Shown: positions 1 to 34,379 of the stretch, piece by piece
How positions within the stretch are numbered: position 1 is the first letter of the stretch
Layout: every line of letters begins with the position of its first letter
NCBI GenBank assembly: GCA_903832775.1
Contig: CAILCX010000089.1
Location: forward strand, 1-34,379
DNA length: 34,379 nucleotides
Direction: 5' to 3'
Source of the DNA: an uncultured Methylobacter sp.
Lineage (GTDB): Bacteria; Pseudomonadota; Gammaproteobacteria; Methylococcales; Methylomonadaceae
The notes under the pieces: generated by a model
Seen by the model: only the letters and a program-made list of their open reading frames with translations
What the model was told of the DNA's origin: nothing
Databases searched by the model: none
Program-made: the position numbers and the translations under genes

Positions 1-141
1 TCTTTTTGCCAGTCAAAATCCTGAGTCTTGGCCAAGAGTACAGCCGCGATAATCGTCTGCTGTAGTTGCTCGTCAGGTTTAATTTTTAACCAGGATTTAA
101 GCGCATCACCTTTGCTTTTCTTTTTCGGATAAGCCAACCAA
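1..141. repeat. Terminal overlap, left copy (circular assembly)
   Basis: Positions 1-141 are identical to 34239-34379. An exact 141-base overlap is the usual sign of a circular molecule left redundant by a k=141 assembler. The replication gene reads in frame across the join, which supports a circle of 34,238 bp. It is therefore probably not a biological direct terminal repeat, although a circularly permuted virion genome would give the same result. Confidence 0.93.
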
Positions 142-608
142 AATTTTTCAAAACTTATCTCGTGCGTGCGTATACCTCTCTCTCTCTTGGTCTGTTCATT
201 GGTCTGTTCAATGGTCTGTTTTATGCCCCTCCCTGAATCGGGTACTATGAAAGTATCTGAATCGGGTACTATGAAAGTATCTGAATCGGGTACTATCGAA
301 TCGGGTACTATGAAAGTATCTGATTCGGGTACTATGAATAAATCAGGCTTCAATACATAATAATTGGCACTTCTAGAACAGCCTCCATTTCCTTCTTTTT
401 TTAGCCAACCAAACGTAATTAATCGTGTAGTTGAATAAGAAATCTTTTGGACATTTAATCCACATCGCTCTGAAATCTGCTCGCGTCTAGGCCAACACAT
501 TCCTTTTTTGTCAGTAAATGAAATAATCGCCCCTAGCACTCTTAAATCAGTCTTGCTAAGACGATCATCCATAAATGCTTCGACTGGCATAATCGCAAAG
601 ATGCTCAT
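1..608 (-). CDS. Phage replication initiator, N-terminal part (O/DnaD-like, crosses the circle join)
   Basis: Joined across the circle with 34034-34379, the gene encodes about 270 aa. Residues 1-95 look like the winged-helix DNA-binding domain of phage O-type initiators (starts MSIFAIMPVEAFMDDRL, then a helix-turn-helix around WPRREQISERCGL). A linker follows with five VPDS/VPES peptides encoded by tandem DNA repeats at 234-337. The C-terminal domain is on the other part. The start is the ATG at 606-608. It has no good ribosome binding site of its own but overlaps the stop of a tiny upstream ORF (605-631), suggesting translational coupling. The expected role is binding the origin inside its own gene and recruiting the loader encoded next (33328-34044). 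It is in the leftward early operon behind cro. Confidence 0.88.
   Translation of the reverse strand, partial: MSIFAIMPVEAFMDDRLSKTDLRVLGAIISFTDKKGMCWPRREQISERCGLNVQKISYSTTRLITFGWLKKEGNGGCSRSANYYVLKPDLFIVPESDTFIVPDSIVPDSDTFIVPDSDTFIVPDSGRGIKQTIEQTNEQTKRERGIRTHEISFEKFWLAYPKKKSKGDALKSWLKIKPDEQLQQTIIAAVLLAKTQDFDWQK
187..222. repeat. Three 12-bp tandem units inside the replication gene
   Basis: Units TTGGTCTGTTCA (187-198), TTGGTCTGTTCA (199-210) and ATGGTCTGTTTT (211-222) encode the EQT/NEQT stretch of the initiator linker. They adjoin the longer iteron-like array and may belong to the same origin. Confidence 0.75.
234..337. repeat. Iteron-like array inside the replication gene; probable origin
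   Basis: Five copies of the core GAWTCGGGTACTAT occur at 234, 258, 282, 297 and 321. Units 1, 2 and 4 are full 24-mers that add GAAAGTATC, unit 3 is cut to 15 bp and unit 5 to about 17. Each full unit holds a TACT-N5-AGTA dyad. The array is in the linker of the initiator gene, as the lambda ori iterons are in gene O, and an AT-rich stretch (338-372) follows. By analogy this is where the initiator binds. Confidence 0.72.
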
Positions 609-631
609 GCCCTATATTTAAAAACCTTCAT
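605..631 (-). CDS. Eight-codon leader peptide before the replication gene
   Basis: Reads MKVFKYRA and stops with TGA overlapping the initiator ATG (ATGA). A clear Shine-Dalgarno sequence, AAGGAG, lies 7 bases upstream of its ATG, whereas the initiator start has only a poor AGGG 1 base away. The peptide is probably a coupling device that brings ribosomes to the initiator start and not a functional product. It is too short for similarity to help. Confidence 0.45.
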   Translation of the reverse strand: MKVFKYRA

Positions 632-724
632 GTTGTTACTCCTTCAATAACCCTTAAATAAAGATGCAAGACAGTACGGTAAGGGGCCGTATATTCGGGA
701 GCTACCCTAGCCTTGCAAAACTGG

Positions 725-985
725 TTAAAAATACTCTCGTTTTCTTGATTCGCTTATGGGCTGATCAAGTACGACGAGGGCCTCATATTTACTACAAACC
801 CGCTCAACATCAGGCCAAAACACTCTGTTGCCTAGCGCTTTATAATTCTTATCGTAGACCTCAGGTCTGGGCCTCCTTTTTGGAAACTTATCCAGCCAAG
901 CCTCCATCGGTGCGCAGCTACCGATACCCTCACCAAAACCTATGGTGTCGCGGGTAAAATGCCGACACTGTGCGCAAGTGACCAA
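725..985 (-). CDS. Small four-cysteine (zinc-site) phage protein
   Basis: 86 aa. Cys4, Cys7, Cys24 and Cys64 form a probable zinc site (VTCAQCRHF at the N terminus). I do not recognise a named family, but small proteins of this design are frequent beside phage replication genes. The start is a TTG at 983-985 touching the stop of the upstream gene (TAATTG), with no clear ribosome binding site. It lies in the leftward early operon between cro and the initiator. A plus-strand ORF across the same bases looks like a shadow. Confidence 0.65.
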   Translation of the reverse strand: MVTCAQCRHFTRDTIGFGEGIGSCAPMEAWLDKFPKRRPRPEVYDKNYKALGNRVFWPDVERVCSKYEALVVLDQPISESRKREYF

Positions 986-1180
986 TTAATTTTTTTTATC
1001 CAATCCAATCGGATTGTTGCCGGCAACTCTAAGTATCACGATAGACTCATGGTGTTTTTGTTTGGCCCACTCATCGAGAATATCGACGACAACTTTAGTT
1101 CGGCATTGTCCAGACGCTGAGCAGTAGCCATCTAAGACAGCGGCAATGTAATCGGGTAGCTCTGCTCTAAGTTCAGGCAT
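986..1180 (-). CDS. Small conserved-type phage protein, unknown function
   Basis: 64 aa, starting MPELRAELPDYIAAVLDGYC; mostly helical, with a charged C terminus. There are no membrane segments. It begins 5 bases after the cro stop and abuts the next gene, so it is certainly in the cro operon. I recall similar short proteins near replication genes of gammaproteobacterial phages but cannot give a function. Confidence 0.65.
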   Translation of the reverse strand: MPELRAELPDYIAAVLDGYCSASGQCRTKVVVDILDEWAKQKHHESIVILRVAGNNPIGLDKKN

Positions 1181-1185
1181 CTTGG

Positions 1186-1383
1186 TTACTCAAATGCCTT
1201 TGGATATATATCCGGACGCATCTCATATAGAGACACTCCATGTAGCTTATTTAATGAAATTGCAACTTTTGGGGGTATTGGTCTTAACCCTTTCTCTATC
1301 TGATTGAGATATTGAGGGGATAAGCCAACAGCCCTGCAAAATGCGGACTTACTTTGATATTCGGATATAGGTAAATTTATCAT
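1186..1383 (-). CDS. cro: Cro-like repressor (YdaS/Cro-type helix-turn-helix)
   Basis: 65 aa. A single helix-turn-helix spans residues about 10-40 (KSAFCRAVGLSPQYLNQIEKG), like the YdaS/Cro families. Divergent from cI, it sits where lambda cro sits and leads the replication operon. I chose ATG 1381-1383 because the promoter TTGACT-17-TTTAAT (1390-1418) puts +1 exactly on this A, so the message is probably leaderless. The open frame continues upstream to about 1659, but that part is antisense to cI and not credible. It probably binds the operators at 1393-1429 and 3896-3944, opposing cI. Confidence 0.85.
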   Translation of the reverse strand: MINLPISEYQSKSAFCRAVGLSPQYLNQIEKGLRPIPPKVAISLNKLHGVSLYEMRPDIYPKAFE

Positions 1384-1389
1384 GTACAA

Positions 1390-1418
1390 ATTAAAGCATA
1401 GCTCTATATTAAAGTCAA
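1390..1418 (-). promoter_or_regulatory. Leftward early promoter Pcro
   Basis: On the minus strand: -35 TTGACT (1413-1418), 17-bp spacer, -10 TTTAAT (1390-1395). Predicted +1 is 1383, the first base of the cro ATG. Two operator copies overlap the -10 and -35 elements, so cI or Cro bound there would block it. Confidence 0.8.
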
Positions 1419-1429
1419 AGCATAGCTTT
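1393..1429. promoter_or_regulatory. Operators O1 and O2 (cro side, OR-like)
   Basis: O1 is AAAGCATAGCTCT (1393-1405) and O2 is AAAGCATAGCTTT (1417-1429), each an AAAGC-N3-GCTYT dyad, 24 bp centre to centre (about two helical turns), so dimers could bind the same face. Matching sites lie 2.5 kb away at 3896 and 3932. A degenerate third site may be at 1444-1456. Confidence 0.78.
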
Positions 1430-1440
1430 CTATTTTCTAA

Positions 1441-1459
1441 TATAAAGTCGGTATATAGT
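1441..1459 (+). promoter_or_regulatory. Candidate cI promoter -10 elements
   Basis: TATAAA (1441-1446) and TATAGT (1454-1459) are both plausible -10 hexamers facing cI, with no good -35. With TATAGT the start would fall on 1466, the A of the cI ATG (leaderless, as lambda cI from PRM). With TATAAA there is a 13-base leader containing GGAG (1460-1463). The weak -35 beside O2 suggests activation by cI itself. Confidence 0.45.
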
Positions 1460-1465
1460 GGAGCG

Positions 1466-2173
1466 ATGCTTAATATTGATAATAATGACGAGCAACAAAG
1501 ACTAGAACTTGCTTCCCGATTAAAAGAAGCGATAGCATCTTTGCCGCGCGGTGGAAAAGTAAGAATTGCAGAGGCGTGTGACATATCTCCAACTGCAATA
1601 ACAGGCTGGATAAAAAATGGTCGGATAGATAAAACCAACATAGCAATAGTTGCAAACATGACCAGTTATGACCTGAACTGGTTAATATCTGGAAAAGGCA
1701 GTAAACACATTACTGACTCCCCCCAACCCTCTATCTTAGATAACAACATTGCAGTTGGTCCAGATAACCGCGGGGATGTGCCTGTTATTAGCTGGGTACA
1801 GGCGGGTGCCTGGTGCGAGGCTATTGATAATTTTAACGTAGGGGATGCTGAGCGCTGGATACCTTGCCCAGTCTCACATAGCAAACATACTTATGCTTTA
1901 AGAGTGCGCGGGGATTCTATGCTAGCGCCCTTTGGTAGCTCAGTTAGCTTTTCAGAAGGCACCTTGATTTACGTTGACCCAGAAGCGCCATTGCTTAGCG
2001 GAAAAAAAGTAATCGCGAAATTGCTAGACAGCAATGAAGTCACTTTTAAAGTCTATCGTGAAGAAGATGGTAAAAAATGGTTATTCCCGCTTAATCCGCA
2101 GTACGACAAAATAGAGTTAGTAGAAGGCATGCACATTTGTGGCGTAGTTATTTTTGCTGGATTTGATGTTTGA
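1466..2173 (+). CDS. cI: cI-type repressor with S24 autopeptidase domain
   Basis: 235 aa. The N-terminal helix-turn-helix (residues about 30-52, ACDISPTAITGWIKNGR) is followed by a linker and a LexA/S24 peptidase domain. The cleavage site is Ala113-Gly114 (VQAGAW), the catalytic Ser151 is in RGDSM and Lys185 in VIAKL. RecA-stimulated self-cleavage after DNA damage should therefore induce the prophage. The start is ATG 1466 with GGAG just upstream. An earlier in-frame start (1382) would run through the operators and is rejected. It is divergent from cro, with the operators between. Confidence 0.93.
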   Translation: MLNIDNNDEQQRLELASRLKEAIASLPRGGKVRIAEACDISPTAITGWIKNGRIDKTNIAIVANMTSYDLNWLISGKGSKHITDSPQPSILDNNIAVGPDNRGDVPVISWVQAGAWCEAIDNFNVGDAERWIPCPVSHSKHTYALRVRGDSMLAPFGSSVSFSEGTLIYVDPEAPLLSGKKVIAKLLDSNEVTFKVYREEDGKKWLFPLNPQYDKIELVEGMHICGVVIFAGFDV

Positions 2174-2234
2174 TGCACTGCTAAGTCTTTTGGTCGTCGC
2201 AGTTGTGGTAAATAAAACAAGTGGATATGATAAA

Positions 2235-3083
2235 ATGAGCAGCCTTAATAACGACCTGAGTATACCCATGACTGAAATTGATGTTTTTCATTTTGATGAC
2301 TCAAAAAAAAGCTTTAATGATTTGTCATATCAGAACGGCTTTACTTATTGGTACGCTTCAGATTTCATGAGGATGCTGGGTTATTCTTCTTTAGACACAT
2401 TTCATAAAGCAATTAACAAGGCCATTGGTACTTGTACAACACTGACCATTGATGTTGTTGACAACTTCAAGCAAGAAAAACGTGAAGTTAATGGCGTAAG
2501 CATTAACGATTACAGATTATCAAGATTTGCTTGTTACTTGGTAGCTATGAACGCAGATACAAGCAAGCCTGAAGTAGCTAGAGCACAAGTATATTTTGCA
2601 TCAGTAGCAGAGGCTTTTAAGCGATACGTTGATGAAGCTGAAGATGTAGAGCGCGTAACTATACGTGAAGAATTATCAGCGCATGAAAAATCACTCAGCG
2701 CAACAGCCGCTAAAGCGGGTGTTGATCAGTATGGTTTATTCCAGAATGCGGGCTATAGGGGCATGTATAACATGAATATTGCACAATTAAAGAAACTAAA
2801 AGGCATTCCTGACAAAAGAACACCTTTAGATTTTATGGGCAAAACAGAATTAGCTGCCAATTTATTTAGAATCACCCAAACTGATCTAAAAATAAGGCAA
2901 GAAGCCATCACAGGACAAAAGCCAGCAGAGCAAGCCGCTGAATCAGTGGGTAAAAAAGTAAGGCAAACCATGCAAGAAATTACAGGTATAAAGCCAGAGA
3001 GCCTACCTGTTCATGAAGATCTTAAAAAAATCAAAAGCGATATAAAAGCCTCTCACAAAGATTTTAAAAAACTAGATAAATAA
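2235..3083 (+). CDS. DinD-like protein with BRO-N domain
   Basis: 282 aa. Residues about 15-125 form a BRO-N domain (YWYASDFMRMLGYSSLDTF). The rest matches E. coli DinD in pattern (GLFQNAGYRGMYNM, then MGKTELAANLFRITQT and KVRQTMQEI). DinD inhibits RecA-mediated strand exchange in E. coli, so here it may modulate the SOS signal that induces the phage; that role is inferred. The start at 2235 is uncertain: 2154 (overlapping cI) and 2268 are alternatives. It is co-oriented with cI in the position of lambda rexAB and so may be expressed in the lysogen. I saw no LexA box upstream. Confidence 0.82.
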   Translation: MSSLNNDLSIPMTEIDVFHFDDSKKSFNDLSYQNGFTYWYASDFMRMLGYSSLDTFHKAINKAIGTCTTLTIDVVDNFKQEKREVNGVSINDYRLSRFACYLVAMNADTSKPEVARAQVYFASVAEAFKRYVDEAEDVERVTIREELSAHEKSLSATAAKAGVDQYGLFQNAGYRGMYNMNIAQLKKLKGIPDKRTPLDFMGKTELAANLFRITQTDLKIRQEAITGQKPAEQAAESVGKKVRQTMQEITGIKPESLPVHEDLKKIKSDIKASHKDFKKLDK

Positions 3084-3139
3084 CCGCACTCAAGGCGGGA
3101 ATTATTCTGACATACTCAACCCTCAGAAGGAAGTATAAA

Positions 3140-3508
3140 TTAAGCTACTTGTCTCAACAACGGCCAGCGCACATCAATTTCATCCCAAGGCACAAATACT
3201 TTATTATCATCGTCTTTTTCTATCACCAACCACTCACACAGAGCCATTACATCTTTATGTACATTGGCATAGTGCCGATTTAATTGTTTAGCCAATGCGT
3301 AAATAGTAAGCGGGCCAATTATCTTTAGTACCTCAATCAGCTCCCAGCGCTTAGGCGTAAACACCCCACTAAATTGCGACATATTTTCAAAGCCAATACC
3401 AAAAAAAGGCTCAACGTCATTACCCTTTAAAGCAGCATTAAAGGTTGTCGCAAAGCGCTCAAGTGCTAACTCAGGCGCATCACCAATCGTTATTTTTAGG
3501 GTATTCAT
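3140..3508 (-). CDS. Antitoxin / helix-turn-helix regulator (HVO_A0114-like) of a TumE pair
   Basis: 122 aa. The C-terminal half is a winged-helix domain (GPLTIYALAKQLNRHYANVHKDV) like the HVO_A0114/COG4190 regulators that accompany DUF6516 toxins. The start ATG overlaps the toxin stop by 4 bases (ATGA, 3505-3508), so the pair is co-translated with the toxin first. It presumably neutralises the toxin and represses the operon at the palindrome 3807-3825. It runs opposite to cI and dinD, which marks the pair as an insertion in the immunity region. Confidence 0.75.
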   Translation of the reverse strand: MNTLKITIGDAPELALERFATTFNAALKGNDVEPFFGIGFENMSQFSGVFTPKRWELIEVLKIIGPLTIYALAKQLNRHYANVHKDVMALCEWLVIEKDDDNKVFVPWDEIDVRWPLLRQVA

Positions 3509-3783
3509 GGATTAAGACTCCGTATATCGTTTATAAAATCACGCATTAATGTATCTGGATCGCAAAAAATATAAGGCAACTCGTCATCAAGCAGATGCTT
3601 ATGATCGCCTTTGCCTCGCTCGTTGTCATAACCAACAACCCGTACACCCCCAACAATATAAACCAATCGATATTTAATGCGATGCTCTGAGGGCGGCACA
3701 GGTTCTGGCACTTCCCAGATAACACCCTCTATAAAGCCATTGCCATAAGCTTGTTTAATGCGACTTAATAATTTTGCTTTCAT
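3505..3783 (-). CDS. tumE: TumE-family toxin (DUF6516)
   Basis: 92 aa from ATG 3783 (95 aa from ATG 3792). Family hallmarks are MKAKLLSR at the N terminus, a VIWEVPEPVPPSEHRIKYRL strand, YDNERGKGDHKH and a C-terminal DFINDIRSL. The toxic activity of DUF6516 proteins is poorly defined; I infer toxicity from family and pairing only. I prefer the start at 3783 because a TATAAT at 3791-3796 would put +1 at 3784, one base before this ATG, and the upstream ATG lies inside the -10 box. Confidence 0.78.
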   Translation of the reverse strand: MKAKLLSRIKQAYGNGFIEGVIWEVPEPVPPSEHRIKYRLVYIVGGVRVVGYDNERGKGDHKHLLDDELPYIFCDPDTLMRDFINDIRSLNP

Positions 3784-3790
3784 GATTGCC

Positions 3791-3825
3791 ATTATAACTT
3801 AATACCTATAGCTTTAAAAGCTATA
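3791..3825 (-). promoter_or_regulatory. Toxin-antitoxin promoter with 19-bp palindromic operator
   Basis: The -10 TATAAT is at 3791-3796 (minus strand) with a weak -35 near 3814-3819. A perfect palindrome with a 1-bp centre, TATAGCTTT-A-AAAGCTATA (3807-3825), covers the -35 and is a natural autorepression site for the antitoxin. Each arm also contains ATAGCTTT, the right half of the cI operator O2, so cross-binding by cI or Cro is conceivable. Confidence 0.6.
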
Positions 3826-3895
3826 TATAAATCAAATAAATCCATTGTTCTTTAACCCGCTTTCAAAAGGTTTTTTGTACCTGGTGGAAAAATAT

Positions 3896-3944
3896 AGAGC
3901 AATACTTTATTTATTTTGTTGACACAAATATAAAGCAATGCTCT
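3896..3944. promoter_or_regulatory. Operators O4 and O5 (OL-like)
   Basis: O4 (3896-3908) is AGAGCAATACTTT, which on the minus strand reads AAAGTATTGCTCT. O5 (3932-3944) is AAAGCAATGCTCT. Both fit the AAAGC-N3-GCTYT consensus of the cro-side operators. O5 lies over the spacer and -10 of the rightward early promoter and O4 lies just upstream of its -35. Confidence 0.75.
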
Positions 3945-3947
3945 AAT
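3919..3947 (+). promoter_or_regulatory. Rightward early promoter (PL-like)
   Basis: TTGACA (3919-3924), 17-bp spacer, TCTAAT (3942-3947): one mismatch from the sigma-70 consensus. Predicted +1 is about 3954. It drives the recombination and integration operon through a long leader and is blocked by operators O4/O5. Confidence 0.85.
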
Positions 3948-3986
3948 ATACCCAACAGCAAAACACCGCTGAAAAGAACAATCCTC

Positions 3987-4109
3987 ATGGTTGTGTCTCC
4001 TGAACTTAACCCTGTTTCGGCAGGGTCTTTTTTCGGGGAAATTATGAAACCAAGTTTTGTGGCCGGAGTCCTCGAAGTCCGAAAAAAGGTTCGAGTCAGT
4101 ATTGAGTAG
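3987..4109 (+). CDS. 40-aa leader ORF spanning the terminator
   Basis: Starts MVVSPELNPVSAGSFFGEIM and ends VRKKVRVSIE. The stretch NPVSAGSFF is simply the translation of the terminator hairpin and its U-run, so conservation of this motif elsewhere may reflect the terminator and not the peptide. It vaguely recalls Ash-family phage ORFs. The ribosome binding site is weak. If translated, ribosomes would disrupt the terminator, which suits a regulatory role. Confidence 0.35.
   Translation: MVVSPELNPVSAGSFFGEIMKPSFVAGVLEVRKKVRVSIE
4009..4033 (+). terminator. Intrinsic terminator in the early leader
   Basis: Stem ACCCTG/CAGGGT (4009-4014, 4021-4026), 6-base loop, then C and six Ts (4028-4033). 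It lies about 55 bases after the predicted start of the early transcript, so early operon expression must need readthrough or antitermination. Confidence 0.8.
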
Positions 4110-4167
4110 TTAACTTTAATGAACAGCCACAAAAATAGCTAACCCGAGCCGGCTGAAAGTGTTCGGG

Positions 4168-4241
4168 ATTTATACGCATAGACATTGGGTTAACTCACCC
4201 TTATTAGCGCCGCCTGCGTCCCAGTGTCTAGCCGTATAAAT
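4168..4241. repeat. Long imperfect inverted repeat in the early leader
   Basis: Arms 4168-4189 and 4220-4241. ATTTATACG pairs with CGTATAAAT, a 2-base mismatch follows, TAGACA pairs with TGTCTA, then TTGGG pairs with CCCAG (one wobble). The 30-base loop contains its own GGGT/ACCC alternative pairing and an AACTCACCC stretch. As RNA this is a stem of about 20 bp; there is no U-run, so it is not a simple terminator. Confidence 0.82.
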
Positions 4242-4285
4242 TGGCCAATTTATAAAACAATAATTTAATTTTTTTGGAGAACACC

Positions 4286-4504
4286 ATGAGCTTAATCATG
4301 AAAGATTTGAAGAATCTACATAAAAAAACAGGGCCCGAATTAAGGGCTAAGTTGGCCACTGCTGTATTGCTTGGCTTGCTCGTTATTATATTAGCTCTTG
4401 AATACAGCCCTGCAGCTGCTCAAGAAGATTTAATGATTAGCCCTGATATGCAGAGTTATATAGAGAATTATGGTGTCACAGTTGACGAGTGCGGAGTAGA
4501 GTGA
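4286..4504 (+). CDS. Small single-span membrane protein
   Basis: 72 aa from ATG 4286, with GGAG 7 bases upstream. A basic N terminus (residues 6-22) precedes a hydrophobic helix (residues 23-39, LATAVLLGLLVIILALE) and an AAA motif that could be a signal-peptidase site, then an acidic tail. It is the first gene of the rightward early operon. No function recognised; its lambda-position equivalents are host-takeover or kil-type proteins, which is only analogy. The stop overlaps the recT start. Confidence 0.7.
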   Translation: MSLIMKDLKNLHKKTGPELRAKLATAVLLGLLVIILALEYSPAAAQEDLMISPDMQSYIENYGVTVDECGVE

Positions 4505-5562
4505 TGAGCGCTATTGTTCAAAGAAAAGAAAGACCGAAGTTTAGTGTTGCAATTCAAAGTGATGCTTACAAAAACCTTATCAATAACACATTAGGTGATG
4601 CAAAACGCTCACAACGATTTATTGCAGCGGTTTCAAGTGCAGTTGCAGCAAATCCAGTATTACAAGAATGCGATCCTGGCTCAATACTTTCGGCTGCTTT
4701 ATTGGGTGAAGGACTTAACCTAAGCCCTAGCCCACAATTGGGTCAATATTACATGGTTCCTTACAATCGCAAGGCAAAACCAAACAAGGGTATTACAGAG
4801 GCAAAATTAGCCCAATTCCAACTTGGATATAAAGGCTATATACAGCTTGCTATTCGATCAGGGTTTTATTCAAAAATTAACGTACTTGCCATTAAAAAAG
4901 GCGAATTAATTCGATTTAATCCCTTGCTCGAAGAAATAACTGTTGATCTTATCGATGATGAATTGGAGCGAGAAAACGCTGAAACAGTCGGTTATTACGC
5001 TATGTTCGAGTACCTGAATGGATTCAGAAAAGAAATGTATTGGTCTCGTGAAAAAATGATGTCTCATGCTGATAAATACAGCACGGCATTTAAAAAAGCT
5101 GATTATGAAAAACTCATAAAGGGCCAGATTCCAAGCGAGGATATATGGAAATACTCCAGTTTTTGGTTTAATGACTTTGACGGAATGGCATTTAAAACCA
5201 TGATTCGCCAACTTATTTCAAAGTGGGGTTTAATGTCTACAGAAATGACAGAAGCTATTACAAAAGACAATGCTGTCATTAAGCAGAATGGTGAATATGA
5301 ATACATAGACAGCACTACTGCTGATAATGAGCCTGTTGCTGATAATGAGCCTGTTGCTAATGATGTACTGGAGCCAGAAGCGCCCACATTACTACCTAAG
5401 TGTACAGAAGAAACTTTTAAAAAGAATCAATACGCCTGGTTTAAGTTAGTCGAGTCAGGCAATAAAACGTCATCTGATTTAATTGCATGGTTAAGCGGAA
5501 AATACACATTAACCAGCGAACAACAACAACAAATAAATGACTGGAGTTTAGCTAATGACTAA
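4504..5562 (+). CDS. recT: RecT single-strand annealing protein
   Basis: 352 aa. Classic RecT core from residue about 20 to 230: QRFIAAVSSAVAANPVLQEC, GLNLSPSPQLGQYYMVPYN, FQLGYKGYIQLAIRSG and FDGMAFKTMIRQLISKWG. It anneals single-stranded DNA in phage recombination, partnered by the YqaJ exonuclease encoded next. The linker after residue 265 contains a perfect 18-bp tandem repeat (5323-5358, coding ADNEPV twice). ATG 4504 overlaps the previous stop; GGAG lies upstream. The stop overlaps the nuclease start by 8 bases. Confidence 0.95.
   Translation: MSAIVQRKERPKFSVAIQSDAYKNLINNTLGDAKRSQRFIAAVSSAVAANPVLQECDPGSILSAALLGEGLNLSPSPQLGQYYMVPYNRKAKPNKGITEAKLAQFQLGYKGYIQLAIRSGFYSKINVLAIKKGELIRFNPLLEEITVDLIDDELERENAETVGYYAMFEYLNGFRKEMYWSREKMMSHADKYSTAFKKADYEKLIKGQIPSEDIWKYSSFWFNDFDGMAFKTMIRQLISKWGLMSTEMTEAITKDNAVIKQNGEYEYIDSTTADNEPVADNEPVANDVLEPEAPTLLPKCTEETFKKNQYAWFKLVESGNKTSSDLIAWLSGKYTLTSEQQQQINDWSLAND
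5323..5358. repeat. Perfect 18-bp tandem duplication in recT linker
   Basis: Unit GATAATGAGCCTGTTGCT occurs twice in tandem, giving two in-frame DNEPVA peptides in the flexible acidic linker. Probably slippage-derived and variable in length. Confidence 0.85.
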
Positions 5563-7378
5563 GCAAATACATAATGTTTCCCAAGGCTCACAAGAATGGC
5601 TAAATCTTCGCTTAACAAAGCGCCCCGCGTCTTTAATCGGTGCGGTTATGGGTCTGTCACCTTACACGACCCGCAATGAGGTTTTAAAAATTTATGCAAC
5701 AGGAATACCTGCTGAAATAAACGACTTTGTTCAACAATTTGTATTTGCAGAAGGGCATCGAGTAGAGCCGTTAGCTAGAGAAATAATCGAAAACACCATA
5801 GGCGAAGATTTATCACCTATGGTTTACTCAAAAGGTGCGTTATCAGCATCAACTGACGGCATTAACTTTGCTGAAACTATCGGCTTCGAATGCAAACAAT
5901 GGAATGATGACCTTGCAAAATTGGTTATTGATGGTGTTGTTCCTGACTCGCACATGCCGCAAGTTCAGCAAAGCCTTTTGGTTACTGGGGCTGACGAATG
6001 GTATTTTACCGTTTCAGACGGTACTGAAGAAAAAACCGTTTACACCGTTGTTAAGCCAAATCAATCATGGTTTAACAGAATAGAGGCGGCATGGTCGCAA
6101 TTTGAAACTGATTTAGCTGAATACGCGCCTATTGTTCATAACGCAAAACCCGAAGGCGAAGCTGTAAAAGAATTACCGGCTTTATTTGTCCATGCGTATG
6201 GAGAAATCACTACTAACAACATGCAAGACTTTGGGGATGCTTTAGCCAAAAGCCTTGCTAACTCACGCGCTATTGTATTAGTGACAGATCAAGATTTCGC
6301 TAATGCCAATAAAGCTGCAAAGCAATATCGAGACCAAATCGAAAAGCTAGAAGCGGTTAAGAAGTCAATGCTAGAGCAAACCACGTCAATCGGCGAAGCT
6401 GCTCGCATGATTGACGAATGGAAAGAAGATTTAAGAGTAACAGCGCTGCAGCTTGAAAAAGATGTTAAGCGCGAGGATTTGGCAAAAAAAGAATCTATCA
6501 TTATGGGCGCTAAATATGCTTACGCCGACTATTTAATAGAACTTAGAAAAGAAGTTTTGCCTATTAATTTGGCTGTTGAACAGCCTATATTTGCTAATGC
6601 CATAGCCAGAAAGCGTGATTACAATTCGATGCAAAACGCTGTTGATACCATGCTTGCCAATGCAAAAATAGAAGCGGCCGAAGCAGCTAACACCATAAAA
6701 GCTAAACTTACTTATCTTGATGATGTAGCTAAAGACTATAAATTTTTATTCAATGATTTGCAGTCAATTATTTACATGACAAAAGATCATTATGAAATGA
6801 CGGTCCGCGTCAGAATTGAATCACATAAAAAAGCTGAAGCCGATAAGTTAGAAGCGCAACGCTTGCAGATCGAGGCAGAAGCCAAACGCAAGGCCGAAGC
6901 AGAGCAAGCCGCTAAACTTGAAGCTGAGCGTGAAAAAATCAGACAAGAAGAACAGGCTAAGATTGCAGAAGAAGCTCGACTTGAAACATTAAGAATTGCC
7001 GAAGAAAAGTTAAAGGCTGAAGCCAATAAACCTACGCCAGAAAAGTTACGCGCTCAGGCTAAAGAGATGTCAATCGCGGCTGAATATGCTGACCGCAATG
7101 AAGATCGTAACCGCGAGAAAAATGCGGCATTAGATTTAATGAAGAAAGCAGACGAACTTGAAAAAGAACTGCAAGAAACATCATTATACGACGATAGCTT
7201 TGAAGTCATACCAACGGTTATTGAGGATCCATTGCCTTCAACGCGATCAACTAGACAACGCATTATTTGGGCCGTTGTTGGCGAGTTTGATATCTCTTAT
7301 AAAGAAGCGGAAAAACTCATATTTGATGAGTTTTATTTCAACGAAGAAATGGAAGAAGATGAAATGGAGGCTGTGTAA
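5555..7378 (+). CDS. YqaJ-type 5'-3' exonuclease fused to a DUF1351-like coiled-coil protein
   Basis: 607 aa. Residues about 5-200 are a YqaJ/lambda-Exo nuclease: QGSQEWLNLR, AEGHRVEPLAR, Asp101 (ASTDG), Glu112 and Lys114 (FECK) and a Gln motif at 136-138. Residues about 230-430 resemble DUF1351 proteins, which in other phages are a separate gene between exonuclease and SSB. Residues about 430-530 are an Ala/Glu/Lys-rich coiled coil, and a short acidic tail ends the protein. The nuclease makes single-stranded tails for RecT. YqaJ proteins are commonly 200-350 aa, so this is an extended form. Confidence 0.87.
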   Translation: MTKQIHNVSQGSQEWLNLRLTKRPASLIGAVMGLSPYTTRNEVLKIYATGIPAEINDFVQQFVFAEGHRVEPLAREIIENTIGEDLSPMVYSKGALSASTDGINFAETIGFECKQWNDDLAKLVIDGVVPDSHMPQVQQSLLVTGADEWYFTVSDGTEEKTVYTVVKPNQSWFNRIEAAWSQFETDLAEYAPIVHNAKPEGEAVKELPALFVHAYGEITTNNMQDFGDALAKSLANSRAIVLVTDQDFANANKAAKQYRDQIEKLEAVKKSMLEQTTSIGEAARMIDEWKEDLRVTALQLEKDVKREDLAKKESIIMGAKYAYADYLIELRKEVLPINLAVEQPIFANAIARKRDYNSMQNAVDTMLANAKIEAAEAANTIKAKLTYLDDVAKDYKFLFNDLQSIIYMTKDHYEMTVRVRIESHKKAEADKLEAQRLQIEAEAKRKAEAEQAAKLEAEREKIRQEEQAKIAEEARLETLRIAEEKLKAEANKPTPEKLRAQAKEMSIAAEYADRNEDRNREKNAALDLMKKADELEKELQETSLYDDSFEVIPTVIEDPLPSTRSTRQRIIWAVVGEFDISYKEAEKLIFDEFYFNEEMEEDEMEAV

Positions 7379-7828
7379 ATGTACAACAAAGTCATATTAA
7401 TAGGCTCATGCGGTAATGACCCAGAAATTCGCTCCTTTCCTTCTGGGGATAAGGTAGCCACTATTTCATTGGCTACATCAAGACGCTGGAAAGACAAGCA
7501 AACTAACGAGAAAAAAGAAAAAACCCAATGGCATAACTTAGTGTTCAATCGTGGCCTTGCTGATGTAGTTGAGCAGTATGTCACCAAAGGTTCTAAGTTA
7601 TCAGTAGAGGGTGAGATTGACTATCAACAATGGGAAAAGGACGGCGTTAAGCATTACGCTACCCGCATCTTAGTCTCAAACATGGTGATGCTAGACAGTA
7701 AAAAAGACGGAGATAGTGAATCAAAGACAGCAAGCAGACCAAGTACAGGCTATCAAGCGAAGCCACCAACGCCACCGGCTAATGGTGCGCCTTATGCTGA
7801 TGACTTTAACGATGATATCCCTTTCTAG
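7379..7828 (+). CDS. ssb: Single-stranded DNA-binding protein
   Basis: 149 aa. OB fold (residues 1-105) starting MYNKVILIGSCGNDPEIR, with W-H-N-L-V-F in the core, a Pro/Gly-rich linker and the acidic tip DDIPF that docks partner proteins. The ATG directly follows the TAA of the nuclease gene, so recT, nuclease and ssb form one recombination cassette. Confidence 0.95.
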   Translation: MYNKVILIGSCGNDPEIRSFPSGDKVATISLATSRRWKDKQTNEKKEKTQWHNLVFNRGLADVVEQYVTKGSKLSVEGEIDYQQWEKDGVKHYATRILVSNMVMLDSKKDGDSESKTASRPSTGYQAKPPTPPANGAPYADDFNDDIPF

Positions 7829-7830
7829 CT

Positions 7831-8070
7831 ATGAAAAATAAACAAATAGATTTAAGTAATCACCTGTTTGCCCAACTTGAGCGCCTTAGTGATGAAAGCT
7901 TAACAGCTGATCAGTTAGCAATGGAAATAGATAGAGGTAAGGCAATCACGTCTGTTGCTCAACAAATAATAGCGAACGGAAAATTAGCACTTGAGGCGCA
8001 ATCTTTATTATCTGATGGGGATATTAAAAAAATCCCGCTATTTTTGGAGCAAAGCCACTATGCCTCATAA
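7831..8070 (+). CDS. Small helical phage protein, unknown function
   Basis: 79 aa, acidic and helical (SNHLFAQLERLSDESLTADQ), then IDRGKAITSVAQQIIANGKL. Proteins of this pattern recur next to HNH endonuclease genes in proteobacterial phages. Starts 2 bases after ssb and overlaps the HNH gene by 11 bases. Confidence 0.75.
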   Translation: MKNKQIDLSNHLFAQLERLSDESLTADQLAMEIDRGKAITSVAQQIIANGKLALEAQSLLSDGDIKKIPLFLEQSHYAS

Positions 8071-8638
8071 ATATACTAAAGAACAAATAGCCTGGTTAAG
8101 AACTAACCGGCCATTATATGTGCGATCAAAACTTAGCGACCTATTTCATAAAGCATTTGGTGCTTATATTAAGCCTATGAACTTAGCAAATACTTGTAAA
8201 CGACACGGCATCAAAACAGGTAGATCAGGGCAATTTAGCAAAGGGCATGTGCCATTTAATTTAGGCTTAAAAGGCGTAAGAGTATCTGAAGCAACAGAAT
8301 TTAAAAAAGGCAATATGCCGCATACCTATTTACCAGTTGGCACCATTAGTAAACGTGAAGATTACACCTATATCAAAATAGCTGACCCAAGGACCTGGCA
8401 ACTGCTTCATGTGCATATTTGGGAAAAAGCGTATGGAAAAATACCTGAAAGCCAATGTGTCATCTTTATAGACAGCAATAAAGATAATGTCGTGATTGAA
8501 AACCTGGCGCTAGTAAAACGCAAAGAATTGTTAAGACTGAATAAAAATAATTATTCATCTTACCCAGACGAGCTTAAGCCATCAGTACTAGCTCTATCTA
8601 AACTTGAATCAAAAATATTTGAGGTACAGCATGGATGA
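8060..8638 (+). CDS. HNH endonuclease
   Basis: 192 aa from ATG 8060 (TTGGAGC upstream). The N terminus (KYTKEQIAWLRTNRP) is a helical DNA-binding segment typical of phage HNH proteins. The HNH motif is in the C-terminal half: LLHVHIWEKAYGKIPES, then FIDSNKDNVVIENLALV. It may be a homing-type nuclease or act in DNA processing. Its place between ssb and excisionase says nothing specific. Overlaps both neighbours. Confidence 0.85.
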   Translation: MPHKYTKEQIAWLRTNRPLYVRSKLSDLFHKAFGAYIKPMNLANTCKRHGIKTGRSGQFSKGHVPFNLGLKGVRVSEATEFKKGNMPHTYLPVGTISKREDYTYIKIADPRTWQLLHVHIWEKAYGKIPESQCVIFIDSNKDNVVIENLALVKRKELLRLNKNNYSSYPDELKPSVLALSKLESKIFEVQHG

Positions 8639-8960
8639 TTTTATAACACAACAAGAAGTCTTAGAATTAATGGGGGTAACTACAACTAACCATTGGAGTT
8701 ACTTCAATAACTTGCAAAATCGTGGACATCTTGAGGGCTTTCCTGAACCTTTGAAACAAAAGGTAAATAAGAAAAATGTTTATAACAAAGCGCGGGTGAT
8801 CGAGTGGCTAAATGGCAAATATTCAAAACCTGATTATTTTGGATTTTTAACCGGTAAATATGCGCCAAAAACACTTCAGTCAAAATGGAAGATGAGAAAA
8901 GTGATCGCCAGGCTAAATAAGCCTGAAACAGTAACGGTTAGATGCGTTGGGGATTGGTAA
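8631..8960 (+). CDS. Winged-helix DNA-binding protein (AlpA/MerR-like)
   Basis: 109 aa from ATG 8631 (GAGG 7 bases upstream). The N-terminal pattern ITQQEVLELMGV, a helix, then RVIEWLNGKY is that of small winged-helix excisionase-like proteins. It could be a transcription factor or a second directionality factor. Overlaps the HNH gene by 8 bases and the next gene by one (TAATG). Confidence 0.65.
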   Translation: MDDFITQQEVLELMGVTTTNHWSYFNNLQNRGHLEGFPEPLKQKVNKKNVYNKARVIEWLNGKYSKPDYFGFLTGKYAPKTLQSKWKMRKVIARLNKPETVTVRCVGDW

Positions 8961-9337
8961 TGAATAAAGAAAGACAGTTGTTGAAAAGAGTACGAGATAC
9001 CTTGCGTGAATTAAAAGAAACCCATTATGACTTATATTGGGATGTACAGACCGCACTAGACCAACCTGAGCAAGAGCAAGAGCCTGTGGCTTGGATGTAC
9101 GATCATTTTATAAAAACTGGTCATGAAAAACAGGTTATTTTTGACCTAGTCGAAACGTGTGCTAGAAATTTAGAGTCTGATAATTGTATTAATATTCGAC
9201 CACTCTACACATTACCACCAAAACGAGAGCCTTTGAGTGATGGTGAAATTTGTGAAATCTTACTTAAAAAAGAATGGAAAGGTTTTGTGGAATTAGTTAG
9301 ACAAATAGAAAGAGAACATGGGATAGGGGTCGAGTGA
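8960..9337 (+). CDS. Conserved-type phage protein of unknown function
   Basis: 125 aa. Contains EPVAWMYDHF and RPLYTLPPKREPLSDGEI, a signature shared by many accessory proteins of enterobacterial and Moraxellaceae-type phages whose function is unknown. The stop overlaps the excisionase start. Confidence 0.75.
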   Translation: MNKERQLLKRVRDTLRELKETHYDLYWDVQTALDQPEQEQEPVAWMYDHFIKTGHEKQVIFDLVETCARNLESDNCINIRPLYTLPPKREPLSDGEICEILLKKEWKGFVELVRQIEREHGIGVE

Positions 9338-9657
9338 TGCAGCGTCTGCTTAAACTCTGTGAAGCCTCTGCATATCTTAGTATGTGCGAAACGACTTTCA
9401 ACAAATTAGTGCGTAATAATGTCCCCGAAATGCAGCGTGGAAAAAATGTCATTTTTGACAGACTTGACATTGATGAGTGGGTGGTGCAATTTAAAGAAGC
9501 GAATGGAAAGCCAAAAATGGAGGCTACAAAATGGCAAAGAAAACAGCGGGACTTAAAAAACGCGGTGAAATCTGGCACATCGAAAAAGTTATCTTCGGTC
9601 AACTCTTTCGATGCAGCACTGGCGAAAAGGAACTCGAAAAAGCAGAACGCTATCTAG
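9337..9657 (+). CDS. xis: Probable excisionase (recombination directionality factor)
   Basis: 106 aa from ATG 9337. A winged-helix DNA-binding domain fills residues 1-55 (LCEASAYLSMCETTFNKLV, then RLDIDEWVVQF), followed by a Lys-rich tail. It sits directly before the integrase, as xis does in lambda. The 3' 127 bases overlap the integrase gene in another frame, an unusually long overlap, so the tail composition may be constrained by int. The call rests on fold type and position. Confidence 0.65.
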   Translation: MQRLLKLCEASAYLSMCETTFNKLVRNNVPEMQRGKNVIFDRLDIDEWVVQFKEANGKPKMEATKWQRKQRDLKNAVKSGTSKKLSSVNSFDAALAKRNSKKQNAI

Positions 9658-10595
9658 CTAAACTAATCGAGGAACAACGCAAGGTTCGCGTTTATGGTGA
9701 ACGAATTGAGCGAAACTTTGATGAAGCTGCTGGTAGGTATATTGAAGACTACGGGCATAAAAAATCCCTTGATAGAGACATAACCACGTTAAAACTGGTG
9801 ATGCCTTACCTCGGTGAATTGCCTTTGTTAAAAATTCATTCTGGAAGTTTAGATGGATTTGTTAAAGATAGAAAGGGGGCTGGCATTAGTGCTGGCACTC
9901 TCAATCGCGACATGGCAGTTATTAGACGAGTGCTTTCTTTATCTGCTCGGCTATGGCGCGATGAACAGGGGCGACCTTGGCTTGATACTGTGCCAATGCT
10001 TCCTACTATTGAGGGAGTTAAAAGAAAGCCCCGCCCAATTAGTTTTAGTGAACAGCAATCCTTAATTAATGCGCTGCCTGCTTATCTATCTGATATGGTC
10101 TTGTTTGCTCTTAATACTGGTTTGCGCGACCAAGAAATATGCGGGCTTAAATGGAGTGATGAGTGTCGTTTGTCGGATTCTGATAAATCTGTGTTCATCA
10201 TCTCTGAGGAAAGGGCTAAAAATACACATGAGCGAATTGTGCCGCTCAACTCGGTTGCCCTGTCTATTATTAATCAGAGGCGGAAAAATGGTTCTGATTA
10301 TGTTTTCGATTTTGAAGGTCGAAAACTGGATAGGCTTACCAACAAGGCTTGGCGCAAGGCGCGTGAATCTGTCGGTTTGAAATCTGTTCGGATTCATGAT
10401 TTGCGTCATACTTTTGGCATGCGGCTTCGGGCTGCTGGGGTAAGTTTTGAAGATAGACAGGATTTATTAGGGCATCATGCTGGGCGAATTACAACTCATT
10501 ATTCTAAAGTTGAAATTAATCGTCTTATTGATTGTGTCGAGTTGCTTTGTGAAAATCGTAAGCCTGAATTGACTTTGATTAGGCGTGCGGTTTAA
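9531..10595 (+). CDS. int: Tyrosine-family site-specific integrase
   Basis: 354 aa. An N-terminal arm-binding segment, a core-binding SAM-like domain (residues about 60-155) and a catalytic domain with the full set Arg199 (NTGLRDQE), Lys230, His289 and Arg292 (HDLRH), His315 (LLGHH) and nucleophile Tyr324. It recombines attP (10692-10739) with a host tRNA-Lys gene. ATG 9531 has a strong GGAGG 7-11 bases upstream, inside xis. It is the last gene of the rightward early operon, next to attP. Confidence 0.95.
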   Translation: MAKKTAGLKKRGEIWHIEKVIFGQLFRCSTGEKELEKAERYLAKLIEEQRKVRVYGERIERNFDEAAGRYIEDYGHKKSLDRDITTLKLVMPYLGELPLLKIHSGSLDGFVKDRKGAGISAGTLNRDMAVIRRVLSLSARLWRDEQGRPWLDTVPMLPTIEGVKRKPRPISFSEQQSLINALPAYLSDMVLFALNTGLRDQEICGLKWSDECRLSDSDKSVFIISEERAKNTHERIVPLNSVALSIINQRRKNGSDYVFDFEGRKLDRLTNKAWRKARESVGLKSVRIHDLRHTFGMRLRAAGVSFEDRQDLLGHHAGRITTHYSKVEINRLIDCVELLCENRKPELTLIRRAV

Positions 10596-10641
10596 AACTC
10601 AAACCCACAAAAACAGGTAAGTGCAAAAATGACAGGCACAA

Positions 10642-10672
10642 AAAAAGCAGCTCCGATGAAAGATAACTGCTT
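10642..10672 (-). terminator. Terminator downstream of the tRNA 3' end
   Basis: Stem AAGCAG/CTGCTT (10645-10650, 10667-10672) followed on the minus strand by seven to eight Ts. It lies 20 bases past the CCA of the tRNA fragment and in the same direction, so after integration it would terminate the rebuilt tRNA-Lys transcript. Confidence 0.6.
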
Positions 10673-10691
10673 GATTTGTTTATATCTTTGG

Positions 10692-10739
10692 TGGTGGGTC
10701 GTGCGCGATTCGAACGCGCGACCATCGCATTAAAAGTGC
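10692..10739 (-). other. attP core: 3' half of a tRNA-Lys(UUU) gene
   Basis: On the minus strand this reads from the anticodon loop CTTTTAA through the variable loop, a T-arm GCGCG-TTCGAAT-CGCGC, acceptor strand ACGACCC, discriminator A and CCA. This is the E. coli tRNA-Lys layout. The anticodon stem fails to close on its 5' side and no D-arm or 5' acceptor is present, so only the 3' half is here. It is therefore an attP core that restores the host gene on integration. Confidence 0.88.
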
Positions 10740-10887
10740 CTTATTTTTAACACAAATACTTAAAAAACAATAACTTATAAAATGGCTATCCGTTCGCAAA
10801 ACCCACAAAGCCTTATATAAATTAATATAGAACCCACAAAATCAGGTAACTGGTTTTTGTGGTTTTAATAGTGATTTTTTTAATTAA

Positions 10888-10916
10888 TTGCAATGTGTTT
10901 CGAGAGGTTTTATATT
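10888..10916 (+). promoter_or_regulatory. Promoter of the C4-like RNA / antirepressor unit
   Basis: TTGCAA (10888-10893), 17-bp spacer, TATATT (10911-10916). Predicted +1 is about 10923, so the transcript would begin at once with the perfect hairpin 10924-10939. Confidence 0.7.
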
Positions 10917-10923
10917 ATCCCTG

Positions 10924-10939
10924 CGCTGAACATTCAGCG
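10924..10939 (+). repeat. 5'-end hairpin of the antirepressor leader
   Basis: CGCTGAA-CA-TTCAGCG is a perfect 7-bp stem beginning one base after the predicted transcription start. It may protect the 5' end of the RNA. There is no U-run. Confidence 0.7.
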
Positions 10940-10966
10940 TCGGGTTTGACATCTCGGAATACTCAC

Positions 10967-10999
10967 GGCATAGGCCGCTTAATGCGGTTTTTTTATGCC
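10967..10999 (+). terminator. Terminator / attenuator in the antirepressor leader
   Basis: Inner stem CCGC/GCGG (10975-10978, 10984-10987) is followed by seven Ts (10988-10994). An outer GGCATA/TATGCC pair (10967-10972, 10994-10999) would enclose the whole. It is directly preceded by ACTCACGG, a copy of the sequence targeted by the C4-like RNA further down. Confidence 0.7.
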
Positions 11000-11020
11000 A
11001 TCAATTTAGCTCTTCATATT

Positions 11021-11097
11021 ATGTCGGGCTAGGTAGGCACTCGCAAGAGTGGCTGGTCGTGAGTCCAGTATGTCAACCTGCTTAGTCCGGCTCCATG
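11021..11097 (+). ncRNA. C4-like antisense RNA
   Basis: A long closing stem (11023-11037 with 11077-11091, 15 consecutive pairs including 4 wobbles) encloses two GNRA hairpins: CACTC-GCAA-GAGTG (11038-11051) and CTGGTC-GTGA-GTCCAG (11053-11068). The bases AAGAGT (11045-11050) and CGTGAGT (11058-11064) complement, side by side, all 13 bases of 11123-11135, next to the ribosome binding site of the downstream antirepressor. This matches the logic of C4 RNA in phages P1 and P7, which silences ant. Processing from the longer transcript is assumed. Confidence 0.78.
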
Positions 11098-11144
11098 TTG
11101 ACATCATGTAGTCGGGTAATTAACTCTTACTCACGGAATTTAAC
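11098..11144 (+). promoter_or_regulatory. Antisense target and ribosome binding site of the antirepressor
   Basis: ACTCTT (11123-11128) and ACTCACG (11129-11135) complement the two C4-like loops; the second overlaps the Shine-Dalgarno-like GGAA (11135-11138). TTGACAT (11098-11104) can also pair with ATGTCAA (11070-11076) and would break the closing stem of the C4-like RNA, offering an alternative fold. Confidence 0.7.
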
Positions 11145-11933
11145 ATGAACGCAATCGCACAATCAACATTCAACCCTTCTCTAGCTGTTATCAACGGCAC
11201 TATCAAAACTACCTCTTTAAAAGTTGCCGAGCATTTTGGCAAGCGTCACGACCGAGTTTTACGCGCAATAAATAACCTTGAATGTTCACCAGAATTTACT
11301 GAATCCAATTTTGGGGTGAGTGAATATAAAGACGCATCCGGTAAATCAAACCCATACTACGAAATGACCAAAGACGGCTTCACGTTCTTAGCGATGGGCT
11401 TTACAGGTAAAGAGGCGGCTAAATGGAAAGAAGCCTACATCAATGCCTTTAATAAAATGGCTGAGCAGTTGTCAAGTAATCCTGTACAACTGGAATCCCA
11501 AGATAACTCTAGCCCGTACATAACCGAATTTGAAGCCTATCAATTTAATAAGTCTATAAAAGCTCATTGCAAGAGAGATCGTAAGGCATTTTCTGACGCT
11601 TATAATTGTCTTTATGAATATTATAAAATTACAACTTATAAGCATATTCCAGCTGGCTGCTTAAAAGAAGCTGCTCAAATAATCTGTGGCTTTAATTTAA
11701 TTGATGCGGGGTGTCCACCTGTAACTTCACCAGCATTAACCCATAGTGATGTCATAAAAATGATATTAGAAATACGTGACCAAGACGGTGATGAAACAAT
11801 AGAAAAACTAAGGAATGTTATTAGGCAACAAGAGCTTGAAAAAATAGGATTTGAATTTAAAAATAGACTTTTAAGCGCAAAAATATCAATGACTATTGAT
11901 AATTCAGAATTTATAGACGTTCGATTATCTTAA
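11145..11933 (+). CDS. Rha-family phage antirepressor / regulator
   Basis: 262 aa. Residues about 18-110 are the pRha domain (TTSLKVAEHFGKRHDRVLRAI, then PYYEMTKDGFTFLAMGFTG and KWKEAYINAFNKM). The C-terminal part (residues 120-262) is helical, includes ITEFEAYQFNKSIKAHCKRD and is not recognised. Rha proteins act in lytic or lysogenic switching of lambdoid phages. Its translation should be repressed by the C4-like RNA. It stands alone between attP and the late operon end and is followed by a strong bidirectional terminator. Confidence 0.85.
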   Translation: MNAIAQSTFNPSLAVINGTIKTTSLKVAEHFGKRHDRVLRAINNLECSPEFTESNFGVSEYKDASGKSNPYYEMTKDGFTFLAMGFTGKEAAKWKEAYINAFNKMAEQLSSNPVQLESQDNSSPYITEFEAYQFNKSIKAHCKRDRKAFSDAYNCLYEYYKITTYKHIPAGCLKEAAQIICGFNLIDAGCPPVTSPALTHSDVIKMILEIRDQDGDETIEKLRNVIRQQELEKIGFEFKNRLLSAKISMTIDNSEFIDVRLS

Positions 11934-11944
11934 ATAAATAAAAA

Positions 11945-11973
11945 AAGGCTTAGGTTTAATAATCCTAAGCCTT
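11945..11973. terminator. Bidirectional terminator between early and late operons
   Basis: Perfect 10-bp stem AAGGCTTAGG/CCTAAGCCTT with a 9-base loop. T-rich sequence follows on the plus strand; on the minus strand a run of seven Ts follows. It lies between convergent rha and the last late gene and serves both. Confidence 0.88.
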
Positions 11974-12019
11974 AATTATATTTTGCCAACATTAAAACGG
12001 TGGCGGGGTTTATTGGGCA

Positions 12020-12310
12020 TTAACGACCCGCATTAGGATTTGCTGCGATGTGCAGGCGGTTAGATATAGCAACCCCAAAAACAGCAATGCCTGCCACGAC
12101 TTGTCTGATTTCATCCTCGTTTAGCCCCATATCAAAATTTGTAAATTCCTTTAGTAGCGAAAAAGCCACTGTTAACAATATTGTGAGATTTGCTGCTGCT
12201 GATGCTCTGTTTGCCCAAGTCTCTGGCTTGGCTATTTCTTGACCCGCTTCTGATGCTTGGTATATATCTTTAATTAATACAAAAGGATTCATATTTTTAT
12301 CCTTACTCAT
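12020..12310 (-). CDS. Holin-like small membrane protein at the end of the late operon
   Basis: 96 aa. Two hydrophobic helices (residues about 40-56, LTILLTVAFSLLKEF, and about 67-83, IRQVVAGIAVFGVAIS) separated by an acidic loop, with a polar N terminus (SEAGQEIAKPETWANR) typical of some two-span holins. The lysis cassette at the other end of the late operon has its own holin, so this could be a second holin, an antiholin or unrelated. Overlaps the fibre gene by 8 bases. Confidence 0.55.
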   Translation of the reverse strand: MSKDKNMNPFVLIKDIYQASEAGQEIAKPETWANRASAAANLTILLTVAFSLLKEFTNFDMGLNEDEIRQVVAGIAVFGVAISNRLHIAANPNAGR

Positions 12311-13391
12311 ACATTATGTTGATTGTTCCAGCATCAAAATTATCTGCCCCTGATACTGTAGTTAATTGAATTTGTGTTAATGTGCTAGATAAGGTTTTAA
12401 ACCCTGTAAGCATTGATGATCCGCCTGAAGAATCAATATAAGAAAAAATGCCGTTTATTACCCAAGTATTAGTTGCAGATTGGCTTAAAACTACTTGGCC
12501 TGTATATATTTGAGAGCCAGCTCCACTATTGATAAGTTCATACCCAGTTCCACTACCTTTATCAGAACCAGCACCAGCACCGTTTATTCTACCTGTATAG
12601 GATGTATATCCAGTTGATTGTATGCCGCTAGAATCTCCTATTCTTACAACAGGAGCATAGTTAGCGTTAGCGGCGGCTGTAGTTGTACTAACACTGTCAA
12701 AAGTTAATGTAATTCGTTTTACCCAAGAAGGTATAGCAATAAATGTTTTTTCTTTTGTGCCAGATAAAGCCGTAGAAGTACCAGTAGTTAAAACCCCTAC
12801 CCCTGTTGGAGTACCCGATATTATGGGTGAAGTTAAAGTAGGCGAAGTCAAAGTGGGCGTTGTTAAAGTGGGTGAAGTGCCAAGTATATTAGCCCCCGAC
12901 CCTGACGATGTCGTTACGCCTGTTCCGCCTTGAGCTACTGATAACGGTGTTGTTAATCCGCTGAGTGATGTTATATCAGCATTAGCGCCTACTTGCGCAC
13001 CGCCCGGAGCTGACTGCGAAATCGTCCATGCTGCAAGTGTTCCTGAGCCTGATATTGAAGTCACTGTAACGACCAATGCACCTGTTCCAGATGTGTAAGA
13101 CGTTATATCACCTAACATCCATGTTGAACCTAAGGCTGTTGATGCAATCTTGACTGTCATACCAACAACGTAACTTTTTCCTGTTTGCACAGTCAGCGAT
13201 TTACTGCCTAAACCAATTAATAGTGATGTTGTACTTGTTGCGTTTGTTGCCCCTAAAGTTAAAGCAACACCTACGGCATCAACCTCTGTTGCAAATAAAT
13301 TCAAAGCCCCTAGAAACGCATCAGCTTTGGTGACAAATGTCGCGGGTGAGTCGCTTCTAAGTGGAACGGGTGGTAATGGTGTTATTGCCAT
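12303..13391 (-). CDS. Tail fibre protein
   Basis: 362 aa. The N terminus (ITPLPPVPLRSDSPATFVTKADAF) is the usual fibre attachment segment. A Ser/Thr/Gly-rich shaft includes SVAQGGTGVT, a repeat common in fibres, and TLTSPTLTSP from 15-bp DNA repeats. The C-terminal beta-rich domain (residues about 215-362) ends AGTINIMYE. Probably the receptor-binding protein. Last structural gene before the holin-like protein. Confidence 0.82.
   Translation of the reverse strand: MAITPLPPVPLRSDSPATFVTKADAFLGALNLFATEVDAVGVALTLGATNATSTTSLLIGLGSKSLTVQTGKSYVVGMTVKIASTALGSTWMLGDITSYTSGTGALVVTVTSISGSGTLAAWTISQSAPGGAQVGANADITSLSGLTTPLSVAQGGTGVTTSSGSGANILGTSPTLTTPTLTSPTLTSPIISGTPTGVGVLTTGTSTALSGTKEKTFIAIPSWVKRITLTFDSVSTTTAAANANYAPVVRIGDSSGIQSTGYTSYTGRINGAGAGSDKGSGTGYELINSGAGSQIYTGQVVLSQSATNTWVINGIFSYIDSSGGSSMLTGFKTLSSTLTQIQLTTVSGADNFDAGTINIMYE
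12826..12879. repeat. 15-bp tandem repeats in the fibre shaft
   Basis: Three and a half imperfect 15-bp units (12826, 12841, 12856, 12871) encode repeated TPTLTSP peptides. Such arrays can change shaft length by slippage. Confidence 0.75.
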
Positions 13392-13392
13392 A

Positions 13393-14292
13393 TTAGGTTA
13401 ATCCTTCTATTTCTAGTGTGCATGTTGATATTTCTGGATATGCGATCGCGACCGCCAAGTCTTTATAAAATCCATAAATGACAGTTGAATCAAAACCATC
13501 TGCCCCGTAATAAATAATAGGGATCGCTCTTAGTGGGGTTAAAACTGCCATAACTTGGTCAACAACTGATGTATACAATTGCAGATTGAATGTTGCCGTT
13601 TTTTTATAGGCTCTTTGCAGGACTGTGTAATTTCCATAAGCATCTATTGTTTTGACTGAATAATCTTGGATTCCTACTTTTGCTCCATATTGCGTATTGC
13701 CTAAGAACTGCTGCAAACCAACCATAAACCCACCGCAATATGCTGTCCCCCCTGTTTCTGTCAAAATAACTTCGATTGTTGCATTTGAGTAAGGTGGCAA
13801 ATCATTAGCAACAAAATCTGTCATGCGAACAACAGGCTCGTAAAAATAGGAATACCAGTTATTTATTCCACTGTCTGATGCTAGAATTGTAGTTGTGTTA
13901 TAGACCAAACCGTCTGTTGCATCAGTCATTTTTATTTGTACTGAATAGGCGGATATATTGAGCAACGCTACTGAATCGACTCTTTGTGTTGGCTTTATTG
14001 ATACATCAATTGTGGTTGGATTTGATGATTTAAGCTGCACCGATTGGTCAAACATTTTCCAGCGATTTGTGTTGCTAACTTCTATCCACCATGCGGGTGA
14101 TGTCGCTGGGTCATGTCCTAAATTACCTGCCTGCAATGATTCATATATTTTATGAATATTTGTCCCAACCACAATAACTCTTGCGGCCAGTGCATAGGTT
14201 GTTCCAACCGCCCAAGCCGCATAATCAGTTTCTGCAATATTGCTACTTATTAAAGCTGAATCTTTCATTATGAAAGGGTTTATTAGCATCAT
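13393..14292 (-). CDS. Distal tail protein, function not certain
   Basis: 299 aa. Residues about 25-70 contain a carbohydrate-binding-like motif (YAAWAVGTTYALAARVI, then IYESLQAGNLGHDP and PAWWIEV) found in phage tail and chitinase modules. The rest is beta-rich. It overlaps the tape measure stop by 4 bases (ATGA). It could be the distal tail protein or a baseplate-hub substitute, because no other tip genes are present. Confidence 0.65.
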   Translation of the reverse strand: MMLINPFIMKDSALISSNIAETDYAAWAVGTTYALAARVIVVGTNIHKIYESLQAGNLGHDPATSPAWWIEVSNTNRWKMFDQSVQLKSSNPTTIDVSIKPTQRVDSVALLNISAYSVQIKMTDATDGLVYNTTTILASDSGINNWYSYFYEPVVRMTDFVANDLPPYSNATIEVILTETGGTAYCGGFMVGLQQFLGNTQYGAKVGIQDYSVKTIDAYGNYTVLQRAYKKTATFNLQLYTSVVDQVMAVLTPLRAIPIIYYGADGFDSTVIYGFYKDLAVAIAYPEISTCTLEIEGLT

Positions 14293-17200
14293 ACTATTGT
14301 CCTCACTGCTGGCATGCCATCACCATCCCATCGCTTTATAATTCGCGCTGTATCGGCTGTATTTTGTGCCAGAGCTAATGCTTGCGCCTGTTGCTCTACT
14401 CTTAATGCTCTAACCTCTGTCACTACTGCTGAATTTGAATCGGCAACGGCTGAAATTGCTACTGAAACGGGTGTATCTGTTGCAACTGGCAATTTTACTG
14501 TTGGCAATTGTCCAACGGCTGCCTGTCCTGTTGGAACAAATGTATTTGCTCCCCAGCCGAGTGCATCTGTAGCCGATTGAATTCCTGAAAGACTGGCTAG
14601 ACTTAAATATTTTTTATAATCAAATGCCGATTGGAAATTGTCTTGTGTCATTAACTTCATGGAGTTTCTAACTGCTTCCAAACTTGCATAATATTGGTCT
14701 GCTGCGCTGCTCAACTCAAGCAACGTGCTGTATCTTTGTTGATCTAGTGCATTAGTCATATCAAGTGCATCTATCTGCGCCCTATATCCTGCTCTAGTAT
14801 CTGCTAGTTTCAAGCCGACTTCTGCCAATGAATCTGTTAATCGTGTATTAAGTCTTGCTGTTTTTTCGCTATCTGAATAAAACTTGTCATAATATCCTTC
14901 AAATTGCTTTTGAAATTCCTCAAGACTTCCTGCTGCCTGCACAATAGCATCGCTTACTCCAACGATGTCTTTTGATAATAGTTTTAAGCCTGATTGCGTC
15001 AGAGCGTCTTTTACAACTGCAATTTCTGAAACTATGCGAATAGTCGTTTCCAACATGCCTTCGCCTAACTTTTGGAATTGACCCACAATATTTCCAAATA
15101 AATTAGCTGACATTTTATCCATCATTGCACTAATCACACCATTCAGTTTCTTAGCTGCGTCAGTTCCATTTAAGCCTTTCAAATCAACTCTCATTGCTGG
15201 AATAAAGGAGTCTAATATTTTAGGCGCTAAATTTATGCCTAAATATTTACCTAATAAATTTCCAGTGCTTAACATTGTCTGCCCGATATTTTTAAATACA
15301 TCATTCAGGGACTTTTGCACTGATGCACTAACTTTTGATATCTGTGTTGAATATGAGTCACTCGCGCTTGTAAAAAGCCCACCTGAAGTGTGCGTTTTAA
15401 TATCTGCAAATTGATAAGCTCTAATGTTTCCTGTGTCCAATACGGTTTTTAATGCTGTTTTTAATGTCCCAATTCCTTGCGCTTCAACTGTTTGTGTTTG
15501 CTTACCACCAAATAAAAAATTACCAATCATATTAGAAAGCGGATTATTTAAAGCGCCCCCAATGCCTGTCATTGTTACGGGTGCAAGTTTTATATTTGTA
15601 AGACCGCCACCCTGAAAAATTTTTGTTACTGTGTCGGTTATGCCTTGATTAAGATTATTAACGCCTCGATTAATACCTCTTAACTCGACATATTCTTCAG
15701 CGTGAATGCTTTTTAATAAGTCGTTTGTTTTTCCGATTGATTCAGAAACTGCGGAAGTATCCCCCAAAACTGTTCCCTTTCCTGTATCTGTTGGCGGTGG
15801 TGTTGATGAGCCGCCCCCTCCATTTTTACTGAATCCTAAAGATGCCATAAGCGCTATCATTGCAGCGACCCCTGCAAAACCTAGCCAACCTGATTGAGCG
15901 AACATTTTTGAAGCCCCCTCAACAATGTTGGTTCCTGTCTTCATTATTGAAGATGCCATTTCTTTGGCATCCATTGCTAATCGTAAAACAGAGAGCCCAA
16001 CCTCTATAGCATGAAACCCTTTAGCAGCTGCCGATTTCTTATCAAACATCTTTGCTGCCGCCCCTGCCATTTGACTTGCACCAGTAATTTGGTCTGATAC
16101 TATTTTTGCATTGAGCGCTGCTTCTTCTTTTGCGTATTTCTTGGCATTGTCTGCTCTAACTTTTGGGTCAGCAATTAACTTGTTTGTTTCTTGCGCTTTT
16201 GCGTTTTCCTCTAGTGCTTTTGTATTTGCAGCAATTGAATTGACCATGTTGTCAAATGCTCCTGCCACTAAATTAATGCCACCCAGTGCGCCGTCAAATA
16301 ATGCTGTAGTCACCGAACTTAAATCCGATGTTTTATTTTTTGCTTCGTTTAATGACTTGTTATATGAGTCTAGTTGGGTCTTTGCGTCTTCTGATGCTTT
16401 TTTCGATTTATCCGCTGCATCTACTTTGTCGAATTGGGCAAGCAATGGCGCTTGTTCTGATTTTGGAATATTTTTAGCAGTTAATGTTGACGCATAATAA
16501 TCATGCGCTGACATTGTTAATTTATTGTATTGATCTGTTAGAGATAGCATTTCTGATTTCTCTATCTCATTTATTTTCTTTTTTGCGTCTAAAGCCACAC
16601 CTAGATCATAAAGCGCCATAGCTTGTTTAATCATTGCTGATGTATAGCCTTTTGATGCGAGTGTTGCTTCTTCTAACTCTCTTGGCGTTTTTGATAACTC
16701 TACGTTATGGAGTGATAAACTTGTTTTTGTGCCTTCAAATGACTTGTTAAGATCATCTATGGCTTTTTGTGCGGACTTTGCTGCCTTCTCATGTTCCTTT
16801 TTTGCCTCTTTTGTTTCAACTATTACTTTTGTTTCTTTTTCTGTTGAGTTCAACAGGTTATCTGTTGCTGCTTTTTCTTGATTCTTTGCCACTACAACAT
16901 CATGTGTTGATTTAATGATTCCGTCCCTCTGGGTTAAAAGATCATTTAATCTGTTTTTCTCTCCTGCTAGGTTATCGCCTGTTAACGCACCCACGGCTGT
17001 CCATGCTGCGCCTGATACACCGCCTTGGCTTAGCGCTGAAATTTTGGCTTTTGATTGAACTATTTTTCCATTAATCTCATCTAGTGCTTGAAACTCTTTT
17101 CCTACACCTGCGATTGAATCTCTAAAATAATCCAGCCAATCTGTCCAATTTGAAACAACTTTCTTGATAAACCCTTCACTCTTATCATTTAACAAAGTAT

Positions 17201-17939
17201 CTTCAAATGAATGCCATGCGTCTGATAAGCTGCTTATTTTTCCGTTTAGCGTGTCCATTGCATTGGCGTTACTTCCTGCCGACATTTCGCCCATTTTTAT
17301 GATTAATTTATCTATAACGTCATTTGTTATGGTTCCCTTTGCTGACATATCGGCTAATTCTGCACCGTTCTTCCCTGTTATCTCGGCCAACATCTTCATA
17401 ACTGGCACGCCTCTTTCCATTAAGACAGTCATATCCTCCATTTGCAACTTGCCTTTTGAATGCGCCTGACCCAACTGCATAGCTATTGATGTCAATGTTT
17501 CTTGGCTTCCACCTAGTTTTGATGCTTGATTTGTTAAGGCTTCCATCACTTGGTGTGTTGGCTTTATGCCCATGTTTTGAAGCATAACAAACGTCTGGGT
17601 AAGTCCCTTTATTTCAAATGGGGTTGTTTTTGCAAAGTCTGATATTGAATTGAAAGCTGCTGACGCTGCTTCTGCCGTGCCCATTGTCGATTTTAGGCTT
17701 GCTCTTAGTGATTCCATTTCCCTGTTAGTATCAAGCACCCCTTTTGCAAAAGCGGCCACCCCTAACCCTGATAATGCTCCAGCAAGCGCATTCAGCGACT
17801 TACCCATTGACGCTGCGGCCTTCTCTGATGATGACATGGCCTGCGTGGTTCTGTTGCTGGTTGTGGTTAGATTATCAAGTTCCTGCTTTGCACTTGTGGC
17901 ATCAACTCGAATTCCCAGCGTTGCAATTTCCATTGTCAT
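14289..17939 (-). CDS. Tape measure protein
   Basis: 1216 aa. The N-terminal tape-measure domain contains ASMGKSLNALAGALSGLGVA, then the conserved GIKPT...LTNQASKLGGSQETL region. Ala/Lys/Asp-rich coiled coil follows, and a hydrophobic helix near the middle (WLGFAGVAAMIALMASLGF). It sets tail length: at about 0.15 nm per residue, roughly 180 nm. Its ATG overlaps the stop of the chaperone T frame. I used ATG 17939; ATG 17933 is an alternative. Confidence 0.93.
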   Translation of the reverse strand: MTMEIATLGIRVDATSAKQELDNLTTTSNRTTQAMSSSEKAAASMGKSLNALAGALSGLGVAAFAKGVLDTNREMESLRASLKSTMGTAEAASAAFNSISDFAKTTPFEIKGLTQTFVMLQNMGIKPTHQVMEALTNQASKLGGSQETLTSIAMQLGQAHSKGKLQMEDMTVLMERGVPVMKMLAEITGKNGAELADMSAKGTITNDVIDKLIIKMGEMSAGSNANAMDTLNGKISSLSDAWHSFEDTLLNDKSEGFIKKVVSNWTDWLDYFRDSIAGVGKEFQALDEINGKIVQSKAKISALSQGGVSGAAWTAVGALTGDNLAGEKNRLNDLLTQRDGIIKSTHDVVVAKNQEKAATDNLLNSTEKETKVIVETKEAKKEHEKAAKSAQKAIDDLNKSFEGTKTSLSLHNVELSKTPRELEEATLASKGYTSAMIKQAMALYDLGVALDAKKKINEIEKSEMLSLTDQYNKLTMSAHDYYASTLTAKNIPKSEQAPLLAQFDKVDAADKSKKASEDAKTQLDSYNKSLNEAKNKTSDLSSVTTALFDGALGGINLVAGAFDNMVNSIAANTKALEENAKAQETNKLIADPKVRADNAKKYAKEEAALNAKIVSDQITGASQMAGAAAKMFDKKSAAAKGFHAIEVGLSVLRLAMDAKEMASSIMKTGTNIVEGASKMFAQSGWLGFAGVAAMIALMASLGFSKNGGGGSSTPPPTDTGKGTVLGDTSAVSESIGKTNDLLKSIHAEEYVELRGINRGVNNLNQGITDTVTKIFQGGGLTNIKLAPVTMTGIGGALNNPLSNMIGNFLFGGKQTQTVEAQGIGTLKTALKTVLDTGNIRAYQFADIKTHTSGGLFTSASDSYSTQISKVSASVQKSLNDVFKNIGQTMLSTGNLLGKYLGINLAPKILDSFIPAMRVDLKGLNGTDAAKKLNGVISAMMDKMSANLFGNIVGQFQKLGEGMLETTIRIVSEIAVVKDALTQSGLKLLSKDIVGVSDAIVQAAGSLEEFQKQFEGYYDKFYSDSEKTARLNTRLTDSLAEVGLKLADTRAGYRAQIDALDMTNALDQQRYSTLLELSSAADQYYASLEAVRNSMKLMTQDNFQSAFDYKKYLSLASLSGIQSATDALGWGANTFVPTGQAAVGQLPTVKLPVATDTPVSVAISAVADSNSAVVTEVRALRVEQQAQALALAQNTADTARIIKRWDGDGMPAVRTIV

Positions 17940-18696
17940 TTATTGGTCGCCTGTTGTTTTTGATAATGCTGCAAAAAAATAGAATCTAATTTTTTTATAA
18001 TGACTATATCTTCAGATGAAATATTTTTATTCATTAACCTATTCCATGCATCAATCTCTGTGTAACTGATAGCATTTAATGAGTAGCCATTACTGGTTCT
18101 TGCATCGTTTAATTCTAAAAAGTCCCTCCAGACAAATTCCAATGGTTCTGGAAAAATGACTGTTTCAAGCTGATCTGGTTTTATCCCTGTTTGCTTTTCT
18201 ATTGATTCAAGATGACGGCGTAGTGGTTCACCGTCACTTTGAATTGAATTTAGTAATAATTCATTTTCAGCAAATAGACAAAGCTCATCTATTTGCTCTT
18301 GGTAAAATTTGACATTAATTCCGATGCTGCACTTACTTGGTCTCGGATTTCTGGGTTAATTCTGCAAATCGTTAATGCCATTTCTTTGCTATATTCAACT
18401 GGTTTTCCACCATCATTTAATCCTCTCCACCCAATAATGGTTGTTGCTGCTAATTGGATGCCAAATGCCTCATCTTCTTCCACTTTTCGATAATCGTCTT
18501 TGCCTTTTTTAGCCAATAAACGCTCTCTTTCTCTCATATTGTTTACTGCTTTTCTAGTCCACTCTTTTATAGTATCGGCATGTTTCCCAAGCACTGTGAT
18601 ATAAAAGCCCTCACCCACACCTGTTGCCTCTGGAATGAACTCAAACTCATAACCTTTTTCTGATGATGTTGATAAATCTAAACTTGATAATTCCAT
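17936..18696 (-). CDS. Tail assembly chaperone GT, made by -1 ribosomal frameshift
   Basis: The frame ending at 17936 has no sensible start of its own but stays open upstream past the G stop codon. A canonical slippery heptamer A-AAT-TTT (plus-strand positions 18304-18310) lies in the G frame four codons before its stop. After a -1 slip the product is about 253 aa: 131 from G, then YQEQIDELCLFAENELLL and on to the C terminus. This is the lambda G/GT arrangement, located as expected between tail tube and tape measure genes. Confidence 0.82.
18289..18696 (-). CDS. Tail assembly chaperone G
   Basis: 135 aa, beta-rich N terminus (YEFEFIPEATGVGEGFYITV) and a helical C terminus. It is the zero-frame product of the G/GT pair and should bind the tape measure protein during tail tube assembly. 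GAGAG lies upstream of ATG 18696. A hairpin separates it from the tail tube gene. Confidence 0.78.
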   Translation of the reverse strand: MELSSLDLSTSSEKGYEFEFIPEATGVGEGFYITVLGKHADTIKEWTRKAVNNMRERERLLAKKGKDDYRKVEEDEAFGIQLAATTIIGWRGLNDGGKPVEYSKEMALTICRINPEIRDQVSAASELMSNFTKSK

Positions 18697-18722
18697 TTTT
18701 TTGCTCTCTTTTATTTATAAAT

Positions 18723-18751
18723 CACGGGCATTAATTTGTATAACGCCCGTG
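18723..18751 (-). terminator. Hairpin between tail tube and chaperone genes
   Basis: CACGGGC/GCCCGTG stem with a 15-base loop and no U-run. Probably an mRNA stabiliser or partial terminator that keeps tail tube output above chaperone output. Confidence 0.45.
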
Positions 18752-18767
18752 TTAACTTGAATTATTT

Positions 18768-19982
18768 TTATGCTGCTTGTGAATCTTGAACAGAAATAAT
18801 AGTGTGGTCATTTGCTAGTGCTAAACCACCCGCCGCATTTATTCTTGCTGTAAATGGATAGGTTCTTACAATCGCTTTTTCTCCATCATCTTTTCCGTCA
18901 CCATCCAGCGTCACTGCTGACATGCTGAATGACACGAAATCTGATGCTGCTGTTTGGTTATCTTCAATAACTGCCACTAAGTTGATTTGAGTGCCTGCCT
19001 CAAATAGTGCTGATAAAGTTGCATCTGAATAAAGTGCTGTGAATGAGCCTGATACATCAACTGAGCCTCTTTGAATATCTGGCGCTATGCTTGAGCCAAC
19101 GACTGCACCAACTGGTGCTGCTTTGCCATCAATTGATATTGATAATCCTGTTACATTAGAAACTGCAACGCCGTTTACAATTAACAGTCCATTCACGGCG
19201 GCCAGTGGGTTTGTTGCTGTTTCTGCTGTTGGTGATGTTAATATTCTTGTTGCGCCTGTTGATCTGTCAATGCCTGCACCTGATACTGCTATCGTTGCAT
19301 TTCCGCTCGATTGCAACCCAATATCTAGCTTACCTAAGACAACATCTTTGAATAACTCACTTTGTGAAATGTCTGACTGCCAATCCTCAATCATGTAGTA
19401 ATCTTTAGTTTGACCTGAGTCTGGCACCCATGTTTTCTTTCCTGCCAATGCTAAGGTGCAAGCAGTACCAGAACCCGTTGTCATTGTGCTGTTGTTTAAT
19501 GTTTTAACTGTGATAACTGTTGCTGTTATGTTGGTTATTAATAGATTTTTATTCAAACAATCGGCATTTAAACCCGTTGCCAACGTGATTCTTATCACAT
19601 CGCCAATCTTGAATCCGCCAGAAACTAACAGGCCTGTTCCTGTTAAAGTATAAGCACCTAAAACCCCGCCCAGGGCTAAAGCCAAACCCGTCAATGATGC
19701 TGTCGCTACAAAATTCTTTCTTAATACCGAACCAATCATTCCTGAATAAGTGCCAGCCGATAGCACGCCATTTAGAGCTGAATCTACTGAGCGCAGGCCG
19801 TGTGTTTTACCTGTCGATTGTTGGTGTGATGCCAACTCATTATTGTCAAAAGTTGCAATCTTCAAGTTATTTGATGAAGATTCACGGCGCATAATTTGAG
19901 CGCCAGCAACGGGTGTATAAGTTCCTTGATTAGGTTGTTTTAAAATTGCGACCTGTTTGTTAATACCTTGACCGATAGCCAT
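18768..19982 (-). CDS. Major tail tube protein
   Basis: 404 aa. The N terminus (QGINKQVAILKQPNQGTYTP) and a beta-rich body fit the long phage tail tube family of siphophages. The middle (about 95-190) looks like an inserted Ig-like or decorative domain, explaining its large size; standard tube proteins are 150-250 aa. AGGA lies 7 bases before ATG. Placed after the tail terminator and before the chaperones, the normal order. Confidence 0.8.
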   Translation of the reverse strand: MAIGQGINKQVAILKQPNQGTYTPVAGAQIMRRESSSNNLKIATFDNNELASHQQSTGKTHGLRSVDSALNGVLSAGTYSGMIGSVLRKNFVATASLTGLALALGGVLGAYTLTGTGLLVSGGFKIGDVIRITLATGLNADCLNKNLLITNITATVITVKTLNNSTMTTGSGTACTLALAGKKTWVPDSGQTKDYYMIEDWQSDISQSELFKDVVLGKLDIGLQSSGNATIAVSGAGIDRSTGATRILTSPTAETATNPLAAVNGLLIVNGVAVSNVTGLSISIDGKAAPVGAVVGSSIAPDIQRGSVDVSGSFTALYSDATLSALFEAGTQINLVAVIEDNQTAASDFVSFSMSAVTLDGDGKDDGEKAIVRTYPFTARINAAGGLALANDHTIISVQDSQAA

Positions 19983-19990
19983 ATTGATTC

Positions 19991-20395
19991 CTATTGTGAA
20001 ATGTAAGCGTGAAAACGAATCTTGACGGGTCGGATAAATCTGTCTCCATCAAGGTAAGCGGGTGAAAGTTCTGGTGTTGCTGTTATGGTGGTTGTTATTC
20101 CTCCATTAATTAGCGTCACTCCTCTTTTAAAAAATGCCCTTAAAAGCTCAAAGCGTGATTCTGCTGCTCCTGCTCCTGCGTTTTGTGGATAACATAAATC
20201 CACCTGCATATAACCTTGCTCGGTATAACTTGCCCCAAACTCTCTGTTATCTGGTTCACCTGTCAAAATAGTGACCCTTTGATAAGGTGTTCCAGAAATA
20301 GGTGTATAGGGCGCATTTTGCCAAGCTGTTGCCAATGCTGGAGTTATGTTATTCAAGGCGGTTTCTAGTGCTGCTCGGATATGGGTCACACTCAT
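19991..20395 (-). CDS. Tail terminator-like protein (DUF4128)
   Basis: 134 aa, starting MSVTHIRAALETALNNI, with ATAWQNAPYTPISGTPYQRV, as in DUF4128 tail completion proteins. It should cap the tail tube and join it to the connector. Overlaps the previous gene by 4 bases (ATGA). Confidence 0.8.
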   Translation of the reverse strand: MSVTHIRAALETALNNITPALATAWQNAPYTPISGTPYQRVTILTGEPDNREFGASYTEQGYMQVDLCYPQNAGAGAAESRFELLRAFFKRGVTLINGGITTTITATPELSPAYLDGDRFIRPVKIRFHAYISQ

Positions 20396-20796
20396 TGGTT
20401 GACCTCCGTTACAGCATGTTGAACCAGCGACTGATATTCGCTAACGGTTAAGCCAACAATGCCTTGTGGCGCTTGGTTGCTGTGTCCGTTTTCTAATGCG
20501 ATTGAATAAGGCAAATTATTTACAATCCAATGCAGTTTTCCTGCTGCCTGCTGGGGTATTTGCGATGCAATATGCACTTGGGTGCCTGAACCTGTCTCAT
20601 CGTGAATGTCTGTCACGCCTGTTGGCATTTCCCCTGCTGCATATTGCCAATTCCCCTTAAATCTTCCCGTATCTACGGGCGATTTTCTTATCACTGACCT
20701 TGCTATATCCAAAACTACTTTCTTGGTCACTGTGTTTATATTTGCGCCTGTGTGAGCGATTAGTCTGCTCATGTCTAGCTCAAAACTGCCTGCCAT
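20392..20796 (-). CDS. HK97 gp10-like head-tail joining protein
   Basis: 134 aa from ATG 20796, with AGAGG 6 bases upstream; a GTG at 20817 is possible but less likely. Features RSVIRKSPVDTGRFKGNWQY, then NNLPYSIALENGHSNQAP, the core of gp10/minor tail joining proteins. The ATG overlaps the stop of the upstream gene (TAATG). Confidence 0.78.
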   Translation of the reverse strand: MAGSFELDMSRLIAHTGANINTVTKKVVLDIARSVIRKSPVDTGRFKGNWQYAAGEMPTGVTDIHDETGSGTQVHIASQIPQQAAGKLHWIVNNLPYSIALENGHSNQAPQGIVGLTVSEYQSLVQHAVTEVNQ

Positions 20797-21170
20797 TAAA
20801 TACCTCTCAATTGACACTCGTACATAACGACTGTGCCTGCTGGGTTAATTGATTTAATGTTTTTAATTATGTAGGTGATACCGTTTGCCACTACGGTGTC
20901 GTCAATCTTAGGTGCTGTTATTCCTACGGGGCTTAAGAGTAGTTTTCTATCTCCTTTCAAAATAAGTGTGCCATCTGCTTGCCCAACGCCATCTTTTATA
21001 GCGGTATAATCAAAAATAACCCCATTACCCGTTTGAACTGTGGTGCTTATGGCTGCCGTGCTGGTTAATGGATCGTAAGCGCCCACGGTTTTATGCGTGA
21101 CAGTGACTTTTTGACCATATTCATTGATGGCTGTATCCGCTACGGCTTGCATTTCTGTGTAGAAACTCAC
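20796..21170 (-). CDS. Head closure / connector protein
   Basis: 124 aa, beta-rich (YGQKVTVTHKTVGAYDPLTS, then VANGITYIIKNIKSINPAGT), typical in length and position of head-closure proteins that close the connector beneath the adaptor. Overlaps the adaptor stop by 4 bases. Confidence 0.7.
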   Translation of the reverse strand: MSFYTEMQAVADTAINEYGQKVTVTHKTVGAYDPLTSTAAISTTVQTGNGVIFDYTAIKDGVGQADGTLILKGDRKLLLSPVGITAPKIDDTVVANGITYIIKNIKSINPAGTVVMYECQLRGI

Positions 21171-21664
21171 CTGACTATCCTGTGGGCAATGCCACTATTA
21201 GTTGATAGGTATGGGCTAAGCAAGGCATCAACTGCCGAGTATTGGGTTGCTTGTGGGCTGTTCTTGTCATACTCAACTTCGATATCACCCACTTTTGTTT
21301 TAATCTTTTGCTGATTTTTGTCGCTTAACAAATCACCTGTTGATGCTCTAATCGCTAACTCTGCACAGGCTCTTTGTACTGGGATTGGCACTATCGTTGA
21401 TAAAACATAATAGCCATTAGCCGTAACACCTACGCGAGGCCAATCTAAGGCTTGGGTATTGTTTACCCTTAATCCTTGCCATTGTGCTTTATAAACGCGC
21501 TCCATATAGTCTGTGGCGCGTCTTAATGCCTGCTCTTGTTGCGCTGTGGTTAGGACTGCCCATGCTGCGTTGCCTCTATCTGCATGATAGGCCAATGCCG
21601 TTGCCACATCGCAAAGGCTTTCACTTGCTGATGAGGCTGTGCCTATTTCAGTGACCAATGCCAC
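21167..21664 (-). CDS. Head-tail adaptor (DnaT-like/gp6-type connector)
   Basis: 165 aa, helical. LRRATDYMERVYKAQWQGLR and ALDWPRVGV are the signature of a family named for loose similarity to DnaT but found in head-tail connector position. The location right after the head genes favours the adaptor role over DNA replication. Overlaps the previous gene by one base. Confidence 0.75.
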   Translation of the reverse strand: MALVTEIGTASSASESLCDVATALAYHADRGNAAWAVLTTAQQEQALRRATDYMERVYKAQWQGLRVNNTQALDWPRVGVTANGYYVLSTIVPIPVQRACAELAIRASTGDLLSDKNQQKIKTKVGDIEVEYDKNSPQATQYSAVDALLSPYLSTNSGIAHRIVR

Positions 21665-21972
21665 TAGACAGCTTCCGGTATAGTTAGTACAACACTTGGA
21701 TCAGCTTCCGGTATAACAGGTACAACCGGCATCAATCCCAACCCTGCCAAAGCACCCTGCCAATCATCACTCCTCACCCACTTAGGCCACACTGTATTTA
21801 CGATCGCATCGACCTCGTCATTGCTAAGCGGTCCGCTCATGAAATAATGTGTAGCGGGGGCAAGGCCATTCAGTGAGGCTTCTGCGTTAAAGTATAGATC
21901 GCTGCTGACCTCTTGCGCTTTGAGTCTGTCTTCAGCGAGGACTATAATCGTACTGCATGTATAATTTGCCAT
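21664..21972 (-). CDS. Hypothetical head-region protein
   Basis: 102 aa, with no recognised family. The middle (EVDAIVNTVWPKWVRSDDWQ) is Trp-rich, and a Pro/Val-rich C terminus (MPVVPVIPEADPSVVLTIPE) looks like a flexible tail. Between the head spike and adaptor genes; a minor head or connector component is possible. Confidence 0.65.
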   Translation of the reverse strand: MANYTCSTIIVLAEDRLKAQEVSSDLYFNAEASLNGLAPATHYFMSGPLSNDEVDAIVNTVWPKWVRSDDWQGALAGLGLMPVVPVIPEADPSVVLTIPEAV

Positions 21973-21973
21973 T

Positions 21974-23203
21974 TTAGAAAGTTATCCCTGTTTTAGTTGC
22001 CATGTAGTTTTCAGTTTGAGTAACTGATGCGGTGTCTGATTGTGCGCCACGGATGATCGCTCCGTAGAATTGCCCGTTGAACCATACTACTGTGCCAACT
22101 CTTGCGAATAAGTAGAGTGGGTAGTTACCGAAGTTGCCTGAACCTTGAGATGCTGATGAACTTGCATAAGTTGCTCCGTTTATTCGAGATGATGCTATAG
22201 GTGTTGATATTGAGGATTGACCTGACAAAACCCAGTTAATTGGTGATGGCGCTACATTACTAGAATTTGCAAGAACAATTAATGATGTACCTTTTGTTGC
22301 ATAAACGGGCTCAGTAAGAGTGGGGCTTCTTGGAACAACATACCCAAACGTCCCAGCATTAGTATTATAGTCACCACTTAATTCCATAAGTACCCCACCA
22401 GAAGCATCACTCAACTTCCGCACCCCAGTCACCACCGTCATCTTATCCGTAGACGTAAAGTCAATGCTGTTAGTCGACATCGCGCTAGATGTGCCGTTAC
22501 ATTTAAGATATAGCGGGAAGCCTACTGTGTCGTAGTCACTCGCTGTGTTGACTCGTTGATAAGGTGGTAGCAGTGCGCCTGCGTTTGTTGGGCGTAGGTC
22601 AGCATTTCTAACTAGAACTGTTCCCGCATTGCCATCACTATTTTGTAATGAAAAATACACAAAATTAACCGGAGAATATTGGAATGTAAGTTTCTGCCAA
22701 GTTGAATTTAGAGTTACCTCTACGAATGGGGATGGATTGTCAGAATCTACTAAACGAATAGTTCCAGCTTTTGTTCCAGCCTTTACCTCAATACTATAAG
22801 TGTACGAACTGCCTAGTGTTATTCCTGACATTCCAAACATACCAAAGCGTCCAGCACCAGCAAAACTTATAGTTTGGTAATCTACTTTTGTAGAGTTTAC
22901 TAAGTAAGCCCAAGCCGCATCACTAAAATCCTCAGTCTTAGTCAGCAGATTCACCCGCGCACTTAGCGTTGGACGATTACCCGCAGTCGCTTGGAAGGCG
23001 TGGTTTCCTCGGCCTGATTTGTCTTTCATCAACCCAACAGGCTGTTCAACTGCTGTTACTGGCGTAGTGCCTGCTGAGTCTTGGAATAGTGTGGTTAAAT
23101 CACTAGGGTCATACCATGCGCCTTGTTCTCCTCTGAGGAACAACGAGATAGGGCTGAACCTTAATCCATCCAGCATGACAGGACAAATGCCTTTAGGTAC
23201 CAT
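21974..23203 (-). CDS. Head spike fibre-like protein (lectin-type)
   Basis: 409 aa. GAWYDPSDLTTLFQDSAGTT, then DKSGRGNHAFQAT is the hallmark of a lectin/LamG-type fold used in phage head and tail fibres, followed by an LLTKTEDFSDAAW carbohydrate-binding-like module and a C-terminal LamG-like domain (residues about 235-409). Its start overlaps the stop of a spike-base-like gene, matching the spike base and fibre pair of gene transfer agents. It is probably surface exposed on the capsid and binds host glycans. Confidence 0.72.
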   Translation of the reverse strand: MVPKGICPVMLDGLRFSPISLFLRGEQGAWYDPSDLTTLFQDSAGTTPVTAVEQPVGLMKDKSGRGNHAFQATAGNRPTLSARVNLLTKTEDFSDAAWAYLVNSTKVDYQTISFAGAGRFGMFGMSGITLGSSYTYSIEVKAGTKAGTIRLVDSDNPSPFVEVTLNSTWQKLTFQYSPVNFVYFSLQNSDGNAGTVLVRNADLRPTNAGALLPPYQRVNTASDYDTVGFPLYLKCNGTSSAMSTNSIDFTSTDKMTVVTGVRKLSDASGGVLMELSGDYNTNAGTFGYVVPRSPTLTEPVYATKGTSLIVLANSSNVAPSPINWVLSGQSSISTPIASSRINGATYASSSASQGSGNFGNYPLYLFARVGTVVWFNGQFYGAIIRGAQSDTASVTQTENYMATKTGITF

Positions 23204-23439
23204 TAGAAATACAGAGCAATTAAGTTGGTTGCAGTTGTTCCAGTCGCTAATACACGATTGAATCTTCCGGATAAATATTGCCCTGCTTGGGCTTTGAAAG
23301 TGGCAGTAATATCATCCTGCCCCGAGGCAACAATATCACCCCCAACACCTACATAAATGCCCATACAAGCTCCAATAACAGTTGTGTCATTAGGCGTTAA
23401 GGCGGCCCATCTTTTTGGAAATAGTGTTGAATCTGCCAT
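23203..23439 (-). CDS. Head spike base-like protein
   Basis: 78 aa. PNDTTVIGACMGIYVGVGGD and LSGRFNRVLATGTTATNLIA resemble the spike base protein family of the Rhodobacter gene transfer agent (Rcc01079 type). It would anchor the fibre encoded next to the capsid vertices. AGAGGAT lies upstream of the ATG; TAATG overlap with the fibre gene. Confidence 0.72.
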   Translation of the reverse strand: MADSTLFPKRWAALTPNDTTVIGACMGIYVGVGGDIVASGQDDITATFKAQAGQYLSGRFNRVLATGTTATNLIALYF

Positions 23440-23469
23440 TTTATAATCCTCTTAATTAGCGATTTAAGA

Positions 23470-23493
23470 ATGCCCACTCATAAGAATGGGCAT
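23470..23493 (-). terminator. Hairpin after the capsid gene block
   Basis: ATGCCCA/TGGGCAT stem with a 10-base loop, without a U-run. Between the 49-aa gene and the spike base; possibly limits transcription after the coat gene or protects its mRNA. Confidence 0.4.
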
Positions 23494-23503
23494 CGTTTAT
23501 AGG

Positions 23504-23653
23504 CTACTTTTTGGGCTTTGCTGCTGCGTCTGGCGCTGCTGCTGGCTCATAAAGAACATGGATTGTTTCATCGAAATCGGTTTTATTGATTACGATGAAC
23601 TCACCTTGTTCTTCTGGGTTTTGGCTTACTATGTGAACTGTTTCTAATTCCAT
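23504..23653 (-). CDS. 49-aa protein between coat and spike genes
   Basis: Begins MELETVHIVSQNPEEQGEF and ends with an Ala/Pro/Lys tail (PAAAPDAAAKPKK). AGGGGA lies 6 bases upstream of the ATG, a strong start. Short proteins of this design often follow phage coat genes, but I cannot assign a function. Confidence 0.7.
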   Translation of the reverse strand: MELETVHIVSQNPEEQGEFIVINKTDFDETIHVLYEPAAAPDAAAKPKK

Positions 23654-23665
23654 ATTAATCCCCTA

Positions 23666-24811
23666 TTAGCCCAATAAGAGTACTGCATGTTGTGGTTTCC
23701 ATAACTTGCCACCGTACACGCATGAAATATCAAACATAGCTTTTTTATAGCCTTTGTATGCGGATACATCGAATGAAATGCCTGTCCAAGGGTCTTGCAC
23801 TGTCATGTGGTCGACTGCTTCATCACCACCTTGAGGTAAAGCCATGGGTCTAATCGCTAACTCGAAAGCACCTTTATGTAAAACAACATTAGGTGTTGCG
23901 GTGTTACCTAACGTCACAGCCGTTGCTGCTGCTGGGATTGCAACGCGAAGGCCTGGGTCGGCAATTACTAAAGTACCAGCGGCGGATACACCTGTTGCCA
24001 CTACATATTTGTTCGCGTCACCCGCAAATGTAACGGTATCACCCGCCAAAATAGTCCCTGTTCCAGTGATGATTGGAATAGAGGTTGAACCTACTGCAAA
24101 ACCAGTTGCACTTGTTGTATAAGATGCGCCTGTGCCTTTTGTCACTGCGATAGGTGCTGCTGATTCTTTCAACATAATGCGTTGTAGGTTTAACAGTTCA
24201 CCTTGTCTCAACAAAGTGTCGTTTCCTGCTGAATAGACTTGTTGCAACTGCGCTAAGTTTCGAAGTTTAGTGCCTGCCATTGTGTTCATAATCAAGGTTA
24301 ACTGGCCATCATCTGGACAGCCGTTATCGATTAGGATTTGGCGTAACTCTGCCACCTCGTTGAAGTTTGAAGCAAAAGGGGTTGTGCCTGCTGTACCGAA
24401 TGCGCGTGATGAGCCTTTGTATGCTAAGCCCCATGTATAGGCTTCAACTTGGTTGATAATGGCTCTGATTGCTTGTGCAATTTGGTCGCCATAGATAGTT
24501 GAATAACCTGAACCGTTGTTAACGTGTTTAATGTCCTCACCTGTCCAAGGAATCTTAACTGACGCTGTTTGGTCGATAGTTAGGGTTTTATTATCAACCG
24601 TTTGATCTGTTCCCTCTGGGATTGTCATAGACGGTGTAATGGTTCCCACTGTTGGGGTTCTTGTGAAGAATGAGCGAACGGTATCACCCAAGGCTACTGC
24701 TTCAGATCCGCCGTTAATGGTAACTGATGGGATAAAGCCGACTTGTTCACGACCTACTGTGTCGGCTGCCTTGTAAATATCTGCTGCTAATGAGGTTAAT
24801 ACGTTAGCCAT
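23666..24811 (-). CDS. Major capsid protein, P22 coat-like
   Basis: 381 aa. The N-terminal ANVLTSLAADIYKAADTVGR and the QTASVKIPWTGEDIKHV region match the P22 gp5 coat family rather than HK97-type sequences. The segment about 220-315 (TASYTT...GTILAGDTVTFAGD) is a beta-rich insertion domain, as in P22 coat. No protease gene is present, in keeping with the P22 mode of assembly with a separate scaffold. AGGA lies 9 bases before ATG. Confidence 0.87.
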   Translation of the reverse strand: MANVLTSLAADIYKAADTVGREQVGFIPSVTINGGSEAVALGDTVRSFFTRTPTVGTITPSMTIPEGTDQTVDNKTLTIDQTASVKIPWTGEDIKHVNNGSGYSTIYGDQIAQAIRAIINQVEAYTWGLAYKGSSRAFGTAGTTPFASNFNEVAELRQILIDNGCPDDGQLTLIMNTMAGTKLRNLAQLQQVYSAGNDTLLRQGELLNLQRIMLKESAAPIAVTKGTGASYTTSATGFAVGSTSIPIITGTGTILAGDTVTFAGDANKYVVATGVSAAGTLVIADPGLRVAIPAAATAVTLGNTATPNVVLHKGAFELAIRPMALPQGGDEAVDHMTVQDPWTGISFDVSAYKGYKKAMFDISCVYGGKLWKPQHAVLLLG

Positions 24812-24832
24812 TTTTTTAGTCCTATGATTAGA

Positions 24833-25453
24833 TTAATCTGTGACCGCCCCACCTGCTTTAAAAAACTCCGCTCTTTCTGAGTGTGTTTTATTATTGAAGG
24901 TTTCGCGGTTAATTGTTTTTTGTCCCGTGTCGCTGCCTCTGCCGCCTTGCGATCCGCCTCCCCCGTTTGCGGGTGCTGTCACAAAATGCTTGCCTTCGTC
25001 TGATGCCGCCCAGTCTTTTACGTAGTCTGAAACTGATTTATCACCGATTTTGGCGATTCTTGTTTCACCCTCTGCAACAATCTGCGCCTGACTTGCAAAC
25101 ATGGCTTTAGCTGCTGGCAAAAATTGCGCTGCCACACCATTTTTTACTAGCTCATCGGTTAGGCCGTTATCAATTAAAAGTTTCTGGGTGAAGCCCGTTT
25201 CTGCTTTTAATTGAGTCTGCAATGCCTCTAGTGTTTTTACACTTTCTTTTGCCGACTTCTGGCTTACTGTTAAATCAGACTGTAGCTTGTCAATCTGCGC
25301 TTCAAGATCAACCACCGTTTGAGGATCAATTTCTTGACCTTTCATGAGCTTTTTATTTTTATCTAAAAGCTCTTGGTTTTTTGACTTAAGCCCGCTGGTT
25401 GCCGCTTCCACAGCTGCATCAATAGCCGCTTGAATTTCTGGTGTTATTTCCAT
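24833..25453 (-). CDS. Scaffold protein
   Basis: 206 aa. A long coiled coil (residues about 10-85, rich in Lys, Gln and Asp) is followed by a Gly-rich linker (NGGGGSQGGRGSD) and a basic/aromatic tail (ERAEFFKAGG), typical of phage scaffolds. Directly before the coat gene, first in its transcription unit, with AGGGGA upstream of ATG. Confidence 0.8.
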   Translation of the reverse strand: MEITPEIQAAIDAAVEAATSGLKSKNQELLDKNKKLMKGQEIDPQTVVDLEAQIDKLQSDLTVSQKSAKESVKTLEALQTQLKAETGFTQKLLIDNGLTDELVKNGVAAQFLPAAKAMFASQAQIVAEGETRIAKIGDKSVSDYVKDWAASDEGKHFVTAPANGGGGSQGGRGSDTGQKTINRETFNNKTHSERAEFFKAGGAVTD

Positions 25454-25526
25454 TATTTTCCCCTAAGGATTTGAAAGGCCTAGCCCATTTAATCGCCTAA
25501 CGATTTAACTTAAATATACCATAAAA

Positions 25527-25570
25527 CACTGCATGTAGTATTAGATATAATTAAAATATCTATATATAGT
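25527..25570 (-). promoter_or_regulatory. Late promoter element 2 (capsid unit)
   Basis: This 44-bp element shares 34 of 44 positions, without gaps, with 31250-31293, including ACTATAT at the upstream end, TTAATTA in the middle and TAATACTACATG downstream. TAATAC may be a -10. No -35 is visible, which suggests an activator. It lies between a terminator and the scaffold gene on the correct strand. Confidence 0.65.
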
Positions 25571-25593
25571 GTTTTTATGAAATTTTAGGCATA

Positions 25594-25620
25594 AAAAAAC
25601 CAGCGGTTAAGCTGGTTTTG
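25594..25620 (-). terminator. Terminator ending the packaging/portal unit
   Basis: Stem AAAACCAGC/GCTGGTTTT with a 6-base loop, followed on the minus strand by a run of seven Ts. It closes the transcript from TerS to the 78-aa gene, just upstream of late promoter element 2. Confidence 0.85.
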
Positions 25621-25641
25621 GTGTTTGGTAAAGCGGAGTGT

Positions 25642-25878
25642 TTAGGCTGCTTGTTTTTTGTCGCCTAAAATACTTTCAGGGACAAAACCATCAAGCCCAA
25701 TATCTGACGGGGATATACCGGCAACAGCGCATTGAGACAATAAGGTTGAAATAGCCTCATAATATGCCATTCTTCTTCCCGAATCGAACTCAGAGGATGA
25801 ATTTATTTGCTCTGCTGACTCTTTTAATGAATTAGCCACTTCTTCTAGGATAACCAAAGCGTCTCTATTTTTTAACAT
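25642..25878 (-). CDS. Small hypothetical protein after the MuF-like gene
   Basis: 78 aa, acidic and helical (ALVILEEVANSLKESAEQI), no recognised family. It overlaps the MuF-like gene by 14 bases, so it is translated with it, and ends before a strong terminator. Confidence 0.7.
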   Translation of the reverse strand: MLKNRDALVILEEVANSLKESAEQINSSSEFDSGRRMAYYEAISTLLSQCAVAGISPSDIGLDGFVPESILGDKKQAA

Positions 25879-27208
25879 GATGTCTTTCTCCTAATATGCC
25901 TTCTAAAATATCAATTTGTTGTTTAAAATTTCTTATTTCTTTAGGCCAATAAATTGTCACAAGATAATTTAACTCGTGATCTGAAATAGGCTTATTAATA
26001 TGATTTTTAGGATTATCTATTTTTTCATTATGAATATCAACCTGAGTTGATAGTGATTTAATTGATTTCTCAATCTTACCTTTCTTTTGTTTGTCCCATT
26101 GATTAAAAAATCCTTTATTTCTTCCGCCGCTTTTTGCTATTTCATAAGCATCATTTTTCATTTGGCTAAGTATAGGCTTTTCATACTTAGCTTTCAATTC
26201 ATTTAGCGTCAACGGCTTACCCCCGCTAATCATCTGATCCATTGTAATCTTTCCATCCCTGAATAACTCCGCTCTCCCCTTGCCAAGCGCACGATCAGCA
26301 AACGTGGGATCTGTTTCGGTCTTGCGCTTTAACCAGTCCTCAAAAGTTTTATCAGTAACCTGACCCTCCATAGATGCGCGTGTCCCGTCGGGCAATTCGT
26401 CCATGTTAATACCCAGCTCCGCCCATGTGCGTAATACCGGAATACAGCTACAACGGCAGCGCCAGTGGTTCGGGGGCGCTCTGTAAGCCATACTATGATT
26501 GGTTGGCTTGCTGTCAGTCGCCCAGCGCTTACCGTCTAATGCGCCACACGTTGGGCAGGTCCTTCTATCTAATGCGCTGCTCCATTCTTTGCCTGATATA
26601 ACATCGGTATTATCTTCAAATAGCTTTTCTCTTGTCGCATTTGCTACCGATTGCACAGAAGTATGCACCAAGGCTTCAGCGTTTCGCCTGGACAAGTCCA
26701 TCACATCACGCACCCGCTTAACAATTTGCGGCGTGGTTTCTGCTGCGACTAAACCTTGACGCACTGCTGATTGAAACTTAAACGCAACATCACCGGCTTG
26801 ACGATCCCACCAGTCGGCCTGAACTGCGCCTTGAATAATAGTGTTACCTGCAAGCGTTTCTAAATAAGTAGCGGTGGGGATAACCGAAATGGCCACTTGC
26901 CCGCCCACTGCCGCGCTTAATGATGTTGCTGTAGCACTTGCCGACACTTGCGCTACACTCGTTGTTGTATCTCTTGCTATGCCTGCCGCATCGTCATAGT
27001 ATTGTCTGATAACCGCATCCGCTTCACTCAACTGTTTAGCAATACGCGCCTTGCTCCAGTCTGTTACGCCATCAGCTACTTTTGCAATCAGCTCTTTTTC
27101 AAGATTCTTGAGTAATTCAATGATTGTTGCACGTGCCTCAGCTCCAGTACGTTCAATATCAAGATGAAGCTCGATCGTGCTATCAAATAAAACTTTACTT
27201 AGAGGCAT
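25865..27208 (-). CDS. Minor head protein (MuF / SPP1 gp7-like)
   Basis: 447 aa. The central MuF core spans about 150-270: RNAEALVHTSVQSVANATRE, EWSSALDRRTCPTCGALDGK and a Cys/His-rich NHWRCRCSC. The N terminus is helical. The C terminus (residues about 340-447, FFNQWDKQKKGKIEKSIKSL, ending in ILEGILGERHH) is a small helical domain seen at the end of many phage minor head proteins. Probably a few copies per capsid near the portal. Overlaps the portal gene by 14 bases. Confidence 0.82.
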   Translation of the reverse strand: MPLSKVLFDSTIELHLDIERTGAEARATIIELLKNLEKELIAKVADGVTDWSKARIAKQLSEADAVIRQYYDDAAGIARDTTTSVAQVSASATATSLSAAVGGQVAISVIPTATYLETLAGNTIIQGAVQADWWDRQAGDVAFKFQSAVRQGLVAAETTPQIVKRVRDVMDLSRRNAEALVHTSVQSVANATREKLFEDNTDVISGKEWSSALDRRTCPTCGALDGKRWATDSKPTNHSMAYRAPPNHWRCRCSCIPVLRTWAELGINMDELPDGTRASMEGQVTDKTFEDWLKRKTETDPTFADRALGKGRAELFRDGKITMDQMISGGKPLTLNELKAKYEKPILSQMKNDAYEIAKSGGRNKGFFNQWDKQKKGKIEKSIKSLSTQVDIHNEKIDNPKNHINKPISDHELNYLVTIYWPKEIRNFKQQIDILEGILGERHHVKK

Positions 27209-28592
27209 TGCTTGTAATCGGAGCTGTTAAAACAGGAGTTGCTTCGCTTATTTGAGCTTGCTCATCTTCAAAGGTCACTTCTTGAGCAATAATCTCGCCT
27301 AGCTTTAGATTATTGAATAATGTTTGTGGTGAAATCCCGCCTGCTTGCCATGCTTGCACTAAGGCTTGCAGCTCTTGCGGTGTCATTTTTGTGGGCAAAT
27401 AATCTGTATTGAGTTTAATGGTCACGGGTTGTAATCCTGCCCACTGGTGCATAAAACTGCATGCTCTGCTTAATACTTTCGACACTTCGTTTGATAGCTG
27501 TGCTAATACTGAAAATTCGCCTGTGCTTCTTAGGCTTGCCCCTGTTGCTGTTTCTGCCACAACGCTATCACTTAGCATTTTTGCGCCCAAAGCTGCCATT
27601 TGCTTTTCTTTTAGCTCTAACCTTTTTTCTAGTGCGCCTAAACCTTGACCGCTGAACTCTAAATATTCGGCTTTTGCTTGTGGGTCTGAAAACACCCATG
27701 CGTTAACGCCACCCACGGATAATGTTGTGCCTTCTGCTAGTTGCACCCCTGCCAACCACGGTTGTGGGATGCCTGTGTAATGACAGCCGTTTTCTAGGTC
27801 TGCCGTGGTCATGTAATGACTGATATTTAAATCAACTAAGTCAATTAACAATGGCAACTCATCGCAATCTCCAAAGAAATAGAACGGTATTTCTTTTAAT
27901 GGCACACCATTCATTAGTGGATAAATGTCGTCTCCAACTTGCATAAATTCATCCAGTTTTTTCTCTGATTGAATAAACTTTCTTTGTCTGTATCTGCCTT
28001 GCTCGTCTAAATCCAGAACCCTGTAGAAACATTGCTCACCCCCTTCAAACTCTGTGGTTGCCACATATTCATCTTCTTCTAATACCAGTTGAGTGATTCT
28101 TTTTCCGTCTAGTTTCCAATTGATAATCGAGTCGCAATCAAACATCGCCAAATAAGGTCTTGCCCCGACTGCTTGAGCTTGGGCTTTTGTAATGATGTCG
28201 CCTGATAATGGCGTATGCTCGACTAAAATACCGCCGAAACTACATACCAACATTTCCTCCAGCACATCACTTGTAAACTCTTGCAGGCTCTCATCTTGGT
28301 TGCTTACATCTTCGATGAATGGTGAATGGTTATCGGTTAACGGTGGAACTCTCAAAATCATTCCGCTGAATGCATCTACTGTTCTAGACATTGCTCCGTA
28401 AAACACTGCCCTGCGTTTGTATGCACTATAATCCGCATCCGATTGACCCGATAGCCTTGGCAAGTAGGTTTCGCCCTTCTTATGTATTGCTGTCTGACCT
28501 TCTCTTGCGTCTTCGCACTTATCCCAAATTGGCAACATTTCTTCGCTGTCTGGGTGTCTGGTGTTAAGGTTTTTTACAATGTCGCCGTTCAT
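27195..28592 (-). CDS. Portal protein (DUF4055)
   Basis: 465 aa. LSGQSDADYSAYKRRAVFYG, SFGGILVEHTP and a helical wing with NISHYMTTADLENGCHYTG are hallmarks of the DUF4055 portal family. It forms the dodecameric DNA channel that docks TerL. The C terminus (QAWQAGGISPQTLFNNLKLG) is typical. The gap to terL is one base. Confidence 0.9.
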   Translation of the reverse strand: MNGDIVKNLNTRHPDSEEMLPIWDKCEDAREGQTAIHKKGETYLPRLSGQSDADYSAYKRRAVFYGAMSRTVDAFSGMILRVPPLTDNHSPFIEDVSNQDESLQEFTSDVLEEMLVCSFGGILVEHTPLSGDIITKAQAQAVGARPYLAMFDCDSIINWKLDGKRITQLVLEEDEYVATTEFEGGEQCFYRVLDLDEQGRYRQRKFIQSEKKLDEFMQVGDDIYPLMNGVPLKEIPFYFFGDCDELPLLIDLVDLNISHYMTTADLENGCHYTGIPQPWLAGVQLAEGTTLSVGGVNAWVFSDPQAKAEYLEFSGQGLGALEKRLELKEKQMAALGAKMLSDSVVAETATGASLRSTGEFSVLAQLSNEVSKVLSRACSFMHQWAGLQPVTIKLNTDYLPTKMTPQELQALVQAWQAGGISPQTLFNNLKLGEIIAQEVTFEDEQAQISEATPVLTAPITSNASK

Positions 28593-28593
28593 A

Positions 28594-29919
28594 TTATAGT
28601 CCTAGTATTTGCATAGTCTGGAGTGGCTGAATTATCGGGAACTCGTATTCGCATAAATAACGAACGGCTGTACCGATATGCTGATAATCTGAATCTTCTT
28701 CCATGAATGTAGAGCCTTTCTTTAGCTGTCCGGTTGCTAATGACTTATGTGTGTAAGGTGCATTGATGTTATTAACATAAAGCGATACTTCACCGGCTGC
28801 GTTCTTAATCTTTGCCCTGACTGCGTTCTGACCGTCTTTAATCGAGCGAGTTGAGGGTTTAACTTTGCGCGTGTATTGCCAACCGTTCTCTCTGAGTATC
28901 CGCTCTATTTCTGTATAGTCAGATGAGTGACCATGCTTTTCGCCTGCTTTACCGGCTGGATCACCATAAATCAACACATGCTTGTTAAGGTGGTTTTTAT
29001 ACCTGTCCACAAATTCCATTGCTGACTGCATAGCCACTGCACTGGTTAGGATGATTTCTTCAAGTAAATACATGTCATTGCCACGTCTAACACCCACCCC
29101 ACTAGAGAGTGGTGTGAAGTTGAAATCGTGATACCAGCATAATTGTTCATGCGGTTTGATGGTTTCATTCGTGTAATTATCTCTACCATAGTCCTCATAA
29201 ATACGCCCACTGGCTGTTTCAAATGAGGCTTCATATTCTTGCTTGAATTGCTTGGCTGACATTTGCCGTTTAGCTGATTCAATCGTTTTAGCGGGTAGTA
29301 TGTCGGAGCTTTTCCAATGAAATAACGCCCACTCTGGATCATTACCACTCTCTGCATATTGCGCCATATCATAGTAATGATTAAGCCCATCCGGTACGCC
29401 AATCAACCAACACCATGCTCTATAATCTGGACGTGTTGGATTGAATGTATCTAAGGCAGGTCGTATGTTAGCTTCCCAAGCATCCGGCTTTATATCGGCT
29501 ATTTCATCAATAACACCCCCTGACCAGAAGATACCTTCAAAACGTGCAGGCTTATCAAAGCCGATTAAGTGGATCTCAGTGTCATTATTAAGATAAATAA
29601 TTAAATCGGTTTCTGACGGCTTCTTGATACAAGTGCTTGCTGCACACATGAGTTTTAAGTCTGCCCAATACATCTTCTTGACTTGACCAAACGTCGGGGC
29701 GCCAACAAAGTAACGTTCGCCCTCGTTCATCATTGCCATCTTGACTAAGAAGCGTTTGGCTCTTTCCGTCTTACCTGATCGTCTACCGGCTGGAACGACT
29801 GGAAATCTAACGCCATTGGCAACGGCTTTGACTAACTTAAGTTGTACAGGATGGTCGATTAACTTATACCAGCGGTTTAGCTCACGCTGATAAGCTAGAC
29901 TGACTAATCCGGCAGACAC
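28594..29919 (-). CDS. terL: Terminase large subunit
   Basis: 441 aa. ATPase domain with Walker A GRRSGKT (45-51) and Walker B VIDE (136-139). The nuclease domain has acidic residues Asp265 (YHDFNF), Asp320 (IYGDPAG) and Asp411. It translocates and cuts DNA at the portal. The start is a GTG 16 bases inside terS, with AAGG upstream. The packaging type (cos or pac) cannot be told safely, but the circular assembly fits either. Confidence 0.93.
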   Translation of the reverse strand: MSAGLVSLAYQRELNRWYKLIDHPVQLKLVKAVANGVRFPVVPAGRRSGKTERAKRFLVKMAMMNEGERYFVGAPTFGQVKKMYWADLKLMCAASTCIKKPSETDLIIYLNNDTEIHLIGFDKPARFEGIFWSGGVIDEIADIKPDAWEANIRPALDTFNPTRPDYRAWCWLIGVPDGLNHYYDMAQYAESGNDPEWALFHWKSSDILPAKTIESAKRQMSAKQFKQEYEASFETASGRIYEDYGRDNYTNETIKPHEQLCWYHDFNFTPLSSGVGVRRGNDMYLLEEIILTSAVAMQSAMEFVDRYKNHLNKHVLIYGDPAGKAGEKHGHSSDYTEIERILRENGWQYTRKVKPSTRSIKDGQNAVRAKIKNAAGEVSLYVNNINAPYTHKSLATGQLKKGSTFMEEDSDYQHIGTAVRYLCEYEFPIIQPLQTMQILGL

Positions 29920-30377
29920 GCTGCAATATCCTTTAGCAATTGAGTGTGATTGATTTGTTGTGCGTTGGTGTTGTTAATCACATTACCAGTCTCCTTACCT
30001 AAAACGGTTTCTTTACCTTTCAAAATAGTATCCGCTCTTGCCTTAAATTCAGACTGATCAACACACTGAAGACTCATAGATTCCTGCACGTTTTTAATGG
30101 CTGCATTGGTAAAAAATTGAATATGTTTGGTGCGTTCTTCTATCTCTTTTTCAACAACATTCAACACTGTTGAAGAAAGTGTTGAAATTTCGGCTTTAAC
30201 CCTTGAGCCGTCTAATATCAACTGTTGATAAATTCCCTTTTCCCAGCCGTCTTTTTTGGCCCGTTTTGAGACAGTTGCCCGATCAATTCCTGTCTCTGCA
30301 TTTATCTCAGATAAAGACTTGCCCGCTTCAAATAAAGCCTTCGCTTTTTCCCAATCGGCAGGAGTGGTTTTTGCCAT
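29904..30377 (-). CDS. terS: Terminase small subunit
   Basis: 157 aa. The N-terminal helix-turn-helix (KALFEAGKSLSEINAETGID, then RATVSKRAKKDGW) is the DNA-recognition domain; a helical oligomerisation region follows (about 60-125), with a short C-terminal segment for TerL. Overlaps terL. Confidence 0.88.
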   Translation of the reverse strand: MAKTTPADWEKAKALFEAGKSLSEINAETGIDRATVSKRAKKDGWEKGIYQQLILDGSRVKAEISTLSSTVLNVVEKEIEERTKHIQFFTNAAIKNVQESMSLQCVDQSEFKARADTILKGKETVLGKETGNVINNTNAQQINHTQLLKDIAACLPD

Positions 30378-30380
30378 GCA

Positions 30381-30590
30381 TTACTTGTTAATCGTTAACT
30401 TAGTCTCAACTACTGATAAGCGCGTATCTAGTCTTGATAACTCATGACGAAGGTCTCTGTCTATAGCTGATAAGGTTTCGTTAATTTCTCCAAGTCGCGT
30501 ATGAATTTGATTGGCGGACCAACCGATGATCATAATAAGAATTGAAATTAACCCGCCAGTAATGCTCAAGAGTATGCCAGTTTGATCCAC
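30381..30590 (-). CDS. Single-span membrane protein with coiled coil (possible inner-membrane spanin or XhlA-like)
   Basis: 69 aa. Transmembrane helix at residues about 6-25 (LLSITGGLISILIMIIGW), then a heptad-rich coiled coil (LGEINETLSAIDRDLRHELS). Lies between holin and terS in the lysis cassette. The topology fits an inner-membrane spanin or XhlA-type lysis accessory; no embedded outer spanin with a lipobox was seen. Confidence 0.6.
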   Translation of the reverse strand: MDQTGILLSITGGLISILIMIIGWSANQIHTRLGEINETLSAIDRDLRHELSRLDTRLSVVETKLTINK

Positions 30591-30602
30591 GACTAAACTC
30601 CC

Positions 30603-30788
30603 TTAGTCTTTGCTGTTAAGAGAATCAGGAGTAACGACACCCACAGCGCCGCTAAGAGCCATCCCCAAAGCAATAATAGTTTCCGTCTGTTCACCATTAA
30701 ACGAAACCAAGCCTAACGATGTAGCTATCAAAATTAATGCCCGCCATGTGGATGGCTCCAAAAGTCTTGCTATTAAATATTCTTTCAT
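30603..30788 (-). CDS. Holin
   Basis: 61 aa with two hydrophobic helices (about 15-30, RALILIATSLGLVSF, and about 36-53, TIIALGMALSGAVGVV) and the LEPSTWRALI start common among small phage holins. It overlaps the endolysin stop by 4 bases and would release the cytoplasmic endolysin. Confidence 0.82.
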   Translation of the reverse strand: MKEYLIARLLEPSTWRALILIATSLGLVSFNGEQTETIIALGMALSGAVGVVTPDSLNSKD

Positions 30789-31246
30789 TGTGCATAAGCT
30801 CCTGTTGCCATTTGCATTGATAATTCTTTAGCTCTGTTACCCACGTCAGAACGCCACTTGCTGTTTAACATTTCTTCTGCTGCTTTTTCGTACTGACCCG
30901 ATTTAACAGCCGCTAACATTTTTTTAAACTTTAACAACCCGGCCAATCCTAAGTTATAAGTCATGTTGATGAGTACATCTTGACGCGTTGGGCCTAATTG
31001 ATTGATAAAAGGAATTGCTACTTCAAGTTGATCAATAATGCGTGAAACCATTAATTTCAGTAATCGTTCAGCTTCGATCTTATCCATGCCTGATTTATGC
31101 GCATGATTTATTTCAAGACTGCTGAGATGCAAGGGGTTTGCTTCTAGGTTATAGCCATAACCGATTGTTACCTTTCCTGCTGGGCAACGATACACATTCT
31201 GCCTATAACCCTCGTGTCGCTTTATTTGCTCTATTAATTTATCCAT
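30785..31246 (-). CDS. Endolysin, GH24 lysozyme
   Basis: 153 aa from ATG 31246; a GTG at 31252 is possible. The muramidase core has Glu12 (RHEGY), Cys21 and Thr27 (CPAGKVTIGYG), the T4 lysozyme E-D-T spacing with Cys in place of Asp20, a form common in phage muramidases. No signal or SAR helix, so it depends on the holin. First gene after late promoter element 1, whose predicted start leaves a leader of only about 8 bases. Confidence 0.9.
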   Translation of the reverse strand: MDKLIEQIKRHEGYRQNVYRCPAGKVTIGYGYNLEANPLHLSSLEINHAHKSGMDKIEAERLLKLMVSRIIDQLEVAIPFINQLGPTRQDVLINMTYNLGLAGLLKFKKMLAAVKSGQYEKAAEEMLNSKWRSDVGNRAKELSMQMATGAYAQ

Positions 31247-31249
31247 AAC

Positions 31250-31293
31250 CACTACATGTAGTATTAATTTTAATTAATAATACCACATATAGT
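31250..31293 (-). promoter_or_regulatory. Late promoter element 1 (lysis/packaging unit)
   Basis: 44-bp element matching 25527-25570 at 34 of 44 positions. A CTACATGTAG palindrome (31252-31261) lies just after the TAATAC -10 candidate (31261-31266). There is no recognisable -35. It separates the early leftward operon from the late genes. Confidence 0.65.
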
Positions 31294-31317
31294 AGTAACG
31301 AAATAAAGACAGGTTGA

Positions 31318-31572
31318 TCATATCTTTAGTTTTGGCACAATTTCTAATCGAAAATCTTCATTACGCATATCTTTCCAGCGCTCAAGACTATCAATCGCTT
31401 CTTGAATGTCTTGTTGCTCATTTTTTGAACCTCTTATTCCTGCGCATAATAGTTTTTTAATCGCATGAGCTATTGCATTGTTATCCACTTCAAATAACTC
31501 AAGGACCCTGTATACATCGATGTAATCAAGATATGACACATCCTTAAAATAATGATTATGATCTCTGCTCAT
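31318..31572 (-). CDS. Small conserved-type phage protein
   Basis: 84 aa: HNHYFKDVSYLDYIDVYRVL, then AIAHAIKKLLCAGIRGSK and DIQEAIDSLERW. The pattern is widespread in phages and recalls the DUF3310 family, whose biochemical role is unknown. Overlaps the TraR-like stop by 4 bases. Last gene of the leftward early operon before late promoter 1. Confidence 0.75.
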   Translation of the reverse strand: MSRDHNHYFKDVSYLDYIDVYRVLELFEVDNNAIAHAIKKLLCAGIRGSKNEQQDIQEAIDSLERWKDMRNEDFRLEIVPKLKI

Positions 31573-31787
31573 TGGTTATCCCTCTCCCATAAAGTTCTGC
31601 ATTCAATACAACACCAACGTGGTGTTCTCATCTGGCCATTGTGTTCTATCTGATCGACTGTATTTCCGCACTCTAAGCAGCTACCATCACCGTCAATATT
31701 TTTCACTACCTCATCGCGCCTTTTCTTGATCGCAATGTCACGTTGCATCTGCTCGATATCAGATGCTTGATCACAAAAATCAGCCAT
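31569..31787 (-). CDS. TraR/DksA-like zinc-finger protein
   Basis: 72 aa. A helical N terminus (ASDIEQMQRDIAIKKRRDEV) is followed by a C4 zinc finger: Cys37, Cys40, Cys60, Cys63. TraR-type proteins enter the RNA polymerase secondary channel and change promoter choice. Its position just upstream of late promoter element 1 makes it one candidate for the missing late regulator (inference). Confidence 0.82.
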   Translation of the reverse strand: MADFCDQASDIEQMQRDIAIKKRRDEVVKNIDGDGSCLECGNTVDQIEHNGQMRTPRWCCIECRTLWERDNQ

Positions 31788-31890
31788 TCTTTTTCTCGGT
31801 TAAAGCAAACCAAAGTATTGCTGGTGAAGCGATAATTAAAACGATTGTGAGTAAAATACGAATGATTAGGGTTTCAATACAGTTTTTCAT
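31780..31890 (-). CDS. 36-aa single-span membrane peptide
   Basis: Begins MKNCIETLIIRILLTIVLII and ends LTEKKNG: one transmembrane helix with a basic tail. Its ATG overlaps the stop of the 27-aa peptide upstream (ATGA), and its 3' end overlaps the traR-like ATG, so it fits tightly into the operon. Function unknown. Confidence 0.55.
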   Translation of the reverse strand: MKNCIETLIIRILLTIVLIIASPAILWFALTEKKNG

Positions 31891-31970
31891 TTCCAATGCC
31901 TGATTTCGTTAATAATGATCAAAAACAAAACGACTACAGCGGCGTAAGGTATGTAAATTAAATTAGACAT
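31887..31970 (-). CDS. 27-aa single-span membrane peptide
   Basis: MSNLIYIPYAAVVVLFLIII, then NEIRHWK. A strong GGAGGG lies 8 bases before the ATG, inside the end of rusA (8-base overlap). The stop overlaps the next small ORF. Both peptides have one hydrophobic helix and are coupled, so they may work together; role unknown. Confidence 0.55.
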   Translation of the reverse strand: MSNLIYIPYAAVVVLFLIIINEIRHWK

Positions 31971-32334
31971 CATTAGGTCCCTCCGTAATAACCACCTTCA
32001 CATGACCGCCTTTCACAAAGTCTTCGCCTTTTTCATGGCTGACAAATGGATGCGTCACAAATAGACTGTCATCAATGCCCAGTGCATCCGCAATGCCATC
32101 ACGACCAGCCTTAAAACTAGCAATCATGTTGTCATCGTCACGTTTACGTTTATCGGGCGGGAAGAAGGTAATCCAAAGATGCAATTTACCTTCTGTTTTA
32201 GGTGCTGTTAATTTCTCGCTTAAACAAATCACTTTGCAAGTATTGCGATAGCGTTTAGCGAAAGCGCTTTTCATTTTCCAATGCACTCTGGCATTAGGGC
32301 TTAACTGTTTGGGTGGCCAAGGTAGATTAATCAT
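31963..32334 (-). CDS. rusA: RusA Holliday junction resolvase
   Basis: 123 aa. Starts MINLPWPPKQLSPNARVHWK; catalytic acidic cluster KRDDDN (Asp66-Asp68), Lys75 and Asp88/Asp89, with the usual DALGIDDS motif. It cleaves four-way junctions and branched phage DNA before packaging. Pairs with NinB upstream, as in lambdoid nin regions. Confidence 0.93.
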   Translation of the reverse strand: MINLPWPPKQLSPNARVHWKMKSAFAKRYRNTCKVICLSEKLTAPKTEGKLHLWITFFPPDKRKRDDDNMIASFKAGRDGIADALGIDDSLFVTHPFVSHEKGEDFVKGGHVKVVITEGPNDV

Positions 32335-32421
32335 AAAGTCCTAATACGTAAAATCGATCATGTTTTTGGTTCTTGTCAAGCGTGGTAAACTATGACGCAA
32401 ATAAATATAAACAGGGCTATC

Positions 32422-32694
32422 ATGGGCACTATTACGTTCGACACGCATAAATTCATCAGAAAACTGAGAACAGCAGGCTTTGAAGAAGCACAAGCTGAAG
32501 CAGTAGCAGACGCCTTTACTGACGCACAAGGTGAATCAGATTTAGCAACTAAGCGCGATATTAGCGAATTGCGTCGTGACATTGATGTACGCTTTGAGCG
32601 CATTGACGGCGAATTAAAATTAAATCGATGGATGTTAGGCATCTTAATTGCTGGCGTGATGTCTCTGGTATTAAAGTCATTTTTCCCTTCATAA
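32422..32694 (+). CDS. DUF1640 coiled-coil membrane protein, on the opposite strand
   Basis: 90 aa from ATG 32422. FDTHKFIRKLRTAGFEEAQA, then LATKRDISELRRDIDVRFER and a C-terminal transmembrane helix (WMLGILIAGVMSLVL): the DUF1640 (CCDC90-like) pattern common in proteobacteria. It is the only plus-strand gene between rusA and ninB and is likely a moron transcribed on its own, perhaps in the lysogen. No convincing promoter was found in the 87 bases upstream. Confidence 0.82.
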   Translation: MGTITFDTHKFIRKLRTAGFEEAQAEAVADAFTDAQGESDLATKRDISELRRDIDVRFERIDGELKLNRWMLGILIAGVMSLVLKSFFPS

Positions 32695-32715
32695 TTACAT
32701 ACCAGGCTCATTGTG

Positions 32716-33144
32716 CTACTCATAACCCATAGCCTCGCACTGGCGTTTAGACAAAGGTATTTTTACACCACGATCTGCCGCAACTGATTCTAAAAACGCC
32801 ATCCATTCTGACCACTCAGCACGCTTAAATTCGCGCGTTCTTTTGCCCAGCATAACCAGGCCGCCGTTTAAACCAATCGCTAACTTGACGGTTTCTTGTT
32901 TGTAAGCAGCCGTTAAAATATCTTTCCATTCTTCTGCGTCCAGCTTTGCCATATGACCATTAACCGGCCAGTGCAGCTGCTCAGCAAAAGCGTTCAAAAT
33001 GGGCCATTGCGCCGCATTGTTTGCCAGCGTTCTTGTTTCTGGCTGAATCACTACGACATGAGTTTTATCAAGTGACAACCCTTCAATGGCACGCTTAGCG
33101 TAAAACTGAGTGCGTTCATCGTTAATTTTGAACGTAACTTTCAT
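32716..33144 (-). CDS. ninB: NinB-like recombination protein
   Basis: 142 aa from ATG 33144. VTFKINDERTQFYAKRAIEG, AAQWPILNAFAEQLHWPVNG, AEEWKDILTAAYK and GKRTREFKRAEWSEWMAFLE are NinB hallmarks. NinB binds single-stranded DNA and helps RecA-independent recombination in lambda. The ATG overlaps the zinc protein stop by 4 bases. Confidence 0.92.
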   Translation of the reverse strand: MKVTFKINDERTQFYAKRAIEGLSLDKTHVVVIQPETRTLANNAAQWPILNAFAEQLHWPVNGHMAKLDAEEWKDILTAAYKQETVKLAIGLNGGLVMLGKRTREFKRAEWSEWMAFLESVAADRGVKIPLSKRQCEAMGYE

Positions 33145-33335
33145 GATGCTAATCTTCTTTTTTGCATTTCTCTTGAGCAATTATTTTTAACGCTTTTATG
33201 CTCGCGACTGGCTCTATGATGTCCGCAAGCTGGGCATTTTGCAGAATAAGAATCCAGAACCAAACTTGAGTTACTTCTGGATTTTTCATTTTGCAGAAGC
33301 ATTGCAGGATCTTCTCTGTATTGAGCTTTAGACAT
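33141..33335 (-). CDS. Small zinc-ribbon-like protein before ninB
   Basis: 64 aa. KCPACGHHRASREHKSVKNN followed by Cys53 gives a C-x2-C...H...C metal site, with a Lys/Arg-rich tail. Similar short zinc proteins occur in nin regions of lambdoid phages. Overlaps the replication loader by 8 bases and ninB by 4. Confidence 0.7.
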   Translation of the reverse strand: MSKAQYREDPAMLLQNEKSRSNSSLVLDSYSAKCPACGHHRASREHKSVKNNCSREMQKRRLAS

Positions 33336-34044
33336 TTACGACCTCCTTCAAATACCAAGGTAATGCCGAAAACTCATCATCCGATAAACTAATTTTGAAT
33401 CGTTCTGTTTTCTCAACTACCAGCATTTTTTTTATGTTTTCCATGTGATCTTTTCTGACGTTAACTTTTGCCACATAACCCTCGATCAACGCCGTAACCG
33501 TAGTGGTTGGCGCTTCAATCCTGTACTTTGCCTCTGTGCCTGCCGGTAAACGTCCTAACTGCACAGCCTTCAAAGCTACCGATTCGGCTTGAGACTTATC
33601 CTCACCAACCGACATAAACCATCGAGGTTTAGCGGTAGAGTTCTGCACAATGCGGTTATAAGCCTCACGAAACGCCATACGTGCTGGGTTTTCATCGCGA
33701 TAGTTATAAACCTGCTGAGCAATATCCATTGCTTGCAAAATCTCATCCGTTGCGCAGACAGAATTACTAGGGTCCATTGCTTGTTTGGCAATTACCCAAG
33801 CCTCATCAGCGCCAACGTGCTCATGTGCGTTGGCATTTGGGATATGATCGATAATCTCAGCAATCGTTGGAAAAAATTTGCTAGATCGTAAATGCCGCCT
33901 AAATGCCCTCTCAACATCGCCAATGTCATAATCACTTAAAAAATCCCAAAAAATTGCGATAGAACTTTTCTCAATTTGCTTGCTGTACGTGCTTGCACAG
34001 CCGCTCATCAGCTCTAAAAATCTTTTTTTATCATCATCTGTCAC
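33328..34044 (-). CDS. Replication protein P-like helicase loader
   Basis: 238 aa from GTG 34044, preceded by GAGG about 9 bases upstream. The open frame extends to a TTG at 34068, which is less likely. FWDFLSDYDIGDVERAFRRH, then FFPTIAEIIDHI is the N-terminal pattern of phage P/DnaC-inhibitor-like proteins; AFREAYNRIV and a charged C terminus follow. It probably delivers the host replicative helicase to the initiator. Overlaps the initiator gene by 11 bases. Confidence 0.72.
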   Translation of the reverse strand: MTDDDKKRFLELMSGCASTYSKQIEKSSIAIFWDFLSDYDIGDVERAFRRHLRSSKFFPTIAEIIDHIPNANAHEHVGADEAWVIAKQAMDPSNSVCATDEILQAMDIAQQVYNYRDENPARMAFREAYNRIVQNSTAKPRWFMSVGEDKSQAESVALKAVQLGRLPAGTEAKYRIEAPTTTVTALIEGYVAKVNVRKDHMENIKKMLVVEKTERFKISLSDDEFSALPWYLKEVVNV

Positions 34045-34379
34045 GATAACTTTCCTCAAGCCACTCAAGGCTTACAGCTATGTTGTGGTCAGTTTTTGAT
34101 GTATACTTTCCACGTTGTTGTTGAAACAAACCTGAGTTATTCACTTGTCCGGTGGTGCTCAGGTTTTTTTTTGTAATCTCATCTTCCCATCGCTTGCCGT
34201 TCAGGTAAGTTGACGCATGGGGTATAAATTGCCCATTGTCTTTTTGCCAGTCAAAATCCTGAGTCTTGGCCAAGAGTACAGCCGCGATAATCGTCTGCTG
34301 TAGTTGCTCGTCAGGTTTAATTTTTAACCAGGATTTAAGCGCATCACCTTTGCTTTTCTTTTTCGGATAAGCCAACCAA
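34034..34379 (-). CDS. Phage replication initiator, C-terminal part
   Basis: This continues the gene that starts at 608. The reading frame is open across the join, and the start suggested by a linear reading (TTG at 34375) is an internal Leu codon. The C-terminal domain reads FWLAYPKKKSKGDALKSW, then a Trp/Phe-rich block and STYLNGKRWEDE, which is the common C-terminal module of phage helix-turn-helix replication proteins and probably contacts the helicase loader. The stop at 34034-34036 overlaps the GTG start of that loader by 11 bases, so the two are co-translated. Confidence 0.88.
   Translation of the reverse strand, partial: WLAYPKKKSKGDALKSWLKIKPDEQLQQTIIAAVLLAKTQDFDWQKDNGQFIPHASTYLNGKRWEDEITKKNLSTTGQVNNSGLFQQQRGKYTSKTDHNIAVSLEWLEESYRDR
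34239..34379. repeat. Terminal overlap, right copy (circular assembly)
   Basis: This is the second exact copy of positions 1-141. Bases here should be counted once, giving a unit genome of 34,238 bp. The overlap lies inside the replication initiator gene. Confidence 0.93.

Follow-up and report, generated by a model that had tools for sequence, protein, structure and literature searches.

The C4 RNAs of phages P1 and P7 are processed by RNase P and then act on target mRNAs, the reported processing cue being a GG with which the processed RNA begins, both there and in Acinetobacter, whose C4-like RNAs show processing in RNA-seq (PMC5320573). The passages on pairing in the same source place the segment b′ at the ribosome-binding site and describe a′, which is termed a loop there, as the specificity segment upstream of b′. 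A second line of work concerns the isrK-orf45/STnc1160-anrP region of Gifsy-1, for which control in cis by alternative folds of isrK-orf45 was proposed, the orf45 start codon being important for activation (PMC4825925). An RNA of about 80 nt, STnc1160, has been described as processed from what is the C4 place of Gifsy-1, and co-expressed orf45/STnc1160 RNA as not countering the IsrK-mediated growth arrest but making it more pronounced. By word counts, the main text of PMC4825925 contains neither "C4 RNA" nor "C4 antisense". Among openly licensed PMC papers, isrK together with C4 RNA is found in one review, which in its available text treats both separately, and STnc1160 together with antisense leads to PMC7067206, which names STnc1160 once, in a list.

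Here we show that the small RNA in a temperate phage from an uncultured Methylobacter sp. (GCA_903832775.1, contig CAILCX010000089.1; the entire stretch of 34,379 nucleotides is referred to as the window) is a genuine member of the C4 family. The three-part arrangement of a1b1, C4 and a2b2 is of an already known kind, with its contacts now corrected, and it is likely that the C4 immunity module of the window is complete, resembles those of P1 and Gifsy-1 and has rha as its target gene. The features are as follows.

10888-10916, plus strand: promoter-like pair TTGCAA-17-TATATT, six bases 5′ of the isrK-like match
10923-10994, plus strand: isrK-like/c4-a1b1-like leader RNA with a terminator-like hairpin at its end (Rfam matches under the cut-offs)
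10946-10952, plus strand: a1, TTGACAT, exact 7-mer upstream of C4 complementary to linker a′
10961-10967, plus strand: b1, ACTCACG, exact 7-mer upstream of C4 complementary to the P3 loop segment b′
10972-10994, plus strand: intrinsic-terminator-like hairpin and T run, 3′ of b1 (terminator scan, isrK alignment)
11017-11097, plus strand: C4 antisense RNA (Rfam RF01695), with P1 11023-11037/11077-11091, P2 11038-11051 and P3 11052-11069
11058-11064, plus strand: b′, CGTGAGT, in the P3 loop (cognate pairing)
11070-11076, plus strand: a′, ATGTCAA, in the linker from P3 to P1 (cognate pairing), overlooked in the original prediction
11098-11104, plus strand: a2, TTGACAT, immediately 3′ of C4, complement of a′
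11123-11128, plus strand: ACTCTT, formerly proposed target of P2, judged a chance match by the P2 tests
11129-11135, plus strand: b2, ACTCACG, complement of b′, abutting the Shine-Dalgarno-like GGAA stretch at 11135-11138
11145-11933, plus strand: rha-family gene of 262 aa, presumed silenced (PF09669, phrog_518)

The original prediction of a C4-like RNA was borne out by the Rfam covariance model, which matches 11017-11097 at 48.4 bits (E 1.7e-6) against a cut-off of 45, an excess of just 3.4 bits; this is the sole C4 match detected in the 3.86-Mb assembly to which the window belongs. Covariance alignment and folding give the C4 layout of a P1 stem around P2 and P3 plus a P3-P1 linker. The 15-pair closing stem around two small hairpins is as had been claimed, and it folds at −39.2 kcal/mol (z −5.67), a value equalled by none of 200 shuffles. 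Both hairpins are present, but the GTGA ascribed to P3 as a GNRA loop does not hold up as such, since it is closed by one C-G pair and sits within an 8-nt loop, UCGUGAGU (11057-11064). Where the consensus has the GG cue for RNase P, the window reads GT (ATGTCGGG), with GGG three bases further in; ATGTCGGGC is also found in six C4s of the same genus (L035, L040, L045, L046, L053 and L055).

The segments of C4 that make contacts were located by comparing natural loci. A total of 107 C4 loci with flanks was assembled, 59 from searches of the window's own genome, its genus and a class sample (the window included), a further 40 from other searches and 8 from scans of Rha loci; 103, all with distinct C4 sequences, were parsed into P1, P2, P3 and linker, and L003, L015, L030 and L134, which did not yield P2, P3 and linker, were dropped before the pairing test. 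Each segment was scored by its longest perfect complementary run, once against the flank of its own locus and once against the flanks of every other locus. The linker a′ has a mean run of 6.49 with the first 20 nt after its own C4 and of 3.39 with non-cognate flanks, and the P3 loop b′ gives 7.12 and 4.25 over +20 to +70. In the 180 nt upstream the corresponding values are 6.82 and 4.51 for the linker, and 6.60 and 4.90 for the P3 loop; none of 2000 permutations equalled any of these four excesses. P2, in contrast, showed no cognate excess over these 103 loci, either at +0 to +70 (4.40 against 4.37, equalled in 729 of 2000 permutations) or in the 180 nt upstream (5.15 against 5.14). These results indicate that b′ is the P3 loop, that a′ is the P3-P1 linker and that P2 is without a target. 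The placement of a′ on the linker is a result of the present analysis, which otherwise agrees with the description of C4 pairing in PMC5320573. Because the contact positions are set by more than 100 natural C4 loci, mutational tests can now be aimed at the correct bases.

Applied to the window, this outcome preserves the idea of a C4-like RNA acting at the rha start, which the Rfam match and the conserved loop-target pairing support, but not the P2 contact that had been part of it. The pairing of CGTGAGT with ACTCACG is genuine and had been located correctly, except that b2 overlaps the GGAA by a single base only. The complementarity of AAGAGT (11045-11050) to ACTCTT exists as well, but as P2 lacks a cognate excess we regard it as a chance match, and the supposed cover of 13 contiguous bases loses its P2 half. 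Judged from sequence complementarity, the real second contact is that of the linker ATGTCAA with TTGACAT at 11098-11104; the upstream repeats of both targets, a1 and b1, had likewise been overlooked. The correct contacts are collinear, b′ then a′ in C4 and a2 then b2 in the target, and therefore two separate kissing contacts do not follow from the order of the segments. The window's own pairings are seldom equalled in the foreign flanks (0 of 102 for a2, 1 of 102 for b2, 7 of 102 for a1 and 0 of 102 for b1), and a2 and b2 never arose jointly in 200,000 base-shuffled leaders. Across the genome of the window, the pattern TTGACAT, 5-35 bases, ACTCACG matches nothing but a1b1, a2b2 and, in complement, C4 itself; the pattern read backwards, used as a control, matched once. 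A conserved a2-b2 hairpin was sought in 20 leaders; it is strong in some and absent in others, including the window (−4.2 against a shuffled mean of −3.7), and it is therefore not claimed. Cofolding of C4 with the leader did not predict the loop contacts, which programs for nested structures cannot model, and cofolding of C4 with the isrK-like RNA was uninformative.

The region upstream of C4 resembles the isrK and c4-a1b1 motifs. Full-length alignments were obtained with isrK (RF01394; 42.1 bits, E 5.5e-8, under the cut-off of 50) and, at 10910-10960, with c4-a1b1 (RF03163; E 9.2e-6, likewise under its cut-off). The promoter-like pair and the terminator-like hairpin are weak signals by themselves, with 3 promoter-like sites seen against 1.8 expected in shuffles and 1 terminator-like hairpin against 0.6. 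One or the other of the two motifs lies before C4 above its Rfam cut-off in L064, L146, L147, L149 and L171.

The same order is found in Gifsy-1, where isrK (79.3 bits) and an overlapping c4-a1b1 match (48.1 bits) stand 25 nt ahead of a C4 match of 69.0 bits. Numbered from the isrK start, a numbering with which all eight checked mutant bases of PMC4825925 agree, a1 lies at nt 26-32, C4 at nt 103-186, the linker a′ at nt 158-164 and a2 at nt 192-198. The 45 codons of orf45 begin at nt 107, and slightly more than half of orf45 lies in C4. At positions 34131-34316 of Gifsy-1 (L141), then, the published orf45 start is inside a C4 RNA and IsrK bears both a1 and b1; the target published for isrK-orf45 maps onto a1b1 and a C4 RNA, and STnc1160 is probably the processed C4 of Gifsy-1. 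The mutated bases described in PMC4825925 fall in a1 (G28, G31) and in the C4 linker a′ (C159, C162). According to Table 1 of that paper, anrP translation, at 4 units before mutation, reaches 484 and 926 units with the linker mutations and falls back only in part, to 224 and 327, in the double mutants, as is expected if a′ must also pair with an unchanged a2. It was further reported that IsrK activates anrP in trans while IsrK a1 mutants do not, and that a1 mutated in cis also raises expression, to 93 and 218 units (PMC4825925). The cis effect of a1, the role of the orf45 start codon and the stronger growth arrest indicate that a simple decoy model is incomplete. With this reservation, we lean towards the view that isrK-type leaders are C4 decoys which repeat a1 and b1, are released as stable small RNAs by a terminator lying just ahead of C4 and turn the C4-silenced regulator on, so that Gifsy-1 would be a C4 system and the window its rha version. 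C4 and IsrK, which were described separately, would then become parts of a single testable model for the silencing and release of an antirepressor-type gene by a prophage.

The gene downstream of C4 in the window matches PF09669 (4.6e-33, 114.1 bits, cut-off 29.9) and phrog_518 (5.9e-51). Several PHROG anti-repressor families match it too, and by this association Rha may act as an antirepressor; PADLOC gave no match for Rha and three other ORFs. The protein repressor that had been ascribed to the phage is likely to be present, the ORF at 1382-2173 giving matches to Peptidase_S24 and to a transcriptional-repressor PHROG, and C4 together with an S24-type repressor might provide two layers of immunity. 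An ORF for a Bro-N domain protein (2154-3083, plus strand) overlaps the end of this repressor ORF. Profile searches found integrase, RecT, terminase, head and tail genes on the contig, whose direct terminal repeat of 141 bp (1-141 and 34239-34379) indicates that it is probably a circular phage genome of 34.2 kb. Beside the integrase lies a tRNA 3′ segment (10688-10739) with 98% copies in the host assembly (C20:1-52 and C18:23026-23077), probably the attachment site, which we take to resemble tRNA-Lys. An int-alpA RNA (RF02996, 51.1 bits) is found at 651-717 on the minus strand, and likewise on the Rha-bearing loci L082, L089 and L096. A second Rha-like sequence of the host genome (G000:C44:8433-8627) is interrupted by an in-frame TAG and has probably decayed.

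Rha as the predicted target of C4 is not peculiar to this phage, being found in other proteobacterial genomes, in viral contigs and in named phages; among openly licensed PMC papers, none was found on C4 antisense RNA with Rha. Among Rha relatives on genome contigs, 5 of 11 loci have a C4 (L061-L064 and L070), which lies directly before Rha in L061-L064. On viral contigs it is present in 11 of 25, all 11 over the Rfam cut-off and 10 of them directly before Rha; two of the 25 (L148 and L154) start at the Rha match and could not have shown an upstream C4. A set of 30 Rha loci from the window's family (L071-L100, which includes that of the window) was scanned with Rfam. In four of them, the window, L073, L080 and L083, a C4 immediately precedes Rha, and in L091, L096 and L097 it lies at another place on the locus. 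The remaining 23 gave no C4 at the Rfam-scan threshold, and C4 beside Rha is thus the minority case in that family; L119, a further C4-rha locus of the family, was picked from the family-wide lists of C4 and Rha. The 38 C4s from which our own model, R1, was derived include those of L061-L064, L070, L073, L080 and L083, for which only the Rfam scans are therefore independent.

Altogether 21 C4-rha loci were compared, the window included, with the segments of L151 set by hand and five named phages kept outside the counts. In 19 of them no other gene stands between b2 and Rha; L070 and L155, where another ORF intervenes, were rejected as direct C4-rha loci. An exact 7-base complement of the linker is present at +1 to +8 in all 21, with 13 different linker heptamers, and in 19 of the 19 direct loci, with 12, whereas mismatched combinations of linker and leader give an exact match in only 2 of 402, a pattern showing that linker and target change jointly. 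All but L143 and L151 also have an exact 7-base a1 upstream (19 of 21), and the b2 run is at least 7 in 18 of 21 and 5-6 in L062, L153 and L155. Pairing with the target is thus conserved in relatives for b′ and for the linker a′, but not for P2, across both the 103 loci and these 21.

Five of the six named phages examined have C4 near Rha; Pseudomonas phage F10 has Rha with no C4 match. In Aeromonas phage LPM4 there is no a2 within the first 25 nt after C4, the heptamer being at +37, and in cdtI the b2 run is 6. In the coliphages PhiR47_1, cdtI and mEp460 and Salmonella phage 118970_sal3 (L170, L173, L175 and L174), C4 lies inside the frame annotated as Rha or "transcriptional regulator", which spans a1b1, C4 and leader. 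A start just 3′ of b2 is likelier in these four, and the annotations may therefore carry an N-terminal extension derived from the RNA.

More generally, 86 of the 103 loci have a b2 run of at least 6, and 84 were used for a gene survey, L012 and L025 having no ORF by the rule applied; several ORFs were cut off at the end of the fetched stretch. The first ORF after b2 matched Rha in 9 of the 84, an over-estimate because some loci had been fetched for their adjoining Rha, Bro-N in 8, KilA-N in 5, AntA in 4, ORF6N in 2 and P22_AR_N in 1; a few other Pfam families occurred singly and at least 46 had no Pfam match at E 0.001. Where they can be recognised, the genes other than Rha behind C4 are thus mostly of the antirepressor type. 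Fifteen of the best 25 of 69 PHROG families are described as anti-repressors. C4 is frequent: counting the genome of the window each time, it turned up in 110 of the 237 family genomes, in 15 of the 23 from the genus and in 24 of the 369 in the class sample.

We propose that a single transcript, starting probably near 10922, would first yield a short isrK-like leader RNA that carries the decoy sites a1 and b1 and ends at the putative intrinsic terminator near 10994. Transcripts that read through would give C4 (11017-11097) and the rha message, C4 presumably being excised. Two contacts would follow, of the linker a′ with a2 and of the P3 loop segment b′ with b2, which lies at the ribosome-binding site of rha. 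Both in the lysogen and in relatives that superinfect, these contacts would prevent translation of rha, until the leader RNA, bearing both target sites, binds the same two C4 segments and relieves the block. The sequence relations described here make it very probable that C4 keeps the adjacent Rha protein from being made.

A possible but considerably less probable account is the one given for Gifsy-1, in which a1/b1, C4 and a2/b2 remain in one unprocessed leader whose alternative folds open and close the rha start, making a free antisense RNA unnecessary. It fits with the six pairing segments all lying within 190 nt of one leader (10946-11135), and with the Gifsy-1 experiments described, in which mutating a1 has an effect in cis and two conformers appear on native gels. 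However, P1/P7 C4 acts on its target mRNAs after RNase P processing, Acinetobacter C4-like RNAs appear processed in RNA-seq, and Gifsy-1 makes STnc1160 at the C4 place (PMC5320573 for the first two); cis control may be partly true alongside silencing by C4. It is improbable that C4 has decayed into an RNA that still folds while rha is no longer acted on: the low C4 score and the leader matches under the cut-offs would agree with this, but a1, b1, a2 and b2 retain all their pairings of 7 bases each, which decay would be expected to break early. Least credible of all is the model of the original prediction, with P2 and P3 loops in two kissing contacts over 11123-11135, for although a 6-base P2 match does abut b2, P2 shows no cognate excess over the 103 loci, its run reaches 6 in just 2 of the 21 C4-rha loci (the window and L155), and a match to some P2 6-mer arises by chance in 5.9% of 200,000 base-shuffled versions of the 47-nt leader.

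What reaches beyond this phage is the recurrence of C4 with Rha, C4 repeatedly preceding Rha-type genes and not only the P1-type ant, together with the view that IsrK belongs to a C4 system. Among described systems, P4 CI RNA with seqA and seqC also has copies of its target on both sides of the antisense RNA, upstream and downstream, but it is described as acting on transcription termination (PMC4825925). The c4-a1b1 motif (RF03163), as given in the table of PMC2864571, shares with the window the repetition of C4 targets upstream of C4, although the window scores only 29.7 bits against the cut-off of 46.7. Gifsy-1 has in common with it an isrK-like leader and terminator followed by C4 and a regulator gene, in the order a1, a′, a2. 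It differs in that its 45-codon frame begins in C4 and is coupled to anrP, whereas the rha open frame of 269 codons begins just 7 codons 5′ of the ATG and hence does not read through C4. The P1/P7 C4 (RF01695) is matched in fold and family score, in b′ at the ribosome-binding site, in the upstream target of a′ and in the position before an antirepressor-type gene; the window differs from it at the 5′ edge of the P1 stem, where it has GT and not GG, and in its predicted target, which is rha, whereas the P1 c4 entry in PMC10695390 lists icd and ant mRNA.
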